Shown: positions 1 to 64,000 of the stretch, in pieces
Layout of the letters: each line of letters opens with the position of its first letter
How positions within the stretch are numbered: the first letter of the stretch is position 1
Source of the DNA: Arthrobacter sp. NicSoilC5
GTDB lineage: Bacteria > Actinomycetota > Actinomycetes > Actinomycetales > Micrococcaceae
Direction: 5' to 3'
Length of the DNA: 64,000 nt
NCBI RefSeq assembly: GCF_019977395.1
Contig: NZ_AP024660.1
Span: 1,674,001 to 1,738,000 of the forward strand
Made by a program: the position numbers and the translations under genes
Notes under the pieces: model-generated
What the model saw: only the letters and a program-made list of their open reading frames with translations
The model's database searches: none
What the model was told of the DNA's origin: nothing

Positions 1-36
1 GGAAAATGCGCGTCGAAGAAGGGGAAGCGTGTCCCC

Positions 37-864
37 TTAGGGAATCGGCACCGGGGTGACGCCCAGGGGCACCAGGTGCTCCGCACCGCCGTCGGGCGCC
101 GACAGCACCCAGATGCCCTTCTCGTGCACTGCCACGGAGTGCTCCCACTGGCAGGAGCGCTTCCCGTCGGTGGTTACCACGGTCCAGTCATCCTCCAGGA
201 CTGCGGTCTCGATGCCGCCCCGGACCAGCATGGGTTCAATGGCAAGGCACAGGCCCGGCTTGATCTTGGGGCCGCGGTGGTTGGTGCGGTAGTTCAGGAC
301 GTCCGGGGCCATGTGCATCTCGGAGCCGATGCCGTGGCCCACGTAGTCCTCCAGGATGCCCAGCGGCTTGCCGGGGACGGAGGAGACGTAGTCGTCAATG
401 GCGGCGCCGATGTCCCCAACGTGCGAACCGCCGGCCAGAGCGGCGATCCCCCGCCACATGGCGGCCTGGGTGACGTCCGAGAGGCGCTGGTCCTCGGGGT
501 CCGCTGTTCCCACGATCACCGTGCGCGCGGAATCCGAGTGCCAGCCGTTGACGATCGCGCCGCCATCGATGGAGATGATGTCGCCGTCCTGCAGGACGCG
601 GCTGCCCGGAATGCCGTGCACCACTTCCTCATTGACGGACGTGCAGATGGTCGCCGGGAAGCCGTGGTAGCCCAGGAAGTTGGACTTGGCGCCTGCCTCG
701 TTGAGGACGGCGGCGAAGACATCGTCCAGGTGCTTGGTGGTGACCCCCGGCACCGCGGCGGCAACGGCGGCATCCAGTGCACGGCTGAGGACCAGGCCGG
801 CCTCGTGCATGGTGCGCATCTGGGCGTTGTTCTTGTATTCGATGCGGGGCTGGCCGAAGGCCAT
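37..864 (-). CDS. map: Type I methionine aminopeptidase
   Basis: This 275-residue cytosolic metalloprotease removes the initiator methionine from nascent proteins. The five expected metal ligands are visible: Asp in SIDGG, Asp in WHSDSAR, His in VGHGIG, Glu in AIEPM and Glu in QWEHS. The substrate-side His is in EVVHGIP. The ATG at 862-864 (MAFGQPRIEY) is chosen because AAAGGA lies just upstream; the frame stays open five codons further to a TTG that has no better ribosome site. It is the last gene of secY-adk-map, a common actinobacterial order that links protein export, nucleotide supply and N-terminal processing to ribosomal protein genes. Confidence 0.97.
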   Translation of the reverse strand: MAFGQPRIEYKNNAQMRTMHEAGLVLSRALDAAVAAAVPGVTTKHLDDVFAAVLNEAGAKSNFLGYHGFPATICTSVNEEVVHGIPGSRVLQDGDIISIDGGAIVNGWHSDSARTVIVGTADPEDQRLSDVTQAAMWRGIAALAGGSHVGDIGAAIDDYVSSVPGKPLGILEDYVGHGIGSEMHMAPDVLNYRTNHRGPKIKPGLCLAIEPMLVRGGIETAVLEDDWTVVTTDGKRSCQWEHSVAVHEKGIWVLSAPDGGAEHLVPLGVTPVPIP

Positions 865-885
865 GATGTTTCCTTTCAAATGGCT

Positions 886-916
886 GAGGCTCCTCCCGGA
901 TGCCGGGAGGAGCCTC
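886..916 (-). terminator. Perfect 14-bp hairpin between adk and map
   Basis: A perfect inverted repeat with a 3-nt loop (886-899 pairs with 903-916) fills much of the 73-bp adk-map gap. It lies 22 bases upstream of the map ATG on the transcribed strand. There is no U-run after it, so it may be a leaky terminator or an RNA processing or stability site that lowers map relative to adk rather than a strong terminator. Confidence 0.45.
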
Positions 917-937
917 GATAAAACCGGGCGCCTTGGG

Positions 938-1516
938 TCAGGCGGCCTGTGCGGCCTTGATGGCCTGCATCACGCGGTTGGTAACTTCGTCGATCGGACC
1001 GATTCCGTCAACCTTGGTGAGGATGCCGCGGTCGGCGTACTTCGCCACCACAGCTTCGGTCTGCTCGTGGTAGAGGTCCAGGCGGTGGCGGATGACGGCT
1101 TCGTTGTCGTCGCTCCGGCCCGTTTCCTTGGCCCGGCCCAGAAGGCGGTGTACCAGCTCCTCGTCGTCGGCAGTCAGCTGCAGGACCACGTCGAGCTTCT
1201 CGTCGCCGTCGGCGAGGATCTCGTCCAGGTAGTCCACCTGCGCGGTGGTGCGCGGGTAGCCGTCCAGCAGGAAGCCGTTCTCGACATCGGACTCGTTCAG
1301 GCGGTCACGGACCATCTTGTTGGTCACGCTGTCCGGGACGAAGTCACCGTTGTCCATGTACTTCTTGGCCTCGACGCCGAGCGGGGTTTCGCCCTTCACG
1401 TTGGCACGGAAGATGTCGCCGGTGGAGATGGCCACAACGCCAAGGCGTTCCGAAATCCGCTCCGCCTGCGTTCCTTTTCCGGAACCGGGAGGTCCAATAA
1501 TCAGCATTCTCGTCAT
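938..1516 (-). CDS. adk: Adenylate kinase, short form
   Basis: Adenylate kinase balances ATP, ADP and AMP in the cytosol. The 192-residue protein has the P-loop GPPGSGKGT near residues 8-16, the AMP-site stretch STGDIFRANV, and the DGYPRT motif. Its length and the short loop after HRLLGRAKE show the small-LID form without the zinc-binding insert, typical of actinobacteria. The start codon overlaps the secY stop by 4 bp, which implies translational coupling. Family assignment is certain. Confidence 0.97.
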   Translation of the reverse strand: MTRMLIIGPPGSGKGTQAERISERLGVVAISTGDIFRANVKGETPLGVEAKKYMDNGDFVPDSVTNKMVRDRLNESDVENGFLLDGYPRTTAQVDYLDEILADGDEKLDVVLQLTADDEELVHRLLGRAKETGRSDDNEAVIRHRLDLYHEQTEAVVAKYADRGILTKVDGIGPIDEVTNRVMQAIKAAQAA

Positions 1517-2823
1517 CGCAAAAGCCCTTCGTAGTGACGTTGTTGTAGCTGCGCATCAATCTGCTTTACGGTCTCCAACCCAACGCCCACCATGATCAGG
1601 ATCGAGGTGCCACCGAACGGGAAGTTCTGGTTTGCGTTGATCAGCACGAGTGCCACCAGCGGGATCAGTGCCACGAAGCCCAGGTAGAGGGCGCCGGGCA
1701 GGGTGATCCGTGAGAGCACGTACTGCAGGTAATCAGCGGTCGGCCTGCCGGCGCGGATACCTGGGATGAAGCCGCCGTACTTCTTCATGTTGTCTGAGAC
1801 TTCTTCAGGGTTGAAGGTAATCGCGACGTAGAAGTAGGTGAAGAACACGATCAGGACGAAATAAACCGCCATGTAGATCGGGTGGTCACCGCGGGTGAGG
1901 TTGTTGTTGATCCACTCAACCCACGGTTGCATTGGCTCGCCGTTCCGGGGCTGGTTGAACTGAGCGATCAGCCCGGGAATGTAGAGCATGGAGGAAGCGA
2001 AGATCACCGGGATGACACCGGCCATGTTCACCTTGATGGGAATGTAGGTACTGGTGCCGCCCACAGTGCGACGTCCGATCATCCGCTTGGCGTACTGCAC
2101 CGGGATGCGGCGCTGTGACTGCTCGACGAAGACCACCAGGGCCACGGTGAGCAGACCCACCACCAGGACCAGGAAGAAGGTTCCCGGTCCCTGCGAGGTC
2201 CAGATGGCACCCAGGGAGGTGGGGAACTGGGCTGCGATGGAGGTAAAGATGAGCAGCGACATGCCGTTGCCCACGCCCTTCTCCGTGACGAGTTCGCCCA
2301 TCCACATGATCAGGCCGGTGCCTGCCGTGAGCGTGATGATGATCAGGATGGTGGTGATGATGCTGCTGTCAGGGATCACCGGCAGCTGGCAGCCGGGAAG
2401 CAGCTGCCCTGAGCGGGCCAGGGACACCAGCGTAGTGGCGTTGAGCAGGCCCAGGGCGATGGTGAGGTAACGGGTGTACTGGGTCAGCTTGGACTGTCCC
2501 GACGCGCCCTCTTCGTAAAGCTGCTGGAACCGGGGAATGACCACCCGGAGCAGCTGCACGATGATGCTGGCCGTGATGTAGGGCATGATGCCCAGGGCGA
2601 AGATGGACACCTGGAGCAACGCGCCGCCGCTGAAGAGGTTAACGAGCTGGTACAGCCCGCCGGCGGTCTGACCGTTCTGCAAGCATTGCTGGACATTCTG
2701 GTAGTTCACACCGGGCGAGGGAATGAAAGCACCCAAGCGGAAGATGGTGATGATTCCCAGCGTGAACAACAACTTGCGTCGCAGATCAGGCGTGCGAAAG
2801 GCCCGGCCAAATGCGCTAAGCAA
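1513..2823 (-). CDS. secY: Preprotein translocase subunit SecY
   Basis: SecY is the central channel of the Sec translocon in the cytoplasmic membrane; it works with SecE (encoded at 38162-38446) and SecG. The 436-residue protein has ten hydrophobic segments, the plug-region stretch GGALLQVSIFALGIMPYI split by helix turns, and the conserved cytoplasmic loop with QRRIPVQYAKR. Translation appears to begin at a TTG (2821-2823) preceded by AGGAGG six bases upstream; no ATG or GTG with a comparable site is present. It heads a secY-adk-map unit separated from the spc operon by a terminator. Confidence 0.97.
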   Translation of the reverse strand: MLSAFGRAFRTPDLRRKLLFTLGIITIFRLGAFIPSPGVNYQNVQQCLQNGQTAGGLYQLVNLFSGGALLQVSIFALGIMPYITASIIVQLLRVVIPRFQQLYEEGASGQSKLTQYTRYLTIALGLLNATTLVSLARSGQLLPGCQLPVIPDSSIITTILIIITLTAGTGLIMWMGELVTEKGVGNGMSLLIFTSIAAQFPTSLGAIWTSQGPGTFFLVLVVGLLTVALVVFVEQSQRRIPVQYAKRMIGRRTVGGTSTYIPIKVNMAGVIPVIFASSMLYIPGLIAQFNQPRNGEPMQPWVEWINNNLTRGDHPIYMAVYFVLIVFFTYFYVAITFNPEEVSDNMKKYGGFIPGIRAGRPTADYLQYVLSRITLPGALYLGFVALIPLVALVLINANQNFPFGGTSILIMVGVGLETVKQIDAQLQQRHYEGLLR

Positions 2824-2884
2824 GCGTCCTCCTGTGGTGTCAATAAGGGTGGGGGTGGCGGAATTTGATAAATCCCGACATCCG

Positions 2885-2915
2885 AGTCTAACGGGTCTAT
2901 GTGCCGAGCGAACAA
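2885..2915 (-). promoter_or_regulatory. Candidate secY promoter
   Basis: Reading the minus strand, TTGTTC (2910-2915) is followed after 19 bases by TAGACT (2885-2890), or after 18 by TTAGAC. This resembles a primary-sigma promoter and sits between the rplO terminator and secY, so secY-adk-map would have its own start. The assignment rests on the hexamers alone. Confidence 0.45.
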
Positions 2916-2970
2916 TCCGGGCCGGCCGGCATGCGCCGGATGGCAGGAATTGTTCGCCAGGCGGATACGA

Positions 2971-3017
2971 AAAACTCCCGGTATCCGGGGCCGAAGCCCG
3001 CGGATACCGGGAGTTTT
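2971..3017 (-). terminator. Intrinsic terminator after rplO
   Basis: AAAACTCCCGGTATCCG (2971-2987) pairs with its exact complement at 3001-3017 across a 13-base loop. On the minus strand the hairpin starts in an A-run and ends in TTTT. It lies 18 bases beyond the rplO stop and separates the spc operon from secY. Confidence 0.85.
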
Positions 3018-3034
3018 ACAGCTGGCGCCGTCCT

Positions 3035-3520
3035 TTACAGGGCGGTGGTGCTTCCGCCTGCTGCAGCAATCTTTTCGGCGGCGCTGGCCGAGAATGCGTG
3101 GGCGGTGACGTCAACCTTGACGGTGATGTCGCCGGTGCCCAGCACCTTGACGGGCTGGTTCTTGCGAACGGCACCCTTTTCGACCAGGTTCTCCACGGTG
3201 ACTGCGCCACCTTCCGGGAACAGCTCGTTGAGCTTGTCCAGGTTTACCACCTGGAACTCGACCCGGAACGGGTTCTTGAAGCCACGCAGCTTGGGCAGGC
3301 GCATGTGCAGCGGCAGCTGGCCGCCGGCAAAGCCAGCCTTCACCTGGTAGCGGGCAGCCGTACCCTTGGTACCACGGCCGGCGGTCTTACCCTTGGATGC
3401 CTCACCACGACCAACACGGGTCTTGGCGGTCTTGGCACCCGGTGCGGGACGCAGGTGGTGAACCTTCAGGGCGTTCTGCTTCTCAGCAGCCTGCGCCTTA
3501 TCAGCAGTGTTCTCTGCCAT
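3035..3520 (-). CDS. rplO: 50S ribosomal protein L15
   Basis: L15 is a late-assembling large-subunit protein that contacts 23S rRNA. At 161 residues it is slightly longer than the roughly 145-residue norm because of an Ala/Lys-rich N-terminus before [11 protein letters not shown]. The glycine-rich RNA-binding stretch [20 protein letters not shown] is present. Its ATG follows directly on the rpmD stop (TAAATG), and it is the last gene of the spc operon. Confidence 0.97.
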
Positions 3521-3727
3521 TTACTTCGCCTCCTCTACCTTTACCAGGTGCGGAACCGTGTTGAGCATTCCAACGGTTACGGCGTCGGCGGTGCGGACAA
3601 CAGTGTGTCCGATCCGCTTCAGGCCGAGGGACCGCAGGGTGTCGCGCTGGTTCTGCTTGCCGCCAATGGCGGACTTGATCTGAGTGATTTCCAACTGAGC
3701 GTCCGAGGGGACCAGGTTCTTAGCCAA
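3521..3727 (-). CDS. rpmD: 50S ribosomal protein L30
   Basis: The 68-residue protein has the typical short L30 form, with the motif [20 protein letters not shown] in the middle and a C-terminal HLVKVEE. It binds 23S rRNA in the large subunit. It is packed between rpsE (2 bp away) and rplO (no gap) within the spc operon. Confidence 0.96.
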
Positions 3728-3729
3728 GA

Positions 3730-4446
3730 CTAAACACCTGCCTTCGGAGCCAGGAGGGCCTTCACCAACGCTGCCGGAGCGATCTCGTCCAGCGGCAGGC
3801 CGCGGCGTGCTGCCACTGCTGCCGGCTCTTCGAGGCGCTTCAGGGCATCAACGGTCGCGTGAACGATGTTGATGGCGTTGGAGGAACCGAGCGACTTGGA
3901 GAGGATGTCGTGGATGCCCACGCACTCCAGTACTGCACGGACCGGACCACCGGCGATAACACCGGTACCGGCGGAAGCCGGACGCAGCATTACGACGCCG
4001 GCAGCGGCTTCACCCTGAACGCGGTGCGGGATGGTGTTGCCAACGCGGGGAACGCGGAAGAAGGACTTCTTGGCCTCTTCAACGCCCTTGGCGATAGCAG
4101 CGGGAACTTCCTTGGCCTTGCCGTAGCCCACGCCGACCATGCCGTTACCGTCACCAACGACGACCAGTGCGGTGAAGCTGAAGCGACGACCACCCTTGAC
4201 GACCTTGGAGACGCGGTTGATGGTGACAACGCGCTCTACGAACTGGTTCTTTTCGGCTTCACGGCCACCGTCGCGGCCGCCACGGCCACCGCGGTCGCCG
4301 CGGCCCTGGCCACGGTCGCCACGCTCGCCGCGACGGGCGCCACCACGGCGGTCCTCGGCAGCGGGGGCAGTGGTCTCAGCAGCTGCGGCTTCGGGCGCCT
4401 TCTGATCTGCAGACACAGTGTCCTTTTCCTTGTTTGCTTCGGTCAC
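3730..4446 (-). CDS. rpsE: 30S ribosomal protein S5 with Arg/Gly-rich N-terminus
   Basis: S5 lies at the mRNA entry channel and affects decoding accuracy. The core shows [20 protein letters not shown] and the loop [20 protein letters not shown]. The protein is 238 residues, longer than most S5 (about 165-200), because of an N-terminal extension: Ala/Glu-rich residues 1-31, then an Arg/Gly tract at 33-62 with repeated RGG and DRG units. It starts with GTG, overlapping the rplR stop by 4 bp. The extension is seen in the sequence; its role is unknown. Confidence 0.97.
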
Positions 4447-4826
4447 AGTGACAGCCCACCTTCGCGTGCACCGTCAGCGACGGCGGCGATCCGGCCGTGG
4501 TACTTGTTACCACCACGGTCGAACACAACAGCCTCGACGCCGGCAGCCTTGGCACGTTCGGCAACGAGCTCGCCAACGCGCTTGGCCTTGGCAGTCTTGT
4601 CACCGTCGAATGCACGAAGGTCAGCTTCCAGAGTGGACGCGCTTGCTACGGTCTGGCCAATGGTGTCATCGACAACCTGGACAAATACGTGGCGTGCGGA
4701 GCGGTTGACCACCAGGCGGGGGCGGACAGCCGTACCGGAAATGCGCTTGCGGATACGAAGCTGGCGGCGGCTGCGACCAGCAGCCTTGCTCTTGTTCGTA
4801 CGCTTCTTGTTAATGGAGATGGCCAT
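4443..4826 (-). CDS. rplR: 50S ribosomal protein L18
   Basis: L18 binds 5S rRNA and joins it to the large subunit. The 127-residue protein has the basic N-terminus, [18 protein letters not shown], and the C-terminal [20 protein letters not shown] signature. It sits 2 bp after rplF and overlaps rpsE by 4 bp in the spc operon. Confidence 0.97.
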
Positions 4827-4828
4827 GG

Positions 4829-5365
4829 TTACTTACCAGCCTTTCCGACCTTGCGGCGGATAACTTCGCCGGCGTAACGGATGCCCTTGCCCTTGTACGG
4901 GTCAGGCTTCCGCAGCTTGCGAATGTTGGCAGCGACCTCGCCGACCTGCTGCTTGTTGATACCTGAGACAGAGAGCTTGGTCGGTCCCTCTACTGCAAAG
5001 GTGATGCCGGCCGGAGCCGAAACGTTGACCGGGTGGCTGTAGCCCAGAGCGAACTCAAGGTCAGATCCCTTGGCCTGAACGCGGTAACCGGTACCGACGA
5101 TTTCAAGCTTCTTCTCGTAGCCTGCGGTGACGCCCTGGATCATGTTGGCGATCAGGGTGCGGGTCAGGCCGTGGAGCGAACGGGAGGCGCGCTCGTCGTT
5201 CGGGCGGCTGACGGTCAGGGTGTTCTCGTCCAGGGCAACCTCGATGGGGCTGGCCACAGTGTGGGTCAGCTCCCCCTTGGAACCCTTGACGCTGACGACA
5301 GAGCCGTCAACCTTGACCTCAACGCCGGCAGGAACGGTGATGGGGAGACGTCCAATACGTGACAT
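4829..5365 (-). CDS. rplF: 50S ribosomal protein L6
   Basis: L6 lies near the factor-binding site of the large subunit. The 178 residues match the family length; the start [12 protein letters not shown] and the C-terminal signature [20 protein letters not shown] are diagnostic. It is a tightly packed spc-operon gene, 18 bp after rpsH. Confidence 0.97.
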
Positions 5366-5383
5366 TATTCTCTTCCTTTCCCG

Positions 5384-5782
5384 TTACCAGACGTACGCGA
5401 GGACTTCGCCGCCCACGCCCTTCTTGCCGGCCTGCTTGTCAGTCAGGAGGCCGGAAGAGGTGGACAGGATAGCGATACCCAGGCCACCGAGCACGTGCGG
5501 GAGGTTAGTGGACTTCGCGTAAACGCGGAGGCCCGGCTTGGAGATGCGGCGTACACCGGCGATGGAACGCTCGCGGTTCGGACCGAACTTGAGGTCCAGG
5601 GTCAGCTTCTTGCCAACCTCAGCGTCCTCTTCCTTCCAGCCGGCGATGAAACCTTCGGCCTTGAGGATGTCGGCAACGCGTGCCTTGAGCTTGCTGTAAG
5701 GCATAGACACGGAGTCGTGGTATGCCGAGTTTGCGTTACGCAGGCGCGTAAGCATATCTGCGACAGGATCTGTCATTGTCAT
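5384..5782 (-). CDS. rpsH: 30S ribosomal protein S8
   Basis: S8 is a primary 16S rRNA-binding protein of the small subunit platform. The 132-residue sequence begins [18 protein letters not shown] and ends with the family signature [20 protein letters not shown]. Two in-frame ATGs are close (5780 and 5774); the upstream one is used here. An 82-bp gap separates it from rplE, and no rpsN lies in that gap. Confidence 0.96.
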
Positions 5783-5864
5783 GTGGGCTCATGCCCTTCC
5801 TCATAACGGTTTCCGCCGTTCCATTCCCTGGGGAGCGGAGCGGCCGGACCTTTTACGTAGTTAA

Positions 5865-6446
5865 TTAAGCTTCGGTTTTGAACGGGAAACCAAGCGCCTT
5901 GAGCAGCGCGCGGCCTTCGTCATCGGTCTTGGCAGTGGTGACAACCGTGATGTCCATACCGCGGACGCGGTCGATCTTGTCCTGGTCGATTTCGTGGAAC
6001 ATAACCTGCTCGGTCAGACCGAAGGTGTAGTTGCCGTTGCCATCGAACTGCTTGCCGCTGAGGCCGCGGAAGTCGCGGATACGGGGCAGAGCCAGGGTGA
6101 CCAGGCGGTCCACGAATTCCCACATGCGGTCGCCACGCAGGGTAGCGTGTGCACCGATGGGCATGCCTTCGCGCAGCTTGAACTGTGCGATCGACTTGCG
6201 GGCCTTGGTAACCTGCGGCTTCTGGCCGGTGATCTGGGTGAGGTCGCGGACAGCGCCGTCGATCAGCTTGGAGTCCTTGGCGGCATCTCCAACACCCATG
6301 TTCACAACAACCTTCACCAGACGGGGTACCTGGTTCACGTTCTCGTACTTGAATTCATCCTGGAGCGTTGCCTTGATGGATTCGGCGTACTTGGTCTTCA
6401 GACGAGGAACGATCTTCGTTGCCGGAGTCTCGAGAGTCTCAGTCAT
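5865..6446 (-). CDS. rplE: 50S ribosomal protein L5
   Basis: L5 binds 5S rRNA in the central protuberance. The 193-residue protein shows [20 protein letters not shown], the basic [20 protein letters not shown], and [19 protein letters not shown]. The ATG overlaps the rplX stop by one base (TAATG). Downstream comes rpsH rather than rpsN. Confidence 0.97.
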
Positions 6447-6808
6447 TAGATGTCCTTCCCGGAGCTCTTGGACACGCGGATACGGACGGTCTTCTTGACA
6501 CCGTTCTTCTCCACAGTGTCGAGGCGGAAGCCCACACGGGTCGGCTTCTTGGTCGACGGGTCAACCAGGGCCACGTTCGAAATGTGGATCGGGGCCTCTA
6601 CGACCTCGATGCCGCCTGTCTTGGTGCCGCGCTGCGACTGTCCAACACGGGTGTGCTTGGTGACGCGGTTGATACCCTCAACCAGCACGCGGTTGGTGTC
6701 GGTGAAGACGCGCAGAACCTTGCCCTGCTTGCCACGGTCGCCGCCGCGCTCAGCCTTGGCGCCAGTGATGACCTGAACCAGGTCACCCTTCTTGATCTTT
6801 GCAGCCAT
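6446..6808 (-). CDS. rplX: 50S ribosomal protein L24
   Basis: L24 initiates large-subunit assembly and sits near the exit tunnel. The 120-residue protein has the KOW motif region [20 protein letters not shown] followed by [17 protein letters not shown]. It is coupled to rplE by a one-base stop/start overlap and lies 3 bp after rplN. Confidence 0.97.
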
Positions 6809-6811
6809 GGA

Positions 6812-7180
6812 CTAGAGCACCTCCGGAGCCAGAGAAACAATCTTCATGAACTTCTTGTCACGCAGTTCACGACCAACCGGTCCGAAGATACGGGTACCGC
6901 GGGGGTCACCGTCGTTCTTCAGGATCACAGCTGCGTTCTCGTCAAACTTGATGTAGGAACCATCCGCACGGCGGCGTTCCTTCTTGGTACGGACGATGAC
7001 GGCCTTGACCACATCGCCCTTCTTTACGTTGCCGCCCGGGATTGCATCCTTGACGGTGGCGACAATGACGTCACCGATGCCTGCGTAGCGACGGCCAGAT
7101 CCACCGAGAACGCGAATGGTAAGGATTTCCTTAGCACCCGTGTTGTCGGCGACCTTGAGTCGCGACTCCTGCTGAATCAC
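6812..7180 (-). CDS. rplN: 50S ribosomal protein L14
   Basis: L14 binds 23S rRNA and contacts the small subunit. The 122 residues carry the signature [20 protein letters not shown] and the C-terminal [21 protein letters not shown]. Translation starts at GTG (7178-7180) with AAGGAG six bases upstream. It is the first gene of the spc group and is separated from rpsQ by 730 bp of repeat-rich DNA, so it needs its own promoter. Confidence 0.97.
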
Positions 7181-7481
7181 TATTTACTCCTTGCGTCGCG
7201 CCGGTTCTCAGGCCGTGATGTTGCTACGGAATGAGCCTTGCGGAACGGTTGATCGGGGTGTCTCTTGACCTGCCTGGATTTTGCCAGACCAGGCCTAAAC
7301 GCCCGTGCCAGAAGCAGTTGCTCCCACCCGGTCCGGGACGGATCCCGGGCGCACAGGGGCACTATGCTGTGGCACGCTTGTTTACGAGGTTGATGATGGC
7401 GCGCGAAAGGCGCCATACAAACTCAATATCCTAGCATGTTTTCCGCCAGTCCCCATATCACCGCCGTCCCCTGCCCGGCAA
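7181..7481. other. Gene-free region upstream of rplN
   Basis: No convincing coding frame was found. The rplN ribosome site is at its lower end. A spc promoter on the minus strand is expected here, but I see no hexamer pair good enough to place it. GGCGC/GCGCC-type short palindromes around 7395-7415 are the only other structure. Confidence 0.5.
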
Positions 7482-7542
7482 GACGGACGACGGCGTGATG
7501 CAGGGCAGCCTTTCCGCCCGCCCGGGGTGCCGCTCCCCCGCC
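7482..7542. repeat. 61-bp direct repeat, copy A
   Basis: This GC-rich block begins GACGGACGACGGCGTGATGC and ends CGCTCCCCCGCC. It matches 7733-7793 at 59 of 61 positions. The first core of the 32-bp-phased array starts 5 bp beyond its end, so the two copies bracket the array. Confidence 0.9.
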
Positions 7543-7547
7543 AGCAC

Positions 7548-7725
7548 AACGCCCCATCACTTCCTGCAGCAAAACAACCAACGCCCGATCACCTCCAGCA
7601 GCAAAACAACCAACGCCCGATCACCTCGAGGCCTACCGGCAACGGGAAGTGATGGGGCGTCGCCGAAAAGGCGGTAATAAGTGATGGGGCGTCGCCGAAA
7701 AGGCGGTGATAAGTGATGGGGCGTT
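7548..7725. repeat. 32-bp-phased inverted repeat array, locus 1
   Basis: Three left-facing cores, AACGCCCCATCAC at 7548 and AACGCCCGATCAC at 7580 and 7612, are followed by three right-facing cores GTGATGGGGCGT at 7649, 7681 and 7713. Each half has an exact 32-bp period. The 7567-7595 segment (29 bp) recurs identically at 7599-7627. The 32-bp unit at 7647-7678 recurs at 7679-7710 with one change and begins again at 7711. The period is not a multiple of three and no frame has credible codon use, so it is not coding. The same family occurs at 40096-40220. Confidence 0.9.
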
Positions 7726-7732
7726 TGTGAAG

Positions 7733-7793
7733 GACGGACGACGGCGTGACGCAGGGCAGCCTTTCGGCCCGCCCGGGGTGCCGCTCCCCCGCC
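7733..7793. repeat. 61-bp direct repeat, copy B
   Basis: This is the second copy of the block at 7482-7542, with two substitutions. It starts 7 bases after the last GTGATGGGGCGTT core of the array and lies between the array and the rpsQ terminator. Confidence 0.9.
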
Positions 7794-7860
7794 GGGCCAG
7801 GCGCCGCCGTCGTCCGCTTCACTCAAAAGCTGCCTGGCGTGACGCCCGCGTTAAGCGAGG

Positions 7861-7892
7861 AAGCCCCCGCTCCCGGAAGGGAGCAGGGGCTT
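7861..7892 (-). terminator. Hairpin after rpsQ
   Basis: AAGCCCCCGCTCCC (7861-7874) pairs with GGGAGCAGGGGCTT (7879-7892) with one mismatch and a GGAA tetraloop. It lies 18 bases past the rpsQ stop and probably ends the S10 operon transcript. The U-run is short. Confidence 0.7.
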
Positions 7893-7910
7893 CCAGCGAA
7901 GCAGCAGGTG

Positions 7911-8216
7911 CTACTTGGCCTTTTCGAGGATTTCCACGAGCCGCCAATTCTTGGTGGCGGACAGCGGACGGGTCTCGGCGATGACAACGAGGTCGCCGAT
8001 GCCGGCGGTGTTCTCTTCGTCGTGTGCCTTGACCTTGGAGGTGCGGCGGATGACCTTGCCGTACAGTGCGTGCTTCACGCGGTCTTCAACCTCGACAACG
8101 ATGGTCTTTTCCATCTTGTCGGAGACCACGTAACCGCGACGGGTCTTGCGGTAACCGCGCTGCCCAGCCTTGGCTTCGGTAGCAGTTTCGGTCACGTTCT
8201 GGTCCTTTTCACTCAC
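7911..8216 (-). CDS. rpsQ: 30S ribosomal protein S17
   Basis: S17 is a primary 16S rRNA-binding protein. The 101 residues include [20 protein letters not shown] and the family stretch [20 protein letters not shown]. It starts with GTG, overlapping the rpmC stop by 4 bp. It is the last gene of the S10 group before a hairpin and the repeat region. Confidence 0.97.
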
Positions 8217-8542
8217 TTGGCGTCCTCCTCGGTCTCAGCCTTTTCAGCCTTTTCGGCCTTCTTGGTTGAAGCCTTCTTGGACTTCTTCTCTTCCTTGGCT
8301 TCCACAACCGGTGCGGCAACCTCGGCACGAATGCCCAGCTCGCGTTCGCGGAGAACGGTGTAGATGCGTGCGATGTCCTTCTTTACCGCGCGCAGGCGAC
8401 CGTGGTTCTCCAGCTGTCCGGTGGCGGACTGGAAACGCAGGTTGAACAGCTCTTCCTTGGCCTTGCGGAGTTCTTCAACGAGACGCTCGTTGTCGAAACC
8501 GTCCAGCTGTGCGGGAGCCAGATCCTTGGATCCTACTGCCAT
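8213..8542 (-). CDS. rpmC: 50S ribosomal protein L29 with long charged tail
   Basis: L29 sits at the exit tunnel, near where SRP and trigger factor dock. The core ([20 protein letters not shown], then [19 protein letters not shown]) ends near residue 70. The protein is 109 residues, against the usual 60-75, because of a Lys/Ala/Glu-rich C-terminal tail with [15 protein letters not shown] repeats. The tail could reach into the tunnel-exit environment; this is inference. Confidence 0.96.
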
Positions 8543-8544
8543 TT

Positions 8545-8961
8545 CTATTCACCACCCTCGCGACGCACAATGCGTGCCTTCAACGGCAGCTTGTGGATTG
8601 CCAGGCGCAGGGCCTCGCGAGCTACCTCTTCATTGACACCGGAGAGTTCGAACAGAACCCGGCCCGGCTTGACGTTGGCGACCCACCATTCCGGTGAACC
8701 CTTACCGGAACCCATGCGGGTTTCGGCAGGCTTCTTGGTCAGCGGACGGTCCGGGTAAATGTTGATCCAGACCTTACCGCCACGCTTGATGTGGCGGGTC
8801 ATTGCGATACGAGCGGACTCGATCTGACGGTTGGTGACGTATGCCGGGCTCAGGGCCTGGATGCCGTACTCACCGAAGGAGACCTGGGTGCCGCCCGTAG
8901 CAGCGCCGGAACGACCCGGGTGGTGCTGCTTACGGTGCTTTACTCGACGTGGGATAAGCAT
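8545..8961 (-). CDS. rplP: 50S ribosomal protein L16
   Basis: L16 supports the tRNA-binding region of the large subunit. The 138 residues show [17 protein letters not shown] at the start, [19 protein letters not shown] and the signature [20 protein letters not shown]. It starts at ATG directly after rpsC and lies 2 bp before rpmC. Confidence 0.97.
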
Positions 8962-9792
8962 TTAAGCCTGTCCTCCTTCTGCAGCAGCAGGTGCTGCTTC
9001 AACTGCCGGTGCTTCGGCAGCAGGAGCTGCTTCAGCGGCCGGACGGTCGTTGCGACGGCGGCGGTCACCGCGGTCAGCGCCACCCGGGCGGCCGGGACGC
9101 TCGCCACGGCCGCCGCGGGACGGTGCGGCAGCAGCCTGTGCAGCCAGTTCCTTGGCGGTGACGTCACCCTTGTAGATCCAGACCTTCACACCGATGCGGC
9201 CGAAGGTGGTCTTGGCTTCGTAGAAGCCGTAGTCGATGTTCGCGCGCAGGGTGTGCAGGGGCACACGGCCTTCGCGGTAGAACTCCGAGCGGGACATTTC
9301 AGCGCCACCCAGACGGCCCGAGCAGGCGATACGGATGCCCTTGGCACCTGCACGCTGTGCGGACTGCATGGCCTTCTTCATCGCACGGCGGAATGCCACG
9401 CGGGAAGTCAGCTGCTCTGCAACGCCCTGGGCCACAAGCTGGGCCTCCATCTCGGGGTTCTTGACCTCGAGGATGTTCAGCTGGACCTGCTTGCCGGTGA
9501 GCTTTTCGAGCTCGCCGCGGATGCGGTCTGCTTCTGCTCCACGGCGGCCGATGACGATGCCGGGACGGGCCGTGTGGATGTCCACGCGGACGCGGTCACG
9601 GGTGCGCTCGATCTCGACCTTGGCGATGCCGGCGCGCTCCATGCCCGTGGACATGAGCTGGCGGATGCGGATGTCTTCGCGAACGAAGTCCTTGTACCGC
9701 TGGCCGGCCTTGGTGCTGTCAGCGAACCAGTGCGATACGTGATCGGTGGTGATGCCGAGTCGGAACCCGTGCGGGTTTACTTTCTGTCCCAC
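8962..9792 (-). CDS. rpsC: 30S ribosomal protein S3 with Arg/Gly/Ala-rich tail
   Basis: S3 forms part of the mRNA entry channel and has helicase activity with S4 and S5. The N-terminus [18 protein letters not shown], the KH-domain region [17 protein letters not shown] and the C-domain [20 protein letters not shown] are all present. Beyond about residue 215 there is a tail rich in Arg, Gly, Pro and Ala ([14 protein letters not shown], then DRRRRNDR and Ala/Glu repeats), giving 276 residues. The start is GTG, directly after the rplV stop. Confidence 0.97.
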
Positions 9793-10158
9793 TTAGCGAG
9801 CCTCCTCTTTCTCCGGGGTAGCGACTACCACGGTGATGTGGCTGGTGCGCTTCTTGATCTGAAATGCACGACCCTGGGCACGCGGCTGGAACCGCTTCAT
9901 GGTCGGGCCTTCATCAACAAACGCTTCGCTGATGATGAGGTCGCCTTCGTCAAACGCCACGCCGTCGCGGTCCGCGAGGACCCGGGCGTTGGAGATTGCT
10001 GACTGAACTACCTTGAATACCGGCTCCGAAGCTGCCTGCGGGGCAAACTTCAGAATTGCCAGAGCCTCATTCGCTTGCAATCCACGAACAAGGTTGACGA
10101 CGCGCCGGGCCTTCATAGGCGTTACGCGGATGTGGCGCGCAATTGCCTTGGCTTCCAT
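9793..10158 (-). CDS. rplV: 50S ribosomal protein L22
   Basis: L22 lines the peptide exit tunnel with its beta-hairpin. The 121 residues contain [20 protein letters not shown] and the hairpin [20 protein letters not shown]. The hairpin shows no insertion or deletion of the kind seen in macrolide resistance. Its TAA stop abuts the rpsC GTG. Confidence 0.97.
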
Positions 10159-10196
10159 TGCTTTCCTTCTCTCGTCTTTGACGTAAACGCAGGCGC

Positions 10197-10478
10197 CTAG
10201 CGGCGCTTGCCCTTACGGTCGTCCTTGACATGGCCGCGGAATGTCCGCGTGGGAGCGAATTCGCCGAGCTTGTGCCCGACCATCGACTCAGTGACAAACA
10301 CCGGGATGTGCTTGCGTCCGTCGTGTACGGCGATCGTGTGTCCGAGCATGTCGGGGATGATCATCGAACGGCGGGACCAGGTCTTGATGACGTTCTTGGT
10401 GCCCTTTTCGTTTTCCCTGGCTACCTTCACAAAGAGGTGCTGGTCAACGAAAGGACCTTTTTTCAGGCTGCGTGGCAT
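10197..10478 (-). CDS. rpsS: 30S ribosomal protein S19
   Basis: S19 sits in the small-subunit head and contacts the A-site tRNA region. The 93 residues begin [19 protein letters not shown] and include the signature [20 protein letters not shown]. It is an S10-operon gene between rplB and rplV. Confidence 0.98.
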
Positions 10479-10490
10479 GTGTCCAGGCTC

Positions 10491-11330
10491 CTATCGCTTG
10501 TTCTTGCCAGTACGACGGCGACGCACAATAAGCTTGTCGCTCTCTTTGTTGGGGCGGCGGGTGCGGCCTTCCCGCTTACCGTTCGGGTTGACGGGGTTAC
10601 GTCCACCGGACGTCTTACCCTCGCCACCACCGTGCGGGTGGTCAACCGGGTTCATGGCGACACCACGGACGGTCGGGCGAACGCCCTTCCACCGCATACG
10701 GCCGGCCTTGCCCCAGTTGATGTTCGACTGCTCGGCGTTGCCGACCTCGCCGACGGTTGCGCGGCAGCGCACGTCAACGTTGCGGATTTCGCCTGAAGGC
10801 AGACGCAGCTGGGCGAAGCGGCCTTCCTTGGCAACAAGCTGGATCGATGCGCCGGCGGAGCGGCCCATCTTGGCGCCGCCACCCGGACGCAGTTCAACTG
10901 CGTGGATGACAGTACCCACCGGGATGTTGAGCAGGGGCAGGTTGTTACCGGGCTTGATGTCAGCACCGGCACCTGCCTCGACAACGTCACCCTGGGAGAG
11001 CTTGTTGGGAGCGATGATGTAACGCTTGGTGCCATCAACGTAGTGCAGGAGGGCGATGCGAGCCGTGCGGTTCGGATCGTACTCGATTTCGGCAACGCGG
11101 GCGTTGACGCCGTCCTTGTCGTGGCGACGGAAGTCGATCAGACGGTACTGGCGCTTGTGTCCGCCACCCTTGTGACGGGTGGTGATCTTACCGGAGTTGT
11201 TACGGCCGCCCTTTTTGGGCAGCGGACGTACCAACGACTTTTCCGGCGTCGACCGCGTAATTTCGGTGAAGTCCGCTACGCTCGAGCCACGACGGCCCGG
11301 GGTAGTCGGCTTGTACTTACGGATTCCCAT
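10491..11330 (-). CDS. rplB: 50S ribosomal protein L2
   Basis: L2 is needed for subunit joining and peptidyl transfer. The 279-residue protein has [20 protein letters not shown] and the C-terminal signature [20 protein letters not shown] containing the essential histidine region. It lies 12 bp before rpsS in the S10 operon. Confidence 0.98.
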
Positions 11331-11359
11331 AATTTATTTCCTCGTTAAAGTGGTCTCCG

Positions 11360-11665
11360 CTACGCGAGCGGACCGCCGAAGATGTCGATGGTGCCTTCTT
11401 TGAGGGTGACAATCGCACGCTTGGTGTTCTTGCGGGTACCCCATCCGAATTTGGTGCGCTTGCGCTTACCGGCACGGTTGATGGTGTTGATCGATTCGAC
11501 CTTGACGGAGAAGATCTTCTCCACGGCCAGCTTGATCTCGGTCTTGTTCGAACGGGGGTCCACCAGGAAGGTGTACTTGCCCTCGTCGATCAGGCCGTAG
11601 CTCTTTTCCGACACGACGGGTGCAAGCACGACGTCGCGGGGATCCTTGATGGTGGCTGCACTCAC
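11360..11665 (-). CDS. rplW: 50S ribosomal protein L23
   Basis: L23 is at the tunnel exit and anchors trigger factor and SRP. The 101 residues show [20 protein letters not shown] and the loop [20 protein letters not shown]. It starts with GTG and overlaps the rplD stop by 4 bp. Confidence 0.97.
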
Positions 11666-12282
11666 TTGGCATCCTCCTCGTTCTTAGCTGCCTTAGCGGC
11701 AACGAATGCGTCGTAGGCAGCCTTGGTGAAGACAACGTCATCAGAGACGAGAACGTCGTAGGTGTTCAGCTGGTCTGCGTACAGAACGTGAACGCCGGCG
11801 AGGTTGCGCACGGACAGTGCAGCAACGTCGTTATCGCGCTCGATGACGACCAGCAGGTTCTTGCGGTCGGAAACACCGCGGAGCGTTGCCAGTGCGGTCT
11901 TGGCGGAGGGCTTGGTGCCTTCAACCAGTTCTGCGACAACGTGGATGCGACCGTTGCGGGCCCTGTCAGACAGTGCGCCGCGCAGTGCAGCAGCAATCAT
12001 CTTCTTGGGGGTGCGCTGGCTGTAGTCACGCGGGGTCGGACCGTGGACAATGCCACCGCCGGTCATGTGAGGAGCACGGATGGAACCCTGACGGGCGCGG
12101 CCGGTACCCTTCTGCTTGAACGGCTTGCGTCCTGCACCGGAAACTTCAGCGCGGGTCTTGGTCTTGTGGGTACCCTGGCGTGCAGCAGCGAGCTGGGCAA
12201 CGACGACCTGGTGCAGCAGCGGCACGTTGGTCTGAACGTCGAAGATCTCTGCAGGCAGGTCAACCTGGACAGTGTTAGCCAT
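11662..12282 (-). CDS. rplD: 50S ribosomal protein L4
   Basis: L4 reaches the exit tunnel and is an early assembly protein. The 206 residues include the tunnel loop region [20 protein letters not shown] and [20 protein letters not shown]. It is coupled to rplW by a 4-bp overlap and lies 4 bp from rplC. No S10-type leader attenuator is evident upstream of the operon. Confidence 0.97.
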
Positions 12283-12286
12283 TGAA

Positions 12287-12937
12287 CTAGGCTCCCTTCA
12301 CGGCGGTGCGTACGAAGACGACCTGGCCGCGGGCGCCGGGGACGGCACCCTTGATCAGGAGCAGCGACTTCTCGACGTCAACCGCGTGGACCGTGAGGTT
12401 CAGCGTGGTGTGACGAACGGCGCCCATGCGGCCGGCCATTTTCATGCCCTTGAAGACGCGGCTCGGGGTGGATGCGCCACCGATTGAACCGGGCTTACGG
12501 TGGTTCTTGTGGGCACCGTGGGAAGCGCCAACGCCGTGGAAGCCGTGACGCTTCATAACACCGGCGAAGCCCTTACCCTTGGTGGTCCCGACGACGTCGA
12601 TCTTCTGGCCGGCTTCGAAGAGCTCTACAGAGAGCTCCTGGCCCAGCTCATACTCGGCAGCATCTGCGGTACGAAGTTCGACGACGTGGCGGCGAGGCGT
12701 GACGCCTGCCTTTTCAAAGTGACCAGCCAGCGGCTTGGTGACCTTGCGGGGATCGATCTGGCCGTAGCCGATCTGAACGGCGACGTAGCCATCAACATCT
12801 GCGTTGCGCAGCTGGGTGATGACGTTCGAGTCTGCCTGGACCACAGTGACGGGGATGAGCTTGTTGTTCTCGTCCCAGACCTGGGTCATGCCGAGCTTCG
12901 TGCCCAGCAGGCCCTTTACGTTACGGGTTGCGGTCAT
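12287..12937 (-). CDS. rplC: 50S ribosomal protein L3
   Basis: L3 approaches the peptidyl transferase centre. The 216 residues begin with [20 protein letters not shown] and include [20 protein letters not shown] and the loop [20 protein letters not shown], the region where pleuromutilin resistance changes occur in other bacteria; it looks wild type. It is the second gene of the S10 operon. Confidence 0.97.
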
Positions 12938-12954
12938 AGTCTCTCAGCACCTCC

Positions 12955-13263
12955 CTACAGCTTGATTTCGATGTTCACGTCAGCCGGCAGGTCGAGACGC
13001 ATGAGCGAGTCAACAGCCTTCGGCGTGGGATCGATGATGTCGATAAGACGCTTGTGCGTGCGCATTTCAAAGTGCTCGCGGCTGTCCTTGTACTTGTGCG
13101 GAGAGCGGATAACGCAGTACACGTTCTTCTCCGTCGGCAGCGGCACGGGGCCGACTACCGTTGCGCCTGCGCGCGTGACCGTCTCAACGATCTTCCGTGC
13201 TGAAACGTCAATGACCTCGTGGTCGTATGACTTCAGCCGGATGCGGATCTTTTGTCCCGCCAT
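12955..13263 (-). CDS. rpsJ: 30S ribosomal protein S10
   Basis: S10 works both in the small-subunit head and with NusB in antitermination. The 102 residues start [20 protein letters not shown] and contain [20 protein letters not shown] and [12 protein letters not shown]. It is the first gene of the S10 operon; its promoter must be in the region shared with the divergent beta-glucosidase gene. Confidence 0.98.
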
Positions 13264-13660
13264 GTCGCCTGACTCTCTTTCAGTCTGTGCTTCCCCGGTT
13301 TAGGGCTGCCCTGTTCACTTACTCGTTGTATGGCTGCCGAAGCATTTGAGGTCGTAACCACCATCCGCCGCACAAACTGAATCCGGATAAATCCGGGTTC
13401 CTCACCTTGCCGGCGCAACCGACCCCCGCGGTCGGGCGTGTCGCGCTGAACACGCATACAAATCCGCAATTCCATTGGGGTGGGTTATGTTTGGTCTTCA
13501 ACTTGGACCCTGCACCCGGCATTATCCGGATCGGGACGCGAAGAAGCGCTTGAACAACTCATCTAGTATGCCGGAAAAGCCGGGCAGATGCGAATTGGCA
13601 CCCGGGCCGCCGCCTGCACGCCCCATTGCAGTGGAAAGAAACCGGCTGGATGATAGGGGC
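13264..13660. other. Divergent intergenic region, rpsJ / GH1 gene
   Basis: This 397-bp stretch separates divergent genes and must hold the S10 operon promoter (minus) and the beta-glucosidase promoter (plus). A short inverted repeat ATCCGGATAAATCCGG lies near 13381-13396. No promoter hexamers were convincing. The GH1 frame stays open back to 13475, but that extension lacks family similarity and a good ribosome site. Confidence 0.5.
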
Positions 13661-15097
13661 ATGACCCTGGAAGGCACTGAAGCGGTGACGGAACTGGCCG
13701 GGCGCGTGCCGGCGTCGTTCACCCTGGGCGTCGCCGCCGCGGCGTTCCAAATCGAAGGCGCGCTGAAGGACGGGGGCCGCGGCCCCTCGGGGTGGGATGC
13801 CTTCGCGGAAAAGCCCGGCGCCATCATGGACGGGCACTCCCCCGCCGTGGCCTGCGACCACTACAACCGGCTGCCGGAGGATGTGGCGCTGCTCAAGGAG
13901 CTGGGCGTTGATTCCTACCGGTTCTCGCTTTCGTGGCCACGGATCCAGCCCGACGGCCGGGGCAGCTTCAATGCCGAAGGCCTGGATTTCTACGACCGCC
14001 TCATCGACCAGCTCCTCGATGCCGGCATCTCCCCGATGGCCACCCTGTACCACTGGGACACACCCCTGCCGCTGGAACACCGTGGCGGGTGGCTGAACCG
14101 CGACACCGCCGAAAGGTTCGGCGACTACGCCCGGGCCGCCGGTGAGCGGTTCGGCGACCGTGTGGCCCAGTGGGTCACCCTCAACGAACCGGTCTCGGTC
14201 ACCCTCAATGGCTACGCCCTGGGGGTGCACGCGCCGGGGCGCCGGTTGATGTTCGATGCCCTTCCCGCCATCCACCACCAGCTCCTGGCGCACGGGCTCG
14301 GCGTGCAGGCGCTGAGGGCGGCCGGAGTGGCGGGCGGCGTTGGCATGACCAACCTGCACTCCCCCGTCAGGCCCGCCACCCGGAAGATCGGCGACCGGCT
14401 CGTCGCGCACCTGTACGACCTTCTGATGAACAGGATCTACGCCGATCCCGTCCTGCTAGGCCGCTATCCCTCACTGCCCCTGTACGCCAAGCCCTGGCTG
14501 CGCTCCATCGGCAGAATCTCCGATGCCGACCTGAGGACCATCCACCAGCCCCTGGACTTCTACGGGCTCAATTACTACTTCCCGGTGAAGGTGGCCCTGG
14601 GGCCGGGCATCACCCCCATGCCTGCGGACATGCACAAGGAAATCGCCAAGCTGCCCTTCCACGAAGTGGGTTATCCGGAGTACGGCAGCACCGGCTTCGG
14701 TTGGCCCGTGGCACCGGAGCACCTGGGGGTCCTGCTGCGGGAAATGAGGGACCGGTACGGAGAGGCGCTTCCGCCGATGTACATCACCGAGGGCGGCGCC
14801 AGCTTTCCTGAACCCGACAGGGTTTCAGAGACGCTGGAGGACACCGACCGCGTCGAGTATCTGGCTGCGCACTTGGGGACAGCTCTTGAAGCTACTGCTC
14901 CCGGCGGCATGGCCGAGGGCGTTGACCTGCGCGGCTATTACGTGTGGACACTAATGGACAATTTCGAGTGGGCCGCCGGCTACTCGCAGCGTTTTGGCCT
15001 GGTGCACGTGGACTTCGATTCACTGGAGCGGACCCCCAAACGGTCCTTCTACTGGTACCAGGCGCTGTCACGCGCCCGGGGCCACCGGCGGGACTAG
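13661..15097 (+). CDS. GH1 family beta-glucosidase
   Basis: A 478-residue cytosolic glycoside hydrolase predicted to split beta-glucosides or related disaccharides. The N-terminus has FTLGVAAAAFQIEGALKDGG, the acid/base motif is VTLNEPVS, and the nucleophile motif is YITEGGASF (actinobacterial variant of TENG). The C-terminus has the expected MDNFEWAAGYSQRFGLVHVD and RTPKRSFYWYQ. I start it at the ATG 13661; a GTG at 13685 with GGAAGG upstream is possible. It runs divergently from rpsJ and convergently with the Nramp gene. No transporter or regulator is adjacent, so the natural substrate cannot be deduced. Confidence 0.92.
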   Translation: MTLEGTEAVTELAGRVPASFTLGVAAAAFQIEGALKDGGRGPSGWDAFAEKPGAIMDGHSPAVACDHYNRLPEDVALLKELGVDSYRFSLSWPRIQPDGRGSFNAEGLDFYDRLIDQLLDAGISPMATLYHWDTPLPLEHRGGWLNRDTAERFGDYARAAGERFGDRVAQWVTLNEPVSVTLNGYALGVHAPGRRLMFDALPAIHHQLLAHGLGVQALRAAGVAGGVGMTNLHSPVRPATRKIGDRLVAHLYDLLMNRIYADPVLLGRYPSLPLYAKPWLRSIGRISDADLRTIHQPLDFYGLNYYFPVKVALGPGITPMPADMHKEIAKLPFHEVGYPEYGSTGFGWPVAPEHLGVLLREMRDRYGEALPPMYITEGGASFPEPDRVSETLEDTDRVEYLAAHLGTALEATAPGGMAEGVDLRGYYVWTLMDNFEWAAGYSQRFGLVHVDFDSLERTPKRSFYWYQALSRARGHRRD

Positions 15098-15133
15098 CCG
15101 GCGGGCTACCAGCGGCATGTCACTGCCGACATG

Positions 15134-16384
15134 TCACTGGAGGCCCAGCACTGTAAGGAAGATCAGCACGCAGTTCAGTCCCACGATGAGCGTGGCGCTC
15201 GTCCAGCCCGCAATCCGAAGCGGTTTCGAGTCCGCGTGGATGCCCATCACCTTGCGGCTGCCGGTGAGGCGGATCAGCGGAATGAGCGCGAACGGGATGC
15301 CGAAACTCAGGAGGACCTGGCTCAGGACCAAGGCCAGCGTTGGTTCAATGCCGGCGCCCAGGACCAGCAGAGCCGGGATCAGGGTGAGCGTGCGGCGCAT
15401 CAGCAGCGGAATCCTGACCTTCAGCAGCCCGCCCATGATGGTGGCCCCCGCGTAGCACCCCACCGACGTGGACGCCAGGCCCGAGGCCAGGAGGCCAATG
15501 GCGAATACGACGCCGATGACGGGCCCCAGTGCCGACGTCACGGCTGCGTGCGCTCCGGCAATGGTGCCCGTCCCCTCCACTCCGCGAAGGCTGGTGGCGG
15601 CCAGCAGCAGCATGGCTATATTGACGATTCCGGCAAGCAGCAGGGCACCGGCGACATCCACGCGGGTGGCCCGGATCAACCGCGTCCTGACTGCCGGGTC
15701 TTCGGAGAAGCCGTGACGGTCGCGGGCCAGGGCCGAGTGCAGGTAGATCGCGTGCGGCATGACGGTGGCCCCGAGCATGCTGGCTGCGAGCAGGACGGTA
15801 TCGGTTCCCTCGAAGCGTGGCACAAGGCCGGCGATGGCACCACCGGCATCCGGTGGCGCGACGAACAGGCCCGAAACAAACCCGACGGCAATCACGCCGA
15901 GCAGGGTCAGAATGGCGAGCTCGAAGGACTTCTGGCTCCGGTTCGACTGCAGTGCCAGCAGCAGCATGGACGCCAGGCCGATGATGAACCCGCCGGTGAG
16001 CAGGGGCAGGCCGAACAGCAGGTTGAGCGCAACGGCGCCGCCAATGACTTCCGCCATATCCGTGGCCCCGGCAACGATCTCAGCCTGCACCCAGTAGGCA
16101 CGGCGCCGCCCGGTTCCCAGGCGTTTGCCGAGGATTTCCGGAAGGCTCATTCCGGTGGCCAGGCCCAGCTTGGCCGACTGGTACTGGATCAGCACCGCCA
16201 TGGCATTGGCTGCCACCAGAACCCAGACGAGCAGGTACCCGAAGTTTGCGCCGGCAGTCAGGTTAGCCGCCACGTTCCCCGGGTCCACATACGCGATGGC
16301 GGCCACGAACGCGGGCCCCAGCAGCAGGAGGCGGGACCACACTTTGGTGGAGGCGGATTCCGCCGCCAATGTTGAAACAGCCAT
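15134..16384 (-). CDS. mntH: Nramp-family divalent metal (Mn2+) transporter
   Basis: A proton-coupled Mn2+/Fe2+ importer of the cytoplasmic membrane. The 416-residue protein has about 11 hydrophobic segments, the TM1 metal motif AIAYVDPGNVAAN and the TM6 motif GATVMPHAIYLHSAL. The ATG at 16382-16384 is chosen because GAGGA is 6 bases upstream; a GTG directly precedes it. A near-palindrome at 16433-16448 upstream suggests control by an MntR/DtxR-type repressor. Confidence 0.93.
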   Translation of the reverse strand: MAVSTLAAESASTKVWSRLLLLGPAFVAAIAYVDPGNVAANLTAGANFGYLLVWVLVAANAMAVLIQYQSAKLGLATGMSLPEILGKRLGTGRRRAYWVQAEIVAGATDMAEVIGGAVALNLLFGLPLLTGGFIIGLASMLLLALQSNRSQKSFELAILTLLGVIAVGFVSGLFVAPPDAGGAIAGLVPRFEGTDTVLLAASMLGATVMPHAIYLHSALARDRHGFSEDPAVRTRLIRATRVDVAGALLLAGIVNIAMLLLAATSLRGVEGTGTIAGAHAAVTSALGPVIGVVFAIGLLASGLASTSVGCYAGATIMGGLLKVRIPLLMRRTLTLIPALLVLGAGIEPTLALVLSQVLLSFGIPFALIPLIRLTGSRKVMGIHADSKPLRIAGWTSATLIVGLNCVLIFLTVLGLQ

Positions 16385-16432
16385 CACGTGTCCTCGTCGT
16401 TGCGGGCGTCAATAAGACGAGGATACCGCGAA

Positions 16433-16448
16433 TTTAGGTATACCGAAA
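16433..16448 (-). promoter_or_regulatory. Candidate MntR/DtxR-type operator before mntH
   Basis: TTTAGGTATACCGAAA is an almost perfect 16-bp inverted repeat centred on GGTATACC, 49 bp upstream of the mntH start. AT-rich palindromes in this position are typical operators for manganese-sensing DtxR-family repressors. The link is by position and symmetry only. Confidence 0.45.
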
Positions 16449-16491
16449 AGTAGGAATAAGGCATACCAGCAATGGGCGCTGCCAACCCACG

Positions 16492-16617
16492 TTACTGGTT
16501 CTTGTTTGCCCTGTTGATCCGCTTGGCCCGGTCGATCTCGTGCCGGAAATTTCTTTTGACCCAGAACACCCCGGCCACGACGGCCACCGCGATGATCAGG
16601 AAAATAAGCCACCCCAT
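16492..16617 (-). CDS. 41-residue single-pass membrane protein
   Basis: This very short gene has a strong ribosome site (AAAGGAGA, 6 bases before the ATG at 16615-16617) and ends at TAA. The product starts MGWLIFLIIAVAVVAGVFWV, a single hydrophobic span, followed by a basic tail with KRNFRHEIDRAKRINRANKN, so the C-terminus is probably cytoplasmic. It lies between the tuf terminator and the mntH operator, on the mntH strand. I do not recognise a family. It could be a small partner of MntH or independent. Confidence 0.75.
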   Translation of the reverse strand: MGWLIFLIIAVAVVAGVFWVKRNFRHEIDRAKRINRANKNQ

Positions 16618-16695
16618 GATGATCTCCTTTCAGTGCTGCAACAGTATCAGTGGCCCCTCCCGGCAGCACCCGCGGGGTCCCCGCCAAAAAGGGTA

Positions 16696-16734
16696 AAAGA
16701 AAGCCCCGCTGCTTGGAGCAGCGGGGCTTTCTTT
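16696..16734 (-). terminator. Bidirectional terminator after tuf
   Basis: AAAGAAAGCCCCGCTGC (16696-16712) pairs perfectly with 16718-16734 around a 5-base loop. A-rich and T-rich flanks on both sides make it a good intrinsic terminator for tuf, and also in the opposite direction. Confidence 0.9.
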
Positions 16735-16782
16735 GTGGATTCAGCGCGGGCCGGGGCCCGGTGGATCCTCCATCAGCAAGTA

Positions 16783-17973
16783 CTACTTGATGATCTTGGT
16801 AACGCGTCCCGACCCAACGGTGCGGCCGCCTTCGCGGATAGCGAAGCCGAGGCCCTCTTCCATAGCGATGGGCTGGATAAGCGCAACGGTCATCTCAGTG
16901 TTGTCGCCAGGCATAACCATTTCCGTGCCCTCGGGCAGGGTGATAACGCCGGTTACGTCCGTGGTACGGAAGTAGAACTGCGGGCGGTAGTTGGAGTAGA
17001 ACGGGTTGTGACGTCCGCCTTCGTCCTTGGAGAGGATGTAGACGTTGGCCTCGAAGTCGGTGTGCGGGGTGATGGAACCCGGCTTGACGACAACCTGGCC
17101 ACGCTCGACATCGTCGCGCTTCAGACCGCGGAGCAGCAGGCCACAGTTCTCGCCGGCCCATGCTTCGTCGAGCTGCTTGTGGAACATCTCGATACCGGTA
17201 ACCGTGGTCTTCTGGACCGGGCGGATGCCGACGATCTCGACCTCGGAGTTGATGGCGAGGGTTCCACGCTCGGCGCGGCCCGTAACAACGGTGCCACGGC
17301 CGGTGATGGTGAAGACGTCTTCGATCGGCATCAGGAACGGCTTGTCGCGGTCACGTACGGGGTCCGGAACGGACTCGTCGACAGCAGCCATCAGGTCCTC
17401 AACGGACTTGACCCACTCGGGGTCGCCTTCCAGGGCCTTCAGGCCTGAAACGCGGACAACCGGAGCGTTGTCGCCATCGAAGCCCTGCGAGCTGAGGAGC
17501 TCACGAACTTCCATTTCGACGAGGTCGAGGAGTTCCTCGTCATCGACCATGTCAGCCTTGTTCAGTGCGACCAGCAGGTACGGAACACCAACCTGGCGGG
17601 CCAGCAGAACGTGCTCGCGGGTCTGTGCCATCGGGCCGTCGGTAGCGGCAACCACGAGGATTGCGCCGTCCATCTGGGCAGCACCGGTGATCATGTTCTT
17701 GATGTAGTCAGCGTGGCCGGGGGCGTCTACGTGTGCGTAGTGACGCTTCTCGGTCTGGTACTCCACGTGGGAGATGTTGATGGTAATACCGCGCTGACGC
17801 TCTTCGGGTGCAGAGTCGATCGACGCGAAGTCACGCTTCTCGTTGAGATCCGGGTACTTGTCGTACAGCACCTTGGAAATGGCGGCCGTCAGCGTCGTCT
17901 TACCGTGGTCAACGTGACCAATGGTGCCGATGTTGACGTGCGGCTTAGTCCGCTCGAACTTTGCCTTTGCCAC
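16783..17973 (-). CDS. tuf: Elongation factor Tu
   Basis: EF-Tu delivers aminoacyl-tRNA to the ribosome. The 396-residue protein has the G1 motif [30 protein letters not shown] and the G4 motif NKADMVDD, and the C-terminal [15 protein letters not shown]. The start is GTG with GGAGGA upstream. It is the last str-operon gene, 255 bp after fusA, so it may also have its own promoter. Confidence 0.98.
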
Positions 17974-18228
17974 AGGTTCCTCCTAGAACGTTTTCAAATA
18001 GCTTGCCCTCCAGCCGCGCTTATCGCGGTAGAACTCAGGCAAGTCTACTTGGGGGGCTTTGGATTGGTGAAATTGCAGATTCAGGAACTAATACTAATCC
18101 CCTGAGCCTGTTCGTGCAGGGGCCGGAATCCGGCCGGATTATTCCGGCCGGCCCGGCCACCTGCACCGGCCACGCTGTCCGCTGGCAGACAGCGCCACCG
18201 AGGTGTTCGCTTCGAAAGTCCGGAAGGA
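17974..18228. other. fusA-tuf intergenic region
   Basis: The 255-bp gap has no coding frame of note. A 9-bp perfect hairpin (CCGGCCGGA at 18130-18138 with 18143-18151) lies 77 bases past the fusA stop without a U-run, so it is a weak or partial terminator at most. The tuf ribosome site is at the other end. Confidence 0.45.
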
Positions 18229-20343
18229 CTACTCGCCGCGGGACTTCTGGATGATCTCGTCGGCAACTGCCTTCGGGACCTCGGCGTAGCTGTTGAACGT
18301 CATGGAGTACACAGCACGGCCCTGGGTCTTCGAGCGCAGGTCACCGATGTAGCCGAACATGCCGGACAGCGGAACGTGCGCACGGATGACCTTGACGCCC
18401 TGTGCATCTTCCATGGACTGCATCTGGCCACGGCGGGAGTTGAGGTCACCGATAACTTCACCCATGTATTCCTCAGGGGTGCGGACCTCGACATCCATCA
18501 GCGGTTCGAGCAGAACCGGGTTCGCCTTGCGTGCAGCTTCCTTGAAAGCCATACGGCCGGCGATCTTGAACGCCATTTCCGAGGAGTCAACATCGTGGTA
18601 CGCGCCGTCGATCAGCGTGGCCTTGATGCCGACAACCGGGTAGCCGGCCAGGACGCCGTCGTTCAGTGCATCCTGGATGCCCGCGTCAACAGACGGGATG
18701 TACTCGCGGGGAACGCGGCCACCAGTGACCTTGTTCTCGAACTCGTACAGCTCGCCCTCGGCGGTGTCCAGCGGCTCGATGGCAATCTGGATCTTTGCGA
18801 ACTGACCCGAACCACCGGTCTGCTTCTTGTGCGTGTAGTCGTGGCGTTCGACGGCGCGCTTGATGGTTTCGCGGTAAGCAACCTGGGGCTTGCCCACGTT
18901 GGCCTCGACCTTGAACTCGCGGCGCATGCGGTCCACCAGGATGTCCAGGTGGAGCTCGCCCATGCCGGCGATGATGGTCTGGCCGGTGTCTTCGTTGAGG
19001 GACACCTGGAAGGTGGGGTCCTCAGCGGAGAGCTTCTGGATGGCCGTGGACAGCTTCTCCTGGTCACCCTTGGTGTTCGGCTCGATGGCAACCGAGATCA
19101 CGGGCTCCGGGAAGCTCATGGACTCGAGCACAATCTGGTTGCTGGCATCGCACAGGGTGTCACCGGTGGTGGTGTCCTTCAGGCCGATGGCTGCGTAGAT
19201 GTGGCCGGCGGTAGCGCCCTCAACGGGCATTTCCTTGTTGGCGTGCATCTGGAACAGCTTGCCGATGCGCTCCTTCTTGCCCTTGGTGGAGTTGACCACC
19301 TGGGCGCCTGCTTCCACGTGACCGGAGTACACGCGGATGAAGGTGAGCTGGCCGAAGAAGGGGTGGGCCGCAATCTTGAACGCCAGGGCCGAGAACGGCT
19401 CGTCAGCGGAAGGCTTGCGGGTCAGTTCCTTCTCTTCGTCGCGGGGGTCGTGGCCGACCATCGGGGGGACGTCGAGCGGGTTCGGCAGGTAGTCCACAAC
19501 CGCGTCGAGCATGGGCTGAACGCCGCGGTTCTTGAACGCGGAGCCGCAGAAGATCGGGTAGAGCTCGGAGTTGATCGTCATCTTGCGGATGCCGGCCTTG
19601 AGCTCGTCGATCGAGATCTCTTCACCCTCGAGGTACTTCTCCATGAGTTCCTCGGAGGACTCGGCGACGGTCTCAACGAGGTTCGCGCGGTACTCCTCAG
19701 CCTTTTCCTGGAGGTCAGCGGGGATCTCGCGGATCTCGTACTTGGCACCCATGGTCACGTCGCCCTTGGCGTCGCCGGGCCACACCAGTGCACGCATGTA
19801 GAGCAGGTCCACGACGCCGATGAAGTCGTTCTCGGCACCGATGGGCAGCTGCATGACCAGCGGCTTGGCACCGAGGCGGCTGATGATGGTGTCTACGGTG
19901 AAGTAGAAGTCAGCACCGAGCTTGTCCATCTTGTTGACGAAGCAGATACGCGGAACGTTGTACTTGTCCGCCTGGCGCCAAACAGTCTCGGACTGCGGCT
20001 CAACGCCTTCCTTGCCATCGAAGACGGCAACTGCACCGTCGAGGACGCGCAGGGAGCGCTCCACCTCAACCGTGAAGTCCACGTGGCCGGGGGTGTCGAT
20101 GATGTTGATCTGGTTGTTTTCCCAGAAGCAGGTCACGGCGGCAGACGTGATGGTGATGCCGCGTTCCTTTTCCTGTTCCATCCAGTCGGTGGTCGAAGCG
20201 CCGTCGTGCGTTTCGCCGATCTTGTGGTTCACACCCGTGTAGAACAGGATGCGCTCGGTGGTGGTGGTCTTGCCGGCATCGATGTGGGCCATGATGCCGA
20301 TGTTGCGGACCTTACTAAGGTCGGTAAGCACGTCCTGTGCCAC
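18229..20343 (-). CDS. fusA: Elongation factor G
   Basis: EF-G drives translocation of tRNA and mRNA and helps recycle ribosomes. The 704 residues have [20 protein letters not shown], the switch II region [33 protein letters not shown], and the domain IV loop [20 protein letters not shown]. The start is GTG with AAAAGGAG upstream. It belongs to rpsL-rpsG-fusA-tuf. Confidence 0.98.
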
Positions 20344-20412
20344 GGGGTCTCCTTTTGGGATGGACTACACGTTCGCCGCCGGCTCGGTTGAGCCGGCGGC
20401 GCCCGGGGAGTA

Positions 20413-20883
20413 TTACCAGCGGTAGTGTGCGAAGGCCTTGTTGGACTCGGCCATCTTGTGGGTGTCTTCGCGACGCTTCACAGCGGCACCGAGACCGTTC
20501 GACGCGTCCAGGATTTCGTTCTGGAGGCGCTCGGTCATCGTCTTCTCGCGGCGGGCCTTGGAGTAGCCAACCAGCCACCGCAGGGCGAGTGCGGTGGAGC
20601 GGCCCGGCTTGACCTCAACCGGAACCTGGTAGGTGGCGCCACCGACACGGCGGGAGCGGACCTCAAGGGAAGGCTTGACGTTGTCCATGGCCTTCTTCAG
20701 GGCTGCAACGGGGTCGCCGCCGGACTTGGCGCGTGCGCCTTCGAGTGCACCGTAGACGATGCGCTCTGCCGTGGACTTCTTGCCGTCAACGAGTACCTTG
20801 TTGATGAGCTGGGTTACCAGCGGGGAACCGTATACCGGATCCGAAACGAGCGGCCGCTTGGGGGCCGGACCCTTGCGAGGCAT
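20413..20883 (-). CDS. rpsG: 30S ribosomal protein S7
   Basis: S7 organises the 3' domain of 16S rRNA and the E site. The 156 residues show [40 protein letters not shown] and the beta-hairpin region [17 protein letters not shown]. It lies 1 bp after rpsL. Confidence 0.98.
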
Positions 20884-20884
20884 A

Positions 20885-21259
20885 TTACTTCTTCTCCATC
20901 TTTGCGCCGTAGCGGCTGCGGGCCTGCTTACGGTTCTTCACACCCTGGGTATCGAGGGCGCCACGGACGATCTTGTAGCGGACACCCGGGAGGTCCTTAA
21001 CACGACCACCGCGAACGAGCACAATGGAGTGCTCCTGCAGGTTGTGGCCAACACCGGGGATGTAGGCGGTAACTTCCACGCCGCCGTTGAGGCGCACACG
21101 TGCCACCTTACGCAGAGCCGAGTTCGGCTTCTTCGGGGTGGTGGTGTAGACGCGGGTGCAAACACCGCGGCGCATGGGGCTGCCCTTAAGCGCGGGAGCC
21201 TTGGTCTTTGAGACCTTAGGCGTGCGGCCCTTACGGACCAGCTGGTTAATCGTAGGCAC
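20885..21259 (-). CDS. rpsL: 30S ribosomal protein S12
   Basis: S12 lies at the decoding centre. The 124-residue protein starts at GTG (21257-21259), giving [12 protein letters not shown]; the frame is open further upstream but has no S12 similarity there. The streptomycin-target lysines are wild type in [17 protein letters not shown] and [14 protein letters not shown], so no ribosomal streptomycin resistance is predicted. It heads the str operon. Confidence 0.98.
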
Positions 21260-21695
21260 TCTCGTGTTCTCCGTTTTATCCGGAGTGGCTGTTTCCGGCC
21301 ACTCTCCTGTTGCGTTGCCCCGCCGCCCGGGCCCTGAAGGGAATCTCCATGGCGGCGAAGGCGAAGCCTTAATAGTCGGATCGCACACCGGCACGAAACG
21401 TACATTCCTGTAGTTCCCTAGGCATGCAAAAATGTGGCATACGTTGCACAAGAACCCTGCAAACCGGAAACGTCGCTCTGGTCCAGCTTCTCAGCTGGTA
21501 TCGGCGCACTCATCCACTGCCACAATAACAATTGGTAACAAGTCTAGCATGGACGGGCTCCATGCCTTAATCGACGGGTTAAACGGGGATGGTCCCCCAC
21601 CTTTCGGTGCGGGACCATCCCTCTTGCATCCTAAGGGCGGGGCGGAGGGTCCCTACGTGGCGCGGAACGCAACACGAAAGGGACCGCCCTGCCCG
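21260..21695. other. rpoC-rpsL intergenic region
   Basis: This 436-bp stretch holds the rpoC terminator at 21586-21621 and must hold the str operon promoter on the minus strand. AT-richer sequence around 21400-21450 is the most likely promoter zone, but I cannot fix the hexamers. No coding frame is supported. Confidence 0.5.
21586..21621 (-). terminator. Hairpin after rpoC
   Basis: GGGATGGTCCC (21586-21596) pairs with GGGACCATCCC (21611-21621), and the inner CCACC/GGTG extends the stem. It is about 75 bases past the rpoC stop. The U-run is weak. Confidence 0.65.
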
Positions 21696-25595
<3,900 letters not shown>

Positions 25596-25699
25596 ATGGT
25601 CCCTGTTCTCTCTTGTTCTCTAAATTCTGAAGTCTTGGTGCGGGATGAGGGAGGTGGGGTTCGACGGCGGGTGCGCACCCGCCGTCGAACGCCCGCCTG

Positions 25700-28600
25700 C
25701 TAAACCTCTTCTACGGAGCTGGGCTCTGCGCGAGACAGATCGATGCCCAGTTCTTCCGCAGCCGTGAAGACTGCGTCATCAGAGTCACGCATTTCAATTG
25801 TGGTTCCGTCCGTGGAAAGAACTTCCACGTTCAGGCACAGCGACTGCATTTCCTTGATCAAGACCTTGAAGGATTCGGGAACGCCCGGCTCGGGGATGTT
25901 CTCGCCCTTGACGATCGCTTCGTAGACCTTCACACGACCGTGGATGTCATCGGACTTGATCGTGAGGAGTTCCTGGAGGGTGTAGGCGGCGCCGTAAGCT
26001 TCGAGCGCCCACACTTCCATTTCACCGAAGCGCTGGCCACCGAACTGTGCCTTACCACCCAGCGGCTGCTGCGTGATCATGGAGTACGGGCCGGTGGAGC
26101 GTGCGTGGATCTTGTCGTCCACCAGGTGGTGGAGCTTCAGGATGTACATGTAGCCGACCGAGATCGGATCCGGGAACGGCTCGCCGGAGCGGCCGTCAAA
26201 CAGGCGGGTCTTGCCCGAGGAGTTGATCAGGCGGTCACCGTCGCGGGTCACGTTGGTGGAATCCAGCAGGCCCGTGATTTCCTCTTCGCGGGCGCCGTCG
26301 AACACCGGCGTGGCAACAGTGGTGGGACCACTCTCGCGCGGCAGGTTCGGCAGCTGCTTGACCCACTCGGGCTCGCCTTCGATCTTCCAACCGGTCTTGG
26401 CAACCCAACCGAGGTGCGTTTCGAGCACCTGGCCCACGTTCATACGGCCCGGAACACCCAGCGGGTTCAGGACGATGTCAACGGGGGTGCCGTCGGCAAG
26501 GAAGGGCATGTCCTCGATCGGAAGGATCTTGGAGATAACACCCTTGTTGCCGTGGCGGCCGGCGAGCTTGTCGCCGTCGGTGATCTTCCGCTTGGCGGCC
26601 ACGTAGACGCGGACCAGCTGGTTCACGCCCGGGGGCAGCTCGTCGTCGTTGTCGCGGTCGAAGACGCGCACGCCGATGACGGTTCCGGACTCGCCGTGGG
26701 GCACCTTCAGGGAGGTGTCGCGGACTTCGCGGGACTTCTCACCGAAGATGGCGCGCAGCAGGCGCTCTTCCGGGGTCAGTTCAGTTTCACCCTTCGGAGT
26801 GACCTTTCCGACCAGGATGTCCCCTGCTTCAACCTCGGCACCGATGTGGATGATGCCGCGCTCGTCCAGGCCGGCCAGGACTTCCTCGGACACGTTGGGG
26901 ATGTCACGGGTGATTTCCTCGGCACCAAGCTTGGTGTCGCGGGCATCGATCTCGTGCTCCTCGATGTGGATGGAGGAAAGGACGTCCTCGGCAACGATGC
27001 GCTGCGAGAGGATGATGGCGTCCTCGAAGTTGTGGCCTTCCCATGACATGAATGCCACGAGCAGGTTCTTGCCCAGTGCGAGCTCACCCTGGTCCGTAGC
27101 CGGGCCGTCGGCGATGATGCCGCCAACTTCCAGGCGCTGGCCTTCGTTCACCAGGACGCGGTGGTTGTAGCAGTTGCCCTGGTTGGAACGGGCGAACTTG
27201 TTGATGCGGTAGTTGGTCTCGGTGCCGTCGTCGTTGAGCATGATGACGAGCTCGGCGGAAACCTCGGTGACCACACCGGCCTTCTTGGCGATGACAACGT
27301 CACCGGCGTCGACGGCGGCGGCGCGCTCCATGCCGGTGCCCACCACGGGAGCCTCGGAACGGACCAGCGGCACAGCCTGGCGCTGCATGTTGGCACCCAT
27401 GAGTGCACGGTTGGCGTCGTCGTGCTCCAGGAACGGGATCAGGGCCGTAGCCACGGACACCATCTGGCGCGGGGAAACGTCCATGAACTCGACGTCAGCG
27501 GCGGGAACCAGCACGGGCTCGCCTCCACCACCGCGGGCACGGACCAGGACGGTCTCTTCAGCGAACTTCTTGTTCTCGTCCAGCGGCGCGTTGGCCTGGG
27601 CGATCAGAACCTCAGCCTCGTCGTCGGCCGTCAGGTACTGGACGTCGTCGGAGACGACGCCGTCCTTGACGAGGCGGTACGGGGTCTCGATGAAACCGAA
27701 CGGGTTGATGCGGCCGTAGGAAGCCAGCGAACCGATCAGACCAATGTTCGGGCCTTCAGGGGTTTCGATGGGGCACATACGTCCGTAGTGGGACGGGTGC
27801 ACGTCACGGACTTCCATGCCGGCGCGGTCACGGGACAGACCACCGGGGCCAAGGGCCGACAGGCGGCGCTTGTGGGTCAGGCCCGAGAGCGGGTTGTTCT
27901 GGTCCATGAACTGCGACAGCTGGGAGGTTCCGAAGAACTCCTTGATGGCCGCAACCACGGGGCGGATGTTGATCAGGGTCTGCGGCGTGATGGCCTCGAC
28001 GTCCTGGGTGGTCATACGCTCGCGGACAACGCGCTCCATGCGGGACAGGCCGGTGCGGACCTGGTTCTCGATGAGCTCGCCGACGGCGCGGATGCGGCGG
28101 TTGCCGAAGTGGTCGATGTCGTCGATCTCGACGCGCAGGTCCACTTCCTGGCCATCGCGGGTGCCCTTGATGGTCTTCTCGCCGGCGTGCAGCGCGACGA
28201 GGAACTTGATCATGGCGACGATGTCTTCAACGTGCAGGACAGAGGCTTCCTTGTCGCCAAGGGAGCGGTCGATGCCAAGCTTGCGGTTGATCTTGTAGCG
28301 GCCAACCTTGGCCAGATCGTAGCGCTTGGAGTTGAAGTACAGGTTGTCCAGCAGGGACTGGGCAGCCTCGACGGTGGGCGGCTCGCCCGGGCGCAGCTTG
28401 CGGTAGATGTCCAGCAGGGCGTCTTCGCGGGTTTCGGTGGCGTCCTTCTCCAGGGTTGCCCGCATGGAGTCGTACTGGCCGAACTCTTCGAGGATCTGGC
28501 CTTCGGTCCAACCCAGGGCCTTCAGCAGCACCGTGACGGACTGCTTGCGCTTGCGGTCGAGGCGGACACCGACCTGGTCGCGCTTGTCGATCTCGAGCTC

Positions 28601-29209
28601 GAACCATGCACCGCGGGACGGGATGATCTTGGCGGTGAAGATGTCCTTGTCGCTGGTCTTGTCGGCGGCGCGCTCGAAGTAGGCGCCCGGCGAACGGACC
28701 AGCTGGGAGACGACGACACGCTCGGTGCCGTTGACGACGAAGGTGCCCTTCTCGGTCATCAGGGGGAAGTCACCCATGAACACGGTCTGCTGCTTGATTT
28801 CGCCCGTGTTGTTGTTCATGAACTCGGCCTTGACGTACAGCGGAGCCGAGTACGTTGCGTCCCGGTCCTTGCACTCAGCCATGGTGTACTTGGGGTCAGC
28901 GAACTCCGGATCGGAGAAGCTCAGGGACATGGTGCCCTGGAAGTCCTCGATCGGGGAGATCTCTTCGAAGATGTCCGACAGGCCGGACGTGGTGGCGACG
29001 CTGAGATCGTTTTCTTCGACAGCCTTTGCCACGCGTGCCTGCCAGCGCTCATTGCCGACCAGCCAGTCAAAGCTGTCCGTCTGCAGGGCAAGCAGATTCG
29101 GAACGTCAAGGGGTTCGTGAATCTTTGCGAATGAGAGCCGGCGAGTGGCACCATCAGTGCTGTCGGCAGTGTTAGCGGTTTCGTTATTAGAGGTGCTCGA
29201 GGCGACCAA
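25700..29209 (-). CDS. rpoB: RNA polymerase subunit beta
   Basis: The beta subunit (1169 residues) forms the active site with beta'. I choose the TTG at 29207-29209 ([17 protein letters not shown]) because GGAAGGA is about 7 bases upstream; the GTG five codons earlier overlaps that ribosome site. The rifampicin pocket [18 protein letters not shown] followed by [14 protein letters not shown] is wild type, so sensitivity is predicted. The C-terminus [20 protein letters not shown] is canonical. Confidence 0.98.
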
Positions 29210-29519
29210 GAGGGATCCTTCCACAGACCTTCAGGCGTTTTCAGATCTCCCCCGCTGTGCACCCTGCGAAGTGACTCCGCAGCGCTACCATCCGGTTCCG
29301 CTATATGACCCGGGGCCTGAACTGACTATGCTGTGACCGTTGTTACGGCACGTTGATTGCCAGCTGCCAGGCAAAGCCCACCGCTATATGAAGGCTGAAG
29401 GTAAACAGGGAAGACGCAAATATCTACGATACGGCAAAACAACCTACGTGTCTACCCCACATCCCGCCGGATTGCAAGCACCCAGTTTCCGGCGGCCTGC
29501 ACCAGGAGTGCCGGACCGC
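29210..29519. other. rpoB upstream leader region
   Basis: This 310-bp stretch must contain the rpoBC promoter (minus). TAGACA followed after 17 bases by TATCGT, reading the minus strand from about 29453, is one possible pair. CCGCCGGA (29464-29471) pairs with 29488-29495 and may end the upstream lipoprotein transcript, but it lacks a U-run. No gene is supported. Confidence 0.4.
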
Positions 29520-30011
29520 CTAGAGGCGCAGCGTCACGCCCTCGGCCGTGCAGGTGCCGGCGTTCGCGAAAACGGCATCCCTTACGGCGTCCTTGGATTC
29601 CTGGGACGGCTTGCCCCCGGTTTCCGCCACCGACGAGTGGTCGATGGCGAGCAGGCTCAGCGAGGTGAACAGGCCCCTCAAGTCCCCGGAAACTGTGTCC
29701 TTGGCGTCCTGGGCCCGGGAGTACACGTCCTCGTAGCCCTGTGAATCGGTGGGGGAAACGGCGCCATAGTCCGCCACCAGCTTGTTGAAGAGTTCGCAGG
29801 CCGCCTTGGTTCCCCCTGACCGGGCCGCACCTGTACTTCCAGGCCCGGTGGAGGCGGCAGGGCTGGTGCTTGCCGCGCCGTTGTCCGAGGGTGCCGGCGT
29901 GGCCTGGGTTGTTTCCGCCGGCGCCGGCGTGGACATTGAGCACCCCGCCAGCGCACTGCCCGTCAGTACGGCCATGGCGGCGATGGCAGCCGCAGTAAAT
30001 GTCTTGTTCAC
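29520..30011 (-). CDS. Hypothetical secreted lipoprotein
   Basis: The 163-residue product starts at GTG (30009-30011), preceded by GGAG. It has a basic N-terminus, a hydrophobic stretch and a lipobox LAGC at residues 21-24, so it should be lipidated at Cys24 and anchored outside the membrane. A Thr/Ala/Pro/Ser-rich linker (to about residue 65) leads to a mostly helical domain with CELFNKLVADYGAVSPTDS and a C-terminal Cys in NAGTCTAEG. The domain is not recognised. It lies upstream of rpoB and divergent from the thiolase. Confidence 0.85.
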   Translation of the reverse strand: MNKTFTAAAIAAMAVLTGSALAGCSMSTPAPAETTQATPAPSDNGAASTSPAASTGPGSTGAARSGGTKAACELFNKLVADYGAVSPTDSQGYEDVYSRAQDAKDTVSGDLRGLFTSLSLLAIDHSSVAETGGKPSQESKDAVRDAVFANAGTCTAEGVTLRL

Positions 30012-30282
30012 GATGTCGCTCCGTCCGTCCCGGCTCCGGACCTGGTGTCCCCCTGCAAAGCGCGTCCCCCTGCAAAGCCTCGCCGTCCACCCTACGCAAG
30101 CGGCCGCCGTCGTGCACAACACAATGGATGGGTACCTCTCCCCTGCCGTCCCGTGCTGCAAAGCCCGGCGGCAGGATGCCGCGCAGGAATGCACATGGCG
30201 CTCCCGGCGTTTGAATAGTTGGGTGACCAGGCTCACGATAGCCTTGGTGGCTTAGACCGAAACCGGACTGAAAGTGGTAACC

Positions 30283-31482
30283 ATGGACAACACTCCCCAC
30301 AGCAATGACGTTGTCATCCTCGGGGCCGCACGGACCCCGCAGGGCCGGATCAACGGCCAACTGTCCAGCCTCACGGCAGTGGATCTCGGTGCGCACGCCA
30401 TCAAGGCCGCACTGGCCTCCAGTGGCGTCGATGCCGCGGATGTGGAGGCTGTCATCATGGGCCAGGTCCTGCAGGCAGGCGCCGGGCAGAACCCTGCGCG
30501 GCAAAGCGCCATCGGCGCCGGCATCGGGTGGAATGTGCCTGCCGTGACCGTCAACAAGGTGTGCCTTTCCGGGCTGACCGCGGTGATTGACGCCGCCCGG
30601 ATGATCCGCGCGGGCGAGGCTGCCGTGGTGGTGGCCGGCGGCCAGGAGTCGATGAGCCGGGCACCGCACCTGCTTCCGGGATCGCGGCAGGGGTGGACCT
30701 ACGGCTCCATCCAGGCGCTGGACGCTGCCGCCCACGACGGGCTGACCGACGCCTTTGACGGGGAGTCGATGGGCCTGTCCACCGAGACGCGGAACCTCTC
30801 GCTGGGTATCGACCGCACCTCCCAGGACAACGTCGCCGCCCAATCGCACCAGCGCGCGGCGCTTGCGGCGAAAAACGGAACGTTCGACGGCGAGATCGCA
30901 CCTATCAGCGTCAAGCAGCGCAAGGGCGAGCCCCTGGTGGTGGACACCGATGAAGGGGTCCGCCCCAATACCTCGATCGAATCACTGGCCGGCCTGCGCG
31001 CTGCATTCGTCACTGACGGCACCATCACCGCAGGCAACTCCTCTCCCCTGTCCGACGGCGCCGCCGCCCTGGTGATCGCATCCCGCGGCTACGCAGAGGA
31101 GCACGGGCTCGAATACCTGGCGGTGGTCGGGAAGCCGGGACAGGTGGCCGGGCCTGACAACTCCCTGCATTCCCAGCCGTCCAACGCCATCATGAACGCC
31201 CTGGGGAAAGCAGGGTGGAGCACCGCCGACCTTGACTTCATCGAGATCAACGAAGCCTTCGGCTCGGTGGCCGTGCAGTCCCTCAAGGACCTGGACTACC
31301 CGCTGGAGAAGTGCAACCTCCACGGCGGCGCCATTGCCCTGGGTCATCCGATCGGCGCCTCGGGTGCCCGGCTGGCCGCCCACGCCGCCCATGAGCTGAA
31401 GCGGCGCGGGACCGGCAAGGCTGCAGTGTCCCTCTGCGGCGGGGGCGGGCAGGGCGAGGCCCTCCTGCTGTACCGCGACTGA
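30283..31482 (+). CDS. Acetyl-CoA C-acetyltransferase (thiolase)
   Basis: A 399-residue thiolase that interconverts two acetyl-CoA with acetoacetyl-CoA, or cleaves longer 3-ketoacyl-CoA. The acyl-carrying Cys is in NKVCLSGLTAV, the catalytic His in ALGHPIGASGARL, the Asn/Glu in EINEAFGSVAV and the second Cys in SLCGGGGQGEA. The last motif differs slightly from the usual CIGGGQG but keeps the Cys. The ATG at 30283 is chosen over a GTG three codons upstream. It overlaps the YbaK gene by one base (TGATG), suggesting one transcript. Biosynthetic or degradative use cannot be told from the context. Confidence 0.93.
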   Translation: MDNTPHSNDVVILGAARTPQGRINGQLSSLTAVDLGAHAIKAALASSGVDAADVEAVIMGQVLQAGAGQNPARQSAIGAGIGWNVPAVTVNKVCLSGLTAVIDAARMIRAGEAAVVVAGGQESMSRAPHLLPGSRQGWTYGSIQALDAAAHDGLTDAFDGESMGLSTETRNLSLGIDRTSQDNVAAQSHQRAALAAKNGTFDGEIAPISVKQRKGEPLVVDTDEGVRPNTSIESLAGLRAAFVTDGTITAGNSSPLSDGAAALVIASRGYAEEHGLEYLAVVGKPGQVAGPDNSLHSQPSNAIMNALGKAGWSTADLDFIEINEAFGSVAVQSLKDLDYPLEKCNLHGGAIALGHPIGASGARLAAHAAHELKRRGTGKAAVSLCGGGGQGEALLLYRD

Positions 31483-31979
31483 TGGCGGGCTCATCCGGAA
31501 ACGGAGCGGACGGCGTCGGGCGGGAACGGTTCCTGGCCGACGCCGCTGCCCGCGGCCTGGCAGTTGACGTGGTGGAACGGCCCGCAGCGAAGAGCCTCGA
31601 AGAGGCTGCGGACATCATGGGAATCACACCGGCGGACATCGTCAAATCCCTGGTGGTCAAGCACAAGGACGGGACGTTCCTCTTCGCGCTCATCCCGGGC
31701 GACCGGCAGATTTCGTGGCCCAAGCTCCGTGCCCTGGTGGGCGTGAACAAGCTGTCGCTGCCGCCCGCAGGAACTGCACTGGAGGCAACCGGCTACGAGC
31801 GGGGCACCATCACCCCGCTGGGCAGCACCACCGCCTGGCCCGTCTATGCCGACGCCACGATCACCGGGCGGCGCATCTCCATGGGCGCCGGGGCACACGG
31901 CTACAGCGCCTTCGTGGATGCCGATGAGTTGACCGCAGCCCTGGGCGCCGTCGTGGCGGACATCAGCGAACCGTCCTGA
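31482..31979 (+). CDS. YbaK/EbsC-family aminoacyl-tRNA deacylase
   Basis: The 165-residue protein matches the YbaK/EbsC fold, whose members hydrolyse mischarged tRNA such as Cys-tRNA(Pro). Visible features are the conserved Lys in ADIVKSLVVKHKDG, GDRQISWPKLRALVGV, and the C-terminal core GYERGTITPLGSTTAWPVYA. It overlaps the thiolase stop by one base. The family is clear; the exact tRNA substrate is inferred. Confidence 0.88.
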   Translation: MAGSSGNGADGVGRERFLADAAARGLAVDVVERPAAKSLEEAADIMGITPADIVKSLVVKHKDGTFLFALIPGDRQISWPKLRALVGVNKLSLPPAGTALEATGYERGTITPLGSTTAWPVYADATITGRRISMGAGAHGYSAFVDADELTAALGAVVADISEPS

Positions 31980-32002
31980 AACGGAAGGCCTTTGTTAAGG
32001 CA

Positions 32003-32036
32003 GGAAACCCCGCCCACCGAGGTGGACGGGGTTTCC
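32003..32036. terminator. Convergent terminator, ybaK / rplL
   Basis: GGAAACCCCGCCCACC (32003-32018) pairs with 32021-32036 with one mismatch. It lies between the convergent YbaK gene and rplL and has T-rich ends on both strands, so it can serve both. Confidence 0.85.
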
Positions 32037-32052
32037 GAAGGAAAAGGCGTTG

Positions 32053-32430
32053 TTACTTGAGGGTAACGGTGGCGCCTGCAGCCTCGAGCTGCTCCTTGGC
32101 CTTCTCGGCAGCTTCCTTGTTGGCGCCTTCGAGAACAGCCTTGGGGGCGCTGTCAACCAGGTCCTTGGCTTCCTTGAGGCCGAGGGAGGTGATGGCGCGA
32201 ACTTCCTTGATGACTGCGATCTTCTTGTCACCGGCAGATTCGAGGATGACGTCGAAGTCGGTCTTCTCTTCAACCTCTTCAGCAGCTCCGCCACCGGCGG
32301 GGCCGGCAACTGCAACAGCAGCGGCGGTAACTTCGAAGGTCTCTTCGAAGAGCTTGACGAACTCGGAGAGCTCGATGATGGTCAGTTCCTTGAAAGCTTC
32401 AATGAGCTCTTCGTTGCTGAGCTTCGCCAT
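32053..32430 (-). CDS. rplL: 50S ribosomal protein L7/L12
   Basis: L12 forms the flexible stalk that recruits translation factors. The 125 residues have the N-terminal dimer domain ([20 protein letters not shown]), an Ala/Gly hinge and the C-terminal domain [20 protein letters not shown] with [19 protein letters not shown]. It follows rplJ after 77 bp. Confidence 0.98.
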
Positions 32431-32507
32431 GGTAGGCGTCCTTCCTGTTGTGGTGTCCCGCCGGCGTTAGGCCGGGATGACACCGGAGTCTGGTGGGGTA
32501 AAGAGAA

Positions 32508-33089
32508 TTAGTTCTCTTCGGCAGCAGGAGCTTCAGCGGGAGCTTCAGCTTCAGCGGCAGGGGCTTCTTCAGCGGCAGGCGCTTCGGCAGCTGCCGGTGC
32601 ACCGTTCTCTTCTTCAAGCTTGAGGCGCAGTGCGTCGATGATGCGTGCAGCTGCGGCGGCAGGTGCCTTGAGGACGCCTGCAACCTTGGCGAGCTGCAGC
32701 TCGCGGGACTCGAGGGCAGCCAGTGCGGCGACCTCGGTGGCGTCCAGCGCCTTGCCCTCGAAGTAACCGGTCTTGATGACCAGCTGCTTGTTGGCCTTGG
32801 CAAAATCCGTCAGGCTCTTGGCAGCGGCAACTGCGTCACCCTTGATGAACGCGATTGCAGTGGGGCCGGCAAGCTGGCCGTCGAATGCTTCGACGCCGGC
32901 TTCCTTGGCTGCAATGGCGGTCAGGGTGTTCTTGACGACCGCGAACTTGGTGTCCTGGCCGAGAGAAACACGCAGCTGCTTGAGCTGTGCAACGGTGAGC
33001 CCGCGGTATTCGGTCAGGACAGCGGCGTTCGATTCCTTGAAATCGTTAGTGATCTCAGCTACTGCTGAAACCTTGGTAGGCGTTGCCAT
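32508..33089 (-). CDS. rplJ: 50S ribosomal protein L10
   Basis: L10 is the base of the stalk and the probable autogenous regulator of this operon. The 193 residues show AVLTEYRGLTVAQLKQLRVS and KVAGVLKAPAAAAARIIDAL, with a C-terminal Ala/Pro/Glu-rich tail after about residue 160 that exceeds the usual length. A leader with a closing helix and terminator lies upstream at 33156-33300. Confidence 0.97.
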   Translation of the reverse strand: MATPTKVSAVAEITNDFKESNAAVLTEYRGLTVAQLKQLRVSLGQDTKFAVVKNTLTAIAAKEAGVEAFDGQLAGPTAIAFIKGDAVAAAKSLTDFAKANKQLVIKTGYFEGKALDATEVAALAALESRELQLAKVAGVLKAPAAAAARIIDALRLKLEEENGAPAAAEAPAAEEAPAAEAEAPAEAPAAEEN

Positions 33090-33155
33090 AACCCTCCTTC
33101 CGGGGATAGTGCCGGTATTCGACGGTCCCCGCTCAAGAGAGCTAAAACTAAAAAC

Positions 33156-33300
33156 GCCCCGCGCAGATGCACGGGGCTTGGCTCAACACGTTTATCCCGT
33201 GGAGCTTTGCTTCGTTCACCTGCGCCGGCCGCCCTGCGTTGAGGGTCCTTCGTCCGGAAAGCCACTGTGGTCCCCAGCGCACAACTGCAGAGTTGAGCCA
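33156..33300 (-). promoter_or_regulatory. L10-leader-like attenuator before rplJL
   Basis: On the minus strand, TGGCTCAAC pairs with GTTGAGCCA (33292-33300 with 33179-33187), closing about 104 nt of leader. One base later a 9-bp GC-rich hairpin begins (33156-33164 with 33169-33177), followed by five U (33150-33154). This is the expected architecture for an L10-leader with transcription attenuation. The hairpin could also serve as terminator for the upstream GNAT gene. Confidence 0.6.
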
Positions 33301-33385
33301 TGTTCAGGAGAGTGGATTTCCAACAACCGACGGTCTTTGGTACTCCCAGCTTACGCGAGGCATTGCCGGTCCGCCAAATCGGCGC

Positions 33386-34504
33386 TCAGCTGGTGCTGGT
33401 GCGCAGCGTGGGGAGCTCCTTCTGCCAGATACCCGTCACGCCGGCCGTCTGGAATCCCAGCTGCTTGTTGACCGTCAGCAGGTACCGGTTCTCCGGCGCA
33501 TTCCAGGTGTAAATGATGCGTGCGTCCGGGAACTGCTCGCTGAGCCGCTCCATGTTGGCCACCTTGATCAGCAGCCCGAGCTTGTTGCCCCGGTGTTCCT
33601 GCAGGACCAGGGTGTCGTCCTGGAACACCACGTCAGCCCGGTGCGCCAGGACCGTGATGGTGGTCAGGCCCACCAGCGCCCCGGTGGCGATGTGCTCGAC
33701 GGCGGTGACCACCGTTCTCCTGCCCTGCGCGATGGCGACGTCCTCCGCCTCACGCAGGATGCCGCCGTCGAACACCATGTCCTGTTCAATCGGCGCATCC
33801 AAGGACGGGTCAACGTCGGCGCCGGCCTGGTTTTCGAGCGCGGCCACGGCCTCCAGCCAGCGGTCCGGGCAACGGTCCGTCCAGTGGTGCAGCCGGTACC
33901 TGCCGTTGTTGGCTTCCTCGGCTTCAGCCTGTAGGTCGGCCACGAGCTTGGTGTCCAGGGGCAGGAGACAGGAGCTGAACTGCTCGATGTGCTGCAGCGT
34001 GTATCCGGTCTTCTGCGCGAACTCCACTTCGCGGCTCTCCAGGGGCACGAACCCCTGTCCGGAGCCGGGCACCAGCTGGGCCCGTTCAAACTCGTGCAGT
34101 GACGCGCCCGGATGGTTGGTATCCACCAGGATCATGGTGCGTCCTTCACCCCTGGCCAGCTGTTCGGCAGCCTCAAGCAGGCGGCGCCCCACCCCCTGCC
34201 GCTGGAACTCGGGCAGGATGTCCAGGGTGAGCTCGGCCAGGTCCAGGTGGTCGGTCAGGGGCAGCGCGATATCAACCGTGCCTACAATGGCGCCGTCCAC
34301 CTTGGCAACGAGGATCAGCTGGCGCTCGTACGGGTCCGCGAACTCAAGCAACTTTTCCTGCGGACCGTACGCAAGATCGTCGCTGCCCCACGTCTGCATC
34401 CGGACCTTGCGGCCCACCTCCACGGCGGCGAGGAAGTCCGCCGCGTCCGGGGTGTCCAATGAGTCGGGTATGTACAGCTGCTCGATCTTCACGTCTATTG
34501 CCAT
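33386..34504 (-). CDS. Tandem-domain GNAT acetyltransferase
   Basis: A 372-residue protein with two GNAT halves. The N-terminal half has the acetyl-CoA loop in FQRQGVGRRLLEAAEQLARG; the C-terminal half has LQEHRGNKLGLLIKVANMER and ends TWNAPENRYLLTVNKQLGFQ. The start ATG (34502-34504) gives MAIDVKIEQLYIP. It is 7 bp after a paralog at 34512-35651, with which it shares the C-terminal half most closely. The substrate is unknown. It lies between the rplKA and rplJL genes on the same strand. Confidence 0.85.
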   Translation of the reverse strand: MAIDVKIEQLYIPDSLDTPDAADFLAAVEVGRKVRMQTWGSDDLAYGPQEKLLEFADPYERQLILVAKVDGAIVGTVDIALPLTDHLDLAELTLDILPEFQRQGVGRRLLEAAEQLARGEGRTMILVDTNHPGASLHEFERAQLVPGSGQGFVPLESREVEFAQKTGYTLQHIEQFSSCLLPLDTKLVADLQAEAEEANNGRYRLHHWTDRCPDRWLEAVAALENQAGADVDPSLDAPIEQDMVFDGGILREAEDVAIAQGRRTVVTAVEHIATGALVGLTTITVLAHRADVVFQDDTLVLQEHRGNKLGLLIKVANMERLSEQFPDARIIYTWNAPENRYLLTVNKQLGFQTAGVTGIWQKELPTLRTSTS

Positions 34505-34511
34505 GCGGGCA

Positions 34512-35651
34512 TCATCCCAGCCGTTTCTGCCACTCACCTTCATAGCCGGCGGGCCTGAATCCAAGGGCGGTATTTATCGCCAGCATATGCTGGTTTTCGC
34601 TGGCATTCCATGTCAGGACCGAGCGCGCCCGGGGCCATTTTTCCTGTGCACGCCGCAGGTTGGCCGCCTTGATCAGCATCCCCAGGCGGTGGCCGCGGTG
34701 CCCCGCCGCCACAAGGGTGTCCTGCTGGAGCAACGACTCCGGGACCTGCGGGCGCCAGGCCAGGACGGAGTAGGCAACCAGTTCACCGGTGGGGCGGTAC
34801 ACCGCCGCGGCCACAGAGGTCTGCACACCGCTGCGGACCAGGGCCTGTTCATCGTCCCGCACGCGGCGTACGTCCCAGTCCTCCCGCTCCCAGTCCATTC
34901 CGGCTGTGGGGGCGTCCGTGCTCATCCGCGCCCGCAACCCGGCATAGCCGGCAACAAGCGTGTCCGGGCAGTGGCCGTCCCAGGCCGTCAGGATGTAATC
35001 GCCGCTGCGGGCCAGGGCGTCAGCCTCCAGGCGTGCCAACCGGGCATCCGGTACGGGCAGCATGAGCCGGCTGGAACGCTCCACCTGCTCAAGCGCATAC
35101 CCGGCGTACAGGGCAAAAGCGGTTGCAGGGTCATCCCCCGGCAGTTGGCCGGCCCCGGACCTCGCGGCGATCCTGGGCGAATCACGCCGTACAGCGTCCA
35201 GCGGCACCTCGTGGAAGGAGTCCAAGGATGACCTGCCGCGTGCCCGTGCCACGCTTTCGGCGTGCTCCAGCAGCGCGCGTCCCAGTCCCCTGCGGCGCCG
35301 GGCAGGAATGACCAGGACGTCGATGCCTGCAGTGGCCAGGTTCTCGCGCAGGGGCAGCGTCACCGAGCACATTCCCACCGGTTCCCCGCCGGCCCGGGCC
35401 AGGAACAGGTGCCGTTCCTCGTACTCGTTGCCGCGCCAGAACTCCAGCGCTTCGGCTGGGGTAAGGCAGCGCTCCAGGCTCCCCCAGACAGCCAGCGCCT
35501 CTGCCTCCTTCATGGCCTGGCAGGCCAGGAGGTCCGCGGACGGCGCAGTGCCCGGGCGGTCCTGGCCGCGCGGAGGAATGACGACGGCGGCAATCGCCAG
35601 GGCATTGGACGGCGGCGATGACGCGGGCTGGGTTCGCTTGTGCTGGTCCAT
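34512..35651 (-). CDS. Tandem-domain GNAT acetyltransferase, paralog
   Basis: This 379-residue protein has two GNAT domains: an N-terminal one with VIPARRRRGLGRALLEHAES and a C-terminal one with VAAGHRGHRLGMLIKAANLR and TWNASENQHMLAINTALGF. The order and motifs match the next gene, so the pair arose by gene duplication. The first 40 residues look unstructured. Its start lies downstream of the rplA terminator, so it needs its own promoter. The substrate is not predictable. Confidence 0.83.
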   Translation of the reverse strand: MDQHKRTQPASSPPSNALAIAAVVIPPRGQDRPGTAPSADLLACQAMKEAEALAVWGSLERCLTPAEALEFWRGNEYEERHLFLARAGGEPVGMCSVTLPLRENLATAGIDVLVIPARRRRGLGRALLEHAESVARARGRSSLDSFHEVPLDAVRRDSPRIAARSGAGQLPGDDPATAFALYAGYALEQVERSSRLMLPVPDARLARLEADALARSGDYILTAWDGHCPDTLVAGYAGLRARMSTDAPTAGMDWEREDWDVRRVRDDEQALVRSGVQTSVAAAVYRPTGELVAYSVLAWRPQVPESLLQQDTLVAAGHRGHRLGMLIKAANLRRAQEKWPRARSVLTWNASENQHMLAINTALGFRPAGYEGEWQKRLG

Positions 35652-35693
35652 GACGCCAGCTTAGGCACTGCCCGCCGGTATGGACGCAAAAAA

Positions 35694-35731
35694 GAAGACC
35701 GCCCCGGCACGTGAGCGCCGGAACGGTCTTC
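35694..35731 (-). terminator. Terminator after rplA
   Basis: GAAGACCG and CCGGC (35694-35707) pair with GCCGG and CGGTCTTC (35716-35731) with a small internal mismatch. On the minus strand it ends beside a T-rich stretch (complement of AAAAAAG). It lies 45 bases past the rplA stop. Confidence 0.8.
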
Positions 35732-35775
35732 AGTTGCTCCGGAATCACTCCGGGAGCAGGAACTTCAGTGAGGGA

Positions 35776-36483
35776 CTATGCCTCGGTGAGCACCTTGGTG
35801 ACGTTGGGGTCCACGGAGATGCCGGGGCCGAACGTGGTGGCAACGGTGGCCTTCTGGATGTAGCGGCCCTTCGCAGCGGACGGCTTGAGGCGAAGAACCT
35901 CTTCCAGTGCTGCTGCGTAGTTCTCGGCCAGCTTGATGGCGTCGAAGGAAACCTTGCCGATGATGAAGTGCAGGTTGGAGTGCTTGTCGACGCGGAAGTC
36001 GATCTTTCCACCCTTGATGTCGTTGACGGCCTTGGTGACGTCGGGGGTCACGGTGCCCGTCTTCGGGTTCGGCATCAGGTTACGCGGGCCCAGGACCTTA
36101 CCGAGGCGGCCAACCTTGCCCATGAGGTCAGGGGTGGCAACGGCGGCGTCGAAGTCGGTCCAGCCGCCGGCGATCTTTTCGATCAGGTCGTCGGAACCAA
36201 CGAAGTCGGCGCCGGCTGCGATTGCGGCCTCAGCCTTGTCACCCGTTGCGAAAACCAGGACGCGGGCGGTCTTACCGGTGCCGTGGGGCAGGTTGACGGT
36301 GCCGCGGACCATCTGGTCAGCCTTGCGGGGGTCGACGCCGAGGCGGAAAGCGACCTCAACGGTGGCGTCGAACTTGGACGGGTTGGTGTCCTTGGCCAGC
36401 GTTACTGCCTCGAACGGTGCGTAGTGCTTCTCCGCGTCGATCTTGGCGGCTGCTGCCTCATATGCTTTGCTGCGCTTTGCCAT
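35776..36483 (-). CDS. rplA: 50S ribosomal protein L1
   Basis: L1 forms the mobile stalk that helps release deacylated tRNA. The 235 residues include [20 protein letters not shown] and the signature [20 protein letters not shown]. It follows rplK after a 179-bp gap in which no separate gene is seen. Confidence 0.98.
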
Positions 36484-36662
36484 GCTGCTTATTTCTCCTT
36501 GTGCAGTTGTGGTCTGCGGACCGCGCTGGGCCCTGCCACAGTCGGCGATCCGGTTCGTTATCCGGCCCGGATGGCCAACATTTCAATTTTTTTGGTGCCG
36601 GTGTCCCGGCGGTGCCGCCCGTCGTCGTCAATTACCACGACGCTGGACAGCGGTCAGGGCTG

Positions 36663-37094
36663 TTAGCCCTCGACGGTGATGCCCATGGAGCGGGCGGTGC
36701 CGGCGATGATCTTCGCTGCGCCTTCGAGGCTGGTGGCGTTGAGGTCTTCCATCTTGGTGGAGGCGATCTCGTTGACCTGGGCCTGGGTCAGCTTGGCAAC
36801 CTTGACGGTGTGCGGGGTGGATGAACCCTTGGCGACGCCTGCAGCCTTCTTGATGAGCTCTGCAGCCGGCGGGGTCTTGGTGATGAACGTGAAGGAACGG
36901 TCCTCGTAGACTGTGATTTCCACGGGGATGACGTTTCCGCGCTGGGCTTCCGTCGCAGCGTTGTACGCCTTGCAGAATTCCATGATGTTGACACCGTGCT
37001 GGCCAAGCGCAGGACCGATCGGCGGGGCCGGGTTGGCGGCACCTGCCTGGATCTGCAGCTTGATGAGGCCGGTGACCTTCTTCTTGGGAGCCAA
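36663..37094 (-). CDS. rplK: 50S ribosomal protein L11
   Basis: L11 lies at the factor-binding centre, needed for stringent-response sensing and the thiostrepton site. The 143 residues show [40 protein letters not shown] and the C-terminal [19 protein letters not shown]. Translation begins at TTG (37092-37094), with AAGGA about 7 bases upstream; no ATG or GTG fits. Confidence 0.97.
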
Positions 37095-37222
37095 TGTAGG
37101 GTCCTTCTCTCAATAACGTCCTGGGGCACAGGAGCGTGCCTCAGGTTTTTGGCCGCCATGGCAAGGCGGCCGGCCGTTCCGGCGCCACTAAGCGGGCGGC
37201 ACCGGGACGAATTCTAGGATTC

Positions 37223-38047
37223 TCAGATCTTGGTGACCTGGTTGAACGCCAGGGTAACCGGCGTTTCGCGCTCGAAGATGGAGACCAGCACCACGAGGGT
37301 CTGGGACTCGGGCTTGATCTCCGAGATCGTGGCGGGGAGGGTCTCGAACGGACCTTCCTTGACGATGACGGACTCGCCGACCTCGAAGTCGACGGCCACG
37401 GGAACCTGGTTCTGCTTGTTGACCGGCTTGCCCTTCTCGGCCTGCTCTTCCTCGAACACGGGAGCGAGCATGGAGAAGACCTCGTCCAGGCGCAGCGGGA
37501 CCGGGTTGTGGGCGTTGCCCACGAAGCCGGTGACGCCGGGGGTGTGGCGGACGGCGCCCCAGGAGGCATCCGTCAGGTCCATGCGGACCAGGACGTAGCC
37601 GGGGATGCGGACGCGGTTGATCACCTTGCGCTGGGCGTTCTTGATCTCCACGACTTCTTCCATGGGCACCTGGATTTCGAAGATGTAATCTTCCATGTCC
37701 AGGGTCTGGATGCGTGTTTCAAGGTTCGCCTTCACGCGGTTCTCGTAACCGGCGTAGGAGTGGATGACGTACCAGTCACCCTCCTGGCGGCGCAGCTTGG
37801 CCTTGAACTCCTCGGCCGGGTCAGCGGCTGCGGTGGCTGCAGCGGCGGCAAGGGCGTCTGCGGGCTCGTCTTCACCCTCGGCGTCGGAAGCGTCGGCTTC
37901 GTCGGCGTCAACAACTGCTGCGTCGGAGGCTGCGTCGTCGGATTCGGGCGTGGAGGACTCAACCTCGGACTCTTCACCGGCTTCTGCCGTGACGTCCGGG
38001 GATTCTTCCAGCCCAGTCTCGGTTACCTCGAGCTCCTGCTCAGACAC
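37223..38047 (-). CDS. nusG: Transcription factor NusG with acidic N-terminus
   Basis: NusG binds RNA polymerase, links it to Rho and affects pausing. The conserved NGN domain is [20 protein letters not shown] through [20 protein letters not shown], and the KOW domain is [21 protein letters not shown] choose the GTG 38045-38047, which has AGGAG 6 bases upstream, giving 274 residues. The first ~85 residues are Asp/Glu/Ala-rich and without clear structure, as in many actinobacterial NusG proteins. Confidence 0.96.
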
Positions 38048-38161
38048 TTGGTCTCCTGCTTCCTCATTGCCTAACATGCCTATTTAAATGGCTCAATTCC
38101 GCACGCCGGCGCTTCCTTCCGGTTACCCGGGCGAATCACGCGGCCTGCGGACCGTGCAGCC

Positions 38162-38446
38162 TTAGCTGTCCTTGGAGCCGGTGCCGCCGAAGATCCAGCT
38201 GACAGCGGTTCCAAAACCAATGTCCAGCAGGCTGACGATGACCATCATGATGGTCACGAACACCAGCACCACGAGCGTGTAGTTGATCAGTTCCTTGCGG
38301 GTGGGGGCAACAACCTTCTTCAGTTCGCCGATGATCTGGCGGACAAAGAGTGCAATGCGGGCGAAGAAGTTTGCCTTGGCTTCCTTCTTAGCTGGGCGGC
38401 CCTTGGAGCTGCTGGCAGCTGTTTCGGTCACCTGGTCCTCGCTCAT
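38162..38446 (-). CDS. secE: Preprotein translocase subunit SecE
   Basis: SecE clamps SecY in the membrane. The 94-residue protein has a charged N-terminus, the amphipathic motif QIIGELKKVVAPTRKELINY and one membrane segment (TLVVLVFVTIMMVIVSLLDI), as in the single-span actinobacterial form. It lies between tRNA-Trp and nusG, the usual order. Confidence 0.97.
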   Translation of the reverse strand: MSEDQVTETAASSSKGRPAKKEAKANFFARIALFVRQIIGELKKVVAPTRKELINYTLVVLVFVTIMMVIVSLLDIGFGTAVSWIFGGTGSKDS

Positions 38447-38528
38447 CTTTGCAATGGTGGATTACCCGGCCCTGATCAGAACCATGGTTGCTGCGCCTGC
38501 TCCGGGCTTTCGCCCGGAGCAGCTTGCG

Positions 38529-38601
38529 CAGGGCAGACAGGACTCGAACCTGCAACCTGCGGTTTTGGAGACCGCTGCGCTACCAATTGCGCCACTACCC
38601 T
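38529..38601 (-). tRNA. tRNA-Trp (CCA)
   Basis: The 73-nt minus-strand sequence folds as a tRNA. The acceptor AGGGTAG pairs with CTGCCCT, the D arm contains GCGCAATTGGTAGCGC, the anticodon loop is CTCCAAA with anticodon CCA, and the T arm is GCAGGTTCGAGTCCTG. CCA is not encoded. It precedes secE. Confidence 0.97.
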
Positions 38602-38879
38602 ATGGAGTGAATTCCACTTCTTTGATGGCCCAACACCAGTTTGGACTGGGGCGCACGCCATCATCTGTGTTTCAACACCGGTGAACCAGTCTACGCAAGA
38701 ACTTCGCGTAGGTAAAACCAGCCCGTTCCGGCCCATCCGCAGTCCGGCCTGAAACGTGCTGCGCGGGGCAGTCATAAATCAAAACCGGCACCCCGGAGGG
38801 TCCGGTGAACAGCATAGAGTAGAACTCGTCGAATCCCACATTCCAGCCTCCGGGCTGCAAGCGAAGAACGGACCTGCCA

Positions 38880-40097
38880 ATGTCTTCCGCCCGCGTTTCC
38901 CAACGCATTTCCGCTATTGCCGAATCCGCAACCCTGGCCGTTGACGCCAAGGCCAAGGCGCTGAAGGCAGCTGGCCGGCCGGTTATTGGTTTCGGTGCGG
39001 GCGAACCCGATTTCCCCACCCCGGACTACATCGTCCAGGCGGCCATCGAGGCTGCCGGCCAGCCCAGGTTCCACCGCTACTCCCCTGCCGGCGGCCTGCC
39101 CGAGCTGAAGAAGGCAATTGCGGAGAAGACGCTGCGCGACTCCGGCTACACCGTGGATCCCTCACAGGTGCTGGTCACCAACGGCGGCAAGCAGGCCGTC
39201 TACAACACCTTCGCCACCCTGGTGGATCCGGGCGACGAGGTCATTGTGCCTGCCCCGTTCTGGACCACCTACCCGGAGGCCATCCGGCTGGCAGGCGGCG
39301 TGCCCGTGGAGGTCTTCGCCGGGCCAGAACAGGACTACCTGGTGACTGTTGAACAGCTCGAAGCGGCCGTGACGGACCGGACCAAGATCCTGCTGTTCGT
39401 CTCGCCGTCGAACCCCACGGGTGCTGTGTACTCCCCCGAGCAGGTGGCGGAGATCGGCAAGTGGGCCGCGGCCAAGGGCCTGTGGGTGGTCACGGACGAA
39501 ATCTATGAGCACCTGACCTACGACGGCGTCCCGTTCACGTCCATCGCCACCGCTGCCCCGGAACTGGGCGACAAGGTGGTCATCCTCAACGGCGTTGCCA
39601 AGACGTACGCCATGACCGGCTGGCGGGTGGGCTGGATGATCGGCCCGGCAGACGTCATCAAGGCGGCCACCAACCTCCAGTCGCACGCCACGTCCAACGT
39701 GTCCAACATCATGCAGATCGCCGCCCTCGCCGCCGTGTCCGGCCCGCTGACCGCCGTCGATGAGATGAAGGTGGCGTTCGACCGCCGCCGCAAGGCCATC
39801 GTCGCGGGGCTGAATGCGATTGACGGCGTGGAATGCCCGACGCCGAAGGGCGCCTTTTACGTATACGCCGACGTCCGTGCGCTGCTGGGGAAGGAATTCC
39901 CCACCGCGTCCGGCACCGCCACGCCGCAGACCTCCGCGGAGCTGGCCTCGCTGATCCTCGACGAGGTTGAGGTGGCAGTGGTTCCGGGCGAGGCGTTCGG
40001 CCCCTCCGGCTTCCTGCGCCTCTCCTACGCCCTGGGTGACGACGACCTCGCCACAGGCGTCCAGCGCCTGCAGGACTTCCTGGGCAAGGCCCAGTAA
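38880..40097 (+). CDS. Aspartate-type aminotransferase (class I, Ib)
   Basis: A 405-residue PLP enzyme that transfers amino groups, most likely between aspartate and 2-oxoglutarate. Motifs are [14 protein letters not shown], the substrate-side [33 protein letters not shown], the PLP lysine in [17 protein letters not shown], and the carboxylate-binding Arg in [10 protein letters not shown]. Its TAA stop overlaps the first core of the repeat array at 40096. It follows a 278-bp gap from tRNA-Trp in which I see no gene. Confidence 0.93.
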
Positions 40098-40220
40098 CGC
40101 CCCATCACCTTTCGCCGGAAAAACCAGAACGCCCCATCACCAAGTGATGGGGCGTTCTGGTTTAAGGCCCGAAAGGTGATGGGGCGTTGGAGATATAGGG
40201 GCGGGAGGTGATGGGGCGTT
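40096..40220. repeat. 32-bp-phased inverted repeat array, locus 2
   Basis: Left-facing AACGCCCCATCAC cores start at 40096 and 40128, and right-facing GTGATGGGGCGTT cores start at 40144, 40176 and 40208, with 32-bp spacing within each half. The array runs from the TAA of the aminotransferase to the TAA of the convergent response regulator; both stop codons share bases with a core. The 45-bp arms 40096-40140 and 40144-40188 are inverted copies except for one block of six positions. Confidence 0.92.
40121..40163. terminator. Perfect 20-bp hairpin between convergent genes
   Basis: The centre of the array is a perfect 20-bp stem (40121-40140 with 40144-40163) with loop CAA. One side ends in TTT and the other starts AAA. 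It lies between two convergent genes and could terminate both transcripts, although the U-runs are short. Confidence 0.65.
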
Positions 40221-40909
40221 TAGAGGAGGCGGCGCTCCGCGGCCCACTTGGTGAGTTCGTGGCGGCTGGAGAGCTGGAGCTTCCGCAGCACCGCCGAGAC
40301 ATGGGTCTCCACGGTCTTGATGCTGATGAAGAGTTCCTTGGCCACTTCCTTGTAGCTGTAGCCCCGGGCGATAAGCCGCATGACCTCAAGCTCACGGGCG
40401 GAGAGCTTGTCCAGTTCATCATCGGCGATGTCCGCGGGGGCGGTGCCGAAGGCGTCCAGGACAAAACCGGCCAGGCGGGGCGAGAAGACTGCGTCGCCGC
40501 CGGCCACCCGGAACACGGCATCGGTAATTTCGGCGCCGGAGATGGTCTTGGTGACATAGCCGCGGGCGCCGGCACGGATGACGGCGACCACGTCCTCCGC
40601 GGCGTCGGACACACTCAGGGCCAGGAACCGGGTGCTGGACAGGAGCGCGGCGGAGCCGGCGATGACTTCCCGGCCGCCGCCGCCCAGTCCGCCGGGGAGG
40701 TGGACATCCAGGAGGACGACGTCGGGCCGCTGCTGGGCAATCACGGCGATGGCCTGCTCCACGGTGGCAGCCTCCCCCACCACCTGGATGCTGGGGTCGA
40801 GGTCCGCTTTCAGGCCGGACCGGAAAATGGCGTGGTCGTCCACGATGACCACCCGGGCCGAGTTGGCCGGCCGGGCACTTCCGGCACCTGTTCCCTGGGT
40901 TGTGTTCAT
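40220..40909 (-). CDS. NarL/LuxR-family response regulator (LiaR-like)
   Basis: A 229-residue regulator. The receiver domain has VIVDDHAIFRSGLKADLD and the phospho-acceptor Asp in PDVVLLDVHLPGG; the C-terminus has the LuxR helix-turn-helix LSARELEVMRLIARGYSYKE with ISIKTVETHVSAVLRKLQLS. It overlaps the histidine kinase stop by 4 bp. The expected target is the promoter region at 42244-42368 and other envelope-stress genes; this is inference from LiaRS-like systems. Confidence 0.93.
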   Translation of the reverse strand: MNTTQGTGAGSARPANSARVVIVDDHAIFRSGLKADLDPSIQVVGEAATVEQAIAVIAQQRPDVVLLDVHLPGGLGGGGREVIAGSAALLSSTRFLALSVSDAAEDVVAVIRAGARGYVTKTISGAEITDAVFRVAGGDAVFSPRLAGFVLDAFGTAPADIADDELDKLSARELEVMRLIARGYSYKEVAKELFISIKTVETHVSAVLRKLQLSSRHELTKWAAERRLL

Positions 40910-42243
40910 GATTTTCCTTCCGCGTGTTCTGCTGCGGCAGGCAGCCGGAGGCGGACCTCGGTGCCGTCGCCGGTGCTGAGGATGGCAGCCGAGCCGCCGT
41001 GCCGTTTCATCCGGCCGATGATTGATTCCCGGATACCGAGCCGGTCCGCGGGCACGTCCCCCAGCTCAAAGCCCGGTCCCCTGTCCTTGATGAAGATCTC
41101 GGCCTGCCCGTCAGACGCTTCAAGGTAGACCGAGACCGTCCCGCCACCGTGCCGTGAGGCGTTGAGCATGGCCTCCCGGCTGGCCTGGACCAGGGCCTCG
41201 TGCGCCTCGGTCATGACGGCGTCACCAACGGTGACCACTTCCACGGCATTGCCGAGCAGGTCCTCGACCTCGCCGGCAACAGCCTTGATCCGGTCCGAGA
41301 GCTGGCCGCTTTCGCGGCCTGGATCCTGGAACAGCCAGCCCCGCAACTCGCGTTCCTGGGCACGGGCCAGGCGGACGACGTCGTGCTCGTTGCCCGCCCG
41401 CCGCTGGATCAAGGCGAGGGTCTGCAGCACCGAATCATGGAGGTGGGCGGCAATCTCGGCACGTTCCGTTTCCCGGATCCGGCCCGCGCGCTCCGCTTCC
41501 AGGTCACGCCAGAACTTCAGGGCCCAGGGCAGCAGGACCAGCACCACGCCGCCCAGGACGGCCACCGAAGCGAGCAAGGCGAGCCAGGTCTGTTCCCAGG
41601 AACCCGAGCCGGACACCATCACCAGAACCCCGGCCACCACCAGCGCCAGACCGGCGGCGAGCCGGCCCCAGCCGCCGGCCTGGTCCGCCTTGGTCTTGTC
41701 CACCAGGCCTGCACGCCGGGTCTCGTCCAGCTGCATCCACGCGATCGAGGCACCGCCCAGGACCGCGGCAGCCGGGATCAGCGTTCCCAGGGACACGTCC
41801 ACACCCAGCAGCTGGGCGATCATGATGCCGGCGACGAGCAGCAGTCCGCAGCCCAGCAGGATTTCCTTGCCGTACCGCATTCCGCGCGCCCGGAACCACG
41901 GGGGAACCGGAGCCCCGCCCTGGTCCTCCGGGACGGGACCTGGGGCACCCGCCGGGGATCCGGCGTCGGCAGCGGCCCCCTGGGCGGGCTGGCTCACCGC
42001 CGGGGCAATGGGCGACGCCGGGCGGCGGGCGTTGCGGCGGGCGGCCTCGTCCGCAGTGGGCACCATGATCCAGAGCCAGGCATAGAAGACCAGCCCCGCC
42101 CCTCCAGCGAAGGACGCCAGGACCATGCCCAGGCGGACGTTCTTCACCGGCCAGCCCAGGTGCGCGGCAAGGCCGGAGCACACCCCCGCGATCACACGGT
42201 CGCTGCTCCGTGCCAAGGGCGGCCGCGCCGGAAGGGTTGTCAT
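40906..42243 (-). CDS. PspC-domain sensor histidine kinase (LiaS-like)
   Basis: A 445-residue membrane kinase. Residues about 9-65 are a PspC domain (SSDRVIAGVCSGLAAHLGW, then YAWLWIMVP). About four further membrane segments follow, then a HisKA_3 domain with the phosphorylated His in EIAAHLHDSVLQTLALIQRR and an ATPase domain with REAMLNASRHGGG and FIKDRGPGFELGDVPADRLG. It is transcribed with the response regulator and divergently from the PspC/LiaF-like gene, fitting an envelope-stress sensor. Confidence 0.92.
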   Translation of the reverse strand: MTTLPARPPLARSSDRVIAGVCSGLAAHLGWPVKNVRLGMVLASFAGGAGLVFYAWLWIMVPTADEAARRNARRPASPIAPAVSQPAQGAAADAGSPAGAPGPVPEDQGGAPVPPWFRARGMRYGKEILLGCGLLLVAGIMIAQLLGVDVSLGTLIPAAAVLGGASIAWMQLDETRRAGLVDKTKADQAGGWGRLAAGLALVVAGVLVMVSGSGSWEQTWLALLASVAVLGGVVLVLLPWALKFWRDLEAERAGRIRETERAEIAAHLHDSVLQTLALIQRRAGNEHDVVRLARAQERELRGWLFQDPGRESGQLSDRIKAVAGEVEDLLGNAVEVVTVGDAVMTEAHEALVQASREAMLNASRHGGGTVSVYLEASDGQAEIFIKDRGPGFELGDVPADRLGIRESIIGRMKRHGGSAAILSTGDGTEVRLRLPAAAEHAEGKS

Positions 42244-42368
42244 GGGTCAATCCAAACACGGATCAGGGTTGCCCGGACCGCATTCGGCCGCTTCCCGGGG
42301 ACAGCTCAGGGACGGTTCAGGGTTTCCCCCAGTAGAGCGCCAACCGGCCTGGACGGGAGGATCGAGGT

Positions 42369-43961
42369 ATGAACCCGCACACCCCCTCCCCCGACGACGA
42401 ACACCCTGCCGAACCCCTCCCCGACGGGCAGCCCGGCACGAACAGCGAGCGGCCCACCGAGCCCCTGCCGTCCTCCGTCTCCACGCCTCCGGAGCCCGCC
42501 CCGGTCCCGCCTGCGGACGACTCCCAGCGCTACGCGTTCCAGGGCACCCCCGCCCCGGCGCCGTCCACCGACTTCTTCGGCTGGATCCGCAGCAACGGCA
42601 TCTACCGGGGCAACGACCGCTGGGTCGGCGGCGTCTGCAGCGGCATCGCCCACCGGCTGGGCGTTGATCCGATCATCATCCGCGGCGTTTTCATTGTCCT
42701 GACCCTCCTGGCCGGCATTGGGGTACTGCTGTACGGCCTGGCCTGGGCCTTCCTTCCGGAACCGGACGGCAGGATCCACGTCCAGGAAGCAGGGGCCGGC
42801 CGCTGGTCCAGCGGCATGACAGGTTCCCTGATCGCCACGGTCCTGGGCCTCACCGGCCTGGGGGGAGGCTTCTGGGGCTGGAGCCATAATGGCCTGAGCG
42901 GCCTCCTCTGGACCCTCTTCTGGGTGGGTGGCGCAATCTACCTGATCTACTACCTCTCCCAACGCAACAAGGCCCACCCCACCATGGCCGGGCACGGCAC
43001 GGCGGCCCCGGGCGGGACCTACCCGATGGGCAGCACCGCCCACACCTCAACGTTCACCGCCGGCACGGCTCCCGGGCCTGCCCCGGCCGCAGCACCCACC
43101 TACGGCAGCGGCACCACCGGTTCAGCGCCCACCGGCTCCTACGGCAGCAGCGGCTACAGCCCCGCCGGGAGCGTCCCGGCCGCTGGCGGCGTTGGCGGCG
43201 CCGGAGTTGGGGCCGGCGGCGTTGGAACCGGCGGCGTTGGCAGCGCAGGCACCTCCCCGGGCGGCCCCGGCAGCGGCATACCCGGTGAAGCCGGATACCC
43301 CACCCCGTGGGTCCCGCCGCGGCCGCCAAAGCCCCGCCCATCCGGTCCCGGCGCCCCCGCAGTCGCCATCGCCACGGGATCTGCCCTGCTGGTGGGCGGC
43401 GGACTCAAGGCCCTGGACGCCGCGAACATCATCAACCTGGGCGGCTCCGGCAACGCCGTCGTGTGGGCCAGCGCGGCGGCCGTCCTCGGCCTGGGCATCC
43501 TGGTGGCGGGCTTCCGCGGCCGGACGTCCGGCATCCTGAGCCTCTTCGCGGTGATCGCGCTGGTCACCGGCGGCATCTACAACACCCTGGACGACGGCCG
43601 GATGCGGTTCCAGCAAGTTGACTGGAACCCGGCCAGCATCGAGGAAGCGCGCGGCGGCATCGACATCACCGCCGGCCGGGGAACCGTGGACCTCACGGGA
43701 CTCTCCCCAACCGCCCCCCTGACGTCCGACGTCGTGGTTCCCCTGGACATCACCGCCAGCAACGTGACCGTGGTGATCCCGCAGAACCTGCCCGTTGACA
43801 TCAAGGCGGACATGACCATGGGCAACCTGAACGAAGGAAGCGGCCAGCGCGGCGGCACCACCACCCGCGAAAGCAGCTACAACACGGACCGGCCAGGCAA
43901 CCACCTGGTGGTGCAGATCGACGGCACCTTCAGCAACGTCACGATCCAGGAAGGCAACTGA
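42369..43961 (+). CDS. PspC and LiaF-like C-terminal domain membrane protein
   Basis: A 530-residue protein. After a Pro/Glu-rich N-terminus there is a PspC domain (NDRWVGGVCSGIAHRLGVDP, YGLAWAFLPEPDG), more membrane segments, a Gly/Ala/Pro/Thr-rich linker of roughly residues 215-320 with GVGTGGVGSAG-type repeats, three hydrophobic segments, and a C-terminal beta-rich domain (GGIDITAGRGTVDLTGLSPT, TVVIPQNLPVDIKADMTMGN) like the LiaF/DUF2154 region. It probably senses the envelope and modulates the adjacent kinase. Confidence 0.85.
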   Translation: MNPHTPSPDDEHPAEPLPDGQPGTNSERPTEPLPSSVSTPPEPAPVPPADDSQRYAFQGTPAPAPSTDFFGWIRSNGIYRGNDRWVGGVCSGIAHRLGVDPIIIRGVFIVLTLLAGIGVLLYGLAWAFLPEPDGRIHVQEAGAGRWSSGMTGSLIATVLGLTGLGGGFWGWSHNGLSGLLWTLFWVGGAIYLIYYLSQRNKAHPTMAGHGTAAPGGTYPMGSTAHTSTFTAGTAPGPAPAAAPTYGSGTTGSAPTGSYGSSGYSPAGSVPAAGGVGGAGVGAGGVGTGGVGSAGTSPGGPGSGIPGEAGYPTPWVPPRPPKPRPSGPGAPAVAIATGSALLVGGGLKALDAANIINLGGSGNAVVWASAAAVLGLGILVAGFRGRTSGILSLFAVIALVTGGIYNTLDDGRMRFQQVDWNPASIEEARGGIDITAGRGTVDLTGLSPTAPLTSDVVVPLDITASNVTVVIPQNLPVDIKADMTMGNLNEGSGQRGGTTTRESSYNTDRPGNHLVVQIDGTFSNVTIQEGN

Positions 43962-43962
43962 C

Positions 43963-44220
43963 ATGGACAACAGCAACATTCCGACGACGGCGGGCCAGGA
44001 GACTGCCGGACCGGCACCGGCCAGGGTGGGAACGGTGGTGTGGGGGCTGATCGTCCTGGCACTGGCCGCGCTGATCATCGTGGCCCAGCTTGGCATCGTG
44101 ACGCTCAACGGCACCTACGTCCTGATCGGCCTCATGATCGGCGCGGGCGTGGCCCTGGTGGTGGGTGGCCTGCTCTCAGCCCGGAAACGTGACAACGAAC
44201 CAACTACAGGGAAGTCTTGA
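43963..44220 (+). CDS. Small two-span membrane protein
   Basis: The 85-residue product has two hydrophobic segments (TVVWGLIVLALAALIIVAQL and the stretch GTYVLIGLMIGAGVALVVGG) and a charged C-terminus. It starts 1 bp after the PspC/LiaF-like gene and is followed by a second PspC gene, so the three are probably co-translated. No specific family is recognised. Confidence 0.83.
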   Translation: MDNSNIPTTAGQETAGPAPARVGTVVWGLIVLALAALIIVAQLGIVTLNGTYVLIGLMIGAGVALVVGGLLSARKRDNEPTTGKS

Positions 44221-44223
44221 ACC

Positions 44224-44481
44224 ATGGATAAGTTCTTCAGCATTGTCAGGGGCTTCGGCCTGAAGCGCGGCCCCGAGCGGTGGCTTGGCGGGGTTTGTGG
44301 CGGCATCGCTGCCAAACTCAACGTGGACGTGGCGTACGTCCGCATCGCGTTCCTGCTCTTCGCCCTGCTTCCGGGCCCGGCATTCGTCTTCTACGTCCTG
44401 GCGTGGATCACCCTTCCGGACCAGCGCAACGAGATTCCGCTCCAGGCGTTCCTGGACCGCCGGTCGCTGAACCGGCCCTGA
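44224..44481 (+). CDS. Stand-alone PspC domain protein
   Basis: An 85-residue PspC protein with ERWLGGVCGGIAAKLNVDVA and two membrane segments ending YVLAWITLPDQRN. It is the third PspC domain of the cluster, after those in the kinase and the 530-residue protein. It is last in its operon; a strong terminator follows at 44496. Confidence 0.88.
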   Translation: MDKFFSIVRGFGLKRGPERWLGGVCGGIAAKLNVDVAYVRIAFLLFALLPGPAFVFYVLAWITLPDQRNEIPLQAFLDRRSLNRP

Positions 44482-44495
44482 CCGCCCAGGACCAC

Positions 44496-44535
44496 GGCCC
44501 CGGCCCCGTGAATGATCACGGGGCCGGGGCCTTTT
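44496..44535 (+). terminator. Intrinsic terminator after PspC operon
   Basis: A perfect 16-bp GC-rich stem (44496-44511 with 44516-44531) with loop ATGA is followed by TTTT. It lies 14 bases past the PspC stop. Confidence 0.9.
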
Positions 44536-44581
44536 CCGTGTCCCCCGCGTGCGGGGCCGAGCCGGCCCCCATGTAACCGGT

Positions 44582-44612
44582 TTGTGTCGTACCCCACACA
44601 CCCCACTACACT
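44582..44612 (+). promoter_or_regulatory. Possible pfkA promoter
   Basis: TTGTGT (44582-44587) and TACACT (44607-44612) are separated by 19 bases, longer than ideal, about 60 bp upstream of pfkA. It is the best hexamer pair in the gap. Confidence 0.35.
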
Positions 44613-44673
44613 TCTAGGTGAGCTCAGCGTGGCGCTCTGCCTGTAAACCTTCTCCCCAGGATTTGAGCCGAAC

Positions 44674-45699
44674 ATGAAAATTGGAATCCTCACCAGCGGT
44701 GGCGACTGCCCCGGATTGAACGCAGTGATCCGAGGTGCAGTGCTCAAAGGCATTGCGGTCCACGGCCAGGAGTTCGTCGGATTCCGTGATGGCTGGCGGG
44801 GCGTGGTGGAAGGGGACATCATCGATATCCCCCGCACCATGGTCCGCGGCATCGCCAAACAGGGTGGCACCATTTTGGGCACCTCCCGCACCAACCCGTT
44901 CGAAAACGGCGGCGGCCCGGAGGCCATCAAGGCCCACATGGACCGGCTGGGCATCGACGCCATCATCGCCATCGGCGGTGAGGGAACCCTGGCCGCGGCC
45001 AAGCGGCTGACCGACGCCGGGCTCAAGATCGTAGGCGTCCCCAAGACCGTGGACAACGACCTCGACGCCACCGACTACACCTTCGGTTTCGATACCGCCG
45101 TCCAGATCGCCACCGAGGCCATCGACCGGCTCCGCACTACGGGTGAGTCCCACCACCGGTGCATGATCGCGGAAGTGATGGGCCGGCACGTGGGCTGGAT
45201 TGCGCTGCACGCCGGAATGGCTGCCGGGGCGCACGCCATCCTGATCCCGGAGCAGAAGGTCAGCATCGAGCAGATCACCGAATGGGTCAATGAAGCCCAC
45301 GCCCGCGGCCGTGCGCCCCTGGTGGTGGTGGCTGAAGGGTTCGTTCCGGAGCACATGGAGAGCCCGCACTCCGAGCGCGGCCTGGACACCTTCGGCCGTC
45401 CCCGCCTGGGCGGCATCGCGGACCAGCTCGCCCCCGAACTCGAAGCCCGGACCGGCATCGAAACCCGTGCCACCATCCTGGGGCACATCCAGCGCGGCGG
45501 CGTCCCCTCGGCCTTTGACCGGGTCCTGGCCACCCGGCTGGGCATGGCCGCCATCGACTCCGTGGTCGAAGGCTACTGGGGCACCATGGTGGCACTGAAG
45601 GGCACCGACATCCAGCATGTCGCCTTCGAGGAAGCCCTGGGCCAGCTCAAGACCGTCCCGCAAAACCGCTACGACGAAGCCGCGGTCCTGTTCGGCTAA
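44674..45699 (+). CDS. pfkA: 6-phosphofructokinase
   Basis: Phosphofructokinase (341 residues) converts fructose 6-phosphate to the 1,6-bisphosphate in glycolysis. Motifs are ILTSGGDCPGLNAVIRGAV, the nucleotide site IGGEGTLAAAKR, VPKTVDNDLDATDYTFGFDT, the substrate loop MGRHVGWIALHAG and GHIQRGGVPSAFDR. The Gly in GGEGT (rather than the Asp found in pyrophosphate enzymes) favours ATP as donor, while the Lys in PKTVDND is the mixed actinobacterial state. Start ATG at 44674. Confidence 0.95.
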   Translation: MKIGILTSGGDCPGLNAVIRGAVLKGIAVHGQEFVGFRDGWRGVVEGDIIDIPRTMVRGIAKQGGTILGTSRTNPFENGGGPEAIKAHMDRLGIDAIIAIGGEGTLAAAKRLTDAGLKIVGVPKTVDNDLDATDYTFGFDTAVQIATEAIDRLRTTGESHHRCMIAEVMGRHVGWIALHAGMAAGAHAILIPEQKVSIEQITEWVNEAHARGRAPLVVVAEGFVPEHMESPHSERGLDTFGRPRLGGIADQLAPELEARTGIETRATILGHIQRGGVPSAFDRVLATRLGMAAIDSVVEGYWGTMVALKGTDIQHVAFEEALGQLKTVPQNRYDEAAVLFG

Positions 45700-45726
45700 G
45701 CCTGCAGGCCCCCCTAGGCTGGGACC

Positions 45727-46443
45727 ATGACACTCGATCCCGGCTCAGCGGCCATCATCCAGTTGGCATGGGCACGCCGGCTGGGCCTTGACGACGACGC
45801 GTTCGGTGACGCCCTGGCATCGGGGGAACGGATTGTCCGGGCCGACGAATCGGCCCGGACTGTCGACTTTGTGCGGCTGTTCGGAAGTTCCGCCCTGGTG
45901 GGACCACGGAGCGTCATCGACGCCGCGGCGGACATTCCCGATGAGGAAATGGCCCAGCACGTCACCCTCCTGAAACTGACCAGGGAGCAGGGCGGCCACG
46001 GACTCGGTGCCGCAGCCCTGTTCTTCGCCGACGACCTGCCCCTCCAGCAGCCCTCCGAGGAACTGACCGTCTCGCACGGTAATCCGGAAGCGATCGAGCT
46101 GGAGGGAAGGTGCCCGCCGGACGACGTCAACGAGGTGGGTCTTTCCGACCTCGAGAACCGGTACACCATCGTCCATGAAATCGATGGCAGGCGCGTGCCC
46201 CTTGCCTGCGGCGCTTATGGCGAGTGGGAAGGCCTGCTGGCCAACATGGGGGTCCTGGTGGATCCTGAGTGGCGGCGGCATGGTCTTGGGGCCCTGGCCG
46301 GATCCATCGCCGCCCACGAGGCCCTTGCCGCAGGGCTGACGCTGCAGTGGCGTGCAGACGTCAGCAACACCGGCTGCCTTGCCCTCGCCCGGAAACTGGG
46401 CCTCTCAGCCGGCGGAATCCAGACCAGCGTCCACCTTCGCTGA
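45727..46443 (+). CDS. GNAT-family acetyltransferase
   Basis: A 238-residue protein whose last 90 residues carry the GNAT core: GLLANMGVLVDPEWRRHGLG is the acetyl-CoA loop and ADVSNTGCLALARKLGLSAG the C-terminal helix. The first ~100 residues are less conserved. It lies 27 bp after pfkA on the same strand and overlaps the convergent MFS gene by 39 bp at its 3' end. The substrate is unknown. Confidence 0.82.
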   Translation: MTLDPGSAAIIQLAWARRLGLDDDAFGDALASGERIVRADESARTVDFVRLFGSSALVGPRSVIDAAADIPDEEMAQHVTLLKLTREQGGHGLGAAALFFADDLPLQQPSEELTVSHGNPEAIELEGRCPPDDVNEVGLSDLENRYTIVHEIDGRRVPLACGAYGEWEGLLANMGVLVDPEWRRHGLGALAGSIAAHEALAAGLTLQWRADVSNTGCLALARKLGLSAGGIQTSVHLR

Positions 46444-47928
46444 CGCAGGGCTCCCCGCGGCGCCCCAGTCCTGGGCCGGCTTCGGCTTGGCAAAGAACAG
46501 GGCAACGGCTGCGGCAACCAGCACCACTGCGGCGGGGAGGAGGATCGACTGGGCCATTGCCGTCGAAAACCCTGCGTGCAGGAACCCGGGAAGCGTACCG
46601 CCGCCCATGCCCATGCCCTCACCGGATGGGGCGCCGGGGCCGCGGGACGGGAGTTCGGCCGCCAGCCGGGACTGGATGAGGACGGCGATCGCAGCGCTGC
46701 CCAGCACGGCCCCGAACTGCCGGGTGGTGTTGTACACCCCGGAGCCTGCGCCGGCCTGGCGCGGCGGCAGGTTCCGGGTTGCGGTTGTGCTCAACGGTGC
46801 CCAGATGCCGGCGTTGGCAAAGCCCAGGACTGCGCTGGGAAGCAGGAACAGCAGGATGGGCGTGTCCGGCTGCATGAGCAGGCCATTCCAGACCAGGGCG
46901 ACAGCCATCAGCGTCAGGCCGCCGGCGGCCAGATATTTCGGGTTGACCCGGTCCACGATCTTGCCCACCACCGGCGCCATGCCGCCTGAGATCAGCGCCA
47001 TGGGCACCATCAGGAGTGCCGACTGGGTGGGCGTCAGACCGCGGACCAGCTGGTAGTAGAAGATCAGCGGCAGGCTGAAGGACGTGACGGTGAACCCCAC
47101 CATCGTGATTCCAAGGTTGGCGAGGGAGAAGTTCCGGTCCCGGAACAGACCCAGCGGCAGGAGCGGCTCGCCTTTATTGAACCGCTGCCACGCCACGAAC
47201 GCGGCCAGGACAACAAGGCCGGCAATAATGAGTCCCCAGACGCTGATGGGTCCGGTGATGGTGCCCCAGTTGTACGTCTCGCCTTCCTGGATGCCGAAGA
47301 CCAGCAGGAAGAGCCCGACGGCGCTCAGCAGGACGCCGGGGATGTCGAACCGGTGCGGGTGCGTGCTCAGCGCCGGGACGTTGCGCATTGCCAGGATGAA
47401 GCCCACGACGCCGATGGGCACGTTGATGAAGAAGATCCACTCCCAGCCCAGGCCGTCCACCAGGACACCGCCCAGGATGGGCCCCACCAGGGTGGCCATG
47501 CCGGCCGTGGCACCCCAGATGGCCATGGCGGAACCGCGGCGGTCCGGCGGAAAGATGCGGGTGATGACCGCCATGGTCTGAGGCGTCATGACCGCTGCGC
47601 CTAGCCCCTGCACCACGCGGGCGGCGATAAGGGTTTCCACGTTTTGGGCCAGGCCGCACCAGAGGGAGGCCAGGGTGAACACCACCAGGCCGAGCAGGTA
47701 CAGCTTCCGGGGGCCGAACCTGTCACCCAGCCGGCCCGTGATGAGCAGGGGAACGGCGTAGGCCAGCAGGTAGGCACTGGTCACCCAGATCACCGAGTTA
47801 ATGTCGGCGTTCAGGCCCTCCATGATCCGGGGATTGGCCACCGAGACGATGGTGCTGTCGATCAGGATCATGAAGAACCCGATCACCAGGGACCACAGCG
47901 CCGGCCACGGCTTTTCTACGTTTTCCAC
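46405..47928 (-). CDS. MFS multidrug exporter, DHA2 (EmrB/QacA) type
   Basis: A 507-residue transporter with about 14 membrane segments. DHA2 features include LIDSTIVSVANPRIMEGLNA in TM1, the loop GRLGDRFGPRKLYLLGLVVF and motif C in TM5 ATLVGPILGGVLVDGLGWEW. Proton-driven efflux of drugs or other small compounds is predicted. The start is GTG (47926-47928) with AAGGAT upstream. No regulator is adjacent. Its 3' end overlaps the GNAT gene on the other strand. Confidence 0.9.
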   Translation of the reverse strand: MENVEKPWPALWSLVIGFFMILIDSTIVSVANPRIMEGLNADINSVIWVTSAYLLAYAVPLLITGRLGDRFGPRKLYLLGLVVFTLASLWCGLAQNVETLIAARVVQGLGAAVMTPQTMAVITRIFPPDRRGSAMAIWGATAGMATLVGPILGGVLVDGLGWEWIFFINVPIGVVGFILAMRNVPALSTHPHRFDIPGVLLSAVGLFLLVFGIQEGETYNWGTITGPISVWGLIIAGLVVLAAFVAWQRFNKGEPLLPLGLFRDRNFSLANLGITMVGFTVTSFSLPLIFYYQLVRGLTPTQSALLMVPMALISGGMAPVVGKIVDRVNPKYLAAGGLTLMAVALVWNGLLMQPDTPILLFLLPSAVLGFANAGIWAPLSTTATRNLPPRQAGAGSGVYNTTRQFGAVLGSAAIAVLIQSRLAAELPSRGPGAPSGEGMGMGGGTLPGFLHAGFSTAMAQSILLPAAVVLVAAAVALFFAKPKPAQDWGAAGSPASAKVDAGLDSAG

Positions 47929-47979
47929 TCTGTCATCCTTCTGGAGTTTTGTTTGGTGCCGGGCGGAAACCCGGAAAAG

Positions 47980-48405
47980 TCAGCCCAGCAGGTCCAGGAT
48001 CTCCGAGCGGGCAAACATCTGCGCCGCTGCCCGTGCCGACGGCGCACCGGCGTCCGGATCCGCTCCGGCGCCCAGCAGAACCCGGGCCACGTCCGTGTAG
48101 CCCTTGAACGCCGCTCCTGCGAGCGGGGTTTGGCCCCTGTCGTTGGCGGTGTTGGCTTCCGCACCGTGCTGCAGGAGCAGCTCAACGGTGCCGGCGTGCC
48201 CGTGGTAGGCCGCGAGCATCAGAAGGGAATCGCCGGCGGAGTTCGTCATGGTGGCGGGCACCCCGGCGTCCAGGTAGGCACCCAGCAGCTCGTCGCTGCC
48301 GTCACGGGCAGCTTGGAAGAGCGTGTGCGCCAAAGCCAGCGCGTCGTCGTCGTGCCCCTCCGTTGCCTCCGCCCCGGCGTGGACGGGCGCGGTGTTCTCG
48401 GTCAT
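47980..48405 (-). CDS. Ankyrin-repeat protein
   Basis: The 141-residue protein contains about four ankyrin repeats, for example AGDSLLMLAAYHGHAGTVEL and NDRGQTPLAGAAFKGYTDVA, a protein-binding scaffold without enzymatic residues. It shares one base with the ygfZ stop (TGATG), so the two are translationally coupled and may act together. Confidence 0.88.
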   Translation of the reverse strand: MTENTAPVHAGAEATEGHDDDALALAHTLFQAARDGSDELLGAYLDAGVPATMTNSAGDSLLMLAAYHGHAGTVELLLQHGAEANTANDRGQTPLAGAAFKGYTDVARVLLGAGADPDAGAPSARAAAQMFARSEILDLLG

Positions 48406-49487
48406 CAGCGTGGCCCCCTCAGGAATCCGGTCTGGCGCCCCACGACCTGGCCGGCGTCGGGGGCGACGATGAGTTCCTGGACGGCCGGATACGGCTCGTC
48501 GCCGTCCAGGACCGTCAGTATTTCATCCGGGGCCACGGAACGCTTGATGACTGCCAGGGCGACGGGACCCATTTCGTAGTGCTGCGCCACCGAGGTCACG
48601 GTCCCCACTTTCCGCTCCCCGGCCATGACGGGACTCCCGGCAGCGGGCAGGGTGTGCTGCGAACCGTCCAGCTGCAGGAACACCAGCCTGCGCGGCGGGT
48701 GGCCAAGATTGTGGACGCGGGCGATGGTTTCCTGCCCCTTGTAGCAGCCCTTGGCCAGGTGCACGGCGGTGCGCAGCAGGTCCAGTTCGTGCGGGATGGT
48801 CTTGTCGTCCGTCTCGGCCCCGATCCTGGGGCGCCACGCTGCGACCCGGAGGGCCTCGGCGGCGAGCACGCCGGCCAACGCCCGCCCGGCGACGGCGTCC
48901 TCCAGCCCGGCGGCGGGGATAAGGTACTCGAACCAAGGGCGCTCAAGCCCGGGATGGTTCTCCTCTGAGACGGTGGCGTAGGAGTATCCGCCGGCGGAGA
49001 CGTGCGGCCACGGATCCTGCCAGGCGAGGTGGCCGGACCATTCGGGCACGGCACGTGTGCTGCCCACAACGGCCCAGTCCGCCGAAACGTCGGCGATCTC
49101 CACCCGCAGCATGAACTTCATGCGGTTGAGGTACTCGGCAAGCGGGGCGGCTTCGGCTGCCTCCACGATCAGCCAGGTGCTCTCCCCGTCGTCGACCACC
49201 CTGGCGTCGAAGTCGATGCGGCCCTGGACGCTAAGGAGCAGCAGTTCGCTGGACTCGCCGGGTTTCAGGGCTGCCACCTGCTGTGAGGACAGGGTATTCA
49301 GCCAGCTGAGCCGGTCCGGCCCGGTGACGGTGACCACGCCGCGGTGGGAAAGGTCGACGACGGCGGTTCCGGCAGCAAGGGCGCGCTGCTCGCGCAGCGG
49401 CTCGCCGTAGTGGGCGGCGACCCCGGCGTCAGGGCCGGCGGCCACGACGGCCCCGGTGCGCGACAACAAAGGGCTGGGCGTAGTCAT
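48405..49487 (-). CDS. ygfZ: YgfZ/GcvT-like folate-binding protein
   Basis: YgfZ-type proteins bind folate and support repair or assembly of iron-sulfur clusters. The 360-residue product has the GcvT-like N-domain (VVDLSHRGVVTVTGPDRLSW, LNTLSSQQVAAL) and the diagnostic motif KGCYKGQETIARVHNLG, containing the redox Cys. It precedes and is coupled to the ankyrin gene. Confidence 0.92.
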   Translation of the reverse strand: MTTPSPLLSRTGAVVAAGPDAGVAAHYGEPLREQRALAAGTAVVDLSHRGVVTVTGPDRLSWLNTLSSQQVAALKPGESSELLLLSVQGRIDFDARVVDDGESTWLIVEAAEAAPLAEYLNRMKFMLRVEIADVSADWAVVGSTRAVPEWSGHLAWQDPWPHVSAGGYSYATVSEENHPGLERPWFEYLIPAAGLEDAVAGRALAGVLAAEALRVAAWRPRIGAETDDKTIPHELDLLRTAVHLAKGCYKGQETIARVHNLGHPPRRLVFLQLDGSQHTLPAAGSPVMAGERKVGTVTSVAQHYEMGPVALAVIKRSVAPDEILTVLDGDEPYPAVQELIVAPDAGQVVGRQTGFLRGPR

Positions 49488-49509
49488 ATGAAGTAGAAGT
49501 CCTTGGAGG

Positions 49510-50247
49510 TCAGCGGTATTCCGGGTTTTCGAAATCGAATCTTGTACCGGCAGCCCATTCGCCCGGCAGGTTTCCGTACGCGGGATAGCCCCCGGCGTCC
49601 TTCAGGATCCTGGCCAGGTGCAGGAGGTTCCACGTCATGAATGTGGTGTTCCGGTTGGTGAAGTCCGTCTCCGGGCCACCCGAGCCTTCATCCAGGTAGC
49701 TGGGCCCGGGGCCCACCGGCCCGATCCAACCGGCATCGGCCTGCGGCGGGATGCTGAAGCCGATGTGCTGAAGGCTGTACAGGACGTTCATGGCGCAGTG
49801 CTTGATGCCGTCTTCGTTTCCGGTGATCAGGCAGCCGCCGACTTTCGGGTAGAACGCCCATTGGCCCTTGCCGTTGAGCTCCCCGGAGTGGGCGTAGAGG
49901 CGTTCGATCAGCTTCTTGGTCTGGGAGGAGTTGTCCCCCAGCCAGATGGGTCCGGCCACCACAACAATGTCGGCTTCCTGGACCGCGGGGTAAAGCTCGG
50001 GCCATTCGTCGGTGGCCCAGCCGTACTGGGTCATGTCCGGGTAGACGCCGGTGGCGATATCGTGGTCCACCGTGCGGATCACCGTGGTGCTGACGCCCTG
50101 CTTTTCCATGATCCGGCGGCTGATGCGGATCAGTCCATCCGTGTTGGAGGTCTGGGGCGACTTCTTGAGCGTGCCGTTGAAAAAGACAGCCTTGAGGTCG
50201 CCGTAACCGGCCGGCGCTCCTGCTGCTTTCCTGGTGCCTTCTTCCAC
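49510..50247 (-). CDS. NAD(P)H-dependent flavodoxin-like reductase
   Basis: A 245-residue flavodoxin-fold protein with the FMN phosphate loop FFNGTLKKSPQTSNTDGLI and the second loop VVVAGPIWLGDNSSQTKKLI, followed by KVGGCLITGNEDG. This resembles the FMN_red/flavodoxin_2 families. I choose GTG 50245-50247 (VEEGTRKAAG), preceded by AAAGGGAG; the frame is open to 50436 but the extra part overlaps the next gene and short tandem repeats. The electron acceptor is unknown. Confidence 0.85.
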   Translation of the reverse strand: MEEGTRKAAGAPAGYGDLKAVFFNGTLKKSPQTSNTDGLIRISRRIMEKQGVSTTVIRTVDHDIATGVYPDMTQYGWATDEWPELYPAVQEADIVVVAGPIWLGDNSSQTKKLIERLYAHSGELNGKGQWAFYPKVGGCLITGNEDGIKHCAMNVLYSLQHIGFSIPPQADAGWIGPVGPGPSYLDEGSGGPETDFTNRNTTFMTWNLLHLARILKDAGGYPAYGNLPGEWAAGTRFDFENPEYR

Positions 50248-50268
50248 GGTGCCGCTCCCTTTTTCGCG

Positions 50269-50321
50269 GGTCAGGAGACCCTCTTTTTGGTCAGGAAACC
50301 CTCGTTGGTCAGGAAACCTTG
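50269..50321. repeat. Three tandem copies of GGTCAGGAAACCCTC
   Basis: Copies at 50269-50283, 50289-50303 and 50307-50321 differ at one to three bases. The last includes the stop codon of the FABP-like gene, so its final codons have been copied twice downstream. This looks like local slippage duplication. Confidence 0.8.
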
Positions 50322-50917
50322 TGCAGGAACGCGGAAGCGTGTGCCTCCAGGCCCTTCCCTGCCTCGCCGCCCGCGGCAACGTCCCACCGCCACAACAGGT
50401 TGCCGTCCACCAGCCCGAAAATGCGGGTGGCCGCACTGTAGTCCTTCGAGTGGCTGCCGCGCATCACCATGTCGGTGGTCAGCTGGATCTGGGGACCCTT
50501 GATCTGGCCGTAGTACAGCTCCGAGATTCCGCCGGGATGCGAGATGGACACGGAGATGTCGAAGCCGCCGTCCTTGTTGCGCAGTGCCTCAACCTCGTCG
50601 GCACTCTTCAGCACCGGCACGATGTCGGCGGGCACCAGGCCGGGACCGCCGTCGGCATCAAGCTGCTTGCGCTCCAGCGCCCAGAAACCCGTCTCGACGG
50701 TGAGCGGCCGCAGGCGCGTGCCTTCGTCGTCGGTCAACCAGCTTTCGGCACGGTACTGCAGGTACGGCAGGCCGTTGTGGGTGAAGGAAACGTGCTGCAG
50801 GAAGTGTTCGGAATCCTCGTCGCCGCTGCCCAGCCGGCCCCGGCCCTCCCACTCACCGATGAGCCAGGAAAGGGGGACGAGTTCGGGGGTCAGGTCTGTA
50901 GGAATCTCAATGGGCAT
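50309..50917 (-). CDS. Nitrobindin / FABP-like beta-barrel protein
   Basis: The 202-residue protein fits the THAP4/nitrobindin-like heme-binding family (formerly UPF0678). The signature GxWxGxG appears as GEWEGRG near residue 21, followed by FLQHVSFTHNGLPYLQYRAE and the barrel strands LTVETGFWALERKQ and GGISELYYGQIKGPQIQLTT. Family members bind heme and isomerise peroxynitrite; activity here is inferred. It lies upstream of the flavodoxin-like gene. Confidence 0.88.
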   Translation of the reverse strand: MPIEIPTDLTPELVPLSWLIGEWEGRGRLGSGDEDSEHFLQHVSFTHNGLPYLQYRAESWLTDDEGTRLRPLTVETGFWALERKQLDADGGPGLVPADIVPVLKSADEVEALRNKDGGFDISVSISHPGGISELYYGQIKGPQIQLTTDMVMRGSHSKDYSAATRIFGLVDGNLLWRWDVAAGGEAGKGLEAHASAFLHKVS

Positions 50918-50959
50918 TGGTCTTACCTCCAGATACGGCCGGTCCTTGAAAAGGGGTGG

Positions 50960-51073
50960 CTACTTCTGGCCCTTGAAGAGGCGGTAGACCACGAAGCCGG
51001 CGAACCAGGCCATGGACAGGCTCGCAATGCCGAGCAGGACAAGGAAGAAGATTTCAAAAGCAAGTACGGACAT
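50960..51073 (-). CDS. 37-residue single-pass membrane protein
   Basis: A very short gene: ATG 51071-51073 with AGGA about 8 bases upstream, TAG at 50960-50962. The product MSVLAFEIFFLVLLGIASLS continues to a single hydrophobic span and ends with VVYRLFKGQK, a basic cytoplasmic tail. It lies 17 bp after a larger membrane protein gene on the same strand. No family is recognised. Confidence 0.65.
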   Translation of the reverse strand: MSVLAFEIFFLVLLGIASLSMAWFAGFVVYRLFKGQK

Positions 51074-51090
51074 GGTGCCATCCTAACCCG

Positions 51091-51909
51091 TTAGTAGATG
51101 AGTAGTTTGTCTATGAAGTACGCGAGGGATCCGACGGCCGAAACAGGGGCAAGGCCCATGCCCAGCGCGGCCGGGATGTTCAGCGGGGCACCGCGGAGCG
51201 TTGCCAGCCGCCGGAAGCTGGCCAAGACCGCACCGACCACCACGCCGAAGACGGCGGCCGGCAGGACGGCGATGTCCGACAGGACCAGCCCGGCAAGCGG
51301 TCCGGCCAGTCCGGCAAGCACCACTCCCAGCGGGGCGACGATGCTGTCCGGCCAGCGGATAAGCCCTGCCAGCAGGGCCACTGCGGCGCTGATCGCCGCC
51401 ACCAGCAGCATTTCCCGGACACCGTTGAACCGGGAGCCGGCAATCCAGCCCGCGCCGAGGCAGGACAAGAGGACACCTGCGCAGCATCCAAGGGTGGACT
51501 CCAGCCGCTGCGCCTGCCCGGTGCCGCGGATCAACTGCACCACGAAAACGGCCATCATTCCCAGGGCAACGAAGGCGGGTGTCCAGTCCAGGTACCCGGG
51601 GGCGGGCGCCAGGCCCGCCGCTACTGCGGCGCCTGCGCCCGGCAGGGCGATGACGGCGGCGAGGGTCTTTTTGGCGGGAATGCGCAGGAAGTGCGGCCAG
51701 CCGATGCCCACGGCCGCGGCGATCAGGATACCCACCACCACGAGCGCTTCCGGCGAGGCGTAGACCCCGGCGATAATCGCAATAAGGCCGGCTATCCCGA
51801 CGACGCCAACGGTCCAGGAGCCAAGCGAACGGACGGGCGCCTGCAGTTCCGCCGTCATGCGGGGCCCGGCCTGTGCTTCGTCGGTGCACTCACTGCGCTG
51901 TTTTCCCAT
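51091..51909 (-). CDS. Hypothetical multi-span membrane protein
   Basis: A 272-residue protein with about eight or nine hydrophobic segments separated by short loops, for example TVGVVGIAGLIAIIAGVYAS and AVFGVVVGAVLASF. There are no catalytic motifs. An internal ATG at 51856-51858 (MTAELQAPVR) is an alternative start. The spacing to the small membrane protein gene (17 bp) suggests one operon. The function is unknown. Confidence 0.8.
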   Translation of the reverse strand: MGKQRSECTDEAQAGPRMTAELQAPVRSLGSWTVGVVGIAGLIAIIAGVYASPEALVVVGILIAAAVGIGWPHFLRIPAKKTLAAVIALPGAGAAVAAGLAPAPGYLDWTPAFVALGMMAVFVVQLIRGTGQAQRLESTLGCCAGVLLSCLGAGWIAGSRFNGVREMLLVAAISAAVALLAGLIRWPDSIVAPLGVVLAGLAGPLAGLVLSDIAVLPAAVFGVVVGAVLASFRRLATLRGAPLNIPAALGMGLAPVSAVGSLAYFIDKLLIY

Positions 51910-52028
51910 CCTGGCGATCGGCCGGAAGGCTGGTCAGCCCCCTCACGGCAGGGCGGGTCCGCCCTGGTCCAATCCTGCCTTATGTGAACTGGATATGTCG
52001 CAAAACGTGCTGGTCCACGTCGCGGATC

Positions 52029-52058
52029 TGTGGTCTGGAAGGGGCTGACGGGTATACT
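52029..52058 (+). promoter_or_regulatory. Candidate glnR promoter
   Basis: TATACT (52053-52058) is a good -10 hexamer. TGTGGT 18 bases upstream is a weak -35. A start near 52065 would give a 134-nt untranslated leader. Confidence 0.5.
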
Positions 52059-52065
52059 CAAGGTT

Positions 52066-52198
52066 CAGCTACGCTCCCTGCTGAGGTGGCTGGCCGGCGG
52101 CATGCTGACGGACCAAAACCTCCTGCAGGAAGCCAGTACCGGCCGGTGAGAATCCGGTTCAGTCGCCCAACGATGCGCGGACGGCCCTTGGAGGAACA
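52066..52198 (+). promoter_or_regulatory. Structured leader, partial cobalamin-riboswitch likeness
   Basis: The leader contains GGAAGCC (52132-52138), then CCGGTGAGAATCCGG (52141-52158 region) and CAGTCGCCCAACGATG, resembling the GGAA..GGTG..AATCC..GTC.C core of cobalamin riboswitches. However, an extra ~11 bases separate GGAA from GGTG and the usual 3' part is missing, so it may be a diverged, truncated or unrelated RNA. GGAGGAAC before the glnR ATG is the ribosome site. Confidence 0.3.
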
Positions 52199-52897
52199 AT
52201 GTCGCACATCCTGTTACTGACCAACAGCACCGGTTCTTCGGTGGACATCCTGCCTGCCCTCGAGCTGCTGAACCACAGGGTCCATATCCTCCCCGCCGAG
52301 CCGACGGCCCTCCTCGAAACAGACCCCTGCGACATTGTCCTGCTGGACGCCCGCAAGGACCTGGTGGGCGCCCGCTCCCTCACCCAGCTCCTGAAAGCCA
52401 CTGGCCTCAGCGCCCCGCTCGTGCTGATCCTCACTGAGGGTGGCATGGCTGCGGTGTCCTCCGCGTGGGCCGTTGACGACATCGTCCTCGATTCCGCCGG
52501 CCCCGCCGAGGTGGAGGCCCGCATCCGGCTGTCCGTTGCCCGGGCCGTACCCGAGCAGGAAGACACCCCGAGCGAAATCCGTGCCGCGGGCGTCGTCATC
52601 GATGAGGCAAGCTACACGGCCCGGGTCAACGGGGCGCCCCTGAACCTGACCTTCAAGGAGTTCGAACTCCTGAAGTACCTGGCCCAGCACCCCGGCCGCG
52701 TCTTCACCCGGCAGCAGCTGCTTACCGAGGTCTGGGGTTACGACTACTACGGCGGCACGCGCACCGTGGATGTCCACGTCCGGCGGCTGCGGGCCAAGCT
52801 CGGCGCAGACCACGAGAACCTGATCAGCACCGTCAGGAACGTGGGCTACCGCCTCACCCTGGTCCGGCAGCAGGAAGATGAACTCACCGAGGCTTGA
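52199..52897 (+). CDS. glnR: GlnR-type orphan OmpR-family regulator
   Basis: GlnR governs nitrogen metabolism genes in actinobacteria. The 232-residue protein has an atypical receiver domain ([33 protein letters not shown]) that lacks the usual acidic pocket, and the winged helix [20 protein letters not shown] with [20 protein letters not shown]. No kinase is adjacent, as usual for GlnR. The neighbour mshD supports the call, since glnR-mshD is a known actinobacterial order. Confidence 0.9.
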
Positions 52898-52930
52898 GCC
52901 TGGACCGCCGCCGGCGTATAGCCTTGGCTC

Positions 52931-53899
52931 ATGACTCCAGCGCATCCGCAGAAGTGGCCCGTCCATGTCGTCCGGGGCGGAGCTGACCAGCAACTGCTGA
53001 AAGACTGCCGCGACCTTTTGGCTGCGGCTGAGGAATCGGACGGCAACCCCTCCATTTCCGAGCAAACCCTGGTGACCATGCGGGCCGGGGATTCGGCCGA
53101 GCACACGCTGCTGACGCTGGCCCTCTACGCCCCGGACGAGGACTCCGACCCGGTGACCGGCCAGGATCTAGCGGGCTTCGCCGTCGTGGTTGAAGAGCAG
53201 GACGGAACCGGCATCCTGGAAATCGCCGTCCATCCCTCGTACCGGAACCAGGGTGTGGCGGACCGGCTGGTGGGTGCGCTGAAGGAGGTCCGGGGCTTTG
53301 ACGGGCTTAAGGCGTGGTCCCACGGCAACCACGAGGCCGCTGCCGACCTTGCCGCCCGCTATGGGTACGCGCCGGTGCGCGAGTTGTGGAAGATGCGGAT
53401 GACGACGGCGGGCGCGGACCTGCCCGACGCCGGCCTTCCGGACGGGGTGGCCATCCGCGCCTTCGTCCCCGGCAAGGATGAGGAGGCGTGGCTGGCCGCC
53501 AACCGGGCGGCGTTCGCCCACCACCCCGAGCAGGGCGGCCTCACCAGGGCCGACCTCGACGCGCGCATGGCCGAGGACTGGTTCGACCCGTCCGGCTTCC
53601 TCCTGGCGGAAGACCGGGACGGGCGCCTGCTGGGATACCACTGGACCAAGGTCCACCCCCGCCACGGTGAGCATCCTGCGATCGGCGAGGTTTACGTGGT
53701 GGGCGTGACGCCGGAGGCGCAGGGCATGGGCCTGGGCAAGGCGTTGACCATTGCCGGCATCAAACACCTCCGCGACGCAGGATTAAATGGCGTGATGCTT
53801 TACGTGGATGCTGACAACGCCCCGGCCGTTGCCCTGTACCGCCGGCTCGGCTTCACCCGCTGGGACATGGACGTCATGTACGGCCCGGCCGGCGGGTAG
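52931..53899 (+). CDS. mshD: Mycothiol synthase
   Basis: MshD acetylates Cys-GlcN-Ins in the last step of mycothiol synthesis. The 322 residues make two GNAT domains: the first with LEIAVHPSYRNQGVADRLVG, the second with VYVVGVTPEAQGMGLGKALT, WFDPSGFLLAEDRDGRLLGY and LYVDADNAPAVALYRRLGFT. It is 33 bp after glnR. The presence of mycothiol genes marks the host as an actinobacterium. Confidence 0.94.
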   Translation: MTPAHPQKWPVHVVRGGADQQLLKDCRDLLAAAEESDGNPSISEQTLVTMRAGDSAEHTLLTLALYAPDEDSDPVTGQDLAGFAVVVEEQDGTGILEIAVHPSYRNQGVADRLVGALKEVRGFDGLKAWSHGNHEAAADLAARYGYAPVRELWKMRMTTAGADLPDAGLPDGVAIRAFVPGKDEEAWLAANRAAFAHHPEQGGLTRADLDARMAEDWFDPSGFLLAEDRDGRLLGYHWTKVHPRHGEHPAIGEVYVVGVTPEAQGMGLGKALTIAGIKHLRDAGLNGVMLYVDADNAPAVALYRRLGFTRWDMDVMYGPAGG

Positions 53900-54028
53900 G
53901 CAGGCCGCAAACCAATCCCCGGCGCCGCGTAAAACAAAGGCCGTGGGACCGGTGAATGCTTGTAAGGTTGAAATGGAGCCGCGCGGGGCGGAAGCGCCGG
54001 CACTGGAGCGCCAGCTAAAGGAGAAGCC

Positions 54029-56278
54029 ATGAACCCGGAACCGTCCGGAACAGCCACGTCCCAGGATGTTGCGGTGCCTGTCCGGGCCCGCTTCGGCTCC
54101 TCCGAGGTACCGGCATCACGGGCCACCCAGGACCGGATCGACATCCCTGAGTTCGCACCGAACCTGCAGCCGGAAGGCGACATCCGCCCTGACCGGTTCC
54201 TGGACCGCGAGCTGAGCTGGCTTGCCTTCAATTCCCGCGTGCTGGAACTGGCGGAAGACCCCACCCTCCACCTGCTGGAACGGGTGAGCTTCCTGTCCAT
54301 CTTCGCCTCCAACCTGGACGAGTTCTTCATGGTCCGCGTGGCAGGCCTCAAGCGCCGCATCGCCACCGGACTCGCCGTCCCCTCCCCTGCCGGCCTGAGC
54401 CCGGTTGAGGTGCTGGAGCGGATCAGCGAGGAAGCCCACCGGCTCCAGCAGCGGCATTCGCAGGTCTTCGCGGAGCAGATCCGCCCCGCCCTGGCCTACG
54501 AGCACATCCACGTCATGCAGTGGGGGGAACTGGACGACGCCGCCCAGCAGCAGCTCAGCGTCATGTTCGCGGAAAAGGTCTTCCCCATCCTCACGCCCCT
54601 TGCCGTGGATCCGGCGCATCCGTTCCCCTATATCTCGGGCCTTTCACTGAACCTTGCCGTGGTGGTCCGGAACCCGGTCAGCGACAAGGAGCTCTTCGCC
54701 CGCGTCAAGGTCCCCGACCAGCTGCCGCGGCTGATCTCCATCGACGGCCCGCGCGCCGGTGCCGTGCCGGGCCGGGTGGCACGGTTCATCGCGCTTGAAG
54801 AAGTCATCGCCGTGCACCTGGACAAGCTGTTCCCCGGCATGGAGGTCCTGGAGCACCACACCTTCCGCGTGACGCGCAACGAGGACGTGGAGGTGGAGGA
54901 GGACGATGCCGAAAACCTCCTGCAGGCACTGGAGAAGGAACTCCTCCGCCGCCGGTTCGGCCCGCCCGTCCGGCTGGAAGTCACCAACGACATCAACCCC
55001 AATATCCGGGCACTGCTGATCCGTGAACTGGGGGTCGAAGAGTCCGAGGTGTACTCGGTGCCCGCACCGCTGGACATGCGGGGCCTGTCCGTCATTGCCG
55101 GGATCGACCGTGCGGACCTGCACTACCCCAAGCATGTCCCGCACACGTCGCGGTACCTGAACGAGTCCGAGACATCCAAGGCTGCCAACGTGTTCGCCGC
55201 CATGCGGCGCCGGGACATCCTGCTGCACCACCCGTACGATTCGTTCTCCACGTCAGTACAGGCGTTCCTGGAACAGGCCGCGGCGGACCCGAAGGTCCAG
55301 GCCATCAAGCAGACCCTGTACCGCACCTCCGGCGACTCCCCCATCGTGGACGCCCTGATCGACGCTGCCGAGGCCGGCAAGCAGGTCCTGGCCCTGGTGG
55401 AGATCAAGGCCAGGTTCGATGAGCAGGCCAACATCTCCTGGGCCCGCAAACTGGAACAGGCCGGCGTGCACGTGGTGTACGGCATCGTGGGCCTGAAAAC
55501 CCACTGCAAGCTTTCGCTGGTGGTACGGCAGGAGGTGGACGGCCTTCGCCGCTACTGCCACATCGGCACCGGCAACTACCATCCGCGCACTGCACGGTAC
55601 TACGAGGACCTGGGCCTGCTGACTGCCAACGACCAGGTGGGCGAGGACCTTTCCAAGCTGTTCAACCAGCTTTCCGGCTACGCGCCCAAGTCAACCTTCA
55701 AGCGCCTGCTGGTGGCACCCCGCTCCGTGCGCTCCGGGCTCATCGACCGGATTGAGACGGAGATCCGCAATGCCCGGGCAGGTGTGCCGGGCCATGTGCA
55801 GATCAAGGTGAACTCAATGGTGGACGAGGCCATCATCGACTCCCTGTACCGTGCATCCCAGGCGGGTGTGAAGGTGGACGTGGTGGTCCGCGGCATCTGC
55901 TCCCTGCGCCCCGGCGTTCCCGGCCTGAGCGACAACATCACGGTGCGTTCCATCCTGGGCCGGTTCCTTGAACACTCGCGGGTGTTCGCCTTTGCCAACG
56001 GCGGGGACCCCGTGGTGTACATCGGCTCCGCGGACATGATGCACCGTAACCTGGACCGACGGGTGGAGGCGCTGGTGCAGCTCAGCAGCCCGGACGACAT
56101 CACCTACGTCCTTGACCTCCTGCGCCGCTACATGGACCCGGAAACCTCCAGCTGGCACCTCGACAACGAGGGCCGCTGGATCCGGCACCACCTCTCCGAG
56201 GACGGGAAGCCGCTTGAAGACGTCCAGTCCTGGCTGCTGGCGTCCCGTCCGCGGCAACGCAGCCTGAGCCGGCGATAA
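54029..56278 (+). CDS. ppk: Polyphosphate kinase 1
   Basis: PPK1 builds polyphosphate from ATP reversibly. The 749-residue protein has the N-terminal [20 protein letters not shown], the catalytic domain region [20 protein letters not shown] and the phospho-His motif in [20 protein letters not shown]. The ATG at 54029 has AAGGAG upstream. It is followed 11 bp later by the NUDIX/phosphatase gene. Confidence 0.97.
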
Positions 56279-56289
56279 GGGCCGCCGCG

Positions 56290-57258
56290 TTGTCGAGCGA
56301 TGCACTCGTAGCTGACCAGACTGACCACCCGGGGGAACCCATAGCTGTAACTGCTGCGGGCGCCATTCCCTGGCGCGCCGGCAGGGACGGCCTGGAGGTC
56401 CTGCTGATCCACCGGCCCCGCTATGACGACTGGTCATGGCCCAAGGGAAAGATCGACGCCGGCGAGACAATCCCCGAATGCGCCGTCCGTGAGGTGTGGG
56501 AGGAGATCGGCCTCAAGGCGCCCCTGGGGATACCGCTGCCGCCCATCCACTACCACGTGGCGTCCGGGCTCAAGGTGGTCCACTACTGGGCGGTCAGGGT
56601 CAACGGTGACAGCCTGGTTCCGGACGGCAAGGAAGTGGACAGCGTCATGTGGTGCGCCCCCGAAAAGGCCGCCCGCCTGCTGTCCAACCCGTCCGACGTC
56701 GGCCCGCTTGAATACCTGCGCGACGCGCATGAACGCGGGGAGCTGGACACCTGGCCCTTACTGGTGCTCCGCCATGCCAAGGCCAAGCCGCGCTCGTCCT
56801 GGAGCAAGGCCGAGGGCGAACGCCCGTTGGCGGCCACCGGATCCCGGCAGGCCCAGGCCGTGGGCCGGCTCCTGGAGGTATGGAAGCCCATGCGGGTGGT
56901 GACCAGCCCCTGGCTGCGCTGCGTCGCAACCGTGGCCCCGTATGCCCGGGCCACGGGCGCGAAAGTGAAGCTCGCGGAGGGCTTGACCGAGCACAAGCAC
57001 CAGCGGAGTCCGAAGAAAACCGCCGCCGTCATCGAGTCCCTGGTCGATAAGCAACGGGCCGTGGTGGTCTGTACCCACCGGCCTGCCCTGCCCACAGTGC
57101 TCAAGCAGCTTGCCACCCACATGCCATCACACCTGGCGAAGCTGCTGCCCGCCCATGAGCCGTTCCTGTCACCGGGCGAGGTGGTGGTCTGCCATGTGGC
57201 CAACAGCGGTAAAAAACGGGTTGTAGCGGTGGAACAGTTCAAGCCCTTTGACGACTAA
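56290..57258 (+). CDS. NUDIX / histidine phosphatase fusion (MutT1-like)
   Basis: This 322-residue protein pairs an N-terminal NUDIX hydrolase, with the full box in GKIDAGETIPECAVREVWEE, with a C-terminal histidine phosphatase domain (LVLRHAKAKPRSSWSKAEGE, and a second His in VVVCTHRPALPTVLK). MutT1 of mycobacteria has the same build and removes 8-oxo-dGTP or diadenosine polyphosphates. It starts at TTG (56290) with AAGGG upstream and follows ppk, an order also known in mycobacteria. Confidence 0.9.
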   Translation: MSSDALVADQTDHPGEPIAVTAAGAIPWRAGRDGLEVLLIHRPRYDDWSWPKGKIDAGETIPECAVREVWEEIGLKAPLGIPLPPIHYHVASGLKVVHYWAVRVNGDSLVPDGKEVDSVMWCAPEKAARLLSNPSDVGPLEYLRDAHERGELDTWPLLVLRHAKAKPRSSWSKAEGERPLAATGSRQAQAVGRLLEVWKPMRVVTSPWLRCVATVAPYARATGAKVKLAEGLTEHKHQRSPKKTAAVIESLVDKQRAVVVCTHRPALPTVLKQLATHMPSHLAKLLPAHEPFLSPGEVVVCHVANSGKKRVVAVEQFKPFDD

Positions 57259-57334
57259 GGAAACCCGCGCCGCTTGACCCGGGGCCGGTATCCCCCTTGA
57301 CTTGGGTGAACGATGCACAGTTCTGGGGGATAAC

Positions 57335-58978
57335 GTGCCGGCTGCCATGACCGCTGTTCTTTCTGATGCTCCACCCGTTGCCGTCCTCTGGCCGTTCCTG
57401 CTCGCCGGCGGCGCGTACCTCCTGCTCCGATCCCTGATCCGTGGCGCCCGGGGCCCGGATTTCACCGCAGCAGCATCCCGGCACGCGTTTTGCATCGGAG
57501 TGATCGGCTGGCTGGGAAGTTCGCTGCTGCCGGCTGCCAACGCAGGCATCCTGCCATTACCTGGATCATCGACGGTTCCCGTGGACATTGCCCCGGCCCT
57601 CGCGTGGCCGGTTCTCGGCTGCCTGGCCGCACACGTGCTGGGGCAGCTCAGCTACCCCAAGGCCCGCGTCCAGCCGGGGAAGCTGACCGGAAAGGTGTCC
57701 CGCGTCCGCGATCTCCTTCCCCGTCCCCTCGCCTGGACGGTCACGGTGATCTTCGGCCTCTCCGTTGCCCAGGTCGTGTGGACGTCCACTCTGCCCGGTT
57801 TCGCACCACGCCCTTACTGGTCACGCCCGGATGGTGGGGGCGGCTACGCCACCTTTGGCGGAGAAGGCCGGATCCCTGGCGTGCAGCTGGCGATGTACCT
57901 GGGCGGCGCGTTGTTCGCCCTGGTTTTGGGAACCCTCGCCGTACTGCTGCTGATCAGCCGCCGCAGGCCGGTGGACGGGCTTGCCTTCGGACTCGACGCC
58001 CTGCTGCGGACCATCACCATGAACCGTCTCCTTCGTACGGTTGCGACCGTTGCGTCCGGGTTGGCGGCCATCGCGGGAAACCACGCAGCCCGGACGGATC
58101 CGGCCACCGGACCCGCGAACTGGTTCAACCCGGCCGGGGCACTGAATCTGGGCGTCCTGCTGCTGATGTTGTTCTGGTCTCCACCCAGGCTGACGGGCGC
58201 ACAGCCAAGGCGCGGGCGCGCCGCCAACCGGGAAGAACCGGTCATGCGGTTATCGGTGTCGATCGGCGCCGTGATGGGACTTGCGGCGTTTGTTCCTGTA
58301 CCCGCGGCAATCTTGGTCCCGGGCGCGGTTACCGGGCATCCGGCGCTATTGGTGGCCGTATCCGCCGCGGCTGTCCTGGCCGTTGTTTCACTCGGCGAAC
58401 TGCTGGTGCACCGGAATTACGGGGCCACGGACGAGCCTCGGCACTGGCCCCGCCAACCGGTTCCACCCGGCCTGGCCTGCACGCTGGTTGCGGCTGCAAC
58501 TGTTCTCATGGCTGCCGTCTTCCTTGTTGCGTGGCGGCAGGTTGAGCTGGGAGTGGAGCAGTCATGGCCGGTGACTGCTTGGGCCAGTGCCGGGGTTCTG
58601 CCCGTCTCGGGCCTTCCCCTGCTGCTGGCCCGCCGGCGCAGCAGCGTTCGAGGCACTGTCCCCGGACTCGACGCCGCCCTCCGCGCCATCACCGTGCACC
58701 GGGTGGTCCGGACGCTGGCCGCGTTCTTCGCGGTTCAAGCCGGTGTTTTGCTGATAGGCGCCGGCCCGAAGCTGCACAGCGCATCGCCCCTGGGCCCGGA
58801 GCCCTGGGACTTCGCCTGGCAGGCCGCGCCCGGCGTCGGGGCTGTCCTGGCAGCGGCGGGCGTGGTGGTCGCCGTGATTCCTGTCGGCGGAACAGCCCAG
58901 CGCGGTACCTCCGGACCACCGCCGGCCCAAGATCTTCAGCCAGTAGACTTGAGGCGTGAGCATCCCAACGCCTTATGA
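57335..58978 (+). CDS. Large membrane protein with duplicated halves
   Basis: A 547-residue protein with about 12 hydrophobic segments. Starting at GTG 57335 (GGGGG upstream), two related blocks are seen: [19 protein letters not shown] at residues 219-237 and [19 protein letters not shown] at 444-462, each after an LLL..RRR..V.G stretch. This shows an internal duplication. No family is recognised. Its 3' end overlaps the thyA start by 23 bp. Confidence 0.82.
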
Positions 58979-59759
58979 AGACCTCCTGCGCGATGTCCTG
59001 GCCACCGGCACCCATAAATCGGACCGCACGGGCACCGGAACCACCAGCGTTTTCGGGCGGCAGATCCGCTTTGACCTCTCCGAAAGCTTTCCGCTGATCA
59101 CGACCAAGCGGGTCCATTTCAAGTCAGTGGCGGTGGAGCTCCTGTGGTTCCTGCGCGGCGAGACCAACATCAAGTGGATGACGGACCAGGGCGTCACCAT
59201 CTGGAACGAGTGGGCGGATGAGGACGGCGACCTGGGCCCGGTCTACGGCGTGCAGTGGCGAAGCTGGCCCACCCCGGACGGCGGCCACATCGACCAGATC
59301 GCCGAACTGATCGAGAACCTGAAATCGAATCCGGACTCCCGCCGGCACATCGTGTCAGCGTGGAACGTTTCCGAACTCAACGACATGGCGCTCCCGCCCT
59401 GCCACGCGTTCTTCCAGTTCTACGTGGCCAACGGCAAGCTCTCGTGCCAGCTCTACCAGCGCTCCGCTGACATGTTCCTGGGCGTCCCCTTCAACATCGC
59501 CTCCTATGCGCTGCTCACCTGCATGGTCGCCCAGCAGGTGGGCCTCGAGCCCGGCGAATTCGTGTGGACCGGCGGTGACGTGCACATCTACGAGAACCAC
59601 ATGGACCAGGTCCTCAAGCAGCTGGAACGCGAGCCCTACGAGTACCCGCAGCTGAAGATCACCCGCAAGCCGGCCTCGATCTTCGACTACACCTTGGAGG
59701 ACTTCGACGTGGTGGGCTACCAGCACCACCCCACGATCAAGGCGCCGATCGCCGTATGA
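58956..59759 (+). CDS. thyA: Thymidylate synthase
   Basis: ThyA methylates dUMP to dTMP using methylene-tetrahydrofolate. The 267-residue protein has the [19 protein letters not shown] start, [20 protein letters not shown] and the catalytic Cys in [17 protein letters not shown], then [20 protein letters not shown]. It starts at GTG 58956, inside the 3' end of the preceding gene, and overlaps folA by 4 bp. Confidence 0.98.
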
Positions 59760-60340
59760 GCACCGAAAACTTCACTGATCCCCAGTCCTTCACGGAGGAG
59801 CTGGCTGCCTCGATCACCGGCGTCGGCCTGGTCTGGGCGCAGACCTCCGACGGCGTCATCGGCAAGGACGGGGACATGCCCTGGCACCTGCCCGAGGACC
59901 TCAAACACTTCACCCGCCTCACCAACGGGCATCCGGTCATCATGGGCCGGAAAACCTGGCTGTCCTTCCCGGACAAGTACCGCCCGCTGCCCGGGCGCAC
60001 GAACATTGTCATCACCCGGCAGAAAAGCTGGGCCAACACGCCCGAGGCGGAGGGCGCCGTCGTGGTTCCCTCCCTTGATGACGCACTCCTTGAGTCGCAG
60101 TTTGTCGACGGCGGCGAGACCGTCTGGATCCTGGGCGGCGGTGAGGTCTTCCGCCAGTCCACCGAGCTCGCCAACGTCGCGGTGGTTACCACCATCGATG
60201 TGGAGGCCGACGGCGACACATTCGCCCCGGAGCTCGGCGCCAGCTGGGAGGCCACCGCCTCCGTCCCGCCGGACGGCTGGCTGACGGCCGCCAACGGCAC
60301 ACGCTACCGATTCACCAAATGGTCACGGACCGAGGGCTAG
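59756..60340 (+). CDS. folA: Dihydrofolate reductase
   Basis: DHFR regenerates tetrahydrofolate, consumed by ThyA. The 194 residues contain [30 protein letters not shown] with the conserved Asp/Trp region, [20 protein letters not shown] and the [12 protein letters not shown] loop. An extra ~20 residues precede the fold. It is coupled to thyA (ATGA) as in many bacteria. Confidence 0.97.
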
Positions 60341-60344
60341 GAAC

Positions 60345-60563
60345 ATGCTGAAGAAACCGGAAACCCTGTTCGTCCTGGGCTACATGCTGCTGCCCCTGCT
60401 GGCGCTGCTGTCCGCGATCGTGGGACTGACCATGATCCTGGGAGGCAACAAGATCGCCGGAGCCATCGTGCTGGTGGTGGTCACACAGGTGTTCACCTTC
60501 GGGGCGTTCTTCGCGCTGCGCGCGCGGAAGGCAGCCGTACTGGAGCAGTCAGACCAGGGCTAA
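60345..60563 (+). CDS. Small two-span membrane protein
   Basis: The 72-residue product has two hydrophobic segments (FVLGYMLLPLLALLSAIVGL and the stretch GAIVLVVVTQVFTFGAFFAL) and a basic Arg/Lys loop before the C-terminus. It lies 4 bp after folA, so it is probably part of the thyA-folA operon. No function is known to me. Confidence 0.82.
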   Translation: MLKKPETLFVLGYMLLPLLALLSAIVGLTMILGGNKIAGAIVLVVVTQVFTFGAFFALRARKAAVLEQSDQG

Positions 60564-60676
60564 CGCTCACTGCAGCGGCATGGGGAGGACACCCCATCGC
60601 GGGCGGCCCGGGCGCGGCCTAGGCTGGGGCATGCAGCACTCTGGGGGCTGTTGAATGATATTGGGGGGAAATCCTG

Positions 60677-61702
60677 GTGGCAGGAACTTTATGGGGCGCC
60701 GACGTCGAGCAACTGCGGGCCCTCGCGCAGCAGTTCAACAAGACGGCGGATCTGCTGCAGCAGCAGTCGACGCAGCTGAGCAGTCAGATCAACAACAACC
60801 CGGCCTGGAAGGGCGCGGATGCCCAGCGGTTCCGCTCGGACTGGAACACCAGCCACCGGACCCTTCTCCAGCAGACCGTCTCGCGGCTGCAGCAGGAATC
60901 GAAAGTACTGCTCAAGAACGCTGATGAGCAGGAGAAGGCGAGCGGCGGGGCACCCGGCTCCGCGGGCGGCCCGGGCTTCGGCGGATCTGTCGGGCCAGGT
61001 TCCGGATCTCCCGCGGATCCTTGGGGGCCCGATTGGCTGGCCAAGGGTTCGCCATTCCGGGACGGGTGGGGTCTTCGCGGCCAGATCAAGGCGGGCTTGG
61101 ATCTGCCGAAAAGCGTTTTTGGTTTGGGCACGATGGCCGCCAAAGGCCTGGACAGCTTTACTGATGCTGAACTCTGGGCCAAGCTTCCGGGCAGGAGCAT
61201 CACTTACAATTTGCTGGATTCCGGGACAGATATCCTCGGACTCAAGAATCTTCAGAAATATATCCCGGCACTCAACCAATTCGGCGGTGTCTTTAAAGAG
61301 AGTCCATGGTTGTTCAAGGGTCAGGGTGCAATTCTCGAAGGCCTTGGAAAAGGCGGGCTCGGCCGGGGCCTGGGGTGGGCCGGCGTGGGCCTGAACGCTT
61401 TCGACACGGCGGGGTATATCGCGGCAGGCAAACCGGAGGAGGCCTTGTGGTCGGGCGCCAAGACGGCACTCGGCGTGGCCTGCTTCCTTCCGCCGCCTGC
61501 TGGAACCATCTGCACGGTGGTCAGTGCCGGAATCGCGATTTACGAGATCCCTGCCGTCAAGGAGTTCGTGAACAACGCGGCCAGCAACGTCGCGGATACT
61601 ATGGCCAGCGCCGTGAAGGATCCTGGCCGGTTCGTCGAAGACACCGGCAAGAATCTGGCCGACCTCGGCAAGAGCGCCGCCAGCTTCCTCGGCTTCGGAT
61701 AA
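60677..61702 (+). CDS. WXG100-headed hydrophobic protein, possible T7SS effector
   Basis: A 341-residue protein. Residues 1-92 look like a WXG100 helical hairpin (VEQLRALAQQFNKTADLLQQ, WKG in NNPAWKGADAQRFRSDW). A Gly/Ser/Pro linker (about 93-118) leads to a C-terminal region with Gly-rich hydrophobic helices (GLGRGLGWAGVGLNAFDTAG, CFLPPPAGTICTVVSAGIAI). This is the layout of type VII-exported polymorphic toxins; no secretion gene is in the window. The start is GTG with GGGGGGAAAT upstream. No nuclease or protease motif is visible; the C-terminus could be membrane-active. Confidence 0.75.
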   Translation: MAGTLWGADVEQLRALAQQFNKTADLLQQQSTQLSSQINNNPAWKGADAQRFRSDWNTSHRTLLQQTVSRLQQESKVLLKNADEQEKASGGAPGSAGGPGFGGSVGPGSGSPADPWGPDWLAKGSPFRDGWGLRGQIKAGLDLPKSVFGLGTMAAKGLDSFTDAELWAKLPGRSITYNLLDSGTDILGLKNLQKYIPALNQFGGVFKESPWLFKGQGAILEGLGKGGLGRGLGWAGVGLNAFDTAGYIAAGKPEEALWSGAKTALGVACFLPPPAGTICTVVSAGIAIYEIPAVKEFVNNAASNVADTMASAVKDPGRFVEDTGKNLADLGKSAASFLGFG

Positions 61703-61722
61703 CTCAACTAAAGGACAAATTC

Positions 61723-62364
61723 GTGACAGCCAGCACTGAATCCATCAACCCGCCGGACACGGCGGTTGGCTTCGGCTTTGCCGAAATCGCATACCTGATC
61801 AGGAGGTTCGATACCGACGCCGCGAGGAAGTCCGCCCAGGTACTCCGACTGGAAGAGGAAGTCCAGTCGGACCCCATCTGCGTCGCGGGAGGATCTTCGC
61901 TTCTGGCCCGTGGCTTTGCCAGCGTCGATGACGACCTTGAATTGGAAGGGCCCGCGGTACCCACCGCGTACGCCTTGTCCAGGGCGGGCCGCTGGACGGA
62001 AATCAGCCTGGTCGACGGCGAGAAAACGGACACTGTGGTACACGTGGATTCCGACAAAGTATCTGTGCTGATGCAGCCCAGGACCCTGGGCACCTGGTTC
62101 GTCTTTGCCCAGGACCCCTCTATCGACGGCGCAGACGCCCAACTCTCCCTCATCAAGGAACATCGGCGGACTCATCCCGAAGGGACCGCCTTTGTCCGGG
62201 TCAAGTCGATCTCTGGGGAAGACCACCTGCTCATTCGACCGGAAGGCCTCGGCTGGGCGGTTGGCAAGGTTATCGATCCCACCCGGGATGTCGAGGAAAT
62301 CACGGGCCTGGACACATACGGCCTGCTTACCCGTATTCGGGAAACCCGCGGAGAAACCACATGA
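61723..62364 (+). CDS. Hypothetical protein of the WXG100 cassette
   Basis: The 213-residue protein starts at GTG 61723 with AAAGGAC upstream. It lacks membrane segments and known motifs; it contains acidic helices (EEEVQSDPICVAGGSSLLAR) and beta-like stretches (LGTWFVFAQDPSIDGADAQL). It lies 20 bp after the WXG100 gene and overlaps the next gene by 4 bp, so it may be a cognate partner or immunity protein. This is inference only. Confidence 0.75.
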   Translation: MTASTESINPPDTAVGFGFAEIAYLIRRFDTDAARKSAQVLRLEEEVQSDPICVAGGSSLLARGFASVDDDLELEGPAVPTAYALSRAGRWTEISLVDGEKTDTVVHVDSDKVSVLMQPRTLGTWFVFAQDPSIDGADAQLSLIKEHRRTHPEGTAFVRVKSISGEDHLLIRPEGLGWAVGKVIDPTRDVEEITGLDTYGLLTRIRETRGETT

Positions 62365-62771
62365 GCAGCGAAGACCCACGACCGGTTCCTCCGGTCAAGC
62401 GCAAAGGCTACTACAAGCGCCAAATCCAACTGGAGGCCGAGAGGCAGGGACTCACGCCCGAGGAATACGGGGTCTATAAAGGCTCAACGGGCAGCGTGAT
62501 CAAACCCGTCAATTCAGCAGGCGGACTGCTCTTTCTTGCCATCTTGATCTCCCTGTTCTCTGGCATTGTGGTGGGTGCGGCAATCATCGTCCTTACCGGT
62601 GACGGGGTCACCAACTGGGTGCAATTCGTCATCGCCTGTGTGATTGTGCTTTTCCTGGTGCCCACCTCATGGGCTTACTACTTCAAGGAACGCAAAGCGG
62701 CACGGCTGCGGAAGGCGGCTGGAAAAACACTTGAACCTCCCACCCGACGCTCAAGCAGGCCGGACTGGTAG
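62361..62771 (+). CDS. Two-span membrane protein of the WXG100 cassette
   Basis: A 136-residue protein with a basic N-terminus (VKRKGYYKRQIQLEAERQGL, then TPEEYGVYKG), two hydrophobic spans (LLFLAILISLFSGIVVGAAI and the stretch WVQFVIACVIVLFLVPTSWA) and a basic tail with YYFKERKAARLRKAAGK. Its ATG overlaps the previous stop. A decayed copy follows at 62791-62975. A role as membrane immunity or anchor is possible but unproven. Confidence 0.78.
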   Translation: MSSEDPRPVPPVKRKGYYKRQIQLEAERQGLTPEEYGVYKGSTGSVIKPVNSAGGLLFLAILISLFSGIVVGAAIIVLTGDGVTNWVQFVIACVIVLFLVPTSWAYYFKERKAARLRKAAGKTLEPPTRRSSRPDW

Positions 62772-62790
62772 CAGAATTGGGTCTCCGACG

Positions 62791-62975
62791 GTGCCGGTGA
62801 AGCACCGCCTGGCCGGGAACGGTGAGATCGTCAGCTACACGGACGAAGAGTACGGGGTCAGGAAGGATGACGGCCCTGTTCGGCCTGATGGTTTACGGCA
62901 CGGTCCGGATACTTCCGGGAGCGCAAGGCGGAGAGGCTCCGCAAAGCCAGGAACCTCCCGCGGCCCGTTGGATAG
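62791..62975 (+). pseudogene. Decayed paralog of the preceding membrane protein
   Basis: This piece contains VPVKHRLAGNG and DEEYGVRKDD in one frame and YFRERKAERLRKARNLPRPV followed by TAG (62973-62975) in another. These match VPPVKRKG, PEEYGVYKG and YFKERKAARLRKAAGK of the gene at 62361. The membrane-spanning part is mostly deleted and the frames are shifted, so no full protein can be made. Confidence 0.75.
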
Positions 62976-63069
62976 CGCCTTACCCAGCCGGCCGACGTCG
63001 TAGGCTGATGGCGGCACGCAGTGACGTAACCGACTGCGCCCTTCCGGATGCGAAGTCTAAACTGGACCA

Positions 63070-64000
63070 ATGACTACAGCAGCTACCCCTTCCGTCGGCC
63101 TGGTCGGATGGCGCGGCATGGTCGGTTCCGTCCTCATGCAGCGCATGCAGGACGAGGGCGACTTCGCCAACATCAACCCGGTGTTCTTCTCCACCTCCAA
63201 CGCGGGAGGTGCCGCCCCGTCGTTCGCCGACGGTGCCGGCAAGCTCGAGAACGCGTTCGACCTCGACACCCTGGCCAAGCTGCCCATTATCGTCACCGCC
63301 CAGGGCGGGGACTACACCAAGCAGGTCCACGGGGACCTGCGCAGCCGCGGCTGGGACGGCCTCTGGATCGACGCCGCCTCCACCCTGCGCATGAACGACG
63401 ACTCGATCATCGTGCTGGACCCCATCAACCGCGATGTCATCGACAAGGGCCTGGTCAACGGCACCAAGGACTTCATCGGCGGCAACTGCACCGTGTCCTG
63501 CATGCTCATGGGCCTCGGCGGCCTGTTCAAGAACGGCCTGGTGGAGTGGGGAACCTCCATGACCTACCAGGCAGCGTCCGGCGGCGGTGCCCGGCACATG
63601 CGTGAGCTGCTCAGCCAGTTCGGCACGCTCAACGCCGAGGTCAGCACGGAACTGGACGACCCGGCGTCGGCCATCCTGGATATTGACCGCAAGGTCCTGG
63701 CCCACCAGCGCACCGACATCGACGCGACCCAGTTCGGCGTTCCCTTGGCCGGCTCCCTGATCCCCTGGATCGACGCAGACCTCGGCAACGGCCAGTCCAA
63801 GGAAGAGTGGAAGGCCGGGGTGGAAACCAACAAGATCCTGGGCACCTCCGAGGAAAACCACGTGATCATGGACGGGCTCTGCGTTCGCATCGGCGCCATG
63901 CGCTCCCACTCCCAGGCCCTGACTTTGAAGCTCCGCGAGGACCTGTCCGTGGCCGAGATCGAAAAGCTCCTGGACGAGGACAACCAGTGGGCCAAGGTGG
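63070..64000 (+). CDS. asd: Aspartate-semialdehyde dehydrogenase, partial
   Basis: Asd reduces aspartyl phosphate to aspartate semialdehyde for lysine, threonine, methionine and diaminopimelate. The visible 310 residues start [20 protein letters not shown]. The catalytic Cys is in [20 protein letters not shown], the later motif [18 protein letters not shown] follows, and the sequence runs off the window end. The motif order resembles the E. coli-type enzyme more than the shorter form common in mycobacteria. Confidence 0.93.

Follow-up and report, generated by a model that had tools for sequence, protein, structure and literature searches.

What would place five copies of one short sequence, in two opposed and evenly spaced sets, in the exact gap between two convergent genes? 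The window analyzed here, a 64,000-nucleotide stretch of the Arthrobacter sp. NicSoilC5 contig NZ_AP024660.1, contains such an arrangement at positions 40096-40220, where the core GTGATGGGGCGTT occurs twice on the minus strand and three times on the plus strand. The left arm consists of an outer core (core 1, 40096-40108) and an inner core (core 2, 40128-40140), both minus; the right arm consists of an inner core (core 3, 40144-40156), core 4 (40176-40188), and an outer core (core 5, 40208-40220), all plus, with a spacing of exactly 32 bp inside each half. The left gene (38880-40097, plus strand), modeled from its ORF and codon usage, encodes what we take from its sequence to be a pyridoxal-phosphate aminotransferase-like protein, and the right gene (40220-40909, minus strand), called as an ORF, presumably encodes a LuxR/NarL-type response regulator-like protein. 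Core 1 overlaps the TAA of the left gene, which ends at 40097, by 2 bases, and core 5 has 1 base in common with the TAA of the right gene, which ends at 40220. The five opposed cores, their exact period in each half, and the fit from stop codon to stop codon with shared bases were all claimed in the original prediction and were confirmed, as were the 45-bp inverted arms around a perfect hairpin: the arms (40096-40140 and 40144-40188) are 87% complementary (39/45), and the central hairpin (40121-40163, assigned to neither strand), read from the sequence, has a perfect 20-bp stem (40121-40140 paired with 40144-40163) and a 3-nt loop. Two of these features, the precise fit between the stop codons and the extensive complementarity of the arms, are local to this array and not typical of the family to which it belongs.

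Allowing up to two mismatches, the window holds 12 matches to the core, against a mean of 2.3 and a maximum of 6 in shuffled sequence. The whole genome (4,691,366 bases) has 46 exact copies and 76 with at most one mismatch, and the reversed pattern gave 0 and 1, respectively. Most copies belong to 32-bp-phased arrays elsewhere in the genome, a single arm of which can hold as many as seven cores facing the same way; one exact copy, at 747767, is solitary and lies in apparent coding sequence. A second phased array of the same family is found in the window at 7548-7725 (three minus cores and then three plus cores, with no strand assigned to the whole), flanked by genes that we take to be ribosomal protein genes. 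On either side of this second array is a 61-nt direct repeat, 97% identical (window positions 7482-7542 and 7733-7793), which could represent a local duplication or a long target duplication. Whole arrays are duplicated locally at L145 (1855-2153, in the order --++--+) and L194 (from 1669, --++--++++), which suggests recombination between copies.

The search was extended to the genus, represented by one genome per species. A TGGG-like tandem pattern, named for core bases 5-8 of the window's version, was found in 18 of 206 genomes. A generalized pattern, two copies of GTGANNNNGCRT 32 bp apart, was present in 178 of 204 (control, one hit in total), and the other 26 had no phased pair. The window repeats are one member of a large genus-wide chromosomal family, and, beyond what had been predicted, the window core is a genome-specific dialect of that family. 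In a sample of the taxonomic family, 36 of 295 genomes, spread over 4 of 32 genera, had the generalized pattern (control, one hit): 19 of 24 genomes of the own genus, 15 of 22 of genus g38, and two further genera with a single match apiece. An order-level sample gave 10 of 347 genomes, one of them outside the family with a single match; the control hit 4 genomes, so this lone match is not above chance. A further dialect, GTGATGCGGCGT, was seen in genome G242, which belongs to g38, another genus of the family.

The core does not fall at random positions without phasing, an outcome that the original prediction had named as speaking against it: when the core, without any spacing constraint, was used to retrieve loci, 58 of the 62 neighbors that face the same way (14 to 60 bp apart) lie at 32 bp and the remaining four at 31, 33, 44, and 50 bp, and 29 of 33 are still at 32 bp after similar spacers are removed. 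At the window locus in the 30 closest genomes, which were fetched by gene, the figure is 49 of 50 distinct neighbors. All loci together gave 298 of 329 at 32 bp, with 18 at 31 and 10 at 33 bp; dereplication left 133, of which 111 are at 32, 11 at 31, 8 at 33, and 3 at 41-44 bp. These counts favor 32 because part of the set comes from loci fetched by a 30-34-bp or an exactly 32-bp pattern. Six loci were left out of the spacing, T-tract, and location counts, which took 84 arrays to 78: L101, L111, L129, L142, and L149, which come from other organisms or an unplaced bin and were taken as chance matches, and L103, where the match lies inside a called gene. Eight viral loci were also left out of the spacing and A/T-tract counts and the T-tract count.

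The family core is GTGA-NNNN-GCRT-Y, in which positions 5-8 vary between species. Cores of the TGGG dialect are preceded by about seven further biased bases, GC-N-R-R-A-R, and the consensus of the TGGG-type unit runs from GTGATGGSGCGTY through about five free bases to an A/T-tract at positions 19-22, followed by GC at 26-27 (92% and 93%, respectively) and by A at position 31 in 94% of units. A or T is present at positions 19-22 in 79, 86, 79, and 67% of units, against 8 to 46% at the other positions from 14 to 27; most units carry the tract between cores, and it was seen in every one of the four core types with at least six units. Positions 20-21 may read AA or TT on either strand (n = 111: AA, 40; TT, 18; AT/TA, 19), a strand symmetry that fits DNA shape better than RNA. 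A hairpin inside the unit was rejected: no covariation was detected within 83 dereplicated units, and 63 single units folded no better than their single-base shuffles (mean z of -0.49 and -0.16). Arms are arranged minus and then plus in 52 of 53 opposed neighbor pairs.

Placement was examined for 78 arrays, at loci found with TGGG-type cores and with orthologues counted separately; genes were called with an in-house codon-usage caller in place of an annotation pipeline, so contexts and distances are approximate. The family lies at gene 3' ends. None of the 78 arrays overlaps a called gene (the excluded L103 and L129 did), and where both neighbors were called (64 arrays), the flanking genes are convergent in 26 cases, tandem in 33, and divergent in 5. 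The median distance from the array is 10 bp for flanking 3' ends (93 ends) and 127 bp for flanking 5' ends; of the 49 5' ends, 6 come within 40 bp and none within 20 bp. The nearest flanking 3' end has a median distance of 8 bp and is within 15 bp in 38 of 59 arrays. One-armed arrays exist, and orientation at times breaks the rule that relates it to the sense of the neighboring gene.

The centers of the arrays are also constrained. Gaps between the two cores of 76 inverted pairs, from the 13 genomes listed of 121 searched and with orthologous places counted separately, were 3-6, 11-14, or 21-24, never between; the reversed control hit 5 of the 121, and the histogram, used for gaps up to 24, mixes inner and +32 pairs. 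The best period is 9.5 bp (8.75 to 10 nearly equal), with a vector length of 0.82, where 500 random sets reached at most 0.41; as it is 9.5 and not 10.5 bp, the helical argument is only approximate. The exact 32-bp period over unrelated spacers, the strand-symmetric A/T-tract, and the clustered center gaps together point to a protein that would bind DNA on one face. The original prediction had proposed just such cooperative binding, and the fixed 32-bp period, the AAA-or-TTT tract, and the clustered gaps speak for it; the 9.5-bp period does not, and the protein is putative.

Our preferred reading, to which we would give a probability of roughly 0.45, is that the array is a 3'-end DNA element in which phased sites for a putative sequence-specific DNA-binding protein, with a hairpin at the center, form a two-way boundary. 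Each 32-bp unit would comprise a sequence-specific core site and a linker with an A/T-tract, and units would repeat in two arms facing outward from a central dyad, the innermost pair forming a short hairpin. A putative DNA-binding protein would occupy the units cooperatively on one helix face, and the bound units could make up a nucleoprotein block at which transcription arriving from either side is terminated or insulated. Should the specificity of the protein drift, the sites would follow genome-wide and dialects would result. What the data show is the family itself, its phasing, its dialects, their switching at a given locus, and the placement at 3' ends; the protein, its cooperativity, and the role in termination or insulation are what we infer from the patterns. 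Several observations count against this reading: the exceptions to the sense rule, the 5 of 64 divergent arrays, the 9.5-bp period, the 26 of 204 genomes with no phased pair, and three results given below, namely, the real central hairpin, the 19 of 97 genomes with intermediate dialect composition, and the arrays of mixed dialect.

The hairpin bears on a different explanation, in which the array would act at the RNA level as a bidirectional terminator or a 3'-stabilizing hairpin, the central pair (at times the whole arms) folding in the transcript and the outer cores being duplicates. The center of the family is a true hairpin: in 26 two-sided arrays, from which near-copies had been removed, pairing for about 4 nt beyond the central core pair exceeded that of shuffled partners (0.538 versus 0.390; 0/1,000), and this extension of the innermost stem is also predicted by the RNA explanation. 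Arrays at gene 3' ends would suit it as well, and both strands of the window array fold strongly (40090-40226; z of -10.9 and -11.3). At the window locus, moreover, 8 of 30 genomes have one long palindrome and no array, and changes in the arms of such palindromes still pair, as judged by eye. Set against this, a terminator scan called no T-run terminator at the window array, and T was not significantly enriched over A in the tract after innermost cores (15:20 against 12:36; P = 0.10), a count that also leaves out the single-palindrome loci found later. Outer spacers are not complementary overall; pairing across the whole 19-nt spacers of the 26 two-sided arrays was not above shuffles (216/1,000), and a long fold-back hairpin as the general form was rejected. 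One-armed arrays occur, and a hairpin would seem to need neither a genome-wide 13-mer nor an exact 32-bp phase. The window array itself may have a 3'-end RNA role, as had been suggested; for the family we regard the RNA explanation as rather unlikely.

Evidence of another kind came from the spelling of the core. Each genome tends to favor its own spelling at core bases 5-8, and some mix two. Of the 97 genomes in which 20 or more phased pairs were counted, 34 had no GAGA/TAGA pair and 44 had them as more than half of the total; under even mixing, the expected number of genomes with zero would be 0.0028. The other 19 of the 97 had some GAGA/TAGA pairs, not above half, so that one dialect per genome is a tendency and no rule, and dialects are at times mixed within single arrays, as at the window locus. 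A spelling that changes in step across a genome argues that something in trans must read the repeats.

DNA of the right gene matches 205 of the 206 genomes of the genus, paralogues possibly among them, and the window locus was compared in the 30 closest of these. An array or a palindrome is kept in all 30: 21 gaps hold arrays of the TGGG, GCGG, or GAGA/TAGA dialect, 1 is mixed, and 8 hold the single palindrome, with labels assigned by eye and some arrays including a core of another dialect. Some of the single-palindrome forms have, by eye, an apparent decayed outer core beside the stop codon. On a tree of the two flanking genes for 29 labeled genomes, the four states require at least 12 changes, where the least possible is 3; this quick tree has strong support on 9 of its 27 inner branches. 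The labels are nevertheless more clustered than when shuffled (shuffle mean of 15.9 changes, with a value as low in 0 of 200). Inner spacers (18 left and 18 right, hand-copied from the 22 arrays at the locus) have mean identities of 61% (left) and 63% (right) between arrays of different dialects, compared with 43 and 42% for spacers from other loci (95th percentile, 63%). This homology across dialects indicates that the arrays look inherited in place while the cores change. Dialects also differ at what we take to be the fhs/ino1 locus, which is TGGG in L033, L204, and L205 and GAGA in L184, and at a second place, which is GAGA in L207 and GCGA/GCGG in L208. The placement of the arrays, together with the replacement of an array by a palindrome at the same locus, points to a 3'-end role, e.g., two-way termination or insulation.

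We tentatively extend the boundary reading to the genus: a putative genus-wide DNA-binding factor may respecify the middle bases of GTGA-NNNN-GCRT between species, with the sites of each genome following, and assembly of the factor on face-phased arrays, each arm with between 2 and about 11 sites, may create two-sided boundaries at gene 3' ends. If so, bacteria would have a boundary system whose dialects evolve, and the coevolution of sites and factor could be followed from one locus to the next. Related species, which at one place carry homologous spacers and different dialects, offer a natural experiment in such coevolution, and a protein behind the arrays could represent a new class of bacterial DNA-organizing or termination factor with matched site variants in many genomes.

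Might the repeats instead be selfish elements, resembling REPs or REPINs and spread by a transposase? According to the available part of PMC3733652, REPs are dispersed, extragenic elements found mostly 3' of genes and often in inverted pairs, with some families specific to a species, and their units are themselves palindromes; CGTC-tagged REPs have an 8-9-bp stem, a 4-5-nt loop, a CGTC end, and a CCA tail, have no dedicated transposase, and are rarely clustered. The same text, which in that part contains none of the strings arthrobacter, actinobacteri, and micrococc, gives GTAG as a REP head tetranucleotide. Relative to REPs and BIMEs as there described, the window family is alike in being short, dispersed, extragenic, 3' of genes, present in many copies, often in inverted pairs, and different between species, and like the CGTC-tagged REPs it is without a dedicated transposase. 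It differs from them in that the unit is no palindrome (no covariation; z of -0.49 and -0.16), the arms are direct, polar tandems with a 32-bp period, and the bases of the core are exchanged at a given locus with the spacers kept. Compared with that partial description of the CGTC-tagged REPs, its core may end in CGTC or in CGTT, and its units do not fold alone.

REPINs consist of an inverted pair of short sequences, a layout resembled by the palindromes that occur as single pairs in some array-poor genomes, whereas the window family has arms of up to 11 same-facing cores. The RAYT domain PF01797 was found in 1 of 101 genomes and was absent from G000, versus 5 of 14 positives in a control set; with the domain not found in the other 100, a RAYT-driven REP was rejected. 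Some REPs carry the head tag GGAG, and the commonest bases at positions 29-32 of 177 TGGG-type units, preceding TGGG cores, spell GGAG (71, 55, 94, and 57%), which would favor a REP-like origin; other dialects differ at these pre-core bases, however, and no palindrome follows. The original prediction had named a match to REP/BIME as evidence against it: the extragenic, multicopy placement at 3' ends is indeed that of REPs, but the unit does not fold by itself, and the RAYT domain is confined to 1 of the 101 genomes. Judged by the available part of PMC3733652, REP elements are the nearest known kind, alike in location and inverted layout, yet we do not file the family as REP, and we think a transposase-spread selfish repeat improbable. 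If no protein is involved, the arrays would constitute a REP-like family without a transposase, whose exact phase would still call for an explanation.

A dispersed family of palindromes, TGCTCYATCACTTWTGGTCCC...GGGACCAWAAGTGATRGAGCA, is found at gene 3' ends in some array-poor genomes (loci L222-L241). Copies of GTGATRGAGCA number 26 in G192, 23 in G133, 22 in G007, 25 in G006, and 14 in G051 (reversed controls, 3, 2, 3, 2, and 4), and 16, 14, 12, 14, and 6 of these copies, respectively, are arranged as inverted pairs 45-47 bp apart. Other array-poor genomes have few copies (7 in G103, 5 in G113, 11 in G202, and 6 in G161; controls, 1, 4, 1, and 2), so the sister family is not in all of them. 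The 21 pairs studied, picked as pairs from 20 stretches, are long intergenic palindromes, none between divergent genes (one pair has no left neighbor), and changes in their arms still pair with their partners, by eye.

Dialects also recall DNA-uptake signals. DUS and USS often form inverted pairs at terminators, and they are dispersed in very high numbers without a 32-bp phase. Related species of the Neisseriaceae and Pasteurellaceae carry related, differing versions of one short sequence, as do the genomes studied here, and dialects of the Neisseriaceae uptake sequence are described in the available part of PMC3630211. The window family has few copies (46 exact cores in 4.69 Mb) in a strict 32-bp tandem phase, both unlike uptake signals as we understand them, and an uptake signal with species dialects in inverted pairs at 3' ends seems to us scarcely credible. 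Rho-dependent termination sites, a reading in which the strand transcribed from the adjoining gene is often rich in C and poor in G, would account for the left arms of TGGG-dialect arrays, which by eye form repeats rich in C when followed in the direction of the upstream gene. The GCGG and CCGG dialects place G in that same strand, however, and we know of no need in Rho sites for a conserved 13-mer or a 32-bp phase; this explanation is very unlikely. Among eukaryotes, the TTF-I sites of rDNA are repeated protein sites downstream of genes that stop polymerase, at one locus and without a dyad. The likeness is that of repeated sites just 3' of genes.

Rfam returned five matches at E values up to 1, all below gathering scores. 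With the window locus as query, a phage and plasmid search returned five weak phage matches (E = 0.7), each covering at most 19% of the query, and no plasmid match; the two-core pattern was matched by eight viral contigs, in none of which the cores form a phased array of the window kind. A viral or plasmid origin thus found no support in the phage, plasmid, and viral-contig searches. One viral contig, L221, has at 1097 three GTGATGGGGCGT cores of the window's TGGG dialect, 16 bp apart and without the 32-bp unit, which may be a chance occurrence. In the open PMC literature, the titles among the matches to six core 12-mers concern other organisms, the family is undescribed in the titles and abstract starts among the matches listed for Arthrobacter repeats and REPIN/RAYT, and a query on convergent-gene terminators had no match. 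The RepRanger paper (PMC12306157) has a table row for A. livingstonensis, and the part of it available holds no account of the window family.

At the fhs/ino1 locus the two arms are separated by a gene. In L033 a DUF559 nuclease-like gene (4235-5194), presumably PD-(D/E)XK-like, lies between the left and right arms, and the array at this locus is also split in L184, L204, and L205 (genomes G020, G072, and G135). An ORF in L184 looks homologous to the DUF559 gene; the gene caller overlooked the DUF559 gene in both L033 and L184, and its output for L204 and L205 has no gene at this place. That a trans-acting factor is encoded between the arms was considered and rejected: other split arrays (L206-L208) hold different genes, so the DUF559 gene looks like a passenger. 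In L204, eleven same-facing cores (2126-2450), several of them at 31 rather than 32 bp, begin straight after the stop codon of the fhs-like gene.
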